NCBI RefSeq assembly: GCF_039655875.1 | Contig: NZ_JBBYXK010000001.1 | Location: 992,001-1,056,000 of the forward strand | Direction: 5' to 3' | DNA length: 64,000 nt | From: Emcibacter sp. SYSU 3D8 | GTDB lineage: Bacteria > Pseudomonadota > Alphaproteobacteria > SMXS01 | Notes under the pieces: model-generated | The model's database searches: none | What the model was told of the DNA's origin: nothing | Seen by the model: the letters and a program-made list of their open reading frames with translations, nothing else | Shown: piece after piece, positions 1 to 64,000 of the stretch | Layout: the number at the start of each line of letters is the position of its first letter | Position numbering within the stretch: the first letter of the stretch is position 1 | Made by a program: the position numbers and the translations under genes

Positions 1-2
1 GT

Positions 3-506
3 CCGACGCTGCGCGCCGCCCGATCGGCACGGATCATGATCGTTGGCCAGGCCCCGGGCACCCGCGTCCATGAAACCGGCATCCCGTGGAACGACCGCAG
101 CGGCGACCGGCTGCGGGAATGGCTCGGGCTGGACAGCAACACATTCTATGACGAGAGCCGCATCGCCATCGTACCCATGGGATTCTGCTATCCCGGCACC
201 CACCCCAATGGCGGCGACGCACCGCCCCGGCCGGAATGCGCGCCGCTATGGCACGACCAGCTCCGCGCCCAGCTGCCGGACATCGAACTCACCCTGCTGG
301 TCGGCGCCTACGCGCAGGCCCGCTATCTGGGCGAAAGGCGCGGCTCCACCATGACCGAGACTGTCGGCCGCTGGGCCGATTACCTGCCGCACTTCTTTCC
401 GACGCCGCATCCGAGCTGGCGGAATACGGCCTGGCTGAAGAAAAATCCGTGGTTCTCGGATGTGGCCCTGCCCGCGCTAAGGCGTCGCCTCGAGACCCTG
501 CTTTAG
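3..506 (+). CDS. Uracil-DNA glycosylase family protein (5' end outside window)
   Basis: Likely a uracil-DNA glycosylase superfamily member (COG1573 type), which removes uracil from DNA in base-excision repair. The frame is open from the first bases of the window, so the gene begins upstream; the ATG at 36 is internal because the conserved block G-Q-A-P-G-T (motif 1) directly follows it. H-E-T-G-I-P and G-D-R-L-R-E-W-L follow as expected for this family, and the C-terminal H-P-S-W-R motif near residue 127 after that ATG matches the second active-site motif. The 3' end overlaps the convergent secreted-protease gene by 30 bases. It differs from the type-4 enzyme at 20618 in lacking an obvious iron-sulfur cysteine set in the visible part. 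The family call is firm, the exact substrate is not. Confidence 0.85.
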   Translation, partial: PTLRAARSARIMIVGQAPGTRVHETGIPWNDRSGDRLREWLGLDSNTFYDESRIAIVPMGFCYPGTHPNGGDAPPRPECAPLWHDQLRAQLPDIELTLLVGAYAQARYLGERRGSTMTETVGRWADYLPHFFPTPHPSWRNTAWLKKNPWFSDVALPALRRRLETLL

Positions 507-2090
507 CGAGTCTCCGGCGACCGCGTAAATCGCCTCCAGCCGTTCGCGCGCCTGACGCACCACGACCGGATCGCGGCCCCACGCGACCACATGCTCATAG
601 GACCGGACCGCATCAACGATCTCGCCGCGCTTCAGGTGGGTATGGGCCGCGATCAGCTCGATCTCCTGGTTCATGGGCAACAGCCGCTGCGCCCGCTGGA
701 CCAGCGCGATTATTTCGTCGGGAGGCCTGCCCGGCTGGATCAACCAGGTGCGCGCCAGTCCCGACAGGGACTGGGCATGATCAGGATCGATTGCCAGCGC
801 CCGGCGGTACGACTTGGTCGCGGCAGCAAGGAACCCCTCGCCGCCCGGTTTGTCCGCAGAAACCAGCTCCGCCGCGCGCCGCAGATCCAACTCGCCCCTG
901 AGGCTTGCCACGTCCGGGTCGGCGTCAGCGGCCGGGCCGGCTTGTGCCAGGATTGTCTCTGCCTTGGCGATGTCGTCGTTGGTAATGGCGACCGCGGCAA
1001 GCAGCGCCCTTGCCCTCATATTGCCAGGATTGGTGGCAATGGCGCTCTGCAGCAGTTCCACGCCCTTGCTTTGCACGGGTGAAAAATGCAGCAGCGTATA
1101 GGCCAGCTGCTCGCGGACTTCATCGGCCGGCGGCACCCGAATCGCGGGCTGCGGCAACGGGCCCGCAGGCCGTTCGAATCGCTCCACGCCATAGCGGGCC
1201 ATACGCCGGTATTGCCGCAGATGGCGCGAAAAGTCCTCGATCGACTCACCGAAGACATCCTCGAACGCCGGCACGAAGTCGACCATGGGCGTATTGAGGC
1301 GATCGAGAAACGCATAGAGCTTCGCCCGCCGGTCCGGGTCGGTCATCAGATAGTGCACAACCAGCCAGGATTCCGCATTGAAGTCGCTGTTTCCGTGGCC
1401 GGTCTCGTAACCCCTGGCGTTGAGCAACGAGCCAATCGGAATCCGCCGCGTCTTCTCAAGGGTCAGCACACGGTGCATGGGCGGCGCCCCGACCTTGTAA
1501 CGCCCGTCGCCGCTGACGTCGAACGTCGACAGGAATTCGGCATAGCCCTCATGGAACCACAGCGGATATCGCCTCTTGGCATCGATCTCCAGCAGGTAGT
1601 GGACATATTCATGGAACACGCCGTCCATGCCGACAGTGCGGGTATTCTGCCTGGCGCGGTAGATCGGGCCATAGGCGGTATAAGTGATCTGGAGACTGTC
1701 GGTGCCGTCGGGCGCCCGGGCGGTCAGGTTGACCGCGGCCAGACCGCCGCGATAACTCTGCTGGAATGCCCCGAACACGTTATCGGTGCCGATCAGCGCC
1801 TTGAGCTGGCTGGCGCCAACCAGCGCGACAATATGGAACGGCAGCGGATTCGATTCGATATCGAGGTTGGTCGCCTCGATCACCAACCTGCGGAAGTCCT
1901 CGAGATTCTCGATGAGGTAGCGGGCGCGGCCCTCGCCGGCGTTTGTCAGCACGACGAAATTGTCGGTGCGCGCCTCGGTCCACGAAGCTTCGGCAATCTT
2001 GCTGACATCGGCGGCGCCGGCGCATGAGGGTGCCGCCGTTACGGCGAACATGGTCACGAGCACCAGCCATCCAAGCTTCTTAGCGGCCAT
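477..2090 (-). CDS. Secreted HExxH metalloprotease-like protein with C-terminal TPR repeats
   Basis: A 537-residue protein that I recognise only by its parts. Residues 1-26 form a Sec signal peptide ending in A-G-A-A. A DUF1570-like domain follows: residues 160-164 read H-E-Y-V-H and a second glutamate sits in W-F-H-E-G-Y at 178-183, the spacing of a gluzincin zinc site (two histidines and a downstream glutamate). From about residue 320 the sequence is alanine-rich helical and reads as tetratricopeptide repeats. It probably acts in the periplasm as a peptidase or scaffold. The gene is divergent from the MaoC gene and its 3' end overlaps the convergent UDG-like gene. Substrate is unknown. Confidence 0.75.
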   Translation of the reverse strand: MAAKKLGWLVLVTMFAVTAAPSCAGAADVSKIAEASWTEARTDNFVVLTNAGEGRARYLIENLEDFRRLVIEATNLDIESNPLPFHIVALVGASQLKALIGTDNVFGAFQQSYRGGLAAVNLTARAPDGTDSLQITYTAYGPIYRARQNTRTVGMDGVFHEYVHYLLEIDAKRRYPLWFHEGYAEFLSTFDVSGDGRYKVGAPPMHRVLTLEKTRRIPIGSLLNARGYETGHGNSDFNAESWLVVHYLMTDPDRRAKLYAFLDRLNTPMVDFVPAFEDVFGESIEDFSRHLRQYRRMARYGVERFERPAGPLPQPAIRVPPADEVREQLAYTLLHFSPVQSKGVELLQSAIATNPGNMRARALLAAVAITNDDIAKAETILAQAGPAADADPDVASLRGELDLRRAAELVSADKPGGEGFLAAATKSYRRALAIDPDHAQSLSGLARTWLIQPGRPPDEIIALVQRAQRLLPMNQEIELIAAHTHLKRGEIVDAVRSYEHVVAWGRDPVVVRQARERLEAIYAVAGDSLKQGLEATP

Positions 2091-2172
2091 GCAGTCTATC
2101 CCCTTTACCGGACAAGAGATGTGGAGCTAGGGTCGGCCCGACAAGGGACATTCGGGAAACGGGAGACGCCGC

Positions 2173-2664
2173 GTGGCACAGGTAACGACTCATTTCGACA
2201 AGATCGAGGAATTGATCGGCAAGAAGCTTGGTACGTCCGACTGGTTGCTGGTGGATCAGGACAGGGTCAATAAATTCGCCGAGGCGACCGGTGATTTCCA
2301 GTGGATCCACGTCAATCCGGAACGCGCGGCCAAGGAATTTCCGGCAGGCGGCACCATCGCCCATGGCTATCTGACGCTGTCGCTGCTGCCCGGTCTGATG
2401 CAGGATATCCTTGCGGTCGAGGGTGTGGGACACGGCATCAACTATGGCAGCAACAAGGTGCGCTTCACCAACATGGTCAAGGTCGGCTCGCGCGTGCGCG
2501 CCCACCAGACCCTGAAGAACGTCGAAACCCGCAAGGACGGGGGCAAGCAGATGACCTACGAGGTCACCGTGGAAATCGAAGGCCAGGAGCGTCCGGCATT
2601 GATTGCCGAGAGCCTCGGACTGATGTATCCCGGCACGGGCACCAACAGCCTGTCCAAGGAGTAA
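2173..2664 (+). CDS. MaoC family (R)-specific enoyl-CoA hydratase-like protein
   Basis: A single hotdog-fold MaoC dehydratase domain of 163 residues. The catalytic pair is visible in D-F-Q-W-I-H (residues 41-46), where aspartate and histidine are the expected acid-base residues, followed by G-G-T-I-A-H-G-Y. The family hydrates or dehydrates acyl-CoA thioesters in fatty-acid or polyhydroxyalkanoate metabolism; the real substrate cannot be read here. The start is GTG at 2173, the only start close to the conserved N-terminus. Only one base separates its stop from the carbonic anhydrase start, so the two are probably co-transcribed. Confidence 0.88.
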   Translation: MAQVTTHFDKIEELIGKKLGTSDWLLVDQDRVNKFAEATGDFQWIHVNPERAAKEFPAGGTIAHGYLTLSLLPGLMQDILAVEGVGHGINYGSNKVRFTNMVKVGSRVRAHQTLKNVETRKDGGKQMTYEVTVEIEGQERPALIAESLGLMYPGTGTNSLSKE

Positions 2665-2665
2665 G

Positions 2666-3304
2666 ATGCCGCAACACTGGATCCGGCGGTTCGCGCAGGG
2701 CTACAGGTCCTTCCGCCAGAACTATTTCGAGAAGAACCGGCAGCTGTTCCAACAGTTGCGCGATGGCCAGACACCCAAGGTGATGCTGGTCAGTTGCTGC
2801 GATTCGCGGGTCGAGCCGTCGCTCATCCTGGACGCGGGTCCCGGCGACCTGTTCATCGCCCGCAACATCGCCAATCTGATTCCGCCCTACGAGCCGGACA
2901 TGCACCATCACGGCACCAGCGCGGCGCTGGAGTTCGCGGTAAAGAATCTGGGTGTCAGCCATATCGTGGTGATGGGTCACGCCGAGTGCGGCGGCATTGC
3001 CGCGGCGCTGGCGGGCGAGCTGGCCGGCGAGAGCCAGTTCATCGGCACCTGGGTGTCGATGATCTCGCCGATCCGCAATGCAGTGCTGAAGGAAGCCGGC
3101 GATCGCCCGGTGGCCGAGCAGCAACGCCTGCTCGAGCAGCGCTCCATCGTGCAGTCGCTGCGAAACCTGGACAGCTTTCCCTTCGTCGTGGAACGTGTCC
3201 AGGCGGGCAGCCTGTTCATTCATGGCTGGTGGTTCGACATTCATTCCGGCGACCTGCTCGCCTACGATTCGGCGTCCGATGCATTTGGCCCACTGCCGTT
3301 CTGA
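2666..3304 (+). CDS. Beta-class carbonic anhydrase
   Basis: Catalyses the reversible hydration of CO2 to bicarbonate in the cytoplasm. The zinc-binding and catalytic residues are all visible: C44, D46 and R48 in S-C-C-D-S-R, then H105 and C108 in M-G-H-A-E-C-G-G. The length (212 residues) is normal for the clade found in proteobacteria. It follows the MaoC gene by one base, so they likely share a transcript, and it is followed by a 148-base gap before the putrescine operon. There is no signal peptide. Assignment is secure; whether it supplies bicarbonate to carboxylases or buffers pH is not visible. Confidence 0.95.
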   Translation: MPQHWIRRFAQGYRSFRQNYFEKNRQLFQQLRDGQTPKVMLVSCCDSRVEPSLILDAGPGDLFIARNIANLIPPYEPDMHHHGTSAALEFAVKNLGVSHIVVMGHAECGGIAAALAGELAGESQFIGTWVSMISPIRNAVLKEAGDRPVAEQQRLLEQRSIVQSLRNLDSFPFVVERVQAGSLFIHGWWFDIHSGDLLAYDSASDAFGPLPF

Positions 3305-3452
3305 CAGCCGGCAAGGATCAAGCCGCGTTCGGCACATCCGTTGACTGCCGCGACTGATATCAGCAGAGTTTCCTGACCGCCGCACCTGCGGCGAGTGCTG
3401 TGTACGACAGACCCGGCTGCAGAGCCGGCTCGCACCGACGGAGGGGCAACCG

Positions 3453-4592
3453 ATGCGGAACTGGATATCTCTGGGCGTTCTCATTGTTCTGGGCACCGCG
3501 CTCACGGCCTGCGGCGACGACACCGTCAGCGGCAAATCCGATGCAGGCGCGGCGAACAACGAAGAGAAAATCGTCAACGTCTACAACTGGTCCGATTACA
3601 TCGCCGCCGACACACTGGAGAACTTCCAGAAGGAAACCGGCATCAAGGTCCGGTACGACGTCTATGATTCCATGTCCATGCTCGAGGCGAAGCTGCTTGC
3701 CGGCGGGTCTGGTTATGACGTGGTGTTTCCGTCGCTGACCCCGTTTCTGGCGCAGCAGATCAAGGCAGGCATCTACCAGCCACTCGACTGGTCGAAGCTG
3801 ACCAATTCCGCCGGCCTGTCGCCGACGATCCTCAAGACGATGTCGAAGAACGACCCGGAAAACACCTACAGCGTGCCCTACATGGTCGCGCCCACCGGGA
3901 TCGGCATTAACGTGGCGAAGGTGAAGGAGCGCCTGGGCGCCGTGCCGCAGGGCAGCGGCGACCTGCTGTTCAGCCCCGAGGTCACGGCGAAGCTGGAGGA
4001 TTGCGGCATCAGCCTGCTGGACGATCCCGTCGATGTGATTCCGGCGGTACTCGCCTGGATGGGCAAGGATCCGATCAGCCAGGACCCGGCGGATCTGGCC
4101 GCCGCCATGGAGGTCCTGAAGGAAATCCGGCCCAACCTGAAATACATCCACTCGTCGTCCTACATCAACGACCTGGCCAATGGCGACCTGTGCGTGGCGC
4201 AGGGCTATGGCGGCGACCTGATCCAGGCCCGCGACCGGGCCAAGGAAGCCGACAACGGCGTCGAGATCATGGCCCTGCTGCCGCGGGAGGGCACGGCGTT
4301 CGTCATCGACACCATGGCAATTCCCAAGGATGCGCCGCATCCCGGCAACGCCCACATCTTCATCAATTACATGATGCGGCCCGGCGTGGTGGCGGCGATC
4401 ACCAACACCACGGGCTATGCCAACGCCGTGCCGGCGTCGCTCGAGAACGTTGACGACGCGATCAAGTCCGATCCGTTCATCTATCCCTCCGACGAGGAGC
4501 GCGCCAAGGGCTTCTCGGTGCCGCCTGCCGACAAGGATTACGAGCGGGAGCGCACCCGGGCATGGTCGACGCTCAAGACGGAGATCAATTAA
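3453..4592 (+). CDS. potF: Putrescine/spermidine ABC transporter substrate-binding lipoprotein (PotF type)
   Basis: The periplasmic binding component of a polyamine importer. Residues 1-20 are a lipoprotein signal with lipobox L-T-A-C, so the protein should be membrane-anchored. The mature part begins with V-Y-N-W-S-D-Y-I-A, the polyamine-binding signature, and has Y-I-N-D-L-A-N-G-D and R-A-K-E-A as in PotF. Length, 379 residues, is typical. It opens a four-gene operon potF-G-H-I with no gaps: the next start codon follows its stop directly. PotF-like (putrescine) is favoured over PotD (spermidine) by overall resemblance, but substrate choice between them is an inference. Confidence 0.93.
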   Translation: MRNWISLGVLIVLGTALTACGDDTVSGKSDAGAANNEEKIVNVYNWSDYIAADTLENFQKETGIKVRYDVYDSMSMLEAKLLAGGSGYDVVFPSLTPFLAQQIKAGIYQPLDWSKLTNSAGLSPTILKTMSKNDPENTYSVPYMVAPTGIGINVAKVKERLGAVPQGSGDLLFSPEVTAKLEDCGISLLDDPVDVIPAVLAWMGKDPISQDPADLAAAMEVLKEIRPNLKYIHSSSYINDLANGDLCVAQGYGGDLIQARDRAKEADNGVEIMALLPREGTAFVIDTMAIPKDAPHPGNAHIFINYMMRPGVVAAITNTTGYANAVPASLENVDDAIKSDPFIYPSDEERAKGFSVPPADKDYERERTRAWSTLKTEIN

Positions 4593-5735
4593 TTGGCCGT
4601 TGGGTCTGGCGGCCTGCAGGACAAACCATGGACCGATCCGACCGCCGAGCCATTCATCCGTATCGAAGGCGTTTCGAAACACTTCGGTGACGTCGCGGCG
4701 GTCAACGGCGTCGACCTCAATATCTACCGGGGCGAGTTCTTCGCCCTGCTTGGCGCGTCGGGCTGCGGCAAGACCACCCTGCTGCGCATGCTCGCCGGAT
4801 TCGAGACGCCCAGCGCCGGCAGGATATTCATCGACGGCGTCGATATGGCGGGCATCCCGCCCTATCGGCGCCCGGTGAACATGATGTTCCAGTCCTACGC
4901 GCTGTTTCCGCACATGACCGTGGGCCAGAACGTGGCGTTTGGCCTGCAGCAGGACGGGGTCGCCAGGGCCGAAATCGCCGGGCGCGTGGCCGAGATGCTG
5001 GATCTGGTACAGATCCGGGCGCTGGAAAAGCGCAAGCCCGATCAGCTTTCCGGCGGCCAGCGGCAGCGCGTGGCGCTGGCCCGGGCGCTGGTGAAGCGTC
5101 CCAAGCTGGTGCTGCTCGACGAGCCGTTGGGCGCACTAGACCGGAAGCTGCGCGAACAGACCCAGTTCGAGTTGGTCAATATCCAGGAAGAGCTGGGAAT
5201 GACCTTCGTCATCGTCACCCACGACCAGGAAGAGGCCATGACCATGGCCAGCCGCGTCTGCGTGATGAATGCGGGCATGGTCGAACAGGTCGGCGCGCCG
5301 GCCGAAGTCTACGAATATCCAAATTCACGCTTCGTCGCCGACTTCATCGGCGCCGCCAACCTGTTCGACGGCGTGGTGATCGAGGCAAGCCCGACACAGA
5401 CCCGCGTGGCATCGCCTGACCTGGGCGCCGACATCGTCGTCGGCACCGGCGGCACGGCGGCGGTGGGCGCGTCTGTCAGCGTCATGGTGCGGCCGGAGAA
5501 AATCCAGGTCATCGCCGACGGCAGCCCTGCGGCGGGTTTCAACTGGGCCGAGGGCATCGTTCGCGAGATCGCGTATCTGGGCGACGTGTCGGTCTATCAT
5601 GTCGAACTGCCGTCGGGAAAACGCATCCAGTTCACCCGCGCCAACCTGTTGCACACAACCGACAACCCGCTGACCTGGGACGACAAGGTCCGGTTCCAGT
5701 GGCATCCCGCCAACGGCATCCTGCTGGTGATATGA
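4593..5735 (+). CDS. potG: Putrescine ABC transporter ATP-binding protein
   Basis: The ATPase that powers polyamine uptake. Walker A is G-A-S-G-C-G-K-T-T at residues 54-62, the Q-loop is in M-M-F-Q-S-Y-A-L-F, the signature is L-S-G-G-Q-R-Q-R-V, Walker B is L-V-L-L-D-E-P, and the H-loop is I-V-T-H-D. A C-terminal TOBE-like domain occupies roughly residues 270-380. The start appears to be TTG at 4593, directly abutting the potF stop: no in-frame ATG or GTG lies between it and the conserved I-R-I-E-G-V-S-K segment. Its stop overlaps the potH start in ATGA, a mark of translational coupling. Confidence 0.94.
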   Translation: MAVGSGGLQDKPWTDPTAEPFIRIEGVSKHFGDVAAVNGVDLNIYRGEFFALLGASGCGKTTLLRMLAGFETPSAGRIFIDGVDMAGIPPYRRPVNMMFQSYALFPHMTVGQNVAFGLQQDGVARAEIAGRVAEMLDLVQIRALEKRKPDQLSGGQRQRVALARALVKRPKLVLLDEPLGALDRKLREQTQFELVNIQEELGMTFVIVTHDQEEAMTMASRVCVMNAGMVEQVGAPAEVYEYPNSRFVADFIGAANLFDGVVIEASPTQTRVASPDLGADIVVGTGGTAAVGASVSVMVRPEKIQVIADGSPAAGFNWAEGIVREIAYLGDVSVYHVELPSGKRIQFTRANLLHTTDNPLTWDDKVRFQWHPANGILLVI

Positions 5736-6667
5736 GGTCGCCCGCCAAAACCCTGGCCGCCGCGGTCCGCAGGCTTCACCAGCCCGGCGCTGGCGGGCGT
5801 CTGGTGGCGCTGTCCATACCCTATGCGTGGCTTGCCCTGTTCTTCCTGCTGCCGCTGCTGATCGTGCTGAAGATCAGCGTGTCGGAAAGCGTCATGGGCA
5901 TTCCGCCCTACGAGCCGATCTTCAAGGCCGCCGAGAACGCACGGGTGCAGATACACCTGACCTTCTCGAACTTCATGCTGCTGCTGCGCGACAATCTGTA
6001 TGTGGTTGCCTACCTCAATTCGGTGAAGATCGCCGCCATCTCCACGCTGGTGTCGGTCCTGCTCGGCTACACCATGGCCTACGGCATCGTGCGCAGCCCG
6101 CTGCGCTGGCGCTACCTGCTGCTGATGCTGATCATCATCCCGTTCTGGACGTCCTTCCTGATCCGCATCTACGCGATGATCGGCTTCCTGAAGGACAACG
6201 GGCTGATCAACAATGTGCTGATGGCGCTGGGCGTCATCGATCAGCCGCTGCCGATCATGTATACGCCGGCCGCCATCTATATCGGCATCGTCTACTCCTA
6301 CCTGCCCTTCATGGTGCTGCCGATCTATGCGGCGCTCGAGCGCATGGACCCGAGTCTGCTCGAGGCGGCCAGCGACCTGGGCGCGAAGCCGTGGAAGGCG
6401 TTCCTGCGGGTGACGTTGCCCCTGTCCATGCCCGGCGTGATCGCCGGCTCGCTGCTGGTATTCATTCCGGCCGTGGGCGAGTTTGTTATCCCCGAGCTGC
6501 TCGGAGGCCTCGGCTCGCCGATGATCGGCAAGGTGTTATGGGCCGAGTTCTTCAACAATCGCGACTGGCCGGTGGCGTCGGCGGTCGCCGTCGCCATGCT
6601 GGCGCTGCTGGTCGTGCCGGTCATGATGTTCGACCGCTTCGCCAGCAAATATTTCCGGGCACGCTGA
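5732..6667 (+). CDS. potH: Putrescine ABC transporter permease, subunit 1 (PotH/PotB type)
   Basis: An inner-membrane permease of about 311 residues with six hydrophobic segments and the permease loop E-A-A-S-D-L-G-A (residues near 210-217), which docks onto the ATPase. The start is the ATG at 5732, four bases before the end of potG (ATGA overlap); a longer frame starting at 5699 would overlap potG more and adds nothing conserved. Its stop TGA overlaps the ATG of potI by one base. It pairs with PotI to form the channel for polyamine entry. Confidence 0.93.
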   Translation: MRSPAKTLAAAVRRLHQPGAGGRLVALSIPYAWLALFFLLPLLIVLKISVSESVMGIPPYEPIFKAAENARVQIHLTFSNFMLLLRDNLYVVAYLNSVKIAAISTLVSVLLGYTMAYGIVRSPLRWRYLLLMLIIIPFWTSFLIRIYAMIGFLKDNGLINNVLMALGVIDQPLPIMYTPAAIYIGIVYSYLPFMVLPIYAALERMDPSLLEAASDLGAKPWKAFLRVTLPLSMPGVIAGSLLVFIPAVGEFVIPELLGGLGSPMIGKVLWAEFFNNRDWPVASAVAVAMLALLVVPVMMFDRFASKYFRAR

Positions 6668-7464
6668 TGGCTGGACGCACGCCCTGGTTCGCCATCTCCA
6701 TGCTCGTCCTGGGCTACCTGTTTCTCTACAGCCCCATTGTTTCGCTGATCGTCTATTCGTTCAACGAATCGCGTCTCGTCACGGTGTGGGCCGGCTTCTC
6801 GACCAAGTGGTATGGCGAGCTGATGCACAACGACGCGCTGCTCGAGGGCGCCTGGCGCAGCGTGCAGATCGCCTTCCTGACGGCAACGCTGGCGGTGGTG
6901 CTGGGCACCCTTGCCGCGTTCGCGTTGATCCGGTTCGGAAATTTTCGGGGCCGCACCCTGTTCGCGGGCATGGTCACCGCGCCCCTGGTGATGCCCGAGG
7001 TGATCACGGGGCTTTCGCTTCTGCTGCTGTTCGTCGCCATGGAGGGCGTTATCGGGTGGCCCGGACGCGGCATGATGACCATCGTCATCGCGCACGCCAC
7101 CTTCGCGACAGCTTATGTGACCGTCGTCGTCCAGTCACGGCTCGGCCAACTGGACATGAGCCTCGAGGAAGCGGCCCTGGACCTGGGCGCAAAGCCGTTC
7201 AAGGTGGTGCGGGTGATCACCCTGCCGCTGATCTGGCCCGCCATGCTGGCCGGCTGGCTGCTCGCCTTCACCCTGTCGTTCGACGATCTGGTCATTGCCA
7301 CCTTCACCTCGGGACCGGGCGCCAAAACCCTGCCGATGGAAGTCTTCTCCAGCGTCCGCATGGGCGTCAGCCCCCAGATCAATGCGCTCGCCACCATCTT
7401 CATCGTCGTGGTGACCAGCATGGTGGTCATCGCCAACCAGATCGCCTTTCGCCGGCGCGCCTAG
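6667..7464 (+). CDS. potI: Putrescine ABC transporter permease, subunit 2 (PotI/PotC type)
   Basis: The second permease of the polyamine importer, 265 residues, with an N-terminal membrane anchor (residues 8-30) and five further hydrophobic stretches. The cytoplasmic loop E-E-A-A-L-D-L-G-A matches the EAA motif and the following F-D-D-L-V-I-A segment is characteristic of PotI/PotC. It starts in the stop codon of potH (TGATG), consistent with coupled translation, and is the last gene of the operon; the next gene is convergent 39 bases away. Confidence 0.93.
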   Translation: MAGRTPWFAISMLVLGYLFLYSPIVSLIVYSFNESRLVTVWAGFSTKWYGELMHNDALLEGAWRSVQIAFLTATLAVVLGTLAAFALIRFGNFRGRTLFAGMVTAPLVMPEVITGLSLLLLFVAMEGVIGWPGRGMMTIVIAHATFATAYVTVVVQSRLGQLDMSLEEAALDLGAKPFKVVRVITLPLIWPAMLAGWLLAFTLSFDDLVIATFTSGPGAKTLPMEVFSSVRMGVSPQINALATIFIVVVTSMVVIANQIAFRRRA

Positions 7465-7503
7465 GGCCGTCGGCGGGTGGCCGGTTCACCCCGGTCCCCG
7501 ACC

Positions 7504-7863
7504 TCATTTTGCGATCAGAGCGGCCAGCAGCGCCACCACCTCATCGGGTGGCGCAGGCTTGCGGAGCAGCGCCACTTCGCCGCGCCGCGGCTCCAGGGCG
7601 GCCGGCAGATTGGCTGCTGTAAACAGGACAATGGGAACGCCGCCCGCGAGGAGCACTTCCGCGAGCGGCGTGACGTCCCTGTCCCTCAGGTTGCAATCCA
7701 GGATGGCGCCGGCGACGGTCGCATCCCTGAGCAGCGCCAGGCCTTGCCTCACCGTCGAAACCGGGCCAATGACCGCGCCACCGGCAGTTCTGACGGCATC
7801 TGCCAGGTCCATGGCAATGAAGGGTTCATCTTCAACGATGAGGATTGGGACGCCATCGAACAT
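7504..7863 (-). CDS. Single-domain response regulator receiver protein
   Basis: A stand-alone CheY-like receiver with no output domain. The acidic pair is in I-V-E-D-E-P near residue 10, the phospho-acceptor aspartate is in A-I-L-D-C-N-L near residue 55, the switch threonine is in V-L-F-T-A-A-N and the conserved lysine is in L-L-R-K-P. I chose the ATG at 7863 because the conserved strand beta-1 starts three residues later; an upstream ATG at 7902 would add 13 unconserved residues. Such proteins act as phosphate sinks, phosphorelay carriers or kinase modulators. It diverges from the Crp/Fnr gene across a region with GTAC repeats, which suggests joint regulation. No partner kinase is seen. Confidence 0.82.
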   Translation of the reverse strand: MFDGVPILIVEDEPFIAMDLADAVRTAGGAVIGPVSTVRQGLALLRDATVAGAILDCNLRDRDVTPLAEVLLAGGVPIVLFTAANLPAALEPRRGEVALLRKPAPPDEVVALLAALIAK

Positions 7864-7967
7864 GTCACACCGTCCCGCAAGATTTCCAAGATATTCGAGC
7901 ACCGAACTTTTCTCTCGCGGCTTCAGGCTCCCTTGAGCATGAGCAGCCGCAAGATTATCGGCACTAT

Positions 7968-8044
7968 TCGTACGATAACGTACAGTTCACTGATTGGTTC
8001 GCCAAGAATCATCATTCCGTACGGATTGTGTACGTGTTCGTACC
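7968..8044. promoter_or_regulatory. Array of five helically spaced GTAC-centred sites
   Basis: Five GTAC cores lie at 7970, 7980, 8019, 8030 and 8040, spaced by 10, 39, 11 and 10 bases, that is close to whole helical turns. Two are embedded in longer perfect palindromes: TCGTACGA at 7968-7975 and TCCGTACGGA at 8016-8025. They lie between the divergent receiver gene and Crp/Fnr gene, where an operator array would be expected. Which protein binds is unknown. Confidence 0.5.
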
Positions 8045-8164
8045 GACAGAATAATTTCATGAACATAGCGTGTGCGCCCTATATAAGGGGCATCGGCCTG
8101 CAGATGCTCGTTGGGCGCGGCCGGCTGAGAGTATGTCCTCCCGCCCTGGCTGAAGGGAGGCAAT

Positions 8165-8869
8165 GTGCAATCCGTTATCACGAAACCCCTTCGCAACCGG
8201 TTGCTTGCCGCGCTGTCCGGCAGTGACGCGGCGCTGCTGACGCCTCACCTCGTGCTGGTCGACCTTGAAAAGCACCAGATCCTGATCGAGCCGGGTGAGG
8301 AGATGCAGTTCTGCTGGTTCATCGAGGCCGGCATCGCCTCGATCGTTGCCGGCACGCTTCGCGGCGACCAGACCGAAGTCGGTCTGGTTGGCTGTGATGG
8401 CATGGTCGATGTTGCCGTGCTCCACACCCTGAACCACTCGTCGCTACGCGTATTCGTGCAGGCGGCCGGCCAGGCCTACCGGATCCAGATCGCGGCGATA
8501 CAGGGTGCGCTGCAACGCAGCGAGACCCTGCGCAGCGAATTGCTGCGATACTCCCATGCGCTGCTGGTCCAGGTCTCGAGCACCACCCTCGCCAACGCAT
8601 CATGCACCCTCGAGGAGCGTCTCGCGCGCTGGCTGCTCATGTATCACGACCGCTCGGATGGCGACGACCTGTTCATGACACATGAAATTCTGTCGCTGAT
8701 GCTCAATGTGCGCCGGGCGGGCGTGTCGCTGACGCTCAAGTCGCTCCAGACCCGGAGCATACTAAGTTCGCGGCGCGGTGTGATCGCGATCACCGATCGT
8801 CTGGCGCTCGAGAAGATCGCCGGCGATGGTTACGGCGTGGCGGAAAAACTCTCTGCCTCATCGGCCTGA
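8165..8869 (+). CDS. Crp/Fnr family transcriptional regulator
   Basis: A 234-residue regulator with an N-terminal cyclic-nucleotide-binding-like beta-roll (about residues 15-130) and a C-terminal winged helix of the Crp type, including S-L-M-L-N-V-R-R-A-G-V as the recognition region. There are no clustered N-terminal cysteines, so it is not an oxygen sensor of the FNR type, and the signal cannot be read. The start is GTG at 8165, placed six bases after the strong ribosome-binding site GGGAGG. It belongs to a subgroup that alphaproteobacteria carry in many copies. It is divergent from the receiver protein. Confidence 0.88.
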   Translation: MQSVITKPLRNRLLAALSGSDAALLTPHLVLVDLEKHQILIEPGEEMQFCWFIEAGIASIVAGTLRGDQTEVGLVGCDGMVDVAVLHTLNHSSLRVFVQAAGQAYRIQIAAIQGALQRSETLRSELLRYSHALLVQVSSTTLANASCTLEERLARWLLMYHDRSDGDDLFMTHEILSLMLNVRRAGVSLTLKSLQTRSILSSRRGVIAITDRLALEKIAGDGYGVAEKLSASSA

Positions 8870-9199
8870 TTTGCCGGGATAGGGTTCGAGCCTGCTGACA
8901 GCCGGCGCCGGCGTCTCGGTCGCCGGCTCCATACAGGATTGCCCGGCGCACCGGTTTCCCTATAAGGTAAGACCGAGAGACAGTCAGGCGCGTCCTCAGG
9001 GATCCGCCTCATGTCACAGGTGGCTGTGCGCCAATGCCGCCTTCTGCGCCGGTATTTGGGGACCGGCGCGGCCCTTCGACCAAAGACCAGACGGGCGCGC
9101 CCGGCCTTGCCGACGAGCACGTCCTAATTCCGCTTCTGCCCAGCCCTCGGCCGCCGCGTGCGCCAGAGGCGTTTTCATCGAATTGGAGGAGAGACATCC
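8870..9199. other. 330-base gap with one strong hairpin
   Basis: No convincing gene is seen. Soon after the Crp/Fnr stop there is an inverted repeat, AGCCGGCG at 8900-8907 and CGCCGGCT at 8921-8928, which can form an eight-pair stem. It has no T-run behind it, so it is not a classical intrinsic terminator. The rest is ordinary G+C-rich sequence up to the ribosome-binding site GGAGGAG of the next small gene. Confidence 0.5.
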
Positions 9200-9430
9200 A
9201 TGGCCGACCCAGCAAGATCCCGTGCCGAGGAAAAGTTCGCCAAGTTGCGCCCCGCCGAAGACGACGCCATCAAGGCGCGCGACAAGGCGCACAAGGAGCT
9301 GATGGACAAGACCGCGCGGCTCAAGGCCCTCAGGATTGCCAAGGAAGCCGCTGACAAGGAAACGGCGGAGCAGGCAAAAATAGAGAAGGCCGAGAAGGCC
9401 GCCGCGAAGGCCGCTGCCAAAAAGAAGTAG
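9200..9430 (+). CDS. Small lysine/alanine-rich helical protein
   Basis: A 76-residue, strongly charged protein that is almost all predicted helix: repeated K-A-R-D-K-A, K-E-A-A-D-K-E and a final A-A-A-K-K-K. The ATG at 9200 follows a good ribosome-binding site (GGAGGAG, nine bases upstream), which rejects the longer frame from 9158. Proteins of this look are common unannotated small proteins in alphaproteobacteria; function is not known. The basic tail could bind nucleic acid, but that is only composition. It stands alone with a convergent small gene downstream. Confidence 0.65.
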   Translation: MADPARSRAEEKFAKLRPAEDDAIKARDKAHKELMDKTARLKALRIAKEAADKETAEQAKIEKAEKAAAKAAAKKK

Positions 9431-9505
9431 CCACACCCAGCCCAGGGCGCCCGCCAGGCCCGCACTGCAATTCATTGCCGTGCGGCCGGCAATCAGCAGC
9501 AGCGC

Positions 9506-9706
9506 TTACTTGGCGGATCCGCTCAATCCGCAATAGCCGTGATCATAGCTGTGCTCTACCCAGAGCATGCATCCGCTGGCAAGGCAACGGCACTCTGGAT
9601 GTGCACTTCCGTCGGATGCTCGATTGATACCGGCTTTTGAGAGGCTATCCCCCTCCGCACGCGCCAGAGGACACCATTTGGTCTTGGCGATGTTGATATT
9701 TTGCAT
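9506..9706 (-). CDS. Small cysteine-rich protein of unknown function
   Basis: A 66-residue protein with the pattern K-W-C-P-L-A-R, then E-C-R-C-L-A-S-G-C-M-L-W, then G-Y-C-G-L-S-G. The five cysteines in short C-x-C, C-x4-C and G-Y-C-G-L contexts suggest a metal-binding or redox knuckle. I have seen this layout in small proteobacterial and phage-related proteins, but no function is established. The start ATG at 9706 has GGGGAG seven bases upstream; longer in-frame starts upstream add an arginine-rich tail with no conservation signal. It lies on the 3' side of tRNA-Gln, a common site for insertions. Confidence 0.6.
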   Translation of the reverse strand: MQNINIAKTKWCPLARAEGDSLSKAGINRASDGSAHPECRCLASGCMLWVEHSYDHGYCGLSGSAK

Positions 9707-10302
9707 GGCTCGCTCCCCACTCGGGACATCGCCTTGCGAGGCCATGACCCGTGCTGACCCAGTATTTCGCAGGGCGGCGCGCTCACGCCTCCCCGTCGCT
9801 CCGGTTTGCTCCATCCCGTCACACGCCGGATCCCGCCGTGCCGCGCTCTCGGGGCAGTCGGCCACACCAGATCCGATCCAGCTATTGCGATCCCCCTGAA
9901 CGTCTCCGGTTCCGCCCCGACGCCCCGGCACCTTGTGCGGCAAAGACCGCATCCCTGACAAATATGAACCGCCTTGCGGCGCGCCCTATGTCGACGAGCA
10001 GTTGCTGGATTGAACAAGAATCCATCCCGCCCTCTATTTGATCAATAACTCGAAGTATACTTCATAAGATCATATTATACCACGGTAATTTAGTCCTTCT
10101 TCTTTGCACAACTTATGCGCGCATGCGCCACTCTTACATTCGGGCCACCCTGGGAACCTTTGAACCACGGATCAGCCGCCGCGCAAGCTGCGGCGCGGTG
10201 CCGGTCCGGGGTTATCGTGAAACGGTCTCGCTGCGCCGGATGATCCGGGGTCCGGATCATGGCCAATCCGGAAAACGCAAATGTCGGGATCTGGCGGGAG
10301 AT
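9707..10302. other. 596-base gene-poor stretch with an AT-rich island
   Basis: No supported gene is present. From about 10036 to 10115 the base composition turns AT-rich, unlike the surroundings, and includes the perfect 12-base palindrome GAAGTATACTTC at 10052-10063 and, further on, the palindrome GCGCATGCGC near 10117. The stretch lies directly downstream of the tRNA-Gln 3' end. It may be a relic of an inserted element or a promoter region; no integrase or att duplicate is visible. Confidence 0.4.
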
Positions 10303-10377
10303 TGGCTGGGGCGGCAGGGATCGAACCTGCGAATGACGGAATCAAAATCCGTTGCCGTACCACTTGGCTACGCCCCA
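10303..10377 (-). tRNA. tRNA-Gln (anticodon TTG), CCA encoded
   Basis: A full cloverleaf is readable on the minus strand. The acceptor stem is TGGGGCG paired with CGCCCCA, the D-arm contains GCCAAGTGGTACGGC, the anticodon loop TTTTGAT carries TTG, and the T-arm contains GGTTCGAACC. The discriminator is G and the 3' CCA is encoded (10303-10305). It reads glutamine CAA/CAG codons. Confidence 0.97.
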
Positions 10378-10430
10378 GCAAGGCGGCGGACAATAGTGCG
10401 AGAAACGCACCCGATCAACCGCCAGAAAGC

Positions 10431-11678
10431 TCAGCGGAACACGCCCCTTGTGTCGATGAGCACCTTGCGCGCGAGTTGCTCGCGTTCGATCAGCTTGAAG
10501 CGGTCATGGTCGACCAGCAGCAACAGGATGTCGGCGCGGTCCAGCGCCTCGTCGACGCCGACAAATTCCACATTCAGCAAGGCCGAAAGGCTTGCGGGGC
10601 ATTCATCCACAAAGGGTTCGACCGCAAGGATTTTTGCCGAACATTCCTCAGCCAGCGCTGCGGTGATCGCCAGGGCCGGACTCTCGCGCAGATCATCGAT
10701 ATTGGCCTTGAAGGCGAGGCCGAGGCAGGCAATTACCGGGTCCTTGAAGCGATCCGCGGCGCTTCTCACCTGGTCGATGACCCAGCGCGGCTTGGCGTCG
10801 TTGACCTCCCGCGCCGTCTGGATCAGCCGGCTTTGCTCGGGTGCCGAATGGACGATGAACCACGGGTCGACGGCAATGCAATGTCCGCCCACGCCCGGTC
10901 CCGGCTGCAGGATGTTCACCCGCGGATGCCGGTTGGCAAGCTGGATCAACTCCCACACATTCACCCCCAGCCGGTCGCAGATCAGCGACAGCTCGTTGGC
11001 ATAGGCAATGTTGACGTCGCGGAACGCGTTCTCGGCCAGCTTCGACAACTCGGCGGTGCGCGCCCTGGTTGTGAAAACGGTGCCGGTGGTAAAGGTGCGG
11101 TAAAATGCCGCGCCGGCTTCCGCCGAGGCGGTGTCGATGCCGCCGACGATGCGATCGTTGACCACAAGTTCCTGCAGCACACGGCCGGGCAGCACCCGCT
11201 CGGGCGAATGCGCCAGGAAGATGCGCGCGTCGCTCCTGGTGACATCGGGTCCCAGATCGGGACGTTCCTCGCCGATCCAGCCGGCAATGCGCTCGGTGGT
11301 GCCGACCGGGCTGGTCGATTCCAGGATAACCAGGTTGCCGGGACGCAGATGCGCCGCCAGCGCCCTGGTGGCGGCCTCAACATGGGACATGTCGGGCGCA
11401 TGATCGTCGGCGAATGGCGTGGGCACGGCGATAATGTAGATGTCGGCGGGCGCCGGCACATGATCCGCCGTGAGTTGACCGCTGCCGACCGCCGATGCGA
11501 CCAAGATGTCGAGATCGGGCTCATGGAAGTGCAGATTGCCGGCCTGCACGGCACCGACAACCCGGCTGTCCACATCCACGCCCAGCACCGTGTAGCCCCG
11601 CGTCGCCAGCAGACTCGCCGTCGGCAGGCCGATATAGCCAAGCCCCAGCACACAGATGGATTTGTCGAAACGCGCCAT
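10431..11678 (-). CDS. wecC: UDP-N-acetyl-D-mannosamine dehydrogenase
   Basis: Oxidises UDP-ManNAc to UDP-ManNAcA with two NAD+, giving an acidic sugar for surface polysaccharide. The Rossmann motif G-L-G-Y-I-G-L-P is at residues 12-19, the middle domain has K-L-A-E-N-A-F-R-D-V-N, and the catalytic cysteine is in G-G-H-C-I-A-V-D-P. The C-terminal UDP-binding domain has G-L-A-F-K. At 415 residues it is typical of WecC rather than of UDP-glucose dehydrogenase. It lies eight bases after wecB on the same strand, the usual pair for making ManNAcA, which supports the specific call. Confidence 0.92.
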   Translation of the reverse strand: MARFDKSICVLGLGYIGLPTASLLATRGYTVLGVDVDSRVVGAVQAGNLHFHEPDLDILVASAVGSGQLTADHVPAPADIYIIAVPTPFADDHAPDMSHVEAATRALAAHLRPGNLVILESTSPVGTTERIAGWIGEERPDLGPDVTRSDARIFLAHSPERVLPGRVLQELVVNDRIVGGIDTASAEAGAAFYRTFTTGTVFTTRARTAELSKLAENAFRDVNIAYANELSLICDRLGVNVWELIQLANRHPRVNILQPGPGVGGHCIAVDPWFIVHSAPEQSRLIQTAREVNDAKPRWVIDQVRSAADRFKDPVIACLGLAFKANIDDLRESPALAITAALAEECSAKILAVEPFVDECPASLSALLNVEFVGVDEALDRADILLLLVDHDRFKLIEREQLARKVLIDTRGVFR

Positions 11679-11686
11679 GATGCCTC

Positions 11687-12856
11687 CTAGGCCGCCCGGC
11701 CCGCCCAGGGCTCCGGCGGCTCACCCTGCCCGGCCAGGGCCTCGAGATAGCGCACGATGCGCCCCGCCGCGTGGCCGTCGCCATAGGGATTGTGGGCGTG
11801 GCACATGCGGTCGTAATGATCGGCGTCGTCCAGCAGGCGCGATGCCTCGGCCACGATCCTGTTCCGGTCGGTGCCGGTCATGATGACCGTGCCGGCGTCG
11901 ACGGCCTCGGGACGCTCGGTGGTGTCGCGTGTCACCAGGACCGGCTTGCCCAGCGACGGCGCCTCCTCCTGGATTCCGCCGGAATCCGTGATGATCAGCG
12001 CGCTGCGGTTCATCAGATAGACGAAAGGCAGGTACTCCTCCGGCTCGGTCAGGTGAATGTCCGGCAGGCCGCCGAGAATGTCATGCACCGGTTGGCGCAC
12101 ATTGGGATTGAGGTGCACTGGATAAAGCACCGTGACATCGCCACGCGCCGCCAGGTCGGCCAGCGCCAGGCACATTTGCCGCAATCCCTCCCCGAAGCTC
12201 TCCCGGCGGTGGCCGGTCACCAGGATCAGCCGCTTCGTTCCCAGGAAGGCGAACCGTTCGTCATGTCTGCGCGCCTGGTCCAGATCGGCGGTCAGGCGGC
12301 GGCTGATCATGGCAAGCGCATCGATTACCGTATTGCCGGTCACATAGATGCTGCCGGCGGGCGTGTTCTCGGCCAGCAGGTTGTCGCGGGCCCGACCGGT
12401 GGGGGCAAAATGCAGATCGGCCAGCACGCCGGTCAAACGCCGGTTCATCTCCTCGGGCCACGGGCTATAGCGATCGCCGGTGCGCAGCCCGGCTTCGACA
12501 TGGCCCACAGGCACCTTGTGGTAATAGGCCGCGAGCGAGGCCGCGAAGGTGGTTGTGGTGTCACCATGAACCAGGATGCGGTCGGGCCGCCAGTCGCGGA
12601 AGACGCCGGTCATGCCGGCAAGCACATCCGAGGTAACGTCATCCAGGGTCTGCCCATGCTTCATGATGTCCAGGTCCCACCGGGGCCGGATGGCGAAGAG
12701 GTCCAGCACCCCGTCGAGCATCTGGCGGTGCTGCGAGGTGACGCAGACCCGGGCATCAAGCACGGCGCTTTCCTCCAGCGCCTTGACCACAGGCGCCATC
12801 TTGATCGCCTCGGGGCGCGTGCCGAACACGGTCAGAATGCGGTGCCGGCTGGTCAT
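11687..12856 (-). CDS. wecB: UDP-N-acetylglucosamine 2-epimerase (non-hydrolysing)
   Basis: Converts UDP-GlcNAc to UDP-ManNAc in the cytoplasm, feeding WecC. The N-terminus has G-T-R-P-E-A-I-K-M at residues 12-20, followed by [15 protein letters not shown] and the C-terminal D-S-G-G-I-Q-E-E-A, all hallmarks of the family. The length, 389 residues, is normal. It is the first gene of a wecB-wecC pair and is divergent from the epimerase at 12970 across a 113-base promoter region, so the whole sugar cluster could be controlled from there. Confidence 0.94.
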
Positions 12857-12969
12857 GGGCGTCGTGCCGCCTTCGCTGTCATGTGGCCGACATTACCGAT
12901 CACGCACATGAAACCGCAACGCGTTTCCTGTATCCTCCGGTCAGTCTGCCGTCCTGTGAGGTTTCCCGC

Positions 12970-13944
12970 ATGAGCGTTCTGGTTACCGGTGCCGCCGGCT
13001 TCATCGGCTATCACGTCTGCAAGACGTTGCTGGCGCGCGGCGAACAGGTCATCGGCATCGACAACGTCAACAGCTACTACAGCACCACGCTCAAGGAATC
13101 CCGTGTCGCCGAACTGAAGCCTCACCGTGGTTTCACCTTCATCAGGCAGGATTTCGCCAATCTGGACGGGATGCGCGCGGCTGTCGGCGGCAGCGGCATC
13201 GACCGCATCGTCCATCTCGGCGCCCAGCCCGGCGTCCGCTATTCCATCGACCATCCGATGGCCTACGCCGCTGCCAACCTGACCGGACATCTGGCCGTTC
13301 TGGAACTGGCGCGCGGCATCAAGAGCCTGAGGCATCTGGTTTACGCCAGCTCGAGCTCGGTCTATGGCGGCAACACCAAGCTGCCGTTCTCGGAAACCGA
13401 CCCGGTCGAGCATCCCGTGTCGCTCTATGCCGCCACGAAGCGGGCCGACGAACTGATGAGCGATACCTATGCCCATCTGTACGGCATCCCGCAGACCGGG
13501 CTTCGGTTCTTCACGGTCTATGGCCCATCGGGACGGCCCGACATGGCAGTGTGGCTGTTCACCGAGGCGCTGTTCGAGGGTCGGCCCATCCGGCTGTTCG
13601 AGAACGGCTCGCTGCAGCGGGACTTCACCTATGTGGACGATATCGTCGCCGGCGTCCTTGCGGTGCTTGACGGCCCGCCCTCGGGGGAACGGCCGCACCG
13701 GCTGTACAACATCGGCAACAACAAGCCTGAACGGGTGACCCGGCTGGTCGAGATCATCGAACAGGCTACCGGCCGAAAGGCCGAGATCATCAGCGAACCC
13801 ATGCAGCCCGGCGACGTTCCGGCGACCTATGCCGACATCACCGCCATCAGGCGCGACCATGGATTCGAGCCGACGACACCGCTCGAGCAGGGCGTGCCGA
13901 AGTTCGTGGACTGGTATCGCAACTGGCGGGGACAACGCGCATGA
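12970..13944 (+). CDS. NAD-dependent UDP-glucuronate 4-epimerase-like protein
   Basis: A short-chain extended-family epimerase. G-A-A-G-F-I-G at residues 7-13 binds NAD, and the catalytic tyrosine-lysine pair is in S-L-Y-A-A-T-K. It resembles CapI-type enzymes that interconvert UDP-GlcA and UDP-GalA; a related UDP-GlcNAc-type epimerase is possible. I start at the ATG at 12970, because the longer frame from 12883 adds 29 residues with no family match. It is divergent from wecB and its stop overlaps the next start in ATGA. Location next to wecBC argues for a role in capsule or O-antigen sugars. Confidence 0.88.
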   Translation: MSVLVTGAAGFIGYHVCKTLLARGEQVIGIDNVNSYYSTTLKESRVAELKPHRGFTFIRQDFANLDGMRAAVGGSGIDRIVHLGAQPGVRYSIDHPMAYAAANLTGHLAVLELARGIKSLRHLVYASSSSVYGGNTKLPFSETDPVEHPVSLYAATKRADELMSDTYAHLYGIPQTGLRFFTVYGPSGRPDMAVWLFTEALFEGRPIRLFENGSLQRDFTYVDDIVAGVLAVLDGPPSGERPHRLYNIGNNKPERVTRLVEIIEQATGRKAEIISEPMQPGDVPATYADITAIRRDHGFEPTTPLEQGVPKFVDWYRNWRGQRA

Positions 13945-14705
13945 GGCTGCTGTGGGACATCTTCCAGCCGAGCAACAGCCTGTTCCTGGCGTTCGCGCTT
14001 GGCTTCGTGTTGCTGGTCGCCGGACACCGGCGGGCGGGGAAATGGCTGATGTCCCTGTCGGTGATCGCCTTCGCCGCGATCATGGTGCTGCCGCTGTCGA
14101 GCTATCTCATGGTCACGCTGGAAACGCGCTTTCCGGCTTCCGAACTGCCGGAGAAAGTTGACGGCATCATCACGCTGGGGGGCGCGCTCAACAGCCGCAG
14201 CACCCAACGCTGGGGCAGGCCGCAGATGAACGAGCACGCCGAACGGCTGACCGAAGCGATCACCCTGTCGCAGCGCTATCCCGATGCGGCGCTGTTGATT
14301 TCAGGCGGCCACTACGACCCGGCCGACACGCTCGCCGAAGCCGAGATCGCGCGCGGCCTGCTCAGCGAGCTGGGCCATCCGCTCGATCACACCATGTTCG
14401 AGGGCAAGTCACGTACGACATGGGAAAACGGCGTACTCAGCCGAGATCTGGTCAAACCCGCACCGGGAGAAACCTGGGTGCTGGTGACGTCGTCGTTCCA
14501 CATGCCGCGAGCCGTCGGTGTCTTCCGCGAACTGGGCTGGCAGGTCATTCCCTATCCGGTGGACTATTTCACCGACGGGTCGGTGCGCTGGGATCTGGAC
14601 AATGTGGGCTACAGGCTGGGCGAGTTCGACTATGTGGTGCGCGAGTGGGCGGCGCTCGTGGCGTATCACCTGATGGGCAGGACGCCCGAATTGTTCCCGC
14701 GCTGA
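13941..14705 (+). CDS. YdcF/ElyC family membrane protein (DUF218)
   Basis: A 254-residue protein with two N-terminal membrane helices (about residues 12-30 and 36-58) and a periplasmic DUF218 domain containing I-I-T-L-G-G-A, L-L-I-S-G-G and S-S-F-H-M-P-R-A. ElyC of E. coli, of this family, affects envelope biogenesis at low temperature by influencing undecaprenyl-phosphate use; whether this copy does so is inference. It is translationally coupled to the epimerase, which fits a link between sugar-nucleotide supply and envelope polymers. Its 3' end overlaps the convergent hydrolase by 40 bases. Confidence 0.85.
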   Translation: MRLLWDIFQPSNSLFLAFALGFVLLVAGHRRAGKWLMSLSVIAFAAIMVLPLSSYLMVTLETRFPASELPEKVDGIITLGGALNSRSTQRWGRPQMNEHAERLTEAITLSQRYPDAALLISGGHYDPADTLAEAEIARGLLSELGHPLDHTMFEGKSRTTWENGVLSRDLVKPAPGETWVLVTSSFHMPRAVGVFRELGWQVIPYPVDYFTDGSVRWDLDNVGYRLGEFDYVVREWAALVAYHLMGRTPELFPR

Positions 14706-15523
14706 ACCGGCGGCTGGGGCGTCGCAACCCGGTAGCGTCCCAGAAAGTCGACGATCCGCGCCGCCACCGCGGGGTCGTCGATGACGTCGTGTCCCTTGCC
14801 CTGTTCCAGCACCACCGATTCCGAGCCGGGCCGCTTGTCACCGAAATAGCTGCCGCAATCGCCGGCCTGCTTGCCCGAGCCACCGTTGTACCAGGGGTCG
14901 TCCTTGCGCACGACCGCGAGCACCGGCGTATCCTCGGGGCCGTCGATCCCGCGCACCCAGGTGGAGCCCTGGCACGTCCACTGGGTGATCACCCGCGCCT
15001 TGAACAGGCCGCCCCTGAAATGGGCCGCCGCGAGGCCGCCCTCGCTCACGCCGACGATGAACAGATTGTCCCAGTCGGCCCAGCCCGCGCCCGCGATCTC
15101 CTGCAGGGCGAAGTTGATCTCTTCCTGGCGGAAGTCGAAGACGAACAGGTTGAAACCGCCCTGCTTGTTCCACGAGGCGCATTGCAGCGGCCGGAACTTG
15201 CGGGCCATGCTGTTGGGCGCGACGACCACGTAGCCAGCCTTGGCGATGGTCCGCATCAGGCCGCGGTCGGAATCGCTGATCCCGGTACAGCCATGCATGT
15301 AGACGACCACCGGGAACTTGCGGCCGGTGCGCGCGAGTTGTTCCTGGCGGGAGGCGTCCGACAGGAACGTGACGCCGCCGCCGACCATTTCCGGCACCGC
15401 CGACTGTGCCTGGTGCCAGGTCAGCTCCAGATCGGACATGCGGCCCGCAGGGGTCGGATTGCTGGCGCAGGCCGCAACCGTCAGGGCCGCTGCTAGAGCC
15501 GAAATGACACGAAGATTTCTCAA
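14666..15523 (-). CDS. Alpha/beta-hydrolase lipoprotein (dienelactone-hydrolase-like)
   Basis: A predicted lipoprotein with an alpha/beta-hydrolase fold. After a lipobox (L-T-V-A-A-C) the core shows V-V-V-Y-M-H-G-C-T-G, the nucleophile elbow G-V-S-E-G-G and a later G-K-G-H-D-V, giving a Ser-Asp-His-like triad. The start is uncertain. TTG at 15523 gives a perfect short lipoprotein signal (M-R-N-L-R-V-I-S-A-L then lipobox), while GTG at 15547 is an alternative. The ATG at 15673 would overlap ispE by about 100 bases and is rejected. Substrate unknown; it may act on a wall- or lipid-derived ester. Confidence 0.75.
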   Translation of the reverse strand: MRNLRVISALAAALTVAACASNPTPAGRMSDLELTWHQAQSAVPEMVGGGVTFLSDASRQEQLARTGRKFPVVVYMHGCTGISDSDRGLMRTIAKAGYVVVAPNSMARKFRPLQCASWNKQGGFNLFVFDFRQEEINFALQEIAGAGWADWDNLFIVGVSEGGLAAAHFRGGLFKARVITQWTCQGSTWVRGIDGPEDTPVLAVVRKDDPWYNGGSGKQAGDCGSYFGDKRPGSESVVLEQGKGHDVIDDPAVAARIVDFLGRYRVATPQPPVQRGNNSGVLPIR

Positions 15524-15572
15524 GACCGGTCCGGGATGCTGCGCCACTGGACGGGCATGATACGCAGGCCCG

Positions 15573-16457
15573 TCAGGCGCCGCCACCACGAAGGGCGCCG
15601 TGAGCAGCCCACCATGACGGATTGTGATCGGCAACCCTCGCGGCCGCCATACCCGCCTCGCTCTCGGACGCATAGAGGCCGAAGCAGGTAGCGCCGCTAC
15701 CCGACATGCGCGCCAGCAGGCACCCGGCCGTGTCGCGGATCAGGGCCAGTGCCTCGCCGATCACCGGCGCCATGGCCCGCGCGGCCGGTTCCAGATCGTT
15801 GGCGCGCTCGGCAAGCGCCGCCGCCAGCTCCGCTGCCGTTCCCGACGGACCGATCGGCGCCGGTGCCCGGAAGCGGGTCACATCCGCGTCGAACCGGCGG
15901 AATACCGCCGGCGTCGAGACCGCGACGCCCGGATTGACCAGCACCACCCAGCATTCGGGCAGCGCGGCGGCTGGGGCGAGAATTTCTCCGATCCCGGAGA
16001 CCTGCACCGGTACGCTGCCCACGCAGGCCGGCACGTCGGCGCCCAGCCCTTCGGCGATGCGCTCGAGCCGTTTGGCGGGCAGGTCCAGGCGCCACAGGGT
16101 GTTGAGCGCGCGCAAGGTGGCCGCGGCATCGGCCGAGCCGCCGCCGATGCCGGAGGCGACGGGCAGGTTCTTGGTCAGCGTGATGCGCGCGCCGGGCGTC
16201 CCGTTGGGCGACAGGACGCGGGCGGCGCGGACCACCAGATTGTCGCCGCCCTCCGGAATGCCCGCCGCGAAGGGACCATCCACGGCAAAGTCGATATCAG
16301 CCGCCGGCGTCACCGTCAGCCTGTCGCCAACGCCAACGAAGGCGAACAGGCTGTCGAGCTCGTGATAGCCATTCTCGCGGATGGCGGTGACATGGAGATA
16401 GAGGTTGAGTTTGGCCCAGGCAGTCTCGATCAGCGGGCCGTCAGCCGATACCGTCAA
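15573..16457 (-). CDS. ispE: 4-diphosphocytidyl-2-C-methyl-D-erythritol kinase
   Basis: Phosphorylates CDP-methylerythritol in the MEP isoprenoid pathway. The N-terminus has W-A-K-L-N-L-Y-L and the GHMP-kinase ATP-binding loop P-V-A-S-G-I-G-G-G-S-A-D-A-A is at about residues 98-111; a late M-S-G-S-G-A-T-C-F-G completes the fold. Length, 294 residues, is normal. It lies 3 bases downstream of the TPR gene on the same strand and is probably co-transcribed with it. This is an essential housekeeping gene, and the call is secure. Confidence 0.95.
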   Translation of the reverse strand: MTVSADGPLIETAWAKLNLYLHVTAIRENGYHELDSLFAFVGVGDRLTVTPAADIDFAVDGPFAAGIPEGGDNLVVRAARVLSPNGTPGARITLTKNLPVASGIGGGSADAAATLRALNTLWRLDLPAKRLERIAEGLGADVPACVGSVPVQVSGIGEILAPAAALPECWVVLVNPGVAVSTPAVFRRFDADVTRFRAPAPIGPSGTAAELAAALAERANDLEPAARAMAPVIGEALALIRDTAGCLLARMSGSGATCFGLYASESEAGMAAARVADHNPSWWAAHGALRGGGA

Positions 16458-16460
16458 GCG

Positions 16461-18239
16461 TCACTTCTCGCTGCGCTTTTCGGCGTCGAGGCCCGACTTG
16501 ATCTTGGCCTCGATCTTGCCCAGTGCATCGGCTTCGGGTTTCATCGCCGCCGCATGCCGCCACTGGAAGGTCGCGTCGAGACGGCGCCCGACCTGCCAGT
16601 ACGCATCGCCCAGATGGTCGTTGATGGTCGGGTCCTCGGGGATCAGCGCGGCCGCCTTCTCCAGCCAGTCGACGGCCTCGGCAAAGCGGCCGAGCTTGTA
16701 GAGCGCCCAGCCCAGGCTATCGACGATGTAGCCGTCGTCGGGCCGCTGCTCCACCGCCTTCTGGATCATGGTCAGCGCCTGGTCCAGGTTCATGCGCTGC
16801 TCGATCCAGCTGTAGCCGAGATAGTTCAGCACCAGCGGCTGGTCGGGCGAGAGTTCGAGGGCCTTTTGCAGGTCGGCCTCGGCCTCCTCCCAGCGGCCCT
16901 GGCGCTCCCGCGTGATGCCGCGGGCATAGAACAGCGCCCAGTGCCGCTCGGCCGGCGTTCCGATTTTCGCGACCACCTTGTCGTAGGCAGCCTCGGCTTC
17001 CGGAAGCCGTTGCTGCGCGCGCAGCGTATCGGCCAGCGAGGTCAGCACGTTGAGGTTTTCGGGCTGTTCGGCAAGCATGCCCTGCAGCGCCTCGATCGAT
17101 TCCTCGGGCTTCTCCATCTGGTTCAGCAGCAGCGCCGCTTCGAACCGCGCGTCCCAGCCCAACACCGGATCATCCACCACAGCCTGATAGGCGGTCAGCG
17201 CCTCGTCGAACTGGCCGTCACGGTCAAGAACGTCGCCCAGCAGCAGATAGGCCACGGGAAAGTCGGGTTTCAACGCGAGGCCCAGACGCAGATACATCAC
17301 CGCCGGGCCGCGCGAACGCTCCTGCGCCAGCGCCCGGCCGGTGCTGAAAAACGCCTCGGCCGCGCCGTCCGCGGCGTTGCGGATCACCGGATAGAGCGCG
17401 CCGTCGTCCTTGGAGCCATTCTGGGCAGCCTCGATCAGCACGTTGCTCGGATAGGAATCCAGGTAGGCCTTGTAGACCGCCTTGGCCTGCTCGTCCTTGC
17501 CGTGGCGGGAAAGGAACCGGCCGTAGGCCAGCACCAGCCGCAGATCCGATCCCTTCTGCAGGGCGATCGCTTCGTCATATGCGGCCGTTGCCAGATCGAC
17601 CTCGCCGGCGAAATCCAGGATGTAGGCGCGGTGGGTCTTCATGAACGACATGAAGCCCTTGTTGCCCGCCAACGCATCGAGGCTGACCAGCGCCTTGTCG
17701 GTATTGCCCTCGGCGGCATCGATCCAGGCCAAGATGACCGGCGCCATCAACTCGACGATGCCGGTCTTCGCGATGGTGCCGAGCCGGGCGCGGGCGGCAG
17801 CCAGATCGTTCTTCCTGAGTTCGTCCGAAAGCAGCACCAACTCGGTCAGGCCGGTGGGCTTCTCCTTCAGGTCGGCGAGCTGGCGGGCCAGGCGAACCGC
17901 GTCTTCATGCCGGCCACTGGCGACCGCTACCGAAAATGCCTGGTGCACCAGTTCGGCGTTCCGGGGATCGCCCTGAACGGCACGGATGTAGTAATCGGCC
18001 GCGGCCTCGGTGTCGCGGTTGACGATGGCGAAGCGGCCGGCAAGATAATCGCCGAACGCCTTCGCATCGGCATCCTGTGTGGCGCGGTCCGGCCGGCCCT
18101 GGACCGGCTGCTGCGACGCGGCCGACGTCAGCGGCACCGCCAGCGCCAATCCCCCCGCCAACAACAGCCGCCACACCCGGCGACGGCCCGGCCTTGATCC
18201 TGGAGCTGTTTCGCGCCCCGAGCGCGCCGCTGTCGTCAT
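16461..18239 (-). CDS. Secreted tetratricopeptide repeat protein
   Basis: A 592-residue protein with a long basic N-terminus, a hydrophobic signal segment near residues 20-36, and then repeated helical pairs with TPR residues such as A-Y-Y-x-R-A and L-G-W-A-L-Y. At least ten TPR-like units cover most of the length. The ATG at 18239 follows AAGGAG four bases upstream; a longer frame from 18347 would run into the next gene. It lies immediately before ispE and after ETF-QO on the same strand. Such TPR proteins are scaffolds for envelope complexes; no specific partner is visible here. Confidence 0.8.
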   Translation of the reverse strand: MTTAARSGRETAPGSRPGRRRVWRLLLAGGLALAVPLTSAASQQPVQGRPDRATQDADAKAFGDYLAGRFAIVNRDTEAAADYYIRAVQGDPRNAELVHQAFSVAVASGRHEDAVRLARQLADLKEKPTGLTELVLLSDELRKNDLAAARARLGTIAKTGIVELMAPVILAWIDAAEGNTDKALVSLDALAGNKGFMSFMKTHRAYILDFAGEVDLATAAYDEAIALQKGSDLRLVLAYGRFLSRHGKDEQAKAVYKAYLDSYPSNVLIEAAQNGSKDDGALYPVIRNAADGAAEAFFSTGRALAQERSRGPAVMYLRLGLALKPDFPVAYLLLGDVLDRDGQFDEALTAYQAVVDDPVLGWDARFEAALLLNQMEKPEESIEALQGMLAEQPENLNVLTSLADTLRAQQRLPEAEAAYDKVVAKIGTPAERHWALFYARGITRERQGRWEEAEADLQKALELSPDQPLVLNYLGYSWIEQRMNLDQALTMIQKAVEQRPDDGYIVDSLGWALYKLGRFAEAVDWLEKAAALIPEDPTINDHLGDAYWQVGRRLDATFQWRHAAAMKPEADALGKIEAKIKSGLDAEKRSEK

Positions 18240-18247
18240 ACCGCTCC

Positions 18248-19894
18248 TTACATGTTCGGATAGTTGGGACCGCCGCCGCCTTCGGGCGTCACCCACACTA
18301 TATTTTGCGTCGGGTCCTTGATATCGCAAGTTTTGCAGTGCACACAATTCTGGGCATTGATCTGCAAGCGCGGATTTTCGCCGTTTTCATCCCGAACTAT
18401 TTCGTAGACGCCGGCCGGGCAATAGCGCTGCTCCGGGGCGTCGTACTGGGCCAGGTTGATCTCGATCGGTACCGACGGATCCTTCAGCGTCAGGTGGATC
18501 GGCTGGTCTTCCTCGTGATTGGTGTTGGACACGAACACCGAAGACAGCTTGTCGAAGGTGACCAGGCCGTCCGGCTTGGGATAGGCGATGGGCTGGAATT
18601 CGGACTTGGGCCGCAGCGCCTCGTGGTCGGCCTTCTTGTGCTTGAGCGTGAATGGCAGATGGCCGCCCAGCCAGCCCTGAATGCCGGTCATCAGCACGCC
18701 CGGAATCAGCCCCCAGGCGAAGGCCGGCTTGGCGTTGCGCACCTTCTTCAGGTCCTCGTAGACCCACGACTTCTGGTAGGCCTTGCTATAGCCGGTCAGT
18801 TCGTCATGGCCCTCGGAGCCTTCCTTCAGCGCCTGGAATGCCGCGTCGGCCGCGAGCATGCCGGTCTTCATGGCGTTGTTCGAGCCCTTGATCTTGGGCA
18901 CGTTCATGAAGCCCGCCGTGCAGCCGATCAGCACGCCGCCGGGGAATACCAGCTTTGGCACCGACTGGAAGCCGCCCGCCGTCATGGCGCGGGCGCCATA
19001 GGCGATGCGTTTGCCGCCCTCGAAGAATGGCCGCACCGCCGGATGGTTCTTGAACCGCTGGAACTCGTCGAACGGTGACAGGTAGGGGTTGGCGTAGTCG
19101 AGGCCGACCACGAAGCCCACCGACACCAGGTTCTCGCCGAAATGATAGAGGAACGAGCCGCCATAGGTCTGCGTGTCCATCGGCCAGCCGAAGCTGTGCT
19201 GGACATATCCCGCCTTGAACTTGGCAGGATCGATCTCCCACAATTCCTTGATGCCAATACCGTATTTCTGCGGTCCGACACCGTCGCGCAGGTCGAACTT
19301 GTCGGTGAGTTGGCGAGTCAGGGAGCCGCGCGCGCCTTCGGCGAAGAACGTATATTTGGCATGAAGCTCGATGCCCGGCGTGAAGTTCGGGCCATGGCTG
19401 CCGTCACGGTGCACGCCCATGTCGCCGGTGGCCACGCCCTTGACGCTGCCATCTTCATGAAACAGCACCTCGGCGGCGGCGAAGCCCGGATAGATCTCGA
19501 CCCCAAGCTCCTCCGCCTGGGTCGCAAGCCAGCGGGTCACGTTCGCCAGGCTGACAATGTAATTGCCCTTGTTGTGCAGCACCGGCGGCAGCATGAAATT
19601 CGGAAAGCTGATCGAGCTTTTCTCGGTGAGGTACATGAACTTGTCCTCGACACACGGGGTGTCGATCGGCGCGCCACGTTCCTTCCAGTCCGGAATCAGC
19701 TCACTGAGCGCGCGCGGTTCGAATACCGCGCCCGACAGGATGTGGGCGCCCACTTCCGAGCCCTTCTCGATGACGCAGACACTGTAGTCGACGTCATTCT
19801 CCTGGCAGAGCTTCTTGAGCCGTATCGCGGCAGCCAGTCCGGCCGGACCAGCGCCCACGATGACGACGTCGAACTCCATCGACTCACGTTCCAT
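18248..19894 (-). CDS. Electron transfer flavoprotein-ubiquinone oxidoreductase
   Basis: Passes electrons from ETF to ubiquinone at the inner membrane, linking fatty-acid and amino-acid oxidation to respiration. The FAD-binding motif is [12 protein letters not shown] at residues 10-21, and the C-terminal ferredoxin-like part has [10 protein letters not shown] for the 4Fe-4S cluster. Length (548) and the N-terminal hydroxylase-like domain match the family. It fits the acyl-CoA dehydrogenase and MaoC genes elsewhere in the window. The downstream TPR gene begins nine bases later. Confidence 0.95.
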
Positions 19895-20082
19895 ATTGCG
19901 CCCCTTATATTCGCTCCTGAGGTGCCCGCCTTATATGCGCCGCCGGGCACGAGGGTCAACGATAGGTCGAATCGCGGCGCCGCCCCAATGAAATCCCGGC
20001 GCGCGGCCTTTTTCCGCCATGTGCGTGGCGACAGCACTCGATCGGCAGTTGTGCAACGCCTGCAAAGCGCTACCTGATCCTC

Positions 20083-20238
20083 ATGGATACTGGATCAGCG
20101 GCCGGCATCATCGTGGGTGTGATCATCGGCGTGTCGATCGGCGCCATGTACGGCAGCCCGGTCATGGGCATCGGCATAGGTATCGCCCTTGGCATCGCCA
20201 TGGCGGCAATCCTGCGCCGCGGGCGGGACAGGGATTAG
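20083..20238 (+). CDS. Small glycine-zipper membrane protein
   Basis: A 51-residue frame below the usual size cut-off, encoding one hydrophobic segment rich in G-x3-G spacing (I-I-V-G-V-I-I-G-V-S-I-G-A, then M-G-I-G-I-G-I-A-L-G-I-A), and ending in basic R-R-G-R-D-R. This looks like the small glycine-zipper membrane proteins often seen in alphaproteobacteria, but the ribosome-binding site before the ATG is weak. It stops five bases before the convergent DUF1244 gene, a tight fit that supports a real gene. Function unknown. Confidence 0.5.
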   Translation: MDTGSAAGIIVGVIIGVSIGAMYGSPVMGIGIGIALGIAMAAILRRGRDRD

Positions 20239-20243
20239 ACGCG

Positions 20244-20534
20244 TCAGTGCTTGTGCTGCTGGAAGGCCGCGAGCTTTTCCGCGGGCGCCTCGGTCTGGTG
20301 CTTCGCCTTCCATTCCTCGTAGGGCATGCCGTAGACCCGTTCGCGAGCCGCGTCACGGGTGACATCGATACCCACATCCTTGGCCGCTTCCTGGAACCAG
20401 TTCGACAGACAGTTCCGGCAGAACCCTGCCAGATTCATCAGGTCCAGATTCTGCACGTCGGGCCGCGTGCGCAGGTGCTCGACAAGCCGCCGGAACGCGG
20501 CGGCCTCGATTTCGGTCTGGGTTTGCTTGTCCAT
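20244..20534 (-). CDS. DUF1244 family protein
   Basis: A 96-residue helical protein of the conserved DUF1244 family of alpha- and other proteobacteria. The hallmark is L-A-G-F-C-R-N-C-L-S-N-W with paired cysteines near residues 39 and 42, then G-M-P-Y-E-E-W-K. Members are often found in rhizobia with no known role; the cysteine pair suggests metal or redox function. It is divergent from the type-4 UDG gene by 83 bases. Confidence 0.88.
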   Translation of the reverse strand: MDKQTQTEIEAAAFRRLVEHLRTRPDVQNLDLMNLAGFCRNCLSNWFQEAAKDVGIDVTRDAARERVYGMPYEEWKAKHQTEAPAEKLAAFQQHKH

Positions 20535-20617
20535 AACAGTGCTCCTTGGTCGGGATTTGTCTTACTATATGTTCGGCGCGGCCAGACCGCCAACCCAGCC
20601 CTTATCCCGGAGCCGAC

Positions 20618-21433
20618 ATGACCGATGATCGCGACCTCGCCCTTGCCCTGCTGCGCTGGCAGGTGGAGATGGGCGCGGACGAGGCCATCGGCGACGTGTC
20701 CGTCAACCGGCTTGCCGCGCCGCCGCCCCCGCCAGCCGCCCTGCCCGAGGCGCCGCGTCAGCCTTCCGCGCCGGCGCGGGGTGCAGCCCAGGCATCGCAG
20801 GCGCTGCCGCTGGAAGCCGTGCAGGAATCCGTCTCCACCGCCCGCCGCATCGCTCAGGGCTGCACCAGCCTGGACGAGCTGCGCGAGGCCCTGTCCAGCT
20901 TCGACCTGTGTCCGCTCAGGGCGACGGCAACCAATCTCGTCTTTGCCGACGGCAACCCGGACGCCGGGCTGATGCTGATCGGCGAGGCGCCGGGCGCCGA
21001 CGAGGACCGGCAAGGCCTGCCATTCGTGGGCGCCAGCGGCAAGCTGCTCGACCGCATGCTGGCCGCGATCGGCCGCGACAGGACCACGGCCTATATCACC
21101 AACACCATTTTCTGGCGGCCGCCGGGAAACCGCACCCCGACCCAGCTGGAATCGGCGCTGTGCATGCCGTTTCTCGAGCGTCACATCGAGCTGGTGCGCC
21201 CCAAGGTGCTGTTGCTGGTTGGCAAGCAGGCGGCCGGCGTCGTGCTGGAGACCGCCGACGCAATCACCCGCCTCCGCGGCAAATGGAAGACCTACACCAA
21301 GAGCGGTCTCGACGTGCCGGTCATGCCCACCTACCATCCGGCCTATCTGCTGCGTCATGCGCCGGCGAAGCGCGAGGCGTGGCGGGATTTCCTGGACGTC
21401 AAGAATCGTCTGGCGTCCATGAGCGGCGTATGA
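20618..21433 (+). CDS. Type-4 uracil-DNA glycosylase
   Basis: Excises uracil from DNA with a 4Fe-4S cluster-bearing enzyme. Motif 1 is G-E-A-P-G-A-D-E (about residue 123), motif 2 is H-P-A-Y-L-L-R near the C-terminus, and the family's cysteines appear as C-P-L-R before motif 1 and further positions such as S-A-L-C-M-P-F. The 271-residue length includes an N-terminal helical extension rich in proline and alanine (about residues 35-60), a linker common in alphaproteobacterial members. The ATG at 20618 is preferred over the frame at 20546. It is followed by a lytic transglycosylase 25 bases later. Confidence 0.92.
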
Positions 21434-21458
21434 CGGAAAGAACGGGTCGACAAAGCGC

Positions 21459-23255
21459 ATGAAATTGCAGTTCAGGATCATCATGGCGGCGGGCGTGTCC
21501 CTGCTGGTGGGCAACGCGGCGGCTGCCCAGAACGCGGCGGCGCCACAGACGGCCGTGACGGCAGCCTCGGCCGCCAGCACCACCGTGCCTGCGGTCATCG
21601 AGCCAAAGGTGCTTTCGCCCGACGACGCCCAGGCCTATCGCAAGATATTCGAGCTGCAGCAGGATGGCCGCTGGGCCGAGGCCGACAAGCTCATCAGGAA
21701 AATCAAGGATACGGCGCTGATGGGCCATGTGCTCTACCAGCGTTACATGCATCCGACCAAGTACCGCTCGACCTTCCACGAGCTGCGCGACTGGATGACG
21801 CTCTATGCCGACCATCCCGAAGCCAACGACATCTATTCGCTGGCCATGCGGCGCAAGCCGAAGCGGGATGTCGCGCCGGTGCCACCCGTGCCGCAGCGCT
21901 ACGTGCCGCCCGAAATCATCGGCGAGGGCGAGCCGCTGCCGCCCGAGGAACTGGAGCGCCGCCGGAAGGAATCCGCCATTCGGTCGCAGATCTCCTCGGC
22001 GCTCAGGAGCCGCGATCCGGAGAAGGCCGAGCGCGCGCTGATGGCGGTGAAGGGCAAGGGCATCTTCACCTCTGCCGGCTTCGACACCCAGATGTCGCTG
22101 ATCTCCAAGGCCTATTATTTCAACCAGAAATACAAGAAGGCGCTGGACCTTGGCTCGGACGCCGCCGAGCGCAATGAGGGCGAGATCGCCGAGGCGGCCT
22201 GGGTTGCCGGCCTGTCGGCCTGGCGCATGCAGAAATACGGCCGGGCGGCAAAGCTGTTCGAGAAGTGCGCCCGCGCCCGCGATTCCGGCAACAGCCTGGG
22301 CTCGGCCGGGGCTTACTGGTCGGCCCGCGCCCATCTGAAGGACCGCGAGCCGGAAAAGGCTTTCGAGATGCTGAATCTGGCGGTTCAGAATCGCCGCACC
22401 TTCTACGGCATCCTGGCCGCCCGCCAGCTCGGCATGCCCCTGCCCTACGATTGGTCGGCCCCTCAGCTGACCCAGGCCGACTTCAACGAAGCGCTGGATA
22501 ATCAGGGTGTCCGACGCGCCGCTGCGCTGGCGCAGGTCGGCGACACGGCCAGGGCCGACGAGGAAATGCGGCTGGTGATCCGCCGCCTTGCGCCGGACTC
22601 GCCGCGCGCCAGCCTGCTGCGGGTGGCGTTCCGGCTCGACTTCATCGGCTCGGCGGTCACCCTGGCCCGCCAGGCCGAACGCAAGGGCGGCCCCGTTATC
22701 GAGGCGGCGCTGTATCCGCTGCCGCAATGGCAGCCGCAGGACGGCTTCAAGCTTGACCGGGCGCTGCTGTTTGCGTTCACCCGGCAGGAATCCAACTTCA
22801 TGGCCCGGGTGGTGAGTTCCGCCGGCGCCCGCGGCCTGATGCAGCTGATGCCGTCGACCGCCGCCTATATCTCCGCGGATCCGACCCTCAAGAACCGCAA
22901 CGCCGAGAAACTGTTCGATCCGTCCTTCAACATGATGCTGGGCCAGAAATACCTGCTCTATCTGTTCGACAAGGGCGTGACCCAGAGCAACCTGATCCTG
23001 GTGGCGGCCTCCTACAACGCGGGGCCGGGCAATGTGTCGAAATGGCTCGACCGGGACGATTCGCTGGGCGACTGGCTGCTGTTCATGGAATCGATCCCGA
23101 TTTTCGAGACCCGCGCCTATGTGGAGCACGTCCTCGAAAATCTCTGGGTTTACCGCGCCCGCTTCAACCAGCCGTCGCCGTCGCTCGACGCCATGGTGGT
23201 GGGCGAGGCGCCGCTGTATTCGCGCAGCGACCCGCGCGAGCTGGCGGCCCAATGA
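21459..23255 (+). CDS. Soluble lytic murein transglycosylase (Slt-type)
   Basis: A periplasmic enzyme that cleaves the glycan chain of peptidoglycan, forming anhydromuropeptides. Residues 1-24 are a signal peptide, then a long alpha-helical superhelix occupies most of the length, and a C-terminal SLT domain begins near residue 435. The catalytic glutamate is in F-T-R-Q-E-S-N-F, and the family motifs G-L-M-Q-L-M-P and A-S-Y-N-A-G-P-G-N follow. Length, 598 residues, is normal for Slt70-like proteins. Its stop overlaps the moaB start (ATGA). Confidence 0.92.
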
Positions 23256-23794
23256 GCATCGACGAGAGCAGGCCGTTCGTCCCGGTCCGCATCGCCGTGC
23301 TGACCGTATCGGATACCCGCACGCTGGACGACGACAAATCGGGCCAGACCCTTGTCGACCGGATCGCGGCGGCCGGCCATGTTCTGGCGGCCCGCGCCAT
23401 CGTCACCGATGACGTCGAGGCCATCACCGGCCAGCTCCGCGCCTGGATCGCCGATCCCGAGGTGGACGTGGTGGTCTCCACCGGCGGCACCGGCGTGACC
23501 GGCCGCGACGTGACGCCCGAGGCGTTCGAGCAGGTCTATGAGAAGAAGATCGAGGGCTTTGGCGAGATGTTCCGCATGCTCAGCTACAAGCTGATCGGCA
23601 CCTCGACCATCCAGTCCCGCGCCACCGGCGGCGTCGCCGGCGGCACCTACCTGTTCGCCCTGCCCGGATCGCCCGGCGCCTGCCGCGACGGCTGGGACGG
23701 CATCCTGAAGGACCAGCTCGACTACCGCTTCAAGCCCTGCAACTTCGTCGAGCTGATGCCCCGGCTGCAGGAGCATGTGAAGGGGCGGAAGTGA
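23252..23794 (+). CDS. moaB: Molybdenum cofactor biosynthesis protein B
   Basis: A 180-residue MogA/MoaB family protein that adenylates molybdopterin during cofactor assembly or is a paralogue without this role. The motif [11 protein letters not shown] is present near residue 72, with A-V-L-T-V-S-D-T-R in the N-terminus, as in MoaB. The ATG at 23252 overlaps the transglycosylase stop, so translation is coupled. No other Mo-cofactor gene lies in the window, so this copy is a lone gene in a wall-enzyme operon. Confidence 0.9.
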
Positions 23795-24137
23795 TCCTGT
23801 TTCGGCCGACCGGCCCAAGTGAGCTGGCGCTGATCGAACAGAGCGGTTTCAAGACGTTTCCACCGCGCCTACCTGACCAGCCGATATTCTACCCGGTGAT
23901 GAACTTCCCCTATGCCGAGCAGATCGCCCGCGACTGGAACTCCAAGCGCGAGGACACGGGTTATCGGGGTTCGAGGTCGACGACGATTTTGCCGCTCGCT
24001 ACGAGCCGCAGACCGTCGGCGCGAGCATGCACCGGGAGCTTTGGGTGCCCGCCGAGGAACTGGACGCATTCAACGCCCGGATTGTCGGCGTGATACAGGT
24101 CGTCGCGACCTATGATCGCGGCGAGCGAACGAGCTAA
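23791..24137 (+). pseudogene. Small ADP-ribosylation/crystallin J1-like protein with a frameshift
   Basis: The GTG at 23791 overlaps the moaB stop and opens a protein beginning with L-F-R-P-T-G-P-S-E-L-A-L-I, then L-P-D-Q-P-I-F-Y-P-V, then Y-A-E-Q-I-A-R-D-W. After G-Y-R this frame loses family character. The other frame continues it with F-E-V-D-D-D-F-A-A-R-Y, Q-T-V-G-A, L-W-V-P-A-E-E-L-D-A-F-N and I-V-G-V-I to a TAA at 24135. The total of 347 bases is one short of a multiple of three, so a single missing base in the GGGG run at 23966-23969 explains the break. It may be a real mutation or a sequencing error. In homologs this is one protein of about 115 residues. Confidence 0.7.
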
Positions 24138-24162
24138 CCTCCGCACGCGCCAACCCCTCGTT

Positions 24163-24264
24163 CGTCATCCCGGCGAAGGCCGGGACCCAGTCCCTCTTAC
24201 GAAGAAACCGGCGCAAAATGCGCCGGATTCTCCAGTCTGGGCCCCGGCCTCCGCCGGGGTGACG
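24163..24264. repeat. Intergenic palindromic repeat, copy 1
   Basis: The element begins with CGTCATCCCGGCG and ends with CGCCGGGGTGACG. The arms are a near-perfect inverted repeat around an inner loop containing a second small stem (CCGGCGC...GCGCCGG). Ends of this kind are a well-known class of dispersed palindromic element in alphaproteobacteria. A second copy with the same ends is at 27623-27773. Confidence 0.75.
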
Positions 24265-24284
24265 ATGATGGTATGGAGACTAAT

Positions 24285-24299
24285 GTTCTTGTTTTGTTC
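24285..24299. promoter_or_regulatory. Candidate SOS box (GTTC-N7-GTTC)
   Basis: The bases GTTC at 24285-24288 and GTTC at 24296-24299 are separated by exactly seven. This matches the alphaproteobacterial LexA operator, a direct repeat GTTC-N7-GTTC. It lies 26 bases upstream of the ATG of the radical SAM gene, where LexA would block transcription. Chance matches occur, and no experiment supports it yet. Confidence 0.5.
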
Positions 24300-24324
24300 G
24301 CTCCCGCCGATCTATTATCGACTC

Positions 24325-25431
24325 ATGCCCCGCCTCTACAAACCACCCGCGACCGTTCACGCCGTCCAGTCGGACGCCCGGCGCGGGCGCGGCGCCGCCT
24401 CGAAATCCGCCGGGCGGTTCGAGCGGTTCCAGACTGAAGTGTTCGACGACGGCTGGGACACCGTCGACGAAGAGCCGCCGCCGCTGCGCACCACCGTACA
24501 GGCGGACACCGCGCGCAGCGTCATCACCTACAACCAGTCGCCCGACATCCATTTCGACCGGTCAATCAACCCGTACCGGGGCTGCGAGCATGGCTGCGTC
24601 TACTGCTTCGCCAGGCCGAGCCATGCCTATCTGGGCCTGTCGCCGGGCCTTGATTTCGAGAGCCGGCTGTTCGCCAAGTTCGACGCGCCCGACTTGCTGG
24701 CAAAGGAGCTGCGCAAGAAAGGTTACCAGCCCGCCATGATCGCGCTGGGCGTCAACACCGACTGCTACCAGCCCATCGAGCGCGAGCACCGCATCACCCG
24801 CCGCCTCCTCGAGGTGCTGAGCGCCTTCAACCATCCGGTGAGCATCATCACCAAGTCACAGCTGATCCAGCGCGACATCGACATCCTTGCCGACATGGCG
24901 GAGCGCCAGCTCGTCATGGCCGCGGTGTCGATCACCTCGCTCGACCGCGAGCTCGCCCGGCGCATGGAGCCGCGCGCGGCGACGCCGCACCGCCGCCTGG
25001 CGACGCTGGAGGCGCTGAACAAGGCCGGCGTGCCCACCACCATCATGACCGCGCCGCTGATCCCGGGCCTCAACGACCACGAGATCGACGCGCTGCTCCA
25101 GGCCGCCCACGATGCGGGCACCCGCCGCGCCGGCTACGTGCTGCTGCGCATGCCGTTCGAGATCAAGGATCTGTTCCGCGACTGGCTTGCCGAGAATTAT
25201 CCGGACCGGGCGAAGAAGGTGATCAACCTGATCCGCGCGGCGCGCGGCGGCAGGGACTATGACAGCGAGTTCTTCACCCGCGGCAAGGGCAAGGGTCCCT
25301 ATGCCGAACTGATCGGCCAGCGCTTCCGGGCGGCGTGCCGGCGGCTGGACATGAACAAGGCGCCCCATCCGGTCGATTTTTCCAGGTTCAGTCCGCCGCC
25401 TGCGGCCGGGGATCAGTTGGCGCTTTTCTGA
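24325..25431 (+). CDS. Radical SAM protein, PA0069/SplB-related family
   Basis: A 368-residue radical SAM enzyme. The cluster motif is C-E-H-G-C-V-Y-C (C-x3-C-x2-C) about residue 90, preceded by N-P-Y-R-G, and the SAM-binding part includes S-I-T-S-L-D. The family (COG1533) contains DNA photoproduct lyase relatives, though this branch is not characterised. I start at ATG 24325 rather than 24112, because the longer frame runs through the repeat element. A candidate SOS box lies just upstream, which would fit a DNA-damage role. rnhB follows after 27 bases. Confidence 0.87.
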   Translation: MPRLYKPPATVHAVQSDARRGRGAASKSAGRFERFQTEVFDDGWDTVDEEPPPLRTTVQADTARSVITYNQSPDIHFDRSINPYRGCEHGCVYCFARPSHAYLGLSPGLDFESRLFAKFDAPDLLAKELRKKGYQPAMIALGVNTDCYQPIEREHRITRRLLEVLSAFNHPVSIITKSQLIQRDIDILADMAERQLVMAAVSITSLDRELARRMEPRAATPHRRLATLEALNKAGVPTTIMTAPLIPGLNDHEIDALLQAAHDAGTRRAGYVLLRMPFEIKDLFRDWLAENYPDRAKKVINLIRAARGGRDYDSEFFTRGKGKGPYAELIGQRFRAACRRLDMNKAPHPVDFSRFSPPPAAGDQLALF

Positions 25432-26038
25432 AACCGGCCACCGGGCTAAAACCGCCCCATGCCGGATTATTCCATGGAACTCGAGATCGGCGGCATGGTT
25501 GCCGGAGTGGACGAGGCGGGGCGCGGGCCGCTGGCCGGACCGGTGGTCGCGGCCGCGGTCATTCTCGACATCGGCCGCCTCCCGGACGGCATCGACGATT
25601 CCAAGAAGGTGCCGCGCGAGCGGCGCGAAATGCTGCATGGCCTGATCGCGGCCTCGGCCCAGGTGGGCGTCGGCATGGCGAGCGTCGAGGAAATCGACAG
25701 CATCAACATCCTGCAGGCGACGTTGCTCGCCATGACCCGCGCCATCGAGGCGCTGCCGGTCGCGCCGCACCACGTGCTGATCGACGGCAACCGGCAGCCC
25801 GGATCCCTGCCCTGCGCCTGCCGGACGGTGATCCGCGGCGACGCCATCAGCCTGTCCATCGCGGCCGCGTCGATTATCGCCAAGGTCACGCGCGACCGGA
25901 TCATGACCGCGCTGGCGCTCGATCACCCCCATTACGGTTGGGAGCGCAACGCAGGATATGGTACGCCGGAGCACCAGCGGGCGCTATCTCTGGTAGGAAT
26001 ATCGCCTCATCATCGCAGAAGCTTCGAACCGATATATC

Positions 26039-27262
<1,224 letters not shown>

Positions 27263-27284
27263 CACCGGCGCGGCAGGAACAGCC

Positions 27285-27569
27285 ATGAGGCCATTGCCGG
27301 GCTACGTCATCCCGGCGCTGCTCGTCGGCTTCCGGGATATCGCGTGGCTGTCCCTCATCATCTGGCTAGTCGTATTTCTGAGTCGCGAGCCGTAATTTAT
27401 CGAACGGTTTCTGCTCGGACTGGCATTCTATGCAGCGTGCTCGATCCTGTTCGCGTGCTACCTGCTGGCCGCACTCGCCGTGAAAGCCAGGGCGGGTGCG
27501 TTGGACCTAACGGCGTCACGGACCTGGAAAGAGAAATTTGCGCTCGTCTCGGACCACTCGGTGATTTGA
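27285..27569 (+). pseudogene. Two-helix membrane protein frame with an in-frame stop
   Basis: The ATG at 27285, with AGGA upstream, opens a frame with a first hydrophobic segment (Y-V-I-P-A-L-L-V-G-F and I-A-W-L-S-L-I-I-W-L-V-V-F-L) but a TAA at 27393-27395 ends it after 36 residues. In the same frame a second hydrophobic run continues (F-L-L-G-L-A-F-Y-A-A-C-S-I-L-F-A-C-Y) to a TGA at 27567. Read through, it would be a 94-residue two-helix protein. Either it is a decaying gene or the two parts are chance. No family is recognised. Confidence 0.35.
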
Positions 27570-27622
27570 GATCGAAGCTGAGCTTTTTGATCGAGCTCTT
27601 ACCCTAAACCCTTAAAATATAT

Positions 27623-27773
27623 CGTCATCCCCGCGCACGCGGGGACCCAGTCGGGGCCGTCACGTGGCATCTCAACCGCTCGGTCACGAAGAATCCTTTT
27701 TGGCTGCGCTGGGCGCAGGCAAGGATCAACAAGCCCTACGAAGAGCTGGGTCCCCGCGTGCGCGGGGATGACG
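27623..27773. repeat. Intergenic palindromic repeat, copy 2
   Basis: The same ends as the element at 24163: CGTCATCCCCGCG at the left and CGCGGGGATGACG at the right, with ACCCAG and CTGGGT just inside. The two arms pair almost perfectly. The core is longer than in copy 1 and carries no gene. Together with copy 1 it flanks the radical SAM-rnhB-ccrM block. Confidence 0.75.
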
Positions 27774-27796
27774 GCCTTGGGGTGGCGGAAGCGAGG

Positions 27797-28852
27797 CTAA
27801 CCCCTTGCGGCTTTGATTGCTTTCGTCATCACCGTGGGTAACGCATAGTCCGCTAGCCGATCGAGCCGCACCCAGACCCCCTCCGCAACTACACCGGCCG
27901 AAACCTCTCCCCGCACCACATCCAGTTCCAGCCGGAAGTGGGTGAACACATGCACCACCGGCTCGTCGACCGCCGTCCATTCGGCCTGTGCCGGTGCGTG
28001 GCTCCAGCCGTCGGCTGCCGGGTCCTCGGTCCATGGGCTGGACGGCACCTCCATCATGCCGCCGAGCAGTCCTTCCTCGGGACGGCGGCGCAGCAGCACC
28101 TCCCTGCCCGCCTTGCCCTCGCGCTCCAGCCAGAACGCCATGCCGTAACGGGTCGGCCGCGGCTTCCTGGCCTTCTTGCGCGGCAGATCGGCCGCGATGC
28201 CGGCGGCGCGCGCCTCGCAGGCCCATGACCATGGACAGACCATGCACAGCGGAGTGCGCGGCGTGCACACGGTCGCGCCAAGATCCATCATCGCCTGGGC
28301 GAAATCGCCGGCGCGCGCGGCGGGCGTGATCGCCTCGGCCCAGCGCCAGATCTCCGGCTTCGAGTCGGGCAGCGGCGTCTCGATCGCACGCAGCCGGCTG
28401 ATCACCCGCTCCACATTGCCGTCGACCACGGTCGCGCCTTGATCGAAGGCGATGGCGGCGATGGCAGCCGCCGTATAGCGGCCGATGCCCGGCAATTCCA
28501 GCAGCACCGCCTCGTTGGCGGGAAAACGGCCGCCATGGCGCTCGACCACGACGTTCGCGCATTTGTGCAGGTTGCGGGCGCGGGCGTAGTAGCCCAGCCC
28601 GGCCCATTCGGTCAGCACGTCGTCGAGAGGTGCGGCGGCCAGGTCCGCAACCGTGGGCCAGCGCGTCAGGAACCGCTCGAAATAGCCCTTCACCGTCGCG
28701 ACCGTGGTCTGCTGCAGCATGATCTCGCTGAGCCAGACGGCGTAGGGGTCGGCAACCTCGCCCGGCGGCGCCCGCCACGGCAATGTGCGCCGGTGCCGGT
28801 CGTACCAGGCGAGCAGATCGGATTGCAGGCGCTGCGCATCGTTCAGAATCAT
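27797..28852 (-). CDS. mutY: A/G-specific adenine glycosylase MutY
   Basis: Excises adenine mispaired with 8-oxoguanine. The helix-hairpin-helix with the catalytic region L-P-G-I-G-R-Y-T-A-A-A and the catalytic aspartate in V-D-G-N-V-E-R-V are present, and the 4Fe-4S cysteines read C-x6-C-x2-C-x5-C in C-T-P-R-T-P-L-C-M-V-C-P-W-S-W-A-C. The C-terminal third is the NUDIX-like domain that recognises 8-oxoguanine. Length (351) is normal. Another large frame on the same strand from 28778 is a shadow. Confidence 0.95.
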   Translation of the reverse strand: MILNDAQRLQSDLLAWYDRHRRTLPWRAPPGEVADPYAVWLSEIMLQQTTVATVKGYFERFLTRWPTVADLAAAPLDDVLTEWAGLGYYARARNLHKCANVVVERHGGRFPANEAVLLELPGIGRYTAAAIAAIAFDQGATVVDGNVERVISRLRAIETPLPDSKPEIWRWAEAITPAARAGDFAQAMMDLGATVCTPRTPLCMVCPWSWACEARAAGIAADLPRKKARKPRPTRYGMAFWLEREGKAGREVLLRRRPEEGLLGGMMEVPSSPWTEDPAADGWSHAPAQAEWTAVDEPVVHVFTHFRLELDVVRGEVSAGVVAEGVWVRLDRLADYALPTVMTKAIKAARG

Positions 28853-28921
28853 CGAAGCGTGATTAAACCAATCGGCAGCAACACGAAACCATGACTCGGC
28901 GGGGACCGATGACGGACCCTG

Positions 28922-29647
28922 TTACTGGCAGCGTTTCCGGTGTCCGCCGCGCGAGAATATCTCCGTGGCGGCCTCGAACGGCTTCTCGAGTTCCGGGTGC
29001 AGGGCGGCGCAGCTGGCGGTGATCGCATGTTTGCCCTGCGTATCGGGCGGCAGATGTTCCGGGATGAACCAGTCGAGTTCGCGTTCGACGCTGCCGGTGC
29101 TGCCGGCGCAAGGATCGGGCGTCCTGTAGACAAGCCCTTCCACCTCCCGCAACGCTCCCAGCAGCGCCACCGCTTCCTTTCCCGAAAGCGGGCCGGCGCA
29201 CTGGCGGCCTTCGCTGACGACCACATAGCGGCGCTGGCCCCAATCGGCCTCGAGGCGCTGGAACGGCGCACCGGGCTCGTGATGGACGAGGACGAACCTG
29301 AACTTGTTGAGGTCGTTATAGGCCTGTTCGAGATGCGCCTGCCCTGCCCTGGCCGAGTCCAGATAGATGTCGGTCAACTTGATACCGATCAGGAGGCCGG
29401 CGACCGAGACCGGCAGCGCCGCGCCGAGCAGCCATTTCGGTGGCAGGAAATAGGCCAGCAAACCGCCGGCCACGCCGGCGACGGCCGCCCCGAGAAGACC
29501 ATAGCCCAGGGCGATGGCCGGCCCTGCCAGGCCGCTGCCTGGGGGGACGAAGAAGCGTCCGCCGACAAATGTTCCGGCAACCAGGCCGCAGAGCACCAGG
29601 AAGATGACGAAGACGACGCCCAGGGCGATACGTTTGCCGCGCGTCAT
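28922..29647 (-). CDS. Membrane protein of unknown function
   Basis: A 241-residue protein with two to three N-terminal hydrophobic segments (residues about 6-28, 40-65 and 70-88) and a soluble C-terminal half with four cysteines (for example G-R-Q-C-A-G, D-P-C-A-G and S-C-A-A-L). I pick the ATG at 29647, which has GGGAG seven bases upstream; an ATG at 29677 would add ten residues. It sits just after the VWA gene on the same strand, so the two may form one operon. I recognise no family. Confidence 0.6.
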   Translation of the reverse strand: MTRGKRIALGVVFVIFLVLCGLVAGTFVGGRFFVPPGSGLAGPAIALGYGLLGAAVAGVAGGLLAYFLPPKWLLGAALPVSVAGLLIGIKLTDIYLDSARAGQAHLEQAYNDLNKFRFVLVHHEPGAPFQRLEADWGQRRYVVVSEGRQCAGPLSGKEAVALLGALREVEGLVYRTPDPCAGSTGSVERELDWFIPEHLPPDTQGKHAITASCAALHPELEKPFEAATEIFSRGGHRKRCQ

Positions 29648-29697
29648 GCCGCCACTCCCGCCGATTGACCGTTCCATCGATCCATCATTGCCCCCTG

Positions 29698-31857
29698 CTA
29701 TTCGGTGACAGTGAAGATGTCACGCGCCAGCACCTGATGCTGCAACCCTGTGACATAGCGCACTTCGTACTGTCCCGGCTTCTTGACCACCCGGCCGTGG
29801 ACCTTTCCAGTGGCGGCGCCCGTGGTGGCGGCGAACCCGTAATTGCTGCCGATGCTCCACATTTTGTGGTCCGGATAGCCCGCCTCGACGACGACGACCC
29901 GGTCCTGGCCAAAGCCGTCGCCGGTCCAGGCAACCTCGAAGTCCTCGCCCGCCTTGACTGTCGCGGGCGCATCCACGGTGGCCTTTGCCCGGGTCACGGT
30001 CAGGGGTGTGCGCGCCATGACCCGGCCGCCGGGCTGAAGCACATAGACCACCTCGTATTGTCCCTCGATCGCGGGAACCCGAATCGGCGCCGGGCTGACG
30101 GGGTTGTCATTCCTGGATATCCGTGCCCAGCTGTTCCGGTTGTAGGCCTCGGCGCCGGGCTCGACGACCGAGACGAAATCGTCCTGCCAGTCCTGCGTCG
30201 GTCCCTGCCATATGACGTCGATGGTCGAGCCGCCGACCGCCGTCTCCGGCGCCGAGACGCTCGCGGACACATCGGTCACCGTGATGGGGACGGTGTGCTG
30301 CACGGCGTGCATCATGCCGGGATAGGTGGTGTAGCCGCCATACATCACATACCGGATCTCATAGTCGCCGGGCGTCTCGGGCGTCGTCAGCACCGCGGGC
30401 TGGCCTTCCTTGAGCGGCGTGTAGCGCTTGTTGTCAAAAGGCCGTTCGAAGCCCGCGGGCACCAGGGTGAGGACATCGCCAGGGGTCAGCGGCCCGCTCC
30501 ATGCAATGTCGAGCCTGGTCGAGACGGGAACGGCGGCGGGCGCGTCGATGGCATAGAGGCTGTCGGTCACGGTGATGGGCCGCCTTGCCAGGATCAGCGC
30601 CGGATCGTTGAGGACATAGCGGACCTCGTACTCGCCCGGCACTGTCGGCGCGCCCAGCTTCGCCGTCGCCCGGTCGTCCTGGTCGACATCGCCATCGCCA
30701 TCCGTATCCACGGCGCTCTTGTCGCTGGTGCGGGCCCTCGCCGCCGGAAAGAAATAGATGTGCGCCAAGGGCGAATCATCGGGCCGGTTCATGCTGACCG
30801 CTGCACCCAGATCGTCCGGGCCCGACCATGCCACGTCGATGGCCACGCCTTCGGCCGTAGTCGCCGGCGCAGACAAGCTAACCGGAATTTCCAGGTCGAT
30901 CGGCACCGTGATGACCTTGGGTTGCTGTTCCTTCACCGTAAATGCGAGCTTTCCCTTCTTCGGCTTTCCATCCCGCCACCCGGTCCAGACCGCTTCCGCC
31001 ACATACTCGCCCGGCACGATCTCGGTTTCCGCCGCCCCGCCATTGGCGGTGAAGACGGGAACGCCGCCGACGGCGGGGGTCACCGTCCAGGACAGCCCCG
31101 AATCGATCAGCGGACCGCCATCGAGGATGGTCGCCTTCATGGCCAGGGTCGAGGGCACCGGCTCGCCTTCAGGCGCCGCCGTGCCGCCGGTTCCTTCGCC
31201 GGCGACCTGCGCCAGCGCATCGGTGAGTTCGTCGGCATCGCCGGCCGCCAGGAACCTCCCGCCGGTTTCCTCGGCGATGCAGCGCAGGCCGGCGCGCTCC
31301 TTCTCGGTCACGTCGAAGCCCACCACATGCACGGTGAAATCCAGACCGCCCTCCTCAAGCGCCCGCGCCAGCGCGCAGGGATCCGCATTGCAGGTTTCGA
31401 GTCCGTCGGACACAAGGATGATTGTCGCCGCCTTTTTCGTGTAGTTCAGCGCCGTGGCGGCATGCTCCACCGAACGCGTCAGCGGCGTCTTTCCCTTGGG
31501 CGAAAGCTCTCGCAGCGCGCCGATGATCTTGCCCCGCTCGGCGCCCACATCGGCCAGCGTCTCGATGTCGCCGCAGTCGCCTTCGCGCCGATGGCCGTAT
31601 GCCACCAGGCCGACCCGCTGCTGCGCCGGCAATCCCCGCACCAGCCCTTCGACGACGTCCTTGGCAATGACGATCTTGTTGGCGCCCTTGATCTGCCCCC
31701 ACATCGAACCGGAGGCATCGAGGATCAGGATCGTGTCCCGGGAAGCCGTCACCGGCGCGCCGCCGGCCGCACCGCTTTCAGCGAAACTCTGGTGACCTGC
31801 CAACAGCACGGCGCCCGTCGACGCCAGCACCATGGCGGTCCGAAGAAGTGTTTGCAT
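29698..31857 (-). CDS. VWA-domain protein with four tandem Ig-like repeats
   Basis: A secreted 719-residue protein. After a signal peptide (residues 1-26) a von Willebrand A domain has an intact MIDAS site, D-A-S-G-S at residues 48-52, and V-S-D-G-L-E-T further on, so it can bind a metal ion and a partner. Then come four repeats of about 95 residues, each starting with a V-x-A-P element and A-W-x-G and ending in P-G-x-Y-E-V-R-Y-V followed by I-T-V-T. The first has an inserted D-T-D-G-D-G-D-V-D loop, which resembles a calcium-binding EF-hand loop. The domain order suggests a surface or periplasmic adhesion or sensing protein. It is divergent from DUF721. Confidence 0.82.
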   Translation of the reverse strand: MQTLLRTAMVLASTGAVLLAGHQSFAESGAAGGAPVTASRDTILILDASGSMWGQIKGANKIVIAKDVVEGLVRGLPAQQRVGLVAYGHRREGDCGDIETLADVGAERGKIIGALRELSPKGKTPLTRSVEHAATALNYTKKAATIILVSDGLETCNADPCALARALEEGGLDFTVHVVGFDVTEKERAGLRCIAEETGGRFLAAGDADELTDALAQVAGEGTGGTAAPEGEPVPSTLAMKATILDGGPLIDSGLSWTVTPAVGGVPVFTANGGAAETEIVPGEYVAEAVWTGWRDGKPKKGKLAFTVKEQQPKVITVPIDLEIPVSLSAPATTAEGVAIDVAWSGPDDLGAAVSMNRPDDSPLAHIYFFPAARARTSDKSAVDTDGDGDVDQDDRATAKLGAPTVPGEYEVRYVLNDPALILARRPITVTDSLYAIDAPAAVPVSTRLDIAWSGPLTPGDVLTLVPAGFERPFDNKRYTPLKEGQPAVLTTPETPGDYEIRYVMYGGYTTYPGMMHAVQHTVPITVTDVSASVSAPETAVGGSTIDVIWQGPTQDWQDDFVSVVEPGAEAYNRNSWARISRNDNPVSPAPIRVPAIEGQYEVVYVLQPGGRVMARTPLTVTRAKATVDAPATVKAGEDFEVAWTGDGFGQDRVVVVEAGYPDHKMWSIGSNYGFAATTGAATGKVHGRVVKKPGQYEVRYVTGLQHQVLARDIFTVTE

Positions 31858-31974
31858 GATCTGCCCCCTGCTCCCCAGAAGCCTTGACCATGGCGGCTTT
31901 GGACACGGGAGACAACCCGCGGCGGCCCGGAAAATCGTTGCCAGTCCACCGGGGCGCTGTCAAAACTCTGCTCC

Positions 31975-32460
31975 ATGACCAACAAACGCTCAGGCCATGG
32001 ACCCCGCCGATTCGGCGACCTGGCGCGGCCATTGCTGAGTCCCGCGCTGCGCAAGCAGGGCTTCGCCCAGAACGAAATCGTGACCCGCTGGCGCGATGTC
32101 GTCGGCGCGCTGCTCGCCTCCCGCTCCATGCCCGAACGTCTGCGCTTTCCGCAGGGCGAGCGAATCGACGGCGTCCTGTTTATCCGCGTGGAAAGCAGCT
32201 TCGCGCTGGAGTTCCAGCACCTCACCCCCCAGATCCTGGAAAAGGTGAACACGTTCTATGGCTATCGGGCGGTCGCCAAGCTGGTGATGAAGCAGGGCCC
32301 CATCCCGCGCGCCGCGCCGCGTCCTTCCGTTACCGTGGCGGCCTTGCCGGCCGAGACGGAGGCGGGACTGGCACGCAGCCTCGACACGCTCAAGCCGGGG
32401 CCATTGAAGGAGGCGCTGGGCCGCCTTGGACGGCGAATCCTGGCCGATGGAAAAGCGTGA
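31975..32460 (+). CDS. DUF721 (DciA-like) protein
   Basis: A 161-residue protein with the DUF721 domain in its N-terminal two thirds, with features such as W-R-D-V-V-G, R-L-R-F-P-Q-G and L-F-I-R-V. DciA, the ancestral bacterial helicase loader, belongs to this domain family. In alphaproteobacteria this gene is repeatedly found just before a DsbA-like gene and smc, as here, so the location supports the call. Role in DNA replication is plausible but family members vary. Confidence 0.8.
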   Translation: MTNKRSGHGPRRFGDLARPLLSPALRKQGFAQNEIVTRWRDVVGALLASRSMPERLRFPQGERIDGVLFIRVESSFALEFQHLTPQILEKVNTFYGYRAVAKLVMKQGPIPRAAPRPSVTVAALPAETEAGLARSLDTLKPGPLKEALGRLGRRILADGKA

Positions 32461-32531
32461 CCAACGGCGTTCGCGGACTATTGTCGCGCCCTCATGAACC
32501 TCTTATACTCACAACATCTTGTGGATGAGCC

Positions 32532-33266
32532 ATGACACACCAACAACATCTCATGTCTAAAGTGTTTCGCCTGCCCGCCGCCCTCTTGCTGGCGCTTGGC
32601 CTTTCCGTGGCCGCGTGCGGTGATGGCGGGGCCAAGGCTCCGGAACCGGCAAAGGCCGAGACAGCCGACACCGCGGCACCTGCCGCCGAAGATCCGGCAA
32701 ACGCCAAGCCCATCCCCGGCGTGCCGCTCGACGACATGGCGGAAGGCTCGGTCGACGCGCCCGTGACCGTGATCGAGTTCGCGTCGATGACCTGCCCGCA
32801 CTGCGCGCACTTCCAGCAGGAAACCTTTCCGCTGCTGAAGCGCGATTTCATCGACACCGGCAAGATCCGCTTCATCTTCCGCGAATTTCCGCTCGACAGC
32901 TACGCGGTCGACGCCTCGATCCTGGTCCGCTGTTCCGGCACCGAGAACTACTTCAAGGTTCTGAACAAGCTGTTCGCCGAGCAGCTGCAGTGGATGCCGG
33001 CGCCCGGCCCGATCAGCGAAGTATCGCGCGAGGCGACGCAGGACCGCCTGGCCGCCTATGGCGAGGAGTTCGGCGTTGACGAAAAGAAGTACCAGGCTTG
33101 CCTGGACAACAAGCCGCTGAAGGATCATCTGGCCAACCGCATGGACGAGGCCAGGGAACGCTACAAGGTGAACGGCACGCCAGCGGTCGTGGTCAACGGC
33201 AAGCTCGCGGCCTCGTCGTCCTATGCCGACGTGGCGCAGGCGATCAAGGACGCCACGCCCAAGTGA
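32532..33266 (+). CDS. DsbA family thiol oxidoreductase lipoprotein
   Basis: A periplasmic thioredoxin-fold protein. The catalytic pair is C-P-H-C in S-M-T-C-P-H-C-A-H-F near residue 88, the hallmark of DsbA-like disulfide oxidases. The N-terminus has a lipobox (S-V-A-A-C) within the first 35 residues, followed by a low-complexity A/P/E-rich linker of about 35 residues, and the cis-proline is in V-N-G-T-P-A-V-V. The start could be the ATG at 32532 or the one at 32556. It precedes smc by 19 bases and shares the DUF721-DsbA-smc order of relatives. Confidence 0.88.
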   Translation: MTHQQHLMSKVFRLPAALLLALGLSVAACGDGGAKAPEPAKAETADTAAPAAEDPANAKPIPGVPLDDMAEGSVDAPVTVIEFASMTCPHCAHFQQETFPLLKRDFIDTGKIRFIFREFPLDSYAVDASILVRCSGTENYFKVLNKLFAEQLQWMPAPGPISEVSREATQDRLAAYGEEFGVDEKKYQACLDNKPLKDHLANRMDEARERYKVNGTPAVVVNGKLAASSSYADVAQAIKDATPK

Positions 33267-33285
33267 GACCCGACGGAGAAACCGC

Positions 33286-36200
33286 TTGCAGTTTCAGCGC
33301 CTCAGACTGACCGGGTTCAAGTCCTTCGTCGATCCGACGGAGCTTTATATCGAACCCGGTCTGACGGGGATCGTCGGTCCGAACGGCTGCGGCAAATCCA
33401 ATCTGCTCGAGGCGCTGCGCTGGGTAATGGGCGAGACCAAGCCCACCAACATGCGCGGCGAAGGCATGGAAGACGTGATCTTCGCCGGCACGGCGCTGCG
33501 GCCGCCGCGTAATCTGGCCGAAGTCACGTTGATGATGGACAACGCCGACCGCACCGCACCGGTGACGTTCAACGAGCACGAACAGATCGAGATATCGCGC
33601 CGCATCGAGCGGGAAAGCGGCTCGGTCTACCGGCTGAACGGCAAGGAAGTCCGGGCCCGCGACGTACAATTGCTGTTCGCGGACCTGGCAACCGGCGCCC
33701 ATTCGCCATCGCTGGTGTCGCAGGGCCGCATCAGCGCGCTGATCGCCGCCAAGCCGAAGGATCGCCGGGCCATTCTCGAGGAAGCCGCCGGCACCAGCGG
33801 CCTGCACTCGCGCCGGCACGAGGCGGAGCTGCGGTTGAAGGCGGCCCAGACCAATCTGGAGCGGCTCTCCGACATCATGGTGCAGATCGAGGCCCAACTG
33901 GCCGGCCTGAAGCGGCAGGCGCGGCAGGCGGCGCGTTACAAGACCCTCAGCGGTCGGCTGCGGGCCGCCGAGGCCATGATGCTTCACCTGCGCTGGCTGC
34001 ATGCGACCGCGGCGCTGGCCGCCGCCAAGGAACACCTGAAGGAGGCCGAAGCCGTCGTCACCGAGCGCACCCGCGCCGCTGCCGCCGCCAGCACCGCGCA
34101 GGCTGAGGCCAGCGCCAGGCTGCCGCCGTTGCGGGAGGCCGCCGCCGAGGCCGCCGCCGCCACCCACCGGCTGAAGGTCGAGCAGGAAAATCTGGATGCC
34201 GAGGCGCGGCGCCTGCGTGACGCCATCGCCGGGTTCCAGTCGCGGCTGGCCCAGATCGCCGGCGACATCGGCCGCGAGGAAGCCCAGGCAAAGGACGCCG
34301 CGGGCCATCTCGGGCAACTCGCCGCCGAGCAGGCGGAACTGGCAAAGGAAGACGCCGGCCATCCCGCGCGCATGGATGCGGCCGTGAAGGCGGTCGACCG
34401 GATCGCCGCCGAGACCCTGGCCGCCGAAAGCGCGCTCGATACCCTGAATGGCAAGTCCCAGGAAGCCGCCGCACGCCGCCGCGGCCTGACCGAGCAGGCC
34501 AACCAATTGTCCCAGCAGGTCGCCCGGCTGAAGGATCGGCTGCAGGCGACGGAAGCGGAGATGGCCAGGCTGATCGCCGGCAAGTCCGCCGACAACGCCG
34601 AGCAGGAGGCGGCCCGCGCTGTTGAACTGGCGCGCCACAAGGTCGACGAGGCACGTGCGGAAGCCGAAGCCGCGAGCGCCGCCCGGATAACGGCGCAGGC
34701 CGAGGAAACCGGGGCGCGCGCCGCCTTCGACGAAATCAGGGGCCGGGCGCGGGAGCTGCAGGCCGAGGAACGCGGTCTCGCCGCCCTCACCCAGACCGCC
34801 CAGGGCGGTTTCACGCCCATTCTCGATCAGATCAAGGTGAAATCCGGCTATGAGGCGGCGCTGGCCGCGGCCTTCGGCGAGGATCTCGACCTGTCCGACA
34901 GCAGCGAGGCCGCCGCCTTCTGGCAGACCTTGCCGCCGGTTGATGGCGCCGCCGCGCTGCCGGGCGGCGCCAAGGCGCTGGCCGGCTTTGTCACCGGCCC
35001 CGCCGCACTGGCGCGTGCGCTGGCGCAGATCGGCGTCGTCGATACCGGTGACGGCGACCGGCTGCAGCCCACCCTGCTCCCCGGCCAGATATTGGTCAGC
35101 CGCACGGGCGATGCCTGGCGCTGGGACGGCAAGGTTTCACGGGCCGGCGCACCGAGCGCCGCCGCGACGCGGCTGGAGCAACGCAACCGGCTGGAGACGG
35201 TCCGCAGGGAACTGGCCGAGGTCGAGGCTGAACAGGCATCGGCGCAGCAGGCGCTTTCAGCGCTGGTCGATGCGCTCGACGCGGCCGCCAACCGCGACAA
35301 GACCGCCCAGCGGCAGGTGCGCGACTCCGAAGACGGGCTGATCGCCGCCCGCAACGCCGAAGCCAGGGTTGCCCGGTTGCTGGCAGAACAGAACAGCCGC
35401 ATCGCCGCGCTGCAGGAGACCGGTGGCCGGCTGCGCGAGGAACTGGGTGGGAACGACGACCGGCTGAAGGACATTCTCCGATCCATCGAGACACTGCCGC
35501 CCGCCGACAGCTTTGCCGCGCCGCTGCAGGACCTGCGCCGGGCCGTCGATGCCGCGCGCAACGCCCTGTCCGAGGCCAAGGCCGCCCGCGACGGCCTGAA
35601 CCGCGAGGCCGGTTTCCGCGCCAACCGCATTGCCGCCAATGGCCGCGACGAGACGTCGTGGAAGGCGCGGGCGCAAAGCGCCGCCGGCCAGATAGCCCAG
35701 CTTCGCGCCCGCCAGGCCGAAGCCGAGGCGGCGCTGGCCGAGGTAAAGGACCAGCCCGCCGGCCTGGAAGAAAAACGCATGCAGCTCGCCGACCTCATCG
35801 CCGCAGCCGAGGACAGGCGCCAGACGTCGGCCGCCGTACTGGCCGAGGCGGAATCCGAACTGTCCCGGATGGATGCGGCCTTGCGCGCCGCCGAGCAGGA
35901 CCTGTCACGTTCCCGCGAATTGCGTGTGCGCGCCGAAGCCGACGCCGAGCATGCCCAGGAACGCTTCGACACCGTCGTCGCCCAGATCACCGAGGATCTG
36001 GACTGCACGCCCGGGGAAACCCTGGCGCTTGCCGAACACGAAGAAGGCGCGCCCCTGCCCGAGATCGAAAACGTCTCCCAGCATCTCGATCGGCTGCGCC
36101 GCGAACGCGACACCATGGGGCCGGTCAATCTGCGCGCCGACGAAGAGGCCGTCGAGGTTCAGGCTCAGCTCGACAACATGGTGCGCGAGCGCGACGATCT

Positions 36201-36741
36201 CGACGCCGCGATTGGCAAGCTGCGCCACGCCATCGCCGCGCTGAACAAGGAAGGCCGCGAGCGGCTGCAGGCCGCGTTCGGCACGGTCAATGCCCATTTC
36301 GAGCAGCTGTTCACCCATCTGTTCGGCGGCGGCGCCGCCCATCTGACGCTGACGGATTCCGACGATCCCCTGGATGCAGGCCTCGAAATCTACGCCAGCC
36401 CTCCCGGCAAGCGGCTGCAGCATCTGGCGCTGTTGTCGGGCGGTGAGCAGGCATTGACGGCACTGGCCCTGATTTTCGCCGTCTTCCTGACCAATCCGGC
36501 GCCGATCTGCATCCTCGACGAGGTCGACGCGCCGCTGGACGACGCCAATGTGGAGCGGTTCTGCAACCTGCTGCACGACATCTCCGGCCAGACCGGCACC
36601 CGATTCCTGGTGGTCACCCACCATGCGCTGACCATGGCCAACCTGCACCGCCTCTATGGTGTTACCATGTCCGAGCGCGGCATCTCCCAGCTGGTTTCCG
36701 TGGACTTGGGAGAAGCTGAACATCTGGTTGCGGCCGAGTAA
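33286..36741 (+). CDS. smc: Chromosome segregation protein SMC
   Basis: The condensin ATPase that organises and separates chromosomes. Walker A G-P-N-G-C-G-K-S is at residues 31-38, two long coiled coils (about 170-480 and 650-940) surround a hinge near 500-640, the ABC signature is L-L-S-G-G-E-Q-A-L near the C-terminus, and Walker B is C-I-L-D-E-V-D-A-P. With 1151 residues it is the normal length. The start is TTG at 33286 with GGAG eight bases upstream; no ATG or GTG lies near the conserved N-terminus, and longer frames overlap the DsbA gene. No scpA or scpB is adjacent. Confidence 0.96.
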   Translation: MQFQRLRLTGFKSFVDPTELYIEPGLTGIVGPNGCGKSNLLEALRWVMGETKPTNMRGEGMEDVIFAGTALRPPRNLAEVTLMMDNADRTAPVTFNEHEQIEISRRIERESGSVYRLNGKEVRARDVQLLFADLATGAHSPSLVSQGRISALIAAKPKDRRAILEEAAGTSGLHSRRHEAELRLKAAQTNLERLSDIMVQIEAQLAGLKRQARQAARYKTLSGRLRAAEAMMLHLRWLHATAALAAAKEHLKEAEAVVTERTRAAAAASTAQAEASARLPPLREAAAEAAAATHRLKVEQENLDAEARRLRDAIAGFQSRLAQIAGDIGREEAQAKDAAGHLGQLAAEQAELAKEDAGHPARMDAAVKAVDRIAAETLAAESALDTLNGKSQEAAARRRGLTEQANQLSQQVARLKDRLQATEAEMARLIAGKSADNAEQEAARAVELARHKVDEARAEAEAASAARITAQAEETGARAAFDEIRGRARELQAEERGLAALTQTAQGGFTPILDQIKVKSGYEAALAAAFGEDLDLSDSSEAAAFWQTLPPVDGAAALPGGAKALAGFVTGPAALARALAQIGVVDTGDGDRLQPTLLPGQILVSRTGDAWRWDGKVSRAGAPSAAATRLEQRNRLETVRRELAEVEAEQASAQQALSALVDALDAAANRDKTAQRQVRDSEDGLIAARNAEARVARLLAEQNSRIAALQETGGRLREELGGNDDRLKDILRSIETLPPADSFAAPLQDLRRAVDAARNALSEAKAARDGLNREAGFRANRIAANGRDETSWKARAQSAAGQIAQLRARQAEAEAALAEVKDQPAGLEEKRMQLADLIAAAEDRRQTSAAVLAEAESELSRMDAALRAAEQDLSRSRELRVRAEADAEHAQERFDTVVAQITEDLDCTPGETLALAEHEEGAPLPEIENVSQHLDRLRRERDTMGPVNLRADEEAVEVQAQLDNMVRERDDLDAAIGKLRHAIAALNKEGRERLQAAFGTVNAHFEQLFTHLFGGGAAHLTLTDSDDPLDAGLEIYASPPGKRLQHLALLSGGEQALTALALIFAVFLTNPAPICILDEVDAPLDDANVERFCNLLHDISGQTGTRFLVVTHHALTMANLHRLYGVTMSERGISQLVSVDLGEAEHLVAAE

Positions 36742-36820
36742 GTGCAAGGCACTGTTGCAGTAACTCGCCGGTTCCAATTTTTGCATATCAGTCAATAGGT
36801 TATGACGTTCCGCCCTATGC

Positions 36821-36849
36821 TTGACACGCCATATCGGCCCGCCTATGGT
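36821..36849 (+). promoter_or_regulatory. Candidate promoter of the F0 ATP synthase operon
   Basis: A consensus -35 TTGACA at 36821-36826 is followed after 17 bases by TATGGT at 36844-36849, a fair -10. Transcription would start about 36856, leaving roughly 40 bases before the strong ribosome-binding site AAAGGAGG at 36883-36890. It is in the gap between smc and atpI, where an operon promoter is expected. Confidence 0.6.
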
Positions 36850-36895
36850 GCACGCGCCTTTGGGGGACCGAGTCGGCACCCTAAAGGAGGCTTGT

Positions 36896-37210
36896 TTGGA
36901 CGATCGTGATCCGCCCCGCGCGGCGTCGGACCTCCAGGCCCGCATCGACGAGGCGCGCCGCAAGGCCGCGCCGCCCCCATCGAAAGCTCCCAGCGCCAAA
37001 GCTGTGAGCATGAGAGCAGGGATCGAGTTGTTTGCGGGTGTGGCGTTCGGGCTCATCGCCGGGATTGCCCTGGATCGTTGGCTTGGCACCGCGCCCTGGC
37101 TGATGGTCGTGCTCATGATACTGGGCATCGCGGCCGGATTGCGAAATACCATTCGCGCCGCGCAAGAGGATAACAGTAAGGCCCGGAAGGATACCGACAC
37201 CGGGCCCTGA
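36896..37210 (+). CDS. atpI: ATP synthase F0 subunit I
   Basis: A 104-residue membrane protein with two hydrophobic helices (about 43-62 and 67-86) separated by a short loop, and a charged N-terminus with A-R-I-D-E-A-R-R. AtpI helps assemble the c-ring. The TTG at 36896 has the perfect ribosome-binding site AAAGGAGG five bases upstream, while no ATG fits; a longer frame from 36821 has no signal. It opens the F0 operon, and atpB starts 15 bases after its stop. Confidence 0.85.
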   Translation: MDDRDPPRAASDLQARIDEARRKAAPPPSKAPSAKAVSMRAGIELFAGVAFGLIAGIALDRWLGTAPWLMVVLMILGIAAGLRNTIRAAQEDNSKARKDTDTGP

Positions 37211-37225
37211 TACAGGGAACGTCCC

Positions 37226-37969
37226 GTGGCTGCTGGTCATAATCCGCTCGAACAGTTCCAGATCAAGACACTCGTGCCCCTGGAAGCAGGTGGCTACGAT
37301 ATCTCCTTTACCAATTCGTCCGCGTTCATGGTTTCGACCATCGCGGTGATCACGCTGTTCATGCTGATCGGCGCCCGCAAGAAGGCCATGGTGCCCGGCC
37401 GCTGGCAGTCCATGGTCGAGATGAGCTACGAAGCCATCGCGGGCATGATCCGCGATACCGTCGGCTCCGGCGGGAAGAAGTACTTCCCGTTCGTGTTCAG
37501 CCTGTTCATGTTCGTGCTCGTGGCCAACCTGACCGGCATGATCCCCTATACCTTTACCGTGACGAGCCATATCGCCGTCACCTTCGCCCTGGCCGCCGTG
37601 GTCTTCATCGGCGTCACGCTGATCGGCTTCGCCAAGCACGGCCTGGGCTACCTGAAACTGTTCGCGCCGTCGGGCGTGCCGCTTCCGGTCCTGTTTCTGC
37701 TGGTGCCGATCGAGATCATCTCGTATCTGATGCGCCCGATCAGCCTCTCGGTCCGACTGTTCGCCAACATGATGGCCGGTCACGTGATGCTGAAGGTGTT
37801 CGCCGGCTTCGTGATCTCGCTGGGCGCCATTCTGGTCCCGCTGGGCATCTTCCCGCTGGCATTCATGGTCGCGCTGACCGGCCTTGAAGTTCTGGTCGCC
37901 GTCCTGCAGGCCTACATCTTCTCGATCCTCACCTGCATCTATCTCAACGATGCAATCCATCTGCACTAA
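37226..37969 (+). CDS. atpB: ATP synthase F0 subunit a
   Basis: The stator a subunit that forms the proton half-channels. Six hydrophobic segments are visible, and the essential arginine is in S-L-S-V-R-L-F-A-N near residue 175, with the C-terminal E-V-L-V-A-V-L-Q-A-Y-I-F proton-path helix. Length, 247 residues, is typical. The start is GTG at 37226. The order atpI-atpB-atpE-atpF'-atpF without F1 genes is the common alphaproteobacterial arrangement, with F1 elsewhere. Confidence 0.95.
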   Translation: MAAGHNPLEQFQIKTLVPLEAGGYDISFTNSSAFMVSTIAVITLFMLIGARKKAMVPGRWQSMVEMSYEAIAGMIRDTVGSGGKKYFPFVFSLFMFVLVANLTGMIPYTFTVTSHIAVTFALAAVVFIGVTLIGFAKHGLGYLKLFAPSGVPLPVLFLLVPIEIISYLMRPISLSVRLFANMMAGHVMLKVFAGFVISLGAILVPLGIFPLAFMVALTGLEVLVAVLQAYIFSILTCIYLNDAIHLH

Positions 37970-38006
37970 ACAAGAAAACAACAACACACAGCTAAGGAAC
38001 TGATCC

Positions 38007-38231
38007 ATGGAAGCTGAAGCCGCAAAGCTCATTGGTGCCGGTATCGCCGCCACCGCCCTCATTGGCGCCGGTATCGGCGTGGGTATCGTATTCGGCAGCT
38101 ATCTGCAGGGTGCACTGCGCAACCCCGCCGCCGCCTCGACCCAGACCACCAACATGTTCCTGGGCTTCGCGCTCTGCGAGGCGACTGGCCTGTTCGGTCT
38201 GCTTGTCTCCATGATGATCCTGTTCGGCTAA
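38007..38231 (+). CDS. atpE: ATP synthase F0 subunit c
   Basis: The proteolipid of the rotor ring, 74 residues and two helices joined by a polar loop with R-N-P-A-A (about 39-43). The ion-carrying carboxylate is in the second helix at A-L-C-E-A-T-G-L-F, a glutamate in a sequence without the Na+-type Q/ES-T set, so it is a proton-type c subunit. The start is ATG at 38007, with TAAGGA upstream. Confidence 0.96.
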   Translation: MEAEAAKLIGAGIAATALIGAGIGVGIVFGSYLQGALRNPAAASTQTTNMFLGFALCEATGLFGLLVSMMILFG

Positions 38232-38248
38232 AGCGAACCGGATCGGGG

Positions 38249-38842
38249 ATGCCCCGTATGCGCCAGTTCTCAACAGTGGCTCTGGTCCTGACCGGATCCT
38301 TCGCCGCCGCGGCCGGACAGGCCGCGCATGCCGCGGAGGGCGGACTGCCCCAGCTCGACCTGACGCGGTTTCCGCCGCAATTGTTCTGGCTGGCTGTCAG
38401 CTTTCTGCTGCTCTACCTGCTCATGTCGAAACTCGCGCTGCCGCGCGTGGGCAACATTCTCCGCACCCGTGAGGAGAAGATCGCCGGCGACCTGAACCGG
38501 GCCGAACAGCTGAACCGCGAAGCCGATGCGGCGCTGAAGGGTTACGAGCAGGCACTGGCGGAAGCCCGTGCCAAGGCGACCGAGATCGCCACGCAGACCC
38601 GCGCCACCATTCAGGCCGAAGCCGACGCCCGTCAGGCGGAAGCCGAAGCCCGTTTGTCGGCACAGGCCGCCAAAGCCGAAGCCAGCATCCGCGCCACCCG
38701 CGACCAGGCCCTGGGCCAGGTCCGGGAAATCGCCACCGATACGGCGGTCGCCGTGGTCAGCCGTCTGCTGGGCACCCAGCCGGACAGCGCCAGCGTCGAC
38801 CAGGCGGTGAGCGAGGAACTGTCGCGCCGGGGAGTGAAGTAG
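38249..38842 (+). CDS. atpF': ATP synthase F0 subunit b'
   Basis: The b' stalk subunit. One N-terminal hydrophobic helix (about residues 52-70 after a signal-like start, in L-F-W-L-A-V-S-F-L-L-L-Y) is followed by a long charged coiled coil with many A-E-A-x-A. The 197-residue length and its place between c and b are characteristic of alphaproteobacterial b'. Alternative start three codons downstream (38258) cannot be excluded. The b gene begins one base after its stop. Confidence 0.9.
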   Translation: MPRMRQFSTVALVLTGSFAAAAGQAAHAAEGGLPQLDLTRFPPQLFWLAVSFLLLYLLMSKLALPRVGNILRTREEKIAGDLNRAEQLNREADAALKGYEQALAEARAKATEIATQTRATIQAEADARQAEAEARLSAQAAKAEASIRATRDQALGQVREIATDTAVAVVSRLLGTQPDSASVDQAVSEELSRRGVK

Positions 38843-38843
38843 C

Positions 38844-39392
38844 ATGGAGTATGAAGACGGCACCATGACCGAGGTTGGCCGCGAGGCCGCCGCGCACGCC
38901 GAGCCCTTCTACCAGTCGCCGGAGTTCTGGGTCGCCATTGCGTTCCTGGCCTTCGTTGCCTTGCTGCTCTACGTGAAGGTGCCGAAGCTGATCGCCTCGA
39001 CGCTCGACAAGCGTTCGGCGGCCATTGCCACGCAGATCGACGAAGCCCGCCGGCTGCGTGAGGAGTCGGAAGCCCTGCTCGCCCAGTACCAGCGCAAGGA
39101 GCGCGAGGCGCACGACGAGGCAAACCAGATCGTCGCCCACGCCGAGACCGAGGCCAAGCGCGTTGCCGCCGACGCCCAGAAGGCGCTGGAGGCCAACATC
39201 GCCCGCCGCGAGCAACTGGCGGTGGAGAAGATCGCCCAGGCCGAGGCCACCGCGGTGAAGGAAGTCCGCACGGTCGCCGTAGAGGTTGCAACGGAAGCCG
39301 CCCGCAAGGTGATCGCCGCCAGCATCGATCCCGGCAAGGCGAACGCCCTGGTAGAAGATGCCATCCGCGAGTTGCCCAAGCATCTGCACTGA
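38844..39392 (+). CDS. atpF: ATP synthase F0 subunit b
   Basis: The second peripheral-stalk subunit, 182 residues, with one hydrophobic segment (about residues 31-50, F-W-V-A-I-A-F-L-A-F-V-A) and a long alanine- and charge-rich coiled coil. It is the last gene of the F0 operon and is followed at 39416 by a clear intrinsic terminator. Its start, ATG at 38844, lies directly after the b' stop. Confidence 0.92.
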   Translation: MEYEDGTMTEVGREAAAHAEPFYQSPEFWVAIAFLAFVALLLYVKVPKLIASTLDKRSAAIATQIDEARRLREESEALLAQYQRKEREAHDEANQIVAHAETEAKRVAADAQKALEANIARREQLAVEKIAQAEATAVKEVRTVAVEVATEAARKVIAASIDPGKANALVEDAIRELPKHLH

Positions 39393-39415
39393 GCCGCATC
39401 AGCCACTCGATACTG

Positions 39416-39444
39416 AAAACCCCGCCCGTCCGGCGGGGTTTTTT
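39416..39444 (+). terminator. Intrinsic terminator of the atp operon
   Basis: The stem CCCCGCC at 39420-39426 pairs perfectly with GGCGGGG at 39432-39438 around a five-base loop, and six T residues follow at 39439-39444. AAAAC precedes the stem. It lies 24 bases after the atpF stop and is the clearest terminator in the window. Confidence 0.92.
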
Positions 39445-39464
39445 GTATCCGGGAATAGGCCGCC

Positions 39465-40088
39465 TCAGTTCCGGAGACTGGCCAATGCCTCGCCGATGCG
39501 CGTGCCGGCGTGAGGGCGCTGGTACATGCGCTCCATGTAGTGCACCAGTCCGGGGAACTCTCCCAGCAGCCCGGCTTCGTTGGCCCAGTCCAGTGTATAG
39601 GCCAGCGCGAAGTCAGCGACCGTCGCCCGGTCGCCGACAACGAACTCCCGGCCGATCATGTGCTCGTCAAGCACCTGCGCCATGGGCTTGAAGTCCTCGG
39701 CAGCGCGCGTCACGTCGCTGGGCTGGCGCTTGTCCTTGCGATAGAGACTGGTGTTGCGCGAGATGCGCCAGAGCGGCTGCTCAAGCTCGGTAGCCGTGAA
39801 CATGATCCATTTGTGGAACTCGGCCCGCGCCCTGATATCGGCCGGAATGAGCTCCTTTTCAGGATACTTCTCGGCCAGATAGGTGATGATCGCCATGGAT
39901 TCGGTCAGCACCAGATCGCCGTCGACGAGCGCGGGCAGTTTCCCCGCCCGATTGATCTTCAGGTACGCCGGGGCGCGATGCTCGCCCTTCATCATGTTGA
40001 CGACGACAGCCTCGAAGGGCACGCCAAGTTCCTGCAAGGTCCAGCGGACACGGATCGAGCGTGTCGGCGCAAATTCGTAGAGCTTCAT
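39465..40088 (-). CDS. Glutathione S-transferase family protein
   Basis: A 207-residue two-domain GST. The N-terminal thioredoxin-like domain has L-Y-E-F-A-P-T-R-S near residue 3 and G-K-L-P-A-L-V-D and L-T-E-S-M-A-I-I (binding of the glutathione gamma-glutamyl part), and the helical C-terminal domain follows. I start at ATG 40088, which has GGGGAC nine bases upstream; the longer frame to 40235 crosses the HxlR gene. It lies downstream of the HxlR regulator on the same strand, likely a detoxification pair. Confidence 0.88.
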   Translation of the reverse strand: MKLYEFAPTRSIRVRWTLQELGVPFEAVVVNMMKGEHRAPAYLKINRAGKLPALVDGDLVLTESMAIITYLAEKYPEKELIPADIRARAEFHKWIMFTATELEQPLWRISRNTSLYRKDKRQPSDVTRAAEDFKPMAQVLDEHMIGREFVVGDRATVADFALAYTLDWANEAGLLGEFPGLVHYMERMYQRPHAGTRIGEALASLRN

Positions 40089-40170
40089 GATATGTCCCCA
40101 GTTTGAGGGTCGAACGCGCAAAGTCGCGCCGATAATCAGAACCTTATTCAAAACCAGTTGTTTTTTGCAA

Positions 40171-40704
40171 TCAGTTTTTATTGCTGGCAATCTGTGTATC
40201 GGGCGTGCGGCCGAGACTGGCAACGGCCCCTTCATAGGCGGCCAGCAGCTGAGCCGAGACCGACGGGGTGCCCGGAGGCCGCGGAATCCCGAGATGGACC
40301 TCGCGCAGCTCGTCCATCAACGCCCTGATCAGCGGCCATCCCCCCTCTTCCAGCAGGCGGGACCGCAGGGCCATGTCCTCGGACACCGGCATATGCCGCC
40401 GCCCCCACATGCCCATCTGGCACAGGACCGGCAGCAGCTGGATTCCAGCTTCGGTCAGGCTGTAGACGGCCTTCTGCTTGTGGCTGGGATCGTCTGCCCT
40501 GGTGATGATGCCCTGCTCGGCCAGCCTTCGCAGGCGGTCGGCCAGGATATTGGAGGCGATGCCCTCGTCCGATTTGGTCAGCAATTCGCGGAAATGCCGC
40601 CTGCCGCCGAAGATCATGTCGCGGAGCACCAGCATGCTCCATTTGTCGCCGATGACCTCGACGGTCAGGTTGATGGGACATGCAGAGCGATGTTCATTGG
40701 CCAT
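40171..40704 (-). CDS. HxlR family winged-helix transcriptional regulator
   Basis: A 177-residue regulator with the HxlR/MarR-like winged helix in the first 110 residues, starting with C-P-I-N-L-T and containing I-G-D-K-W-S-M-L-V-L-R-D and S-N-I-L-A-D-R-L-R-R-L. The cysteine near residue 9 in S-A-C-P-I-N is the redox-sensing position of several family members. The C-terminal 60 residues are an extra domain without a known match. A candidate palindrome lies 29 bases upstream. GST downstream is the likely target. Confidence 0.87.
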   Translation of the reverse strand: MANEHRSACPINLTVEVIGDKWSMLVLRDMIFGGRRHFRELLTKSDEGIASNILADRLRRLAEQGIITRADDPSHKQKAVYSLTEAGIQLLPVLCQMGMWGRRHMPVSEDMALRSRLLEEGGWPLIRALMDELREVHLGIPRPPGTPSVSAQLLAAYEGAVASLGRTPDTQIASNKN

Positions 40705-40732
40705 GCCCGCATTATCGCCGCGGCCCTTCCGG

Positions 40733-40745
40733 TTGCAACATGCAA
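40733..40745. promoter_or_regulatory. Dyad TTGCA-ACA-TGCAA upstream of the HxlR gene
   Basis: A perfect 5+5 dyad around a 3-base centre, 29 bases upstream of the HxlR start. Another related dyad, ATTGC-TG-GCAAT, occurs at 40180-40191 in the HxlR 3' end near the GST promoter region. These could be HxlR operators; the second lies in coding sequence and is weaker. Confidence 0.4.
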
Positions 40746-40810
40746 GCACAGCGGCGGCTTGACTTGACGGCGTCCGGGCCGGAACTTCAGCAAAACTCGA
40801 GGGACTCCCC

Positions 40811-41176
40811 ATGAATACGTTGCGAATCGTCACCGCCATTGCCGCCCTTTTGCTCGCTGCGGGCGAAATTGCGCGCTGGTGGGGCGACGCCCGCTTCCTG
40901 CCGCTGGCATTCGACGAGTTGCTGATCGCCGCCGCCCTGCTTGCGGCATCGGCCATTGCCGGGCGCGCGGGGCCGATGCCGCTGGGTGTGGCATGGGGTG
41001 CATTCTGCGGCTTTACGGCGTCGCTGCTGGTGCCGACGCTCGATCACCTGATGTCGGGTCCGCCCAAGGCGAGTGCCGGATTCTATGCGGTGGTGCTGGC
41101 GGTGATGCTGGCTGCCGGCCTTGCCGCGCTCGGCTGGGCAGTGGCGCTCAATCGGGCACGCTCGCGCGTACGGTGA
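40811..41176 (+). CDS. Small four-helix membrane protein
   Basis: A 121-residue protein with four hydrophobic segments (about residues 5-20, 31-50, 57-78 and 90-112) and a basic tail R-A-R-S-R-V-R. The ATG at 40811 is preceded by GAGGGACTCCCC. It is divergent from the HxlR gene and overlaps the 3' end of the convergent YdjM-like gene by 29 bases. No family is recognised beyond a generic small membrane protein. Confidence 0.6.
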   Translation: MNTLRIVTAIAALLLAAGEIARWWGDARFLPLAFDELLIAAALLAASAIAGRAGPMPLGVAWGAFCGFTASLLVPTLDHLMSGPPKASAGFYAVVLAVMLAAGLAALGWAVALNRARSRVR

Positions 41177-42098
41177 AGCGCCCACTCGGCAGGCTGTTGT
41201 AGCGCGCGTCGCCGATGGTAACCTCTGTCTGGCCGGGCCGGCGCACGATCTCGGCGAAGGGCAGGCGCGACCAATAGAGGAAATCGGCGACACGCTTCTC
41301 CTGCCGGGCTGCGCGGATGATCGCCGGATGCTTCATGTTGGTGGGCACCAGGTCCGGCTCGAGCGTCAGATGCGGCGCCGGATTCCAGCGCAACTCCCCA
41401 AATCCGTAGGCGTCTCCTGTTCCGAAGACGATGCTGCGCCGGAACGGGTCGACCGGTACAGGGCTGGCCAGCACGACCGTCGGCGTCCCCATGCCGCGCG
41501 CCGCCACGTCGCGGGCGACGAAGCGTTCGGCCGCCACGCTGGCGGTGCCCATGGCGACGGAATAGGCGGCGACGAACATCAGCGCGGCAATGGCCGGGCG
41601 GCCCGCGGCCGCCGACCCGCGCCGGCCCCTGCGGCGGGCGAACCAGACGCCCAGCGCCAGCGAAGCCCATACGAACAGGTCGATGATGAACAGCGCGTCG
41701 CCATAGAACCAGCGGTCCGAGAACGGCATCAGGCAGCGGATACCGTAGGTATTGAGGAAATCGAGCAACGGGTGCGACAGGATGCCCACATAGGCAAGGG
41801 CCAGCAGCCAGCCGGACCGGACCGGCAACCGGTCCTCCGGCCGCCGCCCTCGCCGCGCCTGCCAGCGGTCGAACCGCACCATGATTGCAACGAGCACGGG
41901 CGGCAGCAGAACAAGCGCGATGGGTCCGTGGGTCCAGCCGCGCCGCCAGGCCAGATTTTCACCGAAGAACAGGCCGATGACGTCGAGATCCGGCAAATTG
42001 GCCGCGATCATCAGCGTGGCCATCCCCAGCCCGGTCTTCTTCTTCAGGCCCGCCTCGCCCAGGGCGGCGCCGGCCAGCGTATGCGCCAGATTGTCCAT
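41148..42098 (-). CDS. YdjM/DUF457 family membrane-bound metal-dependent hydrolase
   Basis: A 316-residue protein of the YdjM family (PF04307). Conserved metal-ligand residues sit in D-N-L-A-H-T-L-A-G at the N-terminus, A-A-N-L-P-D-L-D near residue 38, G-W-T-H-G-P, and L-S-H-P-L-L-D-F-L-N. Multiple hydrophobic segments and a periplasmic C-terminal half follow. In E. coli the relatives are SOS-induced, but no SOS box is seen here. It is followed on the same strand by the ABC-2 efflux genes but separated by 27 bases, so it may be the last gene of that operon. Confidence 0.85.
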   Translation of the reverse strand: MDNLAHTLAGAALGEAGLKKKTGLGMATLMIAANLPDLDVIGLFFGENLAWRRGWTHGPIALVLLPPVLVAIMVRFDRWQARRGRRPEDRLPVRSGWLLALAYVGILSHPLLDFLNTYGIRCLMPFSDRWFYGDALFIIDLFVWASLALGVWFARRRGRRGSAAAGRPAIAALMFVAAYSVAMGTASVAAERFVARDVAARGMGTPTVVLASPVPVDPFRRSIVFGTGDAYGFGELRWNPAPHLTLEPDLVPTNMKHPAIIRAARQEKRVADFLYWSRLPFAEIVRRPGQTEVTIGDARYNSLPSGRFTVRASVPD

Positions 42099-42125
42099 GC
42101 GCCTATTGGCGGAAAGAATCCGCCG

Positions 42126-43253
42126 CTAGTCCAGTGTCTTGCGGTAGCGCAGCAGGGCGATGGTCGAGACGATCGCGAAAATCAGCAGGATCGGCCACAG
42201 ATTGGGCAGGATGTCCCACAGGTCGCTGCCCTTCAGCAGGGTGCCGCGGACAATGCGCAGGAAATGGGTCAGCGGCAACACCGCCCCCAGCCACTGGGCC
42301 CATTGCGGCATGCCGAGGAACGGAAACATGAAGCCCGACAGCAGGATGGACGGCAGGAAGAAGAAGAACGTCATCTGCATGGCCTGCATCTGGCTGCGGG
42401 CGATGGTCGAGAAGGTGTAGCCCAGCGCCAGGTTGGTGGCGATGAAGGCGGTCAGGCCGACGAACAGCGCCGCGAACGAGCCCATCATCGGCACATTGAA
42501 CACGAAATAGGCCGCCAGCAGAATGATCGACACCTGGACGAATCCGATGCCGATATAGGGGGCAATCTTGCCGATCATCACCTCGACGGGCTTCACCGGC
42601 ATGGCCAGCAGGTTCTCCATGGTGCCGCGCTCGGCCTCGCGGGTCAGCGAGATCGCCGTCATCAGCGTCATGGTCATGGTGAGAATCACGCCCAGCAGCC
42701 CGGGCACGATGTTGTAGCGGGTGATGCCTTCCGGATTGTAGAGCCGGTGGACGACCACATCGACGGCGGGCCGGCCGCGTTTCTCCACCGCCAGGGGTCC
42801 GACCAGATCGTCGCGCAGGGCGTCGTCCACGATGCGGTTGAACGCGCTTACGGCATTGCTGGCGGCCGACGGATCGGTCGCATCGGCCTCGATCAGGACC
42901 TGCGGCCGCTGGCCGCGCACCAGGTCGCGGCTGAAGTCGGTTGGAAAAGTCACCACGAATGACAACTCGCCCCGTTGAAGGCCCTTTTCAGCCTCGGCCT
43001 CGGTGTAGGTGTCTTCCTTGAAGCGGAAGTAGTCCGAATTGTGCATGCCCGCCAGGATGTCGCGGGTATAGGCGCTGGGATTGGGCGCGATGATCGCCGT
43101 CGGCAATTGCTTCGGGTCGGTGTTGATGGCGAAGCCGAACAGGATGAGCTGCATGATCGGGATACCGACCATCATACCGAAGGTCAGCCGGTCGCGGCGG
43201 AGCTGGATGAACTCCTTGATCAGGATGGCCTTGATGCGGTTGCCCATACTCAC
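42126..43253 (-). CDS. ABC-2 type efflux permease (YbhR/YbhS type)
   Basis: A 375-residue permease with an N-terminal helix, a long periplasmic domain (about residues 45-170) and a cluster of five helices in the second half, containing the ABC-2 motif M-L-L-A-M-P-V-like E-N-L-L-A-M-P-V-K-P-V-E. This is the YbhR-type arrangement that exports drugs or lipids. The permease reading frame is intact, but its neighbours (ATPase and HlyD) are damaged. E. coli has two such permeases (YbhS and YbhR); only one is found here. Confidence 0.85.
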   Translation of the reverse strand: MSMGNRIKAILIKEFIQLRRDRLTFGMMVGIPIMQLILFGFAINTDPKQLPTAIIAPNPSAYTRDILAGMHNSDYFRFKEDTYTEAEAEKGLQRGELSFVVTFPTDFSRDLVRGQRPQVLIEADATDPSAASNAVSAFNRIVDDALRDDLVGPLAVEKRGRPAVDVVVHRLYNPEGITRYNIVPGLLGVILTMTMTLMTAISLTREAERGTMENLLAMPVKPVEVMIGKIAPYIGIGFVQVSIILLAAYFVFNVPMMGSFAALFVGLTAFIATNLALGYTFSTIARSQMQAMQMTFFFFLPSILLSGFMFPFLGMPQWAQWLGAVLPLTHFLRIVRGTLLKGSDLWDILPNLWPILLIFAIVSTIALLRYRKTLD

Positions 43254-43873
43254 GACCGCACCTCGCCGTGCTGGCTCATCAGCCGGATGAACACGTCCTC
43301 GAGGCTGGTCTCGCCAGGCGCGATCGCGATGCCCGGACGGTCGGCGTAGCGGTCAATGGCGGCGCGCAGGGCCACCGCGTCGGCGCCGACCACGTGCAAT
43401 GTGGTGCCGAACTGGGCGACCTGCTCGACACCCGGCTGGCGGCGCAGGTCCTCGGCCAGCGCGCCGTTGGCGACGCCGCGGATCACCCAGGTGGTCAGGC
43501 CCAGCCGCTCCAGGGTCCGGTCCACATAATCCCGCATCGGCGTCAAATTGTAGAGCCGGGCGACGAACTCCAGGTTCTCCCGGATCGACAGATCCTCGTA
43601 GAAGCTGAAACGCTGGGTCATGTAACCGATGTTGCGCTTGATCTGGTCGGCTTCGCGGACGATGTCGAAGCCCAGGCAGCTGCCGGTGCCGCTGTCAGGC
43701 GTCAGCAGCCCGGTCAGCATGCGGATGGTGGTGGTCTTGCCCGAGCCGTTGGGGCCGAGAAAGCCGACGATCTCGCCCTGTTTCACCTCGAGCGAGACCT
43801 GGTCGACGACCGTCTTCTCGCCAAAGCGCTTGGTCAGGCCTGCCGCCTCGATGGCGTTCACCTCACCGTTCAT
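43250..43873 (-). pseudogene. ABC transporter ATPase with large internal deletion
   Basis: The first 130 residues are a normal YbhF-type ATPase: Walker A G-P-N-G-S-G-K-T-T near residues 41-49 and Q-loop G-Y-M-T-Q-R-F-S. Then, at L-G-L-T-T-W, the sequence jumps to the C-terminal tail of the family (A-L-A-E-D-L-R-R and L-E-D-V-F-I-R-L-M). The signature L-S-G-G-Q, Walker B, D-loop and H-loop are missing, roughly 100 residues, yet the frame is open. The protein is about 207 residues instead of about 310. It cannot hydrolyse ATP by the usual mechanism. The start at 43873 overlaps the HlyD stop by 11 bases. Confidence 0.82.
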
Positions 43874-44818
43874 GGTCCAGCACCACATCAACCGGCTGGC
43901 CGGGCTTCAGTGCCGCGGCGTTCGCCTGCGGCACCGCCTCGATCTTGTAGACCAGCTTTTCCCGGTTCTGGACCGAGAAGATCACCGGCGGGGTGAACTC
44001 GGCCTCGCCCGACACGAATGTCACCTTTGCCGTCATGCCCGAGGGGCAGCTGTCGCAGCCGACACCGACAATGGCGCCCCGGCTGATCCGCGCCAGATCG
44101 ACCTCGGGCACATAGAACAGCAGCTTGCGGTTGGCAGGCGGCAGGATGGCCACCACCGGGCGGCCTTCGGTGACCACCTCGCCCTCGCGGAAAAACACAT
44201 CCTGAACCATGCCGGCCTTCGGCGCATAGACCGAACGCTCACGCAGCGCCGTCTCGGCCTCGGCGAGCTGGGCCTGGGCGGCGGCCACGTTGCGGCGCGC
44301 TGCCTCGACGGCGTCCGAGCGGGCCGGCAGCAGCTGGCTGCGGCGCTCCCGCTTCAGCCGCTCCAGGGCGGCAGCGGCCATGTCCCGGTCACCCCTGGCG
44401 TTGTCGAACGCCTTGAGGGACGCGACCTTGCTCGCTGCCAGCTTTTCGATCCGCTCGAACTCGCGCTGGGCCACGGCAATGCGCGCCTCGGCCTCGCGGA
44501 TCTGGGCATCGACCACGGCGATCTCTTCGGGGCGCCGGCCCTTTTGCAGGTCGTCGAGCTGCGCCTGCGCCTGCTGCCGGCGCGCCGCTGCCTGGTCGCG
44601 CCGGGCCATCACCGTGTCGGCTCCAGGATGAACAGCAGCGCGCCCTGCTCCACCGGCGCGCCCGACTCCACCGCGAGCCTGCTCAGCTGGCCCGAACTCT
44701 TGGGGCCGACCAGCAGTGGATCGCCTTCCACATAGCCCTGCCAGGAAGGCGATCCGCCGTCACCGCAGGCGGCCAGCAGGCCGGCCAGGAGAAGGCCAAG
44801 CGATGCGAGCGTCCTCAT
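43863..44818 (-). pseudogene. HlyD/YbhG family efflux periplasmic adaptor, split by a frameshift
   Basis: In relatives this is one protein. Here 44818-44609 encodes a lipoprotein signal (L-L-A-A-C) and the beginning of the adaptor (V-E-G-D-P-L-L-V-G-P) up to F-I-L-E-P-T, where a TGA ends it. From the adjacent ATG near 44612 a different frame supplies the rest (M-A-R-R-D-Q-A-A, the coiled coil with A-Q-A-Q-L-D-D, and the barrel V-V-A-I-L-P-P-A-N-R-K). The split is one base out of register. A TGATG overlap would allow restart, but the restarted part lacks a signal peptide, so an inactivated gene is likelier. It precedes the ATPase. Confidence 0.75.
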
Positions 44819-45477
44819 GCGGGCCTCCCGGCGTCCATGATGGCGATGATGTTGGCGCGTACCGCGGCGCGGATCTGGTCCAGCCGGTCAGGCGTGTAGG
44901 CATCCCATTCCAGCCGGCGCAGGACCGCCGTGCGGGCAACGCGGAAGATCAGCGCCTGGCCGATCACCGAAAAAATCCGCAGCTTCAGCTCCTCCGATTC
45001 GGCCGGCAGACCCAGCAACGGACCGAGAAGTCTGGAGACCGCCATGTAGGACGGCGCCATGACCCGGCTGTAGAGCACATCGAACGCTTCGGTCGGATCG
45101 AATTGCTCGCGCACCATGATGCGCGCCCAGAGCGCGGCCTCTTCGGTGCCGACCATCATGGATATGAAACGGTCGCCAAGCGCCAGCATGGCCTGACGGC
45201 GTTGCTCCGGCGTGGTCGCGGAATCGCTGGCAAGCTGTTCGGCCGCGCGAAGACCGGGACTCATGCGGGCAGTGATCTGGTCAGCGATATGACCCACCAC
45301 CCCCATATACAGGCCTTCCTTGCCGCCAAAGTAATAGGGAATGGCGGCGATATTGACGCCGGCTGCGCCGGCAATCGCCCGGGTCGACGCGCCCTTGAAG
45401 CCGTGCTCGCCGAACACTCTCAGCGCCGCTTCGATGAGCCGCTGCTTCGCATCCGCCTTTTCCCCAGCCGCCAGCAT
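44815..45477 (-). CDS. TetR family regulator (CecR type, DUF1956 domain)
   Basis: A 220-residue TetR repressor. The helix-turn-helix is in A-A-G-V-N-I-A-A-I-P-Y-Y-F-G-G-K-E-G-L-Y near residue 35, and the C-terminal domain resembles DUF1956 as in E. coli CecR, which controls ybhGFSR. The ATG at 45477 follows GAGGAGG eight bases upstream, so the GTG at 45486, which overlaps that ribosome-binding site, is not the start. Its stop overlaps the start of the adaptor, ATGA. A long palindrome lies upstream and is the likely operator. Confidence 0.88.
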   Translation of the reverse strand: MLAAGEKADAKQRLIEAALRVFGEHGFKGASTRAIAGAAGVNIAAIPYYFGGKEGLYMGVVGHIADQITARMSPGLRAAEQLASDSATTPEQRRQAMLALGDRFISMMVGTEEAALWARIMVREQFDPTEAFDVLYSRVMAPSYMAVSRLLGPLLGLPAESEELKLRIFSVIGQALIFRVARTAVLRRLEWDAYTPDRLDQIRAAVRANIIAIMDAGRPA

Positions 45478-45514
45478 GATTCGCACCTCCTCTTGTCCAG
45501 AGGACGCCGACTAT

Positions 45515-45547
45515 ATTCAATCGATTGACTTAGTCAATTGATTGAAT
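45515..45547. promoter_or_regulatory. Probable operator of the CecR-type repressor
   Basis: A 33-base near-perfect palindrome with one mismatch: ATTCAATCGATTGAC, centre TTA, and GTCAATTGATTGAAT. Each half contains TCAATCGATTGA or its variant TCAATTGATTGA, itself nearly palindromic. It sits 38 bases upstream of the repressor start, in the expected place for autoregulation and control of the efflux genes. Confidence 0.7.
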
Positions 45548-45708
45548 CAGCGCGCACGGGGGCTACAGATCGCCGTTGAGCCGGATAGGCGTGCGCTGGT
45601 AATGTCTTACCCGAAGTTTGGAGGAACCGTTGTCCTTCACCTGCGTTGATGGCTCGAATGGGCCGTGTTCCCTGGAACCGGCCCTTCGTCATCAGAGGAG
45701 GTGGAAAC

Positions 45709-45879
45709 ATGCTATACTGGACATTGGTGTTTCTGGTCTTGGCGCTCGTTGCCGGTGTTTTCGGCTTCGGCGGCATTGCCAGCGCGGCCGCCGGTATCGC
45801 CAAGATCCTGTTCGTAGTGTTCCTGGTGCTGTTCCTGGCCGGTCTTCTCTTCAACGCATTCGGGCGTCGCGGCCCATGA
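45709..45879 (+). CDS. DUF1328 family small membrane protein (YtjA-like)
   Basis: A 56-residue membrane protein with two helices: [17 protein letters not shown] and [13 protein letters not shown], joined by G-F-G-G-I-A-S. It matches DUF1328, a small stress-associated membrane protein family. The ATG at 45709 has GGAGG seven bases upstream. It is the first of three genes in a row encoding membrane-stress type proteins. Confidence 0.88.
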
Positions 45880-45925
45880 ATGGCCGCCCTGCGACCGGAG
45901 TAACGACAACCGAAAGGACTACGCG

Positions 45926-46237
45926 ATGGCGGATGCAACGACGGACGATGTAGACACCCTGAAGAAGGATCTGCGCAAGTTGCAGAAGGATTGGGACTCG
46001 CTGGTCGTATCGACTCAGCAACTCCTGCGAGAAGGAACGAGGACGGGAATGACCGAAGCAAAGGCAGAAATCGAAGCACTCCGCGAACGGCTGGAAGACC
46101 TCGGGGTCATCCTGAGCGACCGCAGCCAGCAGGCTGTTGATTCGGTCAGGCTGAACGTGCAGAAGCAGCCCCTTACCAGCCTTGGCGTCGCGTTCAGCGT
46201 TGGCGCGATCCTCGCACTGTTGCTCGGCCGCCGCTGA
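45926..46237 (+). CDS. DUF883 family protein (YqjD/ElaB-like)
   Basis: A 103-residue protein with a long charged helix (K-K-D-L-R-K-L-Q-K-D-W, then A-L-R-E-R-L-E-D-L) and a single C-terminal hydrophobic segment (L-G-V-A-F-S-V-G-A-I-L-A-L-L-L-G). This is the YqjD/ElaB pattern of C-tail-anchored proteins that may bind ribosomes in stationary phase. It precedes the next gene with a TGATG overlap and likely shares its transcript. Confidence 0.85.
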   Translation: MADATTDDVDTLKKDLRKLQKDWDSLVVSTQQLLREGTRTGMTEAKAEIEALRERLEDLGVILSDRSQQAVDSVRLNVQKQPLTSLGVAFSVGAILALLLGRR

Positions 46238-46680
46238 TGGGCATGCTCGCCAAGGCCGTTACGCTATTCCTGACGGTCTCGGCGGCAGCGCGTCCGACGA
46301 CAGCGGTTCCCTGGGGCAGGATTCCCGCCGGTCTGTTTCTAACCGGCGCCTGTTTCGCCATTTTCACGACCGCCGCGGGCTTTCTGCTCGCGGCGATCTA
46401 CTTGGCGCTCGCCCCGATCTGGGGAGCAGGATGGGCCGCCTTCGCCGTCGGCGCGGGCCTGCTGCCGATCGGCGGCATCTTCGCCTTCGCTCTCTACAAT
46501 CTGGTGACACGGCCGATCAGCCAGCCCGGCAACGACCTGTCCTTGCTGACCGACGAGGCGATCCGCGGCGTGGAGGCGGCTGAAGACTGGGTGGCGAATC
46601 GGCCGATAACGGCGCTTGGCGGCGCGCTGCTGGTTGGAGCGGTCGCTTCGCTGATCTTTTTCAATCGGCCGCGTCGCTAG
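46237..46680 (+). CDS. Holin-superfamily-III-like membrane protein
   Basis: A 147-residue membrane protein with two strongly hydrophobic central helices (about residues 31-55 and 62-86) and a C-terminal helix before an R-R tail. It resembles YqjE-type proteins, which usually follow a DUF883 gene and belong to the holin-superfamily III group, but similarity here is by gene order more than by sequence. It starts in the stop of the DUF883 gene. Function unknown; stress-membrane role inferred. Confidence 0.65.
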   Translation: MGMLAKAVTLFLTVSAAARPTTAVPWGRIPAGLFLTGACFAIFTTAAGFLLAAIYLALAPIWGAGWAAFAVGAGLLPIGGIFAFALYNLVTRPISQPGNDLSLLTDEAIRGVEAAEDWVANRPITALGGALLVGAVASLIFFNRPRR

Positions 46681-46735
46681 AAGTCTCCAGCCTGCGGCCC
46701 TCACGCCGCACCATGGCGGGGAAGATCAAAGCGCG

Positions 46736-48247
46736 CTATTTGCGTTTCAGCGATCCCATCAGGCCGCGCAGCAATGCCCGGCCGATTTCCCTGCCCACCG
46801 AAGACGCAATCGACTTGGCGAATGTCTCGCCCACGCCCTGGCGCTGTCGGGTCGAGGGCGTGCGCCGTGCAGACCGCTGACGCGGCTCGGCGCTGCGTGG
46901 CGGGGGCGTGTCGCCGCGGCCGGCGCCGCCCCAAGGGCCCCGCTGCGTGTCCTCGCGCGGCTCGACCCGCCGGGTCAGGCGCTCATAGGCAGATTCGCGG
47001 TCCTGGGTCGTGTCGTAGCGGCCGGACATGACGCTGGCGGTCATTACCTGCCGGCGCTCCTGCGGACTGGCCGGCCCCAGCCGCGATTGCGGCGGCCGGA
47101 TCAGCGCCCTGTCGACCATGGTCGGCACGCCGCGCTCGTCCAGTGTCGAGACCAGCGCCTCGCCCACGGCCAGTTCGGTGATTACCTGGCTGGTATCGAA
47201 TGCCGGATTCTGCCGGAAGGTCTGCGCGGCGGTCCGCACCGCGGCCTGGTCGCGCGGCGTGAAGGCGCGCAGGGCGTGCTGGATACGGTTGCCGAGCTGG
47301 CCCAGTACGTCGTCGGGGATGTCGTCCGGGCTCTGGGTGATGAAATAGACGCCGACGCCTTTCGACCGTACCAGCCGCACCACCTGGGTCACCTTGTCGA
47401 TCAGTGCCCTGGGCGTGTCCTTGAACAGAAGATGCGCCTCATCGAAGAAAAACACCAGGACCGGCTTGTCCGGATCGCCCACCTCGGGCAGCTCCTCGAA
47501 CAGCTCGGACAGCAGCCAGAGCAGGAAGATGGCGTAGGTCTTGGGCGACTGGATCAGCCGGTCCGCGGCCAGGATATTGATGGCGCCGCGTCCGTCCGAC
47601 GCACGCACGATGAAATCCCGGAGTTCCAGCGCGGGCTCGCCGAAGAAGCCGTCGGCGCCCTCATTCTCCAGGGTCAGCAGGGCGCGCTGGATGGCGCCGA
47701 TGGACGCCTTGGAGACATTGCCGTACTGGCTGGTGAGCTCGGATGCGTTCTCGCCGACATGGTTCAGCATGGCGCGCAGGTCCTTCATGTCGAGCAGCAG
47801 CAGTCCCTGCTCGTCGGCGACACGGAACGCGATATTGAGCACGCCTTCCTGCACGTCGTTGAGATCCAGCATCTGGCTCAACAGCAGCGGCCCCATCTCC
47901 GTCACCGTCGTGCGCACCGGATGCCCCTGCTCGCCGAACAGGTCCCAGAACACCACCGGGAACGCCTCGAAACCATAATCGTCCAGGCCGATTTTCGCCG
48001 CCCGCTTGAGCAGGAAATCCTTCGGATCGCCCTGCTGGCAGATCCCCGACAGGTCGCCCTTGGCGTCGGCCATGAACACCGGCACGCCGGCGCGGGAAAA
48101 GCCCTCGGCCAGGATCTGCAGCGACACCGTCTTGCCCGTGCCCGTCGCCCCGGCGATCAGGCCGTGCCGGTTGGCCCGTTTCAGGCTGAGATATTGGGGC
48201 GCTGCCCCGGTACCGAGATAGATGCTGTCCGGCCTCAGGAGTGTCAT
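46736..48247 (-). CDS. HerA-like helicase/ATPase (DUF853, YjgR type)
   Basis: A 503-residue ATPase of the HerA/FtsK superfamily. Walker A is G-A-T-G-T-G-K-T near residue 33, Walker B is [10 protein letters not shown] near residue 260, and an A-G-P-like DUF853 core fills the rest, with I-T-Q-S-P-D-D-I. The ATG at 48247 has AAGGAGC 9 bases upstream and avoids overlap with mtgA, so I prefer it over 48274. The C-terminal tail is glycine-, arginine- and proline-rich. Family members (E. coli YjgR) are not characterised in detail. Confidence 0.87.
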
Positions 48248-48251
48248 GGCT

Positions 48252-48956
48252 TCAATGCTCCTTGCAGACGCCATTTTTGGTGTAGGGCACCGCGTACATG
48301 CGGCCCTGGATGACCCCGGCGCGCGACGACAGATAGGGGCCGGGCTTGCCCGGGTTATAGCGCAACGGGCTGGGCAGGGTCACCGCCAGCAGCGCCGCCT
48401 GGCGCGGGCTCAGCTTTGCCGCCGGGACGCCGAAATGGTGCCGGGCTGCCGCCTCGGCGCCGTAGACGCCCTTGCCCCACTCGGCGATGTTCAGATACAG
48501 CTCGAGGATGCGCTGCTTCGGCACCAGCAGCTCCAGCCAGACCGTCAGATACGCCTCGATGCCCTTGCGGATGAACGACCGGTTCGGCCAGAGGAACAGG
48601 TTCTTCGACGTCTGCATGGAAATGGTGCTGGCGCCCCGTGAGCGCCGCCCCTGCTGGAGCTTGTCGATGTTTTCCTCGAGCGCTTCCCAGTCGAAGCCGT
48701 CATGGGTGCAGAACTTGGCGTCCTCGGACGCCATCACGGCGCGCTGGAGATCGGGCGAGATGCGGTCGAGCGAGGTCCAGTCCTTGTCGATGCCGTAGCC
48801 TTCGGTCAGCCGGATCAGCATCAGCGGCGTGAACGGCGGCGGCACGAAGCGGTAGGCCAGCAGGATCGCCGGCGGCGCCAGCAGCGCGAAGATCACCAGC
48901 ATCCCGAGCAGGCGCAGGATTCGGCGGCCGATGCCGCGTTTGGCCCTTTTCGCTAT
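48252..48956 (-). CDS. mtgA: Monofunctional peptidoglycan glycosyltransferase, apparent ATA start
   Basis: Polymerises lipid II into glycan chains. The GT51 motif [13 protein letters not shown] is near residue 78, followed by G-A-S-T-I-S-M-Q and R-K-G-I-E-A-Y. The first ATG, at 48902, has no ribosome-binding site and lies inside the signal anchor. Eighteen codons further up, ATA at 48956 is preceded by a perfect AGGAGG eight bases away and would give the expected basic N-terminus ([11 protein letters not shown]). So either ATA serves as a weak start, or the start codon has been mutated. If the true start is 48902 the anchor is unusually short. Confidence 0.85.
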
Positions 48957-49017
48957 GGCTGAATCCTCCTGACGGCGGGCGTTTCGCCGTCAGCATAAGG
49001 CCAATGGCGCAGCCTCA

Positions 49018-50199
49018 CTAGCGCGATGCGCCGAACATGGCGCGGATCGCGGCGACGACCGCTTCCGGCTCCTCGTAATGGCCGAAATGGCCGCCGGTCG
49101 GATGTGCCGTGACCTGCCGGAGGTTGTAGACCTTCGCCCGCTCGCTGCCCTTGAAGGCGGCCACCGGATCCGTCACTGCCGGATCCTTCTCGCCGCCGAG
49201 GAAGGTGACGGCGGTGGGCGCCTCGACGGCCGGCATCCGGTCGTGCGACGGCGTCCACGGATTGTGCGCCGCCTCGGCATAGTAGCGGGCCGAGGTGTGG
49301 AAACTGCCGGTCAGCCAGTAGAGCATGGTGGTGGTGATCAGATGCTCTTTCGGGAACCGCGATTCCACGTCGCCATGGGTGTCGCCCCACGCGCGCCGGC
49401 GCTCGACCAGCCAGGACAGCAGCCCGGCCGGCGAATCGTTGAGGCCATTGGCCAGTGTCATGGGATCGAGCACCTGGACCGCCACATGGCTGGCGATGCG
49501 CCGCTGGCGGGCATGGACCGCCTCGCGCAGCTCGCCGGTGACCGACGGCGGCACCAGCGCGCCGCCGGTGATGTCCCAGGGCCGCTCGTGGTTGAACAGG
49601 GTCAGCGGGATGGCATGCATCAGGTGGATGCCGTGGAGGCTGGCGGCGTATTTGTGGCCGAGCTGGCTGGTGACCAGTGCGCCCCAGTCGCCGCCGCTCG
49701 CAGCATACTTCTTGTAGCCGAGACCCTCGGTCATCAGCTTGTGCCACAGGTCGGCGGTGCGCCACCAGTTGATGCCGGGCACCCTGAGCGGCGTCGAGAA
49801 GCCGAAGCCGGGAAGCGACGGCACGATGACGTCGAATGCCGGCTTGCCCTCGGCCAGCGGCTTGATGACGTGCCGCATGTCCCAGAAGCACCATGGCCAG
49901 CCGTGACTGACGATGATCGGGATCGCGTGCTTCCTGCGGCTCTTGTAGTGGATGAAGTGGACCGGGACGCCGTCGATCTCGGTCCGGAAGTGGGAGAATT
50001 TATTCATCTCCCGCTCGGCGGCGCGCCAGTCGTAGCCGTCGATCCAGTACTCGACCAGCGTCTTCAGATACGCGGTCGGCGTGCCGTATTTCCAGTCATC
50101 GTTGGCGAAGTCGTCCGGGAAACGCGTGGCCTTCAGGCGGCGCTTCACGTCGTCGATGGCCTCGTCGGGCATGGCGACGGCGAAGGATTCGATATGCAT
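49018..50199 (-). CDS. Epoxide hydrolase (microsomal EH-like)
   Basis: Adds water to epoxides, giving diols. The 393-residue protein has an N-terminal EHN domain (about residues 1-110, with A-E-R-E-M-N-K-F-S-H-F) and an alpha/beta-hydrolase core with the H-G-W-P oxyanion motif and the nucleophile aspartate in S-G-G-D-W-G-A, plus the histidine in T-G-G-H-F-G-H. I use ATG 50199, with AAGG 9 bases upstream; the longer frame to 50463 is not conserved. No neighbour suggests a dedicated substrate. Confidence 0.9.
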   Translation of the reverse strand: MHIESFAVAMPDEAIDDVKRRLKATRFPDDFANDDWKYGTPTAYLKTLVEYWIDGYDWRAAEREMNKFSHFRTEIDGVPVHFIHYKSRRKHAIPIIVSHGWPWCFWDMRHVIKPLAEGKPAFDVIVPSLPGFGFSTPLRVPGINWWRTADLWHKLMTEGLGYKKYAASGGDWGALVTSQLGHKYAASLHGIHLMHAIPLTLFNHERPWDITGGALVPPSVTGELREAVHARQRRIASHVAVQVLDPMTLANGLNDSPAGLLSWLVERRRAWGDTHGDVESRFPKEHLITTTMLYWLTGSFHTSARYYAEAAHNPWTPSHDRMPAVEAPTAVTFLGGEKDPAVTDPVAAFKGSERAKVYNLRQVTAHPTGGHFGHYEEPEAVVAAIRAMFGASR

Positions 50200-50227
50200 G
50201 GGCGACCTTTCCGTCGGTACGCGGAAA

Positions 50228-50331
50228 GGCCCCCTCACCCTACCCTCTTCCCGGCGAGGAGAGGGGGCCATCTGATCGGTTAGTCCCTTCCCCGCCCGGC
50301 GAGACGATGGCGCGTGGTGCCGGATGAAGGG
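50228..50331. repeat. Intergenic palindromic element with two stem-loops
   Basis: GGCCCCCTC at 50228-50236 pairs with GAGGGGGCC at 50261-50269, and downstream CCCTTC at 50285-50290 pairs with GAAGGG at 50326-50331. The CCTCACCC-TACCCTCTTC core is a familiar dispersed intergenic repeat in alphaproteobacteria. It lies between the epoxide hydrolase start and the glutathione peroxidase stop. Confidence 0.55.
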
Positions 50332-50342
50332 TGCTGTCGGCC

Positions 50343-50888
50343 CTAGGCCGACAGTTCCCTCTCGATCGCGCCGGTGATCGCCGGATCGTCCGGCGCGATG
50401 TCCGGCGCGAAGCGGCCGACCACCTTGCCGTCGCGGCTGACGAGGAACTTCTCGAAGTTCCACATGACGTCGGTCTCGTTCTTCGAGGCAAGGCCGCGCT
50501 CGTCGAGGATTTTCTTGAGTTGGCTGTCGGGCTTGTTTGTGCGGCCGGGATGCTCGGCGATCAGCTCCTTGTAGAGCGGGTGACGGTCGGCGCCCTGGAC
50601 GCTGATCTTCGAGAACATGGGGAAATCCACGTCGAACGTGGTCGAGCAGAAATCCTGGATTTCGGCGTCGGAGCCCGGCTCCTGGCCGGCGAAATTGTTG
50701 GCCGGGAAACCCAGCACCTTGAAGCCCTTGTCACGGTAGGATTGAAAGGTCTTCTCCAGCGCCTCGTATTGCGGCGTCAGGCCGCATTTCGACGCCACAT
50801 TGACAACCAGCAGCACGTCACCCTTGTAGTCCTTCAGCGAGGCTTCCTTGCCGTCGATCCGGCGAACCGGAATGTCGTAGATGCTCAT
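50343..50888 (-). CDS. Glutathione peroxidase family protein
   Basis: Reduces peroxides with thiols in the cytoplasm. The catalytic cysteine is in N-V-A-S-K-C-G-L-T near residue 35, the second cysteine motif region in G-F-P-A-N-N-F-A-G-Q-E-P, and W-N-F in M-W-N-F-E-K-F completes the catalytic tetrad. It is a cysteine, not selenocysteine, enzyme. At 181 residues it carries a C-terminal extension beyond the usual 160, ending in R-E-L-S-A. The physiological reductant, possibly thioredoxin, is not visible. Confidence 0.93.
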   Translation of the reverse strand: MSIYDIPVRRIDGKEASLKDYKGDVLLVVNVASKCGLTPQYEALEKTFQSYRDKGFKVLGFPANNFAGQEPGSDAEIQDFCSTTFDVDFPMFSKISVQGADRHPLYKELIAEHPGRTNKPDSQLKKILDERGLASKNETDVMWNFEKFLVSRDGKVVGRFAPDIAPDDPAITGAIERELSA

Positions 50889-51047
50889 GTCGCTCCCCTA
50901 TCCTGATGGAGCCGCAAGCTTAGGGGAACGGGCGTGCCGCTGGCAACTCATGCCATCGCCTGCGGGTCAATATGCCGACCGGATACTCCCTCCGCACAGA
51001 CCGGCGGAACCCGGACCGGGGCAAGGCGTTGAACCGCAAGGTGCGCA

Positions 51048-51530
51048 ATGCTGATCTATTGGTGGAGATTCCTGAGCCTGCTGCTGACCAGCCTGAGTCT
51101 GGGCATGTCCTTCGCCCACGTGCTCGAAATGCCGGTCCGGCTCCGTTGGCCAGCCACTTTCTGGGCTGATGTCACCACCTTCCACGGTCTCTACGACATG
51201 TTCGGCCGCATCGGCGCCGTCATCGATGTCAGCGCCATTGGGGCCTGCGCGATCCTTGCCGTGCTGGTCCGCGCCCGCCGTCCCGCTTTCGCGTTCTCCC
51301 TCACCGCCGCCATCATGCTGGCCATCGGCCTCGGGCTGTGGTTCGCGCAGGTATCGCCGATGAACGCGGTCATGGCGGACTGGAGCACGTATGTGGGCGC
51401 CGTCGCCGTCGATCCGGTTCGCCAGCAATGGGAGTTCGGCCACACCACTGTCGCCATAGCCAAGCTGCTGGCGGCGGCCGCGCTGTTCCTGTCGGTCCTT
51501 GCCGACACGCGCCAAGCGCCACGCGCATAG
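51048..51530 (+). CDS. Four-helix membrane protein (DUF1772-like)
   Basis: A 160-residue protein with four hydrophobic segments (about residues 4-24, 55-75, 82-105 and 128-150). The pattern R-F-L-S-L-L-L-T-S-L-S-L-G-M near the N-terminus and H-V-L-E-M-P are like DUF1772/anthrone oxygenase-type membrane proteins, but similarity is partial. The start is ATG 51048. It precedes the ABC-F gene by 57 bases on the same strand; a link is not evident. Confidence 0.65.
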   Translation: MLIYWWRFLSLLLTSLSLGMSFAHVLEMPVRLRWPATFWADVTTFHGLYDMFGRIGAVIDVSAIGACAILAVLVRARRPAFAFSLTAAIMLAIGLGLWFAQVSPMNAVMADWSTYVGAVAVDPVRQQWEFGHTTVAIAKLLAAAALFLSVLADTRQAPRA

Positions 51531-51587
51531 GTCTTATGGAGACCCGGCCGTTGACATCTGCGGCCCGAACCGCCACTTGTTCGCGCC

Positions 51588-53468
51588 ATGCTGGCGATCC
51601 GGAACATAACCTTCACCATGGTGGGCAACCGCCTGTTCGACAATGCCTCGGCGGTGATCCCGACGGGGCACAAGGTCGGCATGGTCGGCCGCAACGGCAC
51701 GGGCAAGACCACCTTGTTCCGGCTGATCCGCAGCGAGCTGTCGCTGGACGACGGCGAGATCGAGGTGCCGCGCAACTTCCGCATCGGCGGCGTCGCCCAG
51801 GAAGCACCGGCCACCGAGCACAGCCTACTCGAGACCGTGATGATGGCCGACGTGGAGCGCCACGAACTGCTGCAGGAAGCCGAGACCGCGACCGAGCCGA
51901 ACCGCATCGCCGAAATCCAGATCCGGCTGGCCGACATCGACGCCTATACGGCAGAGAGCCGCGCCGGACAGATCCTGTCGGGCCTGGGTTTCGACGCCGA
52001 GACGCAACAGCGGCCATGCCACGAATTCTCCGGCGGCTGGCGCATGCGCGTCGCGCTGGGTGCGGTGCTGTTCTCGCAGCCCGACCTGCTGCTGCTCGAC
52101 GAGCCGACCAATTATCTCGATCTCGAAGGCACGGTCTGGCTGGAAAGCTTCATCGCGAAATATCCGCACACGGCGCTGATCATCTCCCATGACCGGGAGT
52201 TGCTGAACCGGTCGGTGGACGGCATCCTGCACCTCACCGGCCAGAAGCTGACCTACTACACCGGCACCTACGACCAGTTCGACAGCGAACGCCGGATGAA
52301 GCTGGAACAGCAGCTGTCCATGAAGCGCAAGCAGGACGCCCAGCGTGCCCACATCCAGAGTTTCGTCGACCGCTTCAAGGCCAAGGCCTCGAAGGCGCGT
52401 CAGGCCCAGTCGCGGGTCAAGATGCTCGAGCGTATGAAGCCGATCCTGGCGGTGTCCGAAAACGCCGTCGCGCCGTTCCATTTCCCGGCGCCCGACGAGT
52501 TGGCGCCGCCGCTCGTGACGTTCGAGAACGCGGTCGTCGGCTATGACGGCCTGCCCGTGCTGAAGAATCTGAACCTGCGCCTCGACCAGGATGACCGCAT
52601 CGCCCTGCTGGGCGCCAACGGCGAAGGCAAATCCACCTTCGCCAAGCTGCTGGCCGGGCGGCTGCCGCTGATGGCCGGCAAGCTGACCAAGTCGTCCAAG
52701 CTGCGCATCGGCTTTTTCGCCCAGCACCAGCTCGACGAACTGGTCGAGGGCGAGAACTCGTTGCAGCACCTCATGCGCAAGCTGCCCAACGAAGGCCAGA
52801 GCCAGCTGCGCGGGCGGCTCGGCGCGGCGGGCATCGGGGCCGATATCGTGCTCAATCCGGTCGAGAAGCTGTCCGGCGGCCAGAAGGCCCGGCTGCTGAT
52901 GGCATTGGCCGCGCTCGACGCACCGCACATCATGATTCTCGATGAGCCCACCAACCATCTGGACATCGAAAGCCGCGAAGTGCTCGTTCACGCGCTCAAC
53001 GATTATCCGGGTGCGGTCATCCTGATCAGCCATGATCCGCATCTGGTCGAGACGGTCGCCGACCAGCTCTGGCTGGTCCAGGGTGGCAAGGTCGCGCCGT
53101 TCGACGGCGACATGGAGGACTACAAGCGCCTGCTGCTTTCTCAGCGCGGCCCCAAGAAAGAACCGGGCTCCGGCCGCAAGGGCAACGACAAGCCGTCCGC
53201 CGGGCCGGTGGTCTCGAAATCCCAGCGGCAGAACGCGACACCGTTGCGCAACAAGGTCCGCGACCACGAGGCACGCATCGCCAAGCTGGAAGCCGACCTG
53301 GCCAAGGCCGAGGTCAACCTGGCCGACCCCAAGATCTACGCCGCCGGCGACAAGGCCCGGATCGAGCGGCTCAGCCGCCTGGTCAATGACATCAAGGCCG
53401 AACTGGCCGCCGAGGAGACCGCGTGGATGGCCGCGCAGGAACAGCTCGACGCCGCGCTCAGCGCCTGA
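51588..53468 (+). CDS. ABC-F family ATPase (ribosome-associated, Uup/YheS-like)
   Basis: A 626-residue ABC-F protein with two ATPase domains and no membrane part. Walker A 1 is G-R-N-G-T-G-K-T-T, signature 1 is E-F-S-G-G-W-R-M-R, and the E-P-T-N-Y-L-D Walker B follows; the second domain has G-A-N-G-E-G-K-S-T, L-S-G-G-Q-K-A-R and D-E-P-T-N-H-L-D. Between them lies the charged interdomain linker (Q-R-A-H-I-Q-S-F-V-D-R-F-K), which reaches the ribosome in this family. The C-terminal coiled coil (about 530-626) favours the Uup/YheS type rather than a resistance protein. Confidence 0.92.
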   Translation: MLAIRNITFTMVGNRLFDNASAVIPTGHKVGMVGRNGTGKTTLFRLIRSELSLDDGEIEVPRNFRIGGVAQEAPATEHSLLETVMMADVERHELLQEAETATEPNRIAEIQIRLADIDAYTAESRAGQILSGLGFDAETQQRPCHEFSGGWRMRVALGAVLFSQPDLLLLDEPTNYLDLEGTVWLESFIAKYPHTALIISHDRELLNRSVDGILHLTGQKLTYYTGTYDQFDSERRMKLEQQLSMKRKQDAQRAHIQSFVDRFKAKASKARQAQSRVKMLERMKPILAVSENAVAPFHFPAPDELAPPLVTFENAVVGYDGLPVLKNLNLRLDQDDRIALLGANGEGKSTFAKLLAGRLPLMAGKLTKSSKLRIGFFAQHQLDELVEGENSLQHLMRKLPNEGQSQLRGRLGAAGIGADIVLNPVEKLSGGQKARLLMALAALDAPHIMILDEPTNHLDIESREVLVHALNDYPGAVILISHDPHLVETVADQLWLVQGGKVAPFDGDMEDYKRLLLSQRGPKKEPGSGRKGNDKPSAGPVVSKSQRQNATPLRNKVRDHEARIAKLEADLAKAEVNLADPKIYAAGDKARIERLSRLVNDIKAELAAEETAWMAAQEQLDAALSA

Positions 53469-53548
53469 CGCCTCCCCGCACCGGGACTCGCCGCCCCACT
53501 TCAGGTAAACTGGTGTCCTGGAATGGGCGCCGGGGGTTTGGAGGGGAC

Positions 53549-54373
53549 ATGCTTTCCATCGACATTATTCGCGCGCTGTATCCGCGCGCGCCAGCCGAGC
53601 ATCTGGCCGCCTTCGCCGCGCAAGCCGAGGATGTACTCGGCCGGTTCGGCATCACCGGCAACGACACGCGCCTGCACTACTTCCTCGCTCAGATCGGCCA
53701 CGAATCGGGCGGGCTTACGATCATGCAGGAGAATCTCAACTATCGCGCCAAGCGGCTGTGCGAGGTCTGGCCCAGCCGGTTCCCGACCCTCGCGTCAGCC
53801 GGCCAATGCGCCGGCAATCCGGAATTGCTTGCCAACACCGTCTATGGCGAGCGCATGGGCAATCGGGGCCGCGACTCAGGCGACGGCTGGCGCTATCGCG
53901 GCCGCGGCTACATCCAGATCACCGGCCGTGACGGCTACCAGCAGGTTGGACAGCGCGCCGGCCTCGATCTCGAGGCCGCGCCCGATAACGCCTTCGCGCC
54001 CGAGCACGCCTTGACCGTGGCCTGCGGCTTCTGGCGCTGGAAAGGCCTGAATGACATCTGCGACACCGGCAATTTCGGCAACGTGACCCGCCGGATCAAC
54101 GGCGGACTGAACGGCCAGGAGGACCGGGAAGCATGGCTGAACAAGGTCCGCCGCACGCTTGGCACACCCATTCCCGTCAGCGACCAGCCCGACGCACCGG
54201 ATGTGATCGACATCCAGCGTCGGCTCCGCGACCTGGGTTACCCGGAAGTCGGCGCCGCGGATGGCGACATCGGCCCCAATACACGCGCCGCCATCACCCG
54301 GTTCAGGATCGACCAGGGATTGCCGCCGGGCGTGGTCGACAAGGCGCTGCTCAAGGCGCTGGGGCTGGGCTGA
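53549..54373 (+). CDS. Glycoside hydrolase family 19-like lysozyme with PG-binding domain
   Basis: A 274-residue enzyme. The first 200 residues form a GH19-type domain with the catalytic glutamate in Q-I-G-H-E-S-G-G near residue 51 and G-R-G-Y-I-Q-I-T-G-R-D, and the C-terminal 60 residues are a peptidoglycan_binding_1 domain (D-I-Q-R-R-L-R-D-L-G-Y, I-G-P-N-T-R-A-A-I). Together they indicate a cell-wall lytic enzyme of the phage-endolysin type, although no other phage gene is near. The ATG at 53549 follows GGAGGGG 4 bases upstream. No signal peptide is evident, so release or activity may need a holin or lysis. Confidence 0.88.
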   Translation: MLSIDIIRALYPRAPAEHLAAFAAQAEDVLGRFGITGNDTRLHYFLAQIGHESGGLTIMQENLNYRAKRLCEVWPSRFPTLASAGQCAGNPELLANTVYGERMGNRGRDSGDGWRYRGRGYIQITGRDGYQQVGQRAGLDLEAAPDNAFAPEHALTVACGFWRWKGLNDICDTGNFGNVTRRINGGLNGQEDREAWLNKVRRTLGTPIPVSDQPDAPDVIDIQRRLRDLGYPEVGAADGDIGPNTRAAITRFRIDQGLPPGVVDKALLKALGLG

Positions 54374-54399
54374 CCGCCGGCGCCAGCCGGCACCGGCGC

Positions 54400-54855
54400 C
54401 TAGCGTCCGAAGATCATCCGCAGCACGCCTATCCGCCTCCGGCGCTTGGCCGGCGCCCGTTTCCTGGGCTCGGGCGGCGTGCCGAGCAATATCCAGAATT
54501 CGTGGTCGTCCTCGGGCAACTTGACCCTCGGCGCTCGGCGCTCGGCCCACAGCACATAACTGTGCAGCGAGCGGGACATCTTCACGTCCATGGTCGGCGT
54601 CCAGATGCCGGCCACCTCCCTCGCCCATTTCCACGCACCGGCCTCGGCATAGAGCCGCGGCTGCGACTGCCACGGCCCCAGTACGTGGCCAAGCTCGTGC
54701 AGCGCCACCGCATAGGTAATGGCGCTCTTCACCGGCCTGATGGCGATGATCCTGTGGGTCCTGGACGCCCGTCCGCCGCGCGAATGGGGCAGCACCCTGA
54801 TGTTTTCGTCCCGGCAGATGGCGGCAACGTGCTGCCGCATGTCCTCGGGAGTCAT
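54400..54855 (-). CDS. Putative zincin metalloprotein (HExxH)
   Basis: A 151-residue protein with the zinc-binding helix A-L-H-E-L-G-H-V-L-G near residue 56 and no signal peptide. A downstream glutamate (Y-A-E-A-G, about residue 70) could be the third ligand. The C-terminal 25 residues are strongly basic, with P-E-P-R-K-R-A-P-A-K-R-R-R-R. Such small HExxH proteins are common and mostly not characterised; protease activity is not shown. It is convergent with the GH19 gene. Confidence 0.65.
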   Translation of the reverse strand: MTPEDMRQHVAAICRDENIRVLPHSRGGRASRTHRIIAIRPVKSAITYAVALHELGHVLGPWQSQPRLYAEAGAWKWAREVAGIWTPTMDVKMSRSLHSYVLWAERRAPRVKLPEDDHEFWILLGTPPEPRKRAPAKRRRRIGVLRMIFGR

Positions 54856-54964
54856 GGCATAGCGCTCATGCTGGCGTTTCCCCGCGCCATGTCCGGCAGC
54901 CGGTTCCGAGACCTTGTGTCAAATCCGCCAGCCCATCGGCACGCCGTAGCGGCATGGACCGCGA

Positions 54965-55276
54965 TCAGCCTTCCTCGTCGTGATCGTCATGATCGCCGGC
55001 AATGCGGCCGTCCTTGAACATGTTGCTCTGGAGCTGCTTGGCGAAGTCCGGATTGTTGCGGCGAATCCACTCGAGCACCATGGCCGCGTGCTCCATTTCC
55101 TCGCGCATGTTGTGGAGCAGGATGTCCTTCAGTTCCGCGTCATCGCAGTCGTCCGCCCGTTGCCGGTACCAGTCAACCGCTTCCAGTTCCTCCATCAGCG
55201 ACGTGATCGCCTGATGCATGGAAATGGTTTCCTTGGTGAGGCGCTCGCGCGGGGCATGAAGGTCTTCGCTCGACAT
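54965..55276 (-). CDS. EncFtn-like ferritin (encapsulated-ferritin family), no encapsulin nearby
   Basis: A 103-residue two-helix ferritin of the EncFtn family. The residues that bind iron in the Rhodospirillum protein line up: E30 (family E32), E32 (E34), W36-Y37 (W38-Y39), E60 (E62) and H63 (H65), in M-E-E-L-E-A-V-D-W-Y and R-E-E-M-E-H. It should dimerise and form a ring with ferroxidase sites. In encapsulin systems the C-terminus carries a short targeting peptide (L-x-V-G-S-L type); here the tail is acidic and histidine-rich (D-H-D-D-H-D-E-E-G) without it, and no encapsulin is seen in the window. Confidence 0.88.
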   Translation of the reverse strand: MSSEDLHAPRERLTKETISMHQAITSLMEELEAVDWYRQRADDCDDAELKDILLHNMREEMEHAAMVLEWIRRNNPDFAKQLQSNMFKDGRIAGDHDDHDEEG

Positions 55277-55349
55277 AGGTGTGCTCCTGGCTTGTTAGAA
55301 CGTAGTGGCGAAGCACCATGATATCGGCTTGGCGCGGGAAGGCGACCCA

Positions 55350-56618
55350 TCAATACCGCGATCGGTCAAATCGCGTCGAAATGCGCTGAACCGCCCGCAG
55401 ATCGGCCACGTCCTGCTCCATGACGAGGCCCGCCGCCGCCCTGGCGAGCGCATCGTCGGCCATGCGCGCCGCCGCCTTGGCCAGGTCGGGGGTTTGGCAG
55501 GCAGCCAGACTGAGGAGCGCCTTGCGCAACCTGATGGATACTTCGATATTCCCGGCGCCGTCACGGGCAATGGGGCGGAACCCGTCAAGGATAAGATCGT
55601 CCATGGACAGCGGCTCTACATGGATACGGTCATATGCCGGGCTGGCCTGTGACTCGCTGGCTTCCCGGTCGAACCGCACCAGCAGGCGGACCAGCGTCCC
55701 CACCACGTCAATGGCGGTTCCCGGGTCGTTGACTCCCGGCGACAGGGCGCGGGATGCGATCTCGGAAAGCGCGATCAGGCAAAAGCGCGGGTCCTGAACA
55801 AAGGTGCGCTCACCCGCCAGCGTGAAAGCGCCCTTGAGCGAGTCCGCCGCCGACTCGTCCGGCTTGCCCGAGACGTACATCAGTGCCCGCTCGGGTTCGA
55901 CGAAGGTGCCGGGGCGTGCGGGCGCGTGAATCTGCAGGTCATGCGACTCGGCAATTTCCTGCAACCGGCCGAGATCCACATGCTGGACATAGGCAACCCG
56001 GTCCACGTGAACCGGCGCCGCGCCCTCCGGCAGGCCGTCGAGGGCGCATCCCCCCATCCATGGCGCGCGCGCCAGGTCGACAAGCGCCGCCTGGGCCACT
56101 TTCTCGACCTCGTCAATGGTCTCGCCGACACGGCCTAGCCGGGAAAGCTTGTTGATCCAGCCGAGCAAGGTGGCGACGACGATGACGATGACGGCAATGG
56201 TGGCCGCAAGCAGCACCAGACGCCCGCCGCCACCATAGACCCTGGTGCTGAGCAGCACGATGCCGACGACGCTGAACAGAAAGGCGCCGATGAACGTCGC
56301 CAGCGCGTTGTGCGAGGTGCTGTCCTCGATCAGCAGCGTGGCCGCGCGGGGCGTGGTGCTGTTCGAGGCGGCATTGTAGGCCGAGACCATGGTGGTCAGC
56401 GAGAAGGTCGCGACGGCCAGCATGCTCGACGCCAGGATGGTCAGAATGGTATCGACGGATCCGGCGCCGATCCGGTCGGCGTAGTCCGTGGGAACGAACG
56501 GGCCAACGATCAGGGCGGCGATGGCGGTCACCGCGCCGAGGACACAATAAAGCGTGCTGCGAAACCAAGTCTGGCGCGTAATGCGCCAGAGAAGAAATTG
56601 CCATTTGGAATTCATCAA
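55350..56618 (-). CDS. DUF2254 family membrane protein
   Basis: A 422-residue protein of the DUF2254 family. The first 160 residues hold three to four hydrophobic segments (about 18-38, 58-80, 105-125 and 132-155), containing A-A-S-N-S-T-T-P-R-A, and the remaining soluble part has S-P-G-V-N-D-P-G-T-A, the hallmark of the family. Function is not established. It starts 117 bases upstream (minus strand) of the leuA leader, so a divergent promoter region is shared. Confidence 0.9.
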   Translation of the reverse strand: MMNSKWQFLLWRITRQTWFRSTLYCVLGAVTAIAALIVGPFVPTDYADRIGAGSVDTILTILASSMLAVATFSLTTMVSAYNAASNSTTPRAATLLIEDSTSHNALATFIGAFLFSVVGIVLLSTRVYGGGGRLVLLAATIAVIVIVVATLLGWINKLSRLGRVGETIDEVEKVAQAALVDLARAPWMGGCALDGLPEGAAPVHVDRVAYVQHVDLGRLQEIAESHDLQIHAPARPGTFVEPERALMYVSGKPDESAADSLKGAFTLAGERTFVQDPRFCLIALSEIASRALSPGVNDPGTAIDVVGTLVRLLVRFDREASESQASPAYDRIHVEPLSMDDLILDGFRPIARDGAGNIEVSIRLRKALLSLAACQTPDLAKAAARMADDALARAAAGLVMEQDVADLRAVQRISTRFDRSRY

Positions 56619-56700
56619 GCCCTACCCCCGGATGCGCCGCGCGCAATGCGCCCTGATCCAAGTAACGCCCCGCAGCATAGCTCGGTTTCGTTCGGCAGAC

Positions 56701-56789
56701 TTGACAAGAGCACGCGCATGGATAGTTATGTCCTCATGATCCGTACCGCTGAATCGCTGTCGCTTCGACTTACCGGCCTGTCCCTCTAG
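56701..56789 (+). promoter_or_regulatory. leuA leader: promoter and leucine-rich leader peptide (attenuator)
   Basis: TTGACA at 56701-56706 is a consensus -35; the -10 region near 56723-56729 is weak (TAGTTAT). Transcription starting 7 bases later would begin at the ATG at 56736, giving a leaderless 17-residue peptide M-I-R-T-A-E-S-L-S-L-R-L-T-G-L-S-L with five leucines in its last ten residues, ending with TAG at 56787. Stem CCTGTCC/GGACGGG (56777-56795) overlaps the stop codon. This is the expected design for leucine-sensitive attenuation of leuA. An upstream ATG at 56718 is in the same frame but lies in the promoter. Confidence 0.6.
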
Positions 56790-58728
<1,939 letters not shown>

Positions 58729-58737
58729 CAGAACCTT

Positions 58738-58828
58738 CGTCATTGCGGGGCGCACAGTGGCGCGGCAACCCGGTACGGCGGCAACAACGCCCGGGTTGCT
58801 CAGCCGGCGTCGCCGCATCGCCATGACG
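58738..58828. repeat. Intergenic palindromic element (CGTCATTGCGGGGCG type)
   Basis: Left end CGTCATTGCGGGGCG, right end CGCATCGCCATGACG, with CAACCCGG and CCCGGGTTG inside as a perfect second stem. This matches another dispersed intergenic palindrome family of alphaproteobacteria, different from those at 24163 and 50228. It follows leuA directly and may act as a transcript end or be mobile. Confidence 0.65.
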
Positions 58829-58844
58829 ATGGTATTTTCAACGC

Positions 58845-59270
58845 ATGTCTTCCTCAGACCTCAGCCACTTCATCGAAGCACAGGACGCCGTCTGGCCGCA
58901 GGTGACTGCCGAGCTGGCGGCCGGGCGCAAGCGGACCCACTGGATGTGGTTCGTGTTCCCGCAAATCGCCGGGCTGGGCTTCAGCCACCGGGCGCAGGTT
59001 TACGCCATCAAGGACCTGGACCACGCCCGGCGCTATCTGGCCGATGATGTGCTGGGGACGCGGCTGCGCGAGGGCGTGCAACTCATGCTCCGCCATGCGG
59101 GACGGTCGGCGACCGATATTCTCGGTGCGCCCGACGACATGAAGCTCCGCTCCTGTCTCACGCTGTTCCGCGAAGCCGCGAGCGGCGCGGACAGCGCGCT
59201 GTTCGATGCGGCGCTCGGCGCCTTCTACGGCGGCCAGCCCGACCCGCGGACCCTGGAATTGCTCCACTGA
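58845..59270 (+). CDS. DUF1810 family protein
   Basis: A 141-residue protein with the DUF1810 fold: F-I-E-A-Q-D near residue 9, H-W-M-W-F-V-F-P-Q-I-A-G-L-G and D-D-M-K-L-R-S-C-L-T-L-F. The family is widespread and not characterised. It begins 16 bases after the repeat that follows leuA, on the same strand, but is probably transcribed on its own. Function unknown. Confidence 0.9.
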   Translation: MSSSDLSHFIEAQDAVWPQVTAELAAGRKRTHWMWFVFPQIAGLGFSHRAQVYAIKDLDHARRYLADDVLGTRLREGVQLMLRHAGRSATDILGAPDDMKLRSCLTLFREAASGADSALFDAALGAFYGGQPDPRTLELLH

Positions 59271-59353
59271 TCACGGTGTCGTGATCGATGGATGCCGATA
59301 ATCCGGCGGTGCCATGGTACGCTGCGCCTTTCCGATGACCGAGGAGCAGGCCC

Positions 59354-59530
59354 ATGGCGCACAAGTTCGAGATATGGAAGGACAAGGCGGGCGAGTACCG
59401 CGTGAAGTTCAAATACAATTCGGAGACCATGTTCTCCACCGAGGGCTACTCGTCCAAGGCCTCGGCCCAGAACGCCATCGACTCGATCAAGAAAAACGGC
59501 CCCGGTGCAGCCGTCGAGGACAACAGCTAG
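59354..59530 (+). CDS. DUF1508 family protein (YegP-like)
   Basis: A 58-residue frame that falls below the usual cut-off. It reads M-A-H-K-F-E-I-W-K-D-K-A-G-E-Y-R-V-K-F, followed by G-Y-S-S-K-A-S-A-Q-N-A-I-D-S-I-K-K, which is the DUF1508 unit: a small beta-beta-beta-alpha domain. The AGGAGCAGGCCC before ATG 59354 includes a ribosome-binding site. Only one unit is present, where YegP has two. Function unknown; it is convergent with the ThuA gene. Confidence 0.85.
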   Translation: MAHKFEIWKDKAGEYRVKFKYNSETMFSTEGYSSKASAQNAIDSIKKNGPGAAVEDNS

Positions 59531-59546
59531 CCGACAGGGCGTCTCC

Positions 59547-60365
59547 CTACTTCTTCCGCGCCCACGCCTTTGCCTCGTCCGATGCCACCCACTTGATGGA
59601 ATCGGCGAGAAACTGGCGAAATGCCGGGTTGGAATAGGCGGCCGGACCGTCACCGGCCTCGCTGCACACCACCGGGCTGTTGCCGCTGCGCTTGGCCCAG
59701 GCGATCAGGTTGGAGCCGTGCGGATGGTTCCAGTTTTCCTGCTGTTCCTGGGGCGCAAGCGGCGGCGGATTGAAGTTGGCCGGCGAGAAATCGTAATCGC
59801 TGCGCAGCAGCGGCACGATGTCCGGGTTCTTCTCGAAGCCCGATGTCTTGATGTAGATCTCGTCGGTTACCGTGAAGCCCTTGCCCAAATTCTTCGTCGC
59901 CGGATGCGCCGGGTCGACCACGGACAGGAAATGGGTGCCGTTCCGGTGCGGCTCGCCGCCGCCGCCGCGATAGCCCGAACCGGGCACCGTCTCGCCGTAG
60001 AGTTCGCCTTCTTCCAGCATGAACGAGGTACCCGACAGGCTGCGCCACAGGTCCCAGCCCGGCCACTGCACCAGCGCATGGTTGAGCATCACGATGCCCT
60101 TGCCGCTCTCGAGGAGCGCGCCCATGGTCTTGATGAAATGCTCAGGCGGCTGCTTGAACGCGCGGGCGCCGTCATGCTCGGTGCCCCACATGTCGTAGAA
60201 TACCACCGCGTCGTAATCCTTGACGTATTCCGGCCGCAGGATGATCTGCGCCGCGGGCTGCTCGACCACCGTCGTGTTCAGCTCCTGGTTCTCGTCGAAG
60301 ATGGCGTAGAAGCCGTTGTAGTCGAACGGATGGCCCTTGGTGACCAGCAGAACATTCAAGGTCAT
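59547..60365 (-). CDS. ThuA-like protein (trehalose utilisation domain)
   Basis: A 272-residue protein with the ThuA fold, a class I glutamine amidotransferase-like domain: N-V-L-L-V-T-K-G-H-P-F-D-Y near the N-terminus, Y-D-A-V-V-F-Y-D-M-W-G and G-I-V-M-L-N-H-A-L-V in the middle, and G-T-H-F-L-S-V near residue 160. It lacks the amidotransferase cysteine pattern. ThuA acts in trehalose oxidation in rhizobia; other members act on varied sugars. It is divergent from the AtuA gene, so a link to that pathway is possible but not shown. Confidence 0.83.
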   Translation of the reverse strand: MTLNVLLVTKGHPFDYNGFYAIFDENQELNTTVVEQPAAQIILRPEYVKDYDAVVFYDMWGTEHDGARAFKQPPEHFIKTMGALLESGKGIVMLNHALVQWPGWDLWRSLSGTSFMLEEGELYGETVPGSGYRGGGGEPHRNGTHFLSVVDPAHPATKNLGKGFTVTDEIYIKTSGFEKNPDIVPLLRSDYDFSPANFNPPPLAPQEQQENWNHPHGSNLIAWAKRSGNSPVVCSEAGDGPAAYSNPAFRQFLADSIKWVASDEAKAWARKK

Positions 60366-60478
60366 TGTTTACTTCCCCAGTTTTCCCCGCGCCGGTTATA
60401 CGATAGCCAGACAGCCGATGGAACCAGCGCGGGCGCAGGTTATCAATACGGCGCGCTGAAGGCGAGCGGGAGAAGACG

Positions 60479-62293
60479 ATGAGCAGGATTGTACGGATCG
60501 GTTCGGCGGGCGGGTTCCTGGGCGACAGCTCGGTGGCCGCACCCCAGCTCATCAAAGGCGGCGAACTGGACTATCTGGTGCTGGATTATCTGGCCGAGAT
60601 GACCATGTCGTTCCTCGCCAAGGCCCACGCCAAGAATCCCGACGGCGGTTACGCCCACGACTTCACCGACTGGGTATGGAAGGACAATCTGCGTGAGATC
60701 GCGCGCCAGGGAATCAAGCTGATCACCAATGCCGGCGGCGTCAATCCGCGCGCCTGCCGCGCCCGCATGGAACAATTGGCCGCCGAGGCCGGCGTGGCGC
60801 TGAACATCGCCATCGTCGAGGGCGACAACATCCTCGACCAGATTCCGGCCCTGGCGGCAAGCGGCATCACCGAGATGTATTCCGGCGAGGCGTTCCCCGA
60901 ACCCACCCGCATCGCCAGCGCCAACGCCTATCTGGGCGGACGGCCCATCGCCGAGGCGCTGGCGCGCGGCGCCGACGTGGTGATCACCGGCCGCGTGGTG
61001 GATTCGGCGCTGGTCCTCGGCCCGCTGATGCACGAATTCGGCTGGGCCGACACGGATTACGACATGATGTCGGCTGGCAGCCTGGCCGGCCACCTGCTGG
61101 AATGCGGCGCGCAGGCCACGGGCGGCCTGTTCACCGACTGGGAACTGGTCGAGGACTGGGCCCATATCGGCTATCCTATCGCGGAGTGCCAGGCCGACGG
61201 CAGCTTCGTCATGACCAAGGCGCCGGGCACCGGCGGCCTCGTCACGGTCGGCACCATCTCGGAACAGACTCTCTACGAAATCGGCGACCCGCAGGCCTAT
61301 CTGCTGCCCGACGTGGCCTGCGACTGGACCGAGGTGAAGATCGAACAGGCGGGCAAGGACCGGGTGCGCGTCTCCGGCGCCAGGGGCCGTGCGCCCACCG
61401 GCACGTTCAAGGTCTGCGCCACCTTCGAGGACGGCTACCGCTGCATCGGCATCCTGCCGATCCTGGGCATGAACGCCGCCGCCAAGGCCGAGCGGCAGGC
61501 GGCGGCGCTGATCGAGCGCATGGAGGAGATGCTGCGCGAGCGCAATATGGGGCCGTTCCGCGCCGTCAACATCGAGACCCTGGGCGCGGAGAGCACCTAT
61601 GGCGCCCACACCCGCATGCGCGGCGCCCGCGAGGTGATTTCCAAGATTTCCATCGAGCACGCCGACAAGCATGCCTGCGCCCTGTTCGCCCGCGAGATCA
61701 CCGCGCCGATGACCTCCATGATGGTGGGCAATACCGGCTGGCATGGCGGAAGGCCGGATGTGAACAAGGTGGTGCGCCTGTTCTCGTTCGCCCTGCCGAA
61801 GGACCGGGTCAAGGTGGCCATCGACCTGGGCGGCAAGACCGAGCCGGTTTCTATCACCACCGCGGGCGGCTTCGATCCCGCCGCCATCGAGCGCCCGTCC
61901 GTCGCCGAGGCGCCGCCCCTGGGGCAGGACGCGGTCAGGGTCAGGCTGGTCGACATCGCCTGGGGCCGGTCCGGCGACAAGGGCGACAAGTTCAACGTCG
62001 GCATCATCGCCCGCCGCCCCGAATTCCTGCCATTTATCCGCGCCGCGCTGACCGAGAATGTCGTGAAGGACTGGTTCGCCCACGAGTTCAGGGGCGCCGC
62101 CAATCCGAGGGTCGAGCGCTTCGACGTCCCCGGCATGAACGCCCTTAATTTCCTGTGCCACGAGGCGCTGGGCGGCGGCGGCATGGCGACCCTTCGCCTC
62201 GACCAGCTCGCCAAGGGCAAGGCCCAGCAATTGCTGGAAATCTCCATCCCCATCCCCGTCGCCCTGGCCAAGGGCATCAAGCTGGCGGCCTAG
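60479..62293 (+). CDS. Acyclic terpene utilisation AtuA family protein (DUF1446)
   Basis: A 604-residue protein of the AtuA family, required for citronellol and geraniol catabolism in Pseudomonas. The N-terminus has G-S-A-G-G-F-L-G-D-S near residue 8, Y-L-V-L-D-Y-L-A-E and T-N-A-G-G-V-N-P, and the AtuA_C domain begins near residue 495 (W-G-R-S-G-D-K-G-D-K). The start ATG has GGGAG six bases upstream. A Rieske oxygenase and an acyl-CoA dehydrogenase follow on the same strand, suggesting a catabolic operon; the substrate is inference. Confidence 0.9.
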   Translation: MSRIVRIGSAGGFLGDSSVAAPQLIKGGELDYLVLDYLAEMTMSFLAKAHAKNPDGGYAHDFTDWVWKDNLREIARQGIKLITNAGGVNPRACRARMEQLAAEAGVALNIAIVEGDNILDQIPALAASGITEMYSGEAFPEPTRIASANAYLGGRPIAEALARGADVVITGRVVDSALVLGPLMHEFGWADTDYDMMSAGSLAGHLLECGAQATGGLFTDWELVEDWAHIGYPIAECQADGSFVMTKAPGTGGLVTVGTISEQTLYEIGDPQAYLLPDVACDWTEVKIEQAGKDRVRVSGARGRAPTGTFKVCATFEDGYRCIGILPILGMNAAAKAERQAAALIERMEEMLRERNMGPFRAVNIETLGAESTYGAHTRMRGAREVISKISIEHADKHACALFAREITAPMTSMMVGNTGWHGGRPDVNKVVRLFSFALPKDRVKVAIDLGGKTEPVSITTAGGFDPAAIERPSVAEAPPLGQDAVRVRLVDIAWGRSGDKGDKFNVGIIARRPEFLPFIRAALTENVVKDWFAHEFRGAANPRVERFDVPGMNALNFLCHEALGGGGMATLRLDQLAKGKAQQLLEISIPIPVALAKGIKLAA

Positions 62294-62370
62294 ACGCCGG
62301 TGGCCGCCATAGCCGCCAGTCCGGCAATCCGTTAGGATGGGCAGAGCCGTCTAGCCATACGGGGAACACC

Positions 62371-63546
62371 ATGGACCGCGCGGAAGAATACAACGCCATC
62401 GCCGAGCGCATCGTCGCGCATCACCGGAACGACACCACCGATCAGGCCGAGGGCATCATGGAGGTGCCGGTCATCTCCTACAGCGATCCCCGTCGCTGGG
62501 CGCGCGAGGTGGAGTTGATCTTCAAGCAGCTGCCCGTGATGGTGGCGCTGACCTGCGAGATGCCCAAGCCCGGCGACTACAAGGCGTTCGAGATGGTGGG
62601 CATCCCGCTGCTGATCGCCCGTGGCAAGGACGGCAAGCCGCGCGCCTTCATCAATGCCTGCCGCCACCGCGGCGCGCCGATCGCCGTCCATGGTCTCGGT
62701 CACGCCAACCGGTTCGTCTGCCCCTATCACGGCTGGACGTTCCGCAACGACGGCTCGCTGTTCGCCGTGTCCGAGCCGCACAAGTTCGGTCAGATCGACA
62801 AGGACGATTTCGGCCTGACCGAGCTGTCCTGCGACGAGCGCGCCGGCATGATCTTCGCCATCCTGAAGCCCGGCATCGACATGGATCTGGACGACTGGCT
62901 GGGCGGGATGACCGAGGACGTGGCCCCGCACGGTTTCGAGAACTGGCACTTCCTGATTGCCAAGGAGATGACCGGCGCCAACTGGAAGATCGCATTCGAC
63001 GGCTATCTCGAGGGCTATCATTTCTCGACCCTGCACAAGGAAACCATCCTGAAGGTGACCCTCAACAACCTGATGGAGTTCCATGCCTTCGGGCCGCATA
63101 TGCGGGTCGCCTACGGCACCACCAATATCGCGGTCATGGATGACGCCGGCCGGGACGACCTGCACAAGTTCGAGGAGCAGGGCTTTACCTTCGTGCGCAC
63201 CCTGTTTCCCAACATCTCCATGTATCTGGGCCTGGGCCTCGGTCAGATCGCGCAGATCATCCCCGGGCCGACGCCGGACAAGAACCGCACCATCCTCTAT
63301 TACGTCCATCCGCGCCCGCCGAAGGATGCCGAGGAAGAGGCCTCGCTGCTGGCGACCGCCCAGTTCCTGTACGACGTGACCTATGGCGAGGATTATGTGC
63401 TCGGCGAGCGCATCCAGAAGAGCCTCAACGCCCAGCCGTTCGAGAATGTGGTGTTCGGACGCAACGAACGCGGCAACCAGTACTTCCATCGCTGGGTGGA
63501 CTACTACATCAACGGCAATCCCAACGAGCGTCCGCCCGAGCTTTAG
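62371..63546 (+). CDS. Rieske (2Fe-2S) aromatic-ring-hydroxylating oxygenase, alpha subunit
   Basis: A 391-residue oxygenase alpha subunit. The Rieske motif is C-R-H-R-G-A-P, then V-C-P-Y-H-G-W (C-x-H and C-x2-H), near residue 93, and the non-haem iron site is in the C-terminal domain (N-W-K-I-A-F-D-G-Y-L-E-G-Y-H-F-S). The start is ATG 62371, with GGGGAA seven bases upstream; a longer frame from 62155 is an overlap with the AtuA gene. No beta subunit, ferredoxin or reductase is visible, so partners are elsewhere. It probably hydroxylates a hydrophobic substrate. Confidence 0.92.
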   Translation: MDRAEEYNAIAERIVAHHRNDTTDQAEGIMEVPVISYSDPRRWAREVELIFKQLPVMVALTCEMPKPGDYKAFEMVGIPLLIARGKDGKPRAFINACRHRGAPIAVHGLGHANRFVCPYHGWTFRNDGSLFAVSEPHKFGQIDKDDFGLTELSCDERAGMIFAILKPGIDMDLDDWLGGMTEDVAPHGFENWHFLIAKEMTGANWKIAFDGYLEGYHFSTLHKETILKVTLNNLMEFHAFGPHMRVAYGTTNIAVMDDAGRDDLHKFEEQGFTFVRTLFPNISMYLGLGLGQIAQIIPGPTPDKNRTILYYVHPRPPKDAEEEASLLATAQFLYDVTYGEDYVLGERIQKSLNAQPFENVVFGRNERGNQYFHRWVDYYINGNPNERPPEL

Positions 63547-63558
63547 GGTTCCGCTTGC

Positions 63559-63610
63559 ACCGCCGGACCGATCGGCGGTAACGTCCGCGATCAAACTATA
63601 CCGGGGTATA
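63559..63610. promoter_or_regulatory. Two short inverted repeats before the acyl-CoA dehydrogenase gene
   Basis: ACCGCCG at 63559-63565 pairs with CGGCGGT at 63573-63579, and TATACC at 63597-63602 pairs with GGTATA at 63605-63610 just before the ATG at 63616. The first has no T-run, so it is not a standard terminator. The second could be an operator or could affect the ribosome-binding site. Confidence 0.4.
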
Positions 63611-63615
63611 CTTCC

Positions 63616-64000
63616 ATGGACCTGGAATTCGATGACGACCTGAAAGCCTTCCAGCAGGAAGTGCGCGCGTTCCTCGACGAGCAGTTGACCCAGGACATCC
63701 GCGACGCCACCGCCAAGACCACGACCGTCTGGGTGGACAAGGAGGTCGTGATGGAATGGCACCGCCGGCTCTACCGCAAGGGCTGGATCGGCTATTTCTG
63801 GCCCAAGGAATATGGCGGCACCGGGTGGAGCCCGACCCAGCAATATATCTTCCTGCAGGAATGTGCCCAGGCCGGCGCGCCCCGCCTCATTCCGATGAGC
63901 CTGCGCTATGTGGGCCCGGTGATCTTCACCTACGGCACCCAGGAGCAGAAGGACTACTTCCTGCCCAGGATCCTGTCGGGCGAGCATTACTGGTGCCAGG
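63616..64000 (+). CDS. Acyl-CoA dehydrogenase (3' end outside window)
   Basis: The N-terminal 128 residues of an acyl-CoA dehydrogenase are readable: L-E-F-D-D-D-L-K-A-F-Q-Q-E-V-R-A-F-L near the start, G-W-I-G-Y-F-W-P-K-E-Y-G-G-T-G-W-S, F-L-Q-E-C-A-Q-A-G-A-P, and Y-G-T-Q-E-Q-K-D-Y-F-L-P. This is the N-terminal helical domain. Its partner ETF-QO is in the window at 18248. It follows the Rieske gene by 69 bases and belongs to the same catabolic run. The window ends before the catalytic region. Confidence 0.9.
   Translation, partial: MDLEFDDDLKAFQQEVRAFLDEQLTQDIRDATAKTTTVWVDKEVVMEWHRRLYRKGWIGYFWPKEYGGTGWSPTQQYIFLQECAQAGAPRLIPMSLRYVGPVIFTYGTQEQKDYFLPRILSGEHYWCQ

Follow-up and report, generated by a model that had tools for sequence, protein, structure and literature searches.

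What might bind the intergenic region between a receiver gene and a Crp/Fnr-type regulator gene is the question raised by five GTAC cores at 7970, 7980, 8019, 8030 and 8040 in the window, that is, the whole stretch of 64,000 nucleotides from Emcibacter sp. SYSU 3D8 that was analysed. The cores lie in a gap of 262 nt (53% GC) between the receiver gene on the minus strand and the Crp/Fnr gene on the plus strand. A preliminary description, whose coordinates for the cores were exact, had suggested that five sites on one face of the helix might be a new operator for the Crp/Fnr protein or for a partner of the receiver. The genus comparison comprised the five species with the Crp/Fnr gene, namely G000 (the window's own), G001, G002, G004 and G005, and the features of the region are as follows.

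7504-7863, minus strand: single-domain receiver, 119 aa from the likely ATG (Response_reg E 1e-5, under the curated cut-off)
7954-7959, minus strand: putative -10 element GATAAT of the receiver gene, 10 nt from the left dyad, assigned from the sequence
7970-7983, receiver side: left dyad GTACGATAACGTAC, GTACG-ATAA-CGTAC, exact in G000, G004 and G005
8019-8022: fifth GTAC, within CCGTACGG, absent from all four relatives
8030-8043, Crp/Fnr side: right dyad GTACGTGTTCGTAC, GTACG-TGTT-CGTAC, kept in all five species with the gene
8056-8061 and 8080-8085, plus strand: putative Crp/Fnr promoter, -35 TTCATG and -10 TATATA, assigned from the sequence and the alignment of relatives
8089-8164, plus strand: 5' leader of the Crp/Fnr gene, 83-89% identical across the species of the genus (Crp/Fnr protein, 71-77%)
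8165-8869, plus strand: Crp/Fnr-type regulator, 234 aa, GTG start (Pfam HTH_Crp_2 E 6e-12)

The window contained 63 GTACs, with 66.8 expected from its dinucleotide content, so that, contrary to what the preliminary description had supposed, the tetramer was not rare here. Its clustering, on the other hand, was above chance: none of 300 simulated windows (dinucleotide-Markov) held more than three GTACs in any 77 bases versus five in the real sequence, and five or more in 262 nt had a p of 0.0003 in simulation at the local intergenic composition of 53% GC. Four of the five cores are half-sites of two 14-bp dyads of the form GTACG-N4-CGTAC (7970/7980 and 8030/8040), which form an inverted pair, and two such dyads arose in none of 20,000 trials simulated at local composition. 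A pattern search of the 4.07-Mb genome returned five strict dyads, two of them here and 60 bp apart. The two-fold nature of each pair is masked because GTAC is itself palindromic. The 10-bp step is the distance between half-sites, about one turn, within one dimer site, and the layout GTACG-N4-CGTAC is the dimer-site geometry for a Crp/Fnr protein. The core at 8019 has no partner at the 10-bp half-site spacing and is probably incidental.

Conservation of GTAC sites in relatives that keep both genes, on which the preliminary description had made its proposal depend, was found in the dyads. The right dyad was strict in four of the five species and carried one mismatch in G005, and its N4 spacer differed among them (TGTT, TGTC, CGTC, CACC and CACC). 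The left dyad was strict in the three genomes listed above, half-degenerate in G001 and absent from G002, a genome that also has no receiver ortholog. Close receiver orthologs occurred only in genomes that also carry the Crp/Fnr gene, and the family members without that gene (G003, G006 and G007) contained no strict dyad. In these comparisons the right dyad goes with the Crp/Fnr gene and the left one with the receiver gene. One-mismatch dyads were about as numerous in genomes that lack the regulator as in those that have it, and are mostly background. An apparent loss of the operator in G001 proved to be an assembly break, with contig C117 holding the true upstream region; on this contig (L055) the receiver frame is interrupted, with matches in two frames, which reflects either a draft-assembly error or a real frameshift.

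Judged by its helix-turn-helix, the regulator is a member of the Crp/Fnr family. Its HTH_Crp_2 score of 45.7 bits versus a cut-off of 27 indicates a C-terminal Crp-type helix-turn-helix, with the recognition helix NVRRAGVSLTL, and its N-terminal domain is a degenerate cNMP_binding domain (PF00027, E 1e-4) under the curated (gathering) cut-off. A profile of the subfamily matched structures of NtcA, GlxR-type proteins and CRP over most of its length (E 1e-11 to 1e-6), and no NCBIfam model was found that the regulator passes. The receiver reading frame is open from a GTG at 7902, and the PhyR model covers only the receiver part of the 119-aa protein, under its cut-off. Genes for a solute-binding protein, an ABC ATPase and two permease-like proteins lie in a row before the receiver gene (3453-7464) in a polyamine-type arrangement, and in G002 the end of this transporter directly adjoins the Crp/Fnr upstream region.

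The strict consensus GTACG-N4-CGTAC was fixed from the window before other families were searched, and seven of 26 distant upstream regions matched it at nine or more of the ten positions; simple arithmetic on 4^10 puts the chance for a single region at about 1%. One homolog with 36% protein identity was preceded by an exact site, GTACGTTACCGTAC. A second, independent set, drawn from the broad genus g68 and from plasmids of Azospirillum, Skermanella, Methylobacterium, Polymorphobacter, Phyllobacterium and Sinorhizobium, also contained sites that matched exactly or nearly so (exact, for example, in L143, L145 and L172) and revealed the variant GTCCG-N4-CGGAC. With the third base freed, GTNCG-N4-CGNAC was present in 27 of 75 upstream regions, the homologs in other families having 36-47% identity; as this was done only once the variant had come to light, the test is partly post hoc, which the strict 26-region test is not. 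With the arms kept and the spacer changed to 0-3 or 5-12, zero to three of the 75 regions matched, N4 alone being enriched; with N4 kept, the remaining 255 arm types matched 0.53 regions on average and six at most. No full dyad was found within 350 bp of 48 of the 76 homologs, including L014, L015, L025 and L153 with an RRAGV helix, and autoregulation is therefore not universal. A betaproteobacterial homolog with RREGVT (L182) has the dyad CTGCG-TTTG-CGCAG 37 bp upstream of its Crp/Fnr gene, and this N4 dyad with other arms may be chance or another letter of the code.

The third base of the half-site co-varied with residue X of the recognition helix (RR-X-GV). Where X is Ala the third base was A in 22 of 24 half-sites, and where X is Gln it was C in 11 of 12. 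The Fisher test of this association (p 7e-8) counts half-sites as independent, and since the Gln proteins come essentially from one clade of one genus the value overstates independence and reflects few independent events. Ala was scattered over the tree, with at least seven changes forced by supported branches. The Pro proteins had mixed sites with one A half each, and the single Thr protein a C/C site. In L155 and L159, members of the Gln clade that have switched to Pro, the best sites were weaker (8/10) and each had a CGTAC half, a shift in the expected direction. By profile match to PDB structures, X aligned with Val in NtcA and Glu in GlxR-type proteins, and the preceding Arg with their Arg, so that X corresponds to E181 of CRP and the Arg to R180. 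Both residues are published specificity determinants of the Crp/Fnr family, residue 181 being linked to a neighbouring base (PMC1274295), whereas X is linked here to the third base of the half-site. Because of this co-variation it is very likely that the Crp/Fnr protein itself binds both dyads. The Crp/Fnr operator suggested in the preliminary description is strongly supported at the level of sequence by conservation in the genus, recurrence at distant homologs and co-variation with the helix.

Our reading, which we hold at a probability of roughly 0.87, is that the GTACs mark a divergent control region in which each promoter has one dimer operator. The Crp/Fnr protein (8165-8869), bound to both dyads, would in this way control both the gene that encodes it and the divergently oriented gene for the single-domain receiver. 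The left dyad appears to cover about -36 to -23 of the putative receiver promoter, and by overlapping the -35 region it would block RNA polymerase and repress the receiver; the same 10-nt gap separates the left dyad from GATATT in G004 and GACATT in G005. The right dyad would be centred near -55 of the putative Crp/Fnr promoter, upstream of a weak -35, a placement at which activation may be possible. The alignment of this promoter in the relatives gave TTRGGA, 17-18 nt and a TATATA-like element. Repression of the receiver, and autocontrol of either sign, are guesses, because the promoters were called by eye and by conservation among relatives, and an automatic promoter scan found no sigma-70 site.

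In the leader downstream, a hairpin pairs CCTCCC with the Shine-Dalgarno GGGAGG in all five species. The leader had no match in Rfam, and as a stable RNA fold it was no better than shuffled sequences (z +0.4 and +0.5). A small frame from 8104 on the plus strand, beginning MLxGRxRLRVxPPA, overlaps the Crp/Fnr start in another frame in all five species, and is either an upstream ORF or a side effect of the leader being conserved.

Similar-size perfect dyads are generally known from other regulator families, and the sites could thus be operators of another dimeric regulator (of GntR or TetR type, for example) with the Crp/Fnr gene only as a target. We regard this as unlikely, since the site travels with the Crp/Fnr subfamily across families in which the neighbours differ, the third base tracks the recognition-helix residue, and both the spacing and the bases suit Crp/Fnr recognition, as judged from the NtcA site and the R180/E181 code. 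The cyanobacterial Crp/Fnr protein NtcA has the binding site GTAN8TAC (PMC3898017), and both dyads conform to it. The earlier remark that no regulator of this class was known with a GTAC core therefore has to be amended. The dyads add to the NtcA site a fixed CG beside the spacer. Further features common to NtcA and the regulator are a dimeric, two-fold site, the Arg corresponding to R180 and a small residue in place of E181 (Val in NtcA, Ala here), and of the solved structures NtcA was one of the best matches to the subfamily profile (E 1e-11). The helices differ (STRVTVT in NtcA versus VRRAGVS), as does the setting, which here is alphaproteobacterial and divergent with a receiver gene, and the likeness is one of profile similarity, with no claim of orthology.

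Regulators of the HcpR2 type recognise the motif GTAACnnnnGTTAC and have Pro at position 181 (PMC1274295). They resemble the subfamily in a 5-N4-5 dyad starting with GTA and in a change at residue 181 tied to a change in the motif, but the inner bases are AC rather than CG, and lineages and target genes are different. The FNR/FixK box is TTGAT-N4-ATCAA, 14 bp long, and belongs to the same superfamily with the same two-fold architecture and size but a different half-site. Identification of the regulator as FNR was rejected, the FNR-type N-terminal Fe-S cysteine cluster being absent; inspection of the translation found only three Cys, none in an N-terminal cluster. CRP (TGTGA-N6-TCACA) likewise shares superfamily and two-fold architecture, and was rejected on Ala instead of Glu at position 181 and a GTACG instead of a TGTGA half-site. 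A literature search, for which most subscription journals were outside reach, returned no description of a GTACG operator for this subfamily. The best reading is that GTACG-N4-CGTAC would be a new operator class of an uncharacterised Crp/Fnr subfamily.

Less likely still is the proposal of the preliminary description that a cooperative oligomer binds five GTAC sites on the same face, to which the spacings of 10, 39, 11 and 10 bases had seemed to point. Each 10-bp pair is a single dimer site, the core at 8019 is unconserved, and the centres of the two dyads are 60, 60, 60 and 61 bp apart in four species, or about 5.7 turns of 10.5 bp, so that the left and right dyads do not lie on the same face. 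Most of the distant homologs, moreover, have a single dyad. The dyads lie close to both promoters, and ECF sigma genes are nearby in some loci, as would be expected if they were -35 or -10 motifs of ECF sigma promoters and not operators, but this reading is very improbable in view of their perfect two-fold symmetry and strict N4, which are unlike asymmetric ECF promoters, and of co-variation that is with the Crp/Fnr helix. A chance grouping of a tetramer that is as frequent in the window as expected has a negligible probability, being contradicted by the simulations and refuted by conservation.

On other genomes the dyad was mostly intergenic, before Crp/Fnr, receiver, sigma, stress-type and hypothetical genes. 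In Microvirga it preceded a receiver gene, and in Phyllobacterium an EcfG-like sigma gene whose product is 42% identical to the sigma of the window's genus. Within the genus, the EcfG-like sigma gene had a strict dyad 89 bp upstream in G005, a one-mismatch dyad at that position in G004, a variant with an N3 spacer in G001 and no dyad in G000 or G002, and a perfectly conserved EcfG target within the genus was rejected on these two absences. The PhyR-NepR-EcfG general stress response has single-domain receivers such as MrrA (PMC5964349), and it resembles the present system in the single-domain receiver beside the operator and in the EcfG-like sigma genes with a dyad in some relatives; the window receiver differs from PhyR, as it is without the sigma-like domain. 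The presence of homologous sites in front of EcfG-like sigma genes and of a further receiver gene points to a local branch of the general stress response, and a recurring local circuit of Crp/Fnr protein, receiver and EcfG-like sigma is plausible. In the papers searched, we found no description of a Crp/Fnr layer with a GTACG dyad operator.

Our broadest proposal is tentative and stands at slightly under even odds: a widespread alphaproteobacterial Crp/Fnr subfamily (VRR-X-GVT) may form a local regulatory layer over single-domain receivers and EcfG-type sigmas, with its own operator GTNCG-N4-CGNAC, the third base of which would be set by X (A with Ala, C with Gln, Pro being permissive). If this is true, the base set by X would let paralogs on one genome be wired to separate operators. 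The analysis gives a predicted operator to a subfamily that many alphaproteobacteria carry on chromosomes and plasmids (359 plasmid records matched it), connects it with the general stress response through receivers and EcfG-like sigma factors, and adds naturally occurring variants to what is known of the family's residue-180/181 recognition code.

On a plasmid of Microvirga terrae, several Crp/Fnr paralogs and a receiver gene occur together with dyads before them (L206:23386, 24258 and 24322), possibly a multi-paralog circuit. A strict dyad at C16:411 in G004 was rejected as a regulon member, as it lies inside an open frame and is probably coding. In G000, a strict dyad with longer arms, TTGTACGAAATCGTACAA (L047:1501-1514; C1:928314), is intergenic and about 100 bp before an Mpo1-like gene, and is the best candidate for a further target in that genome.
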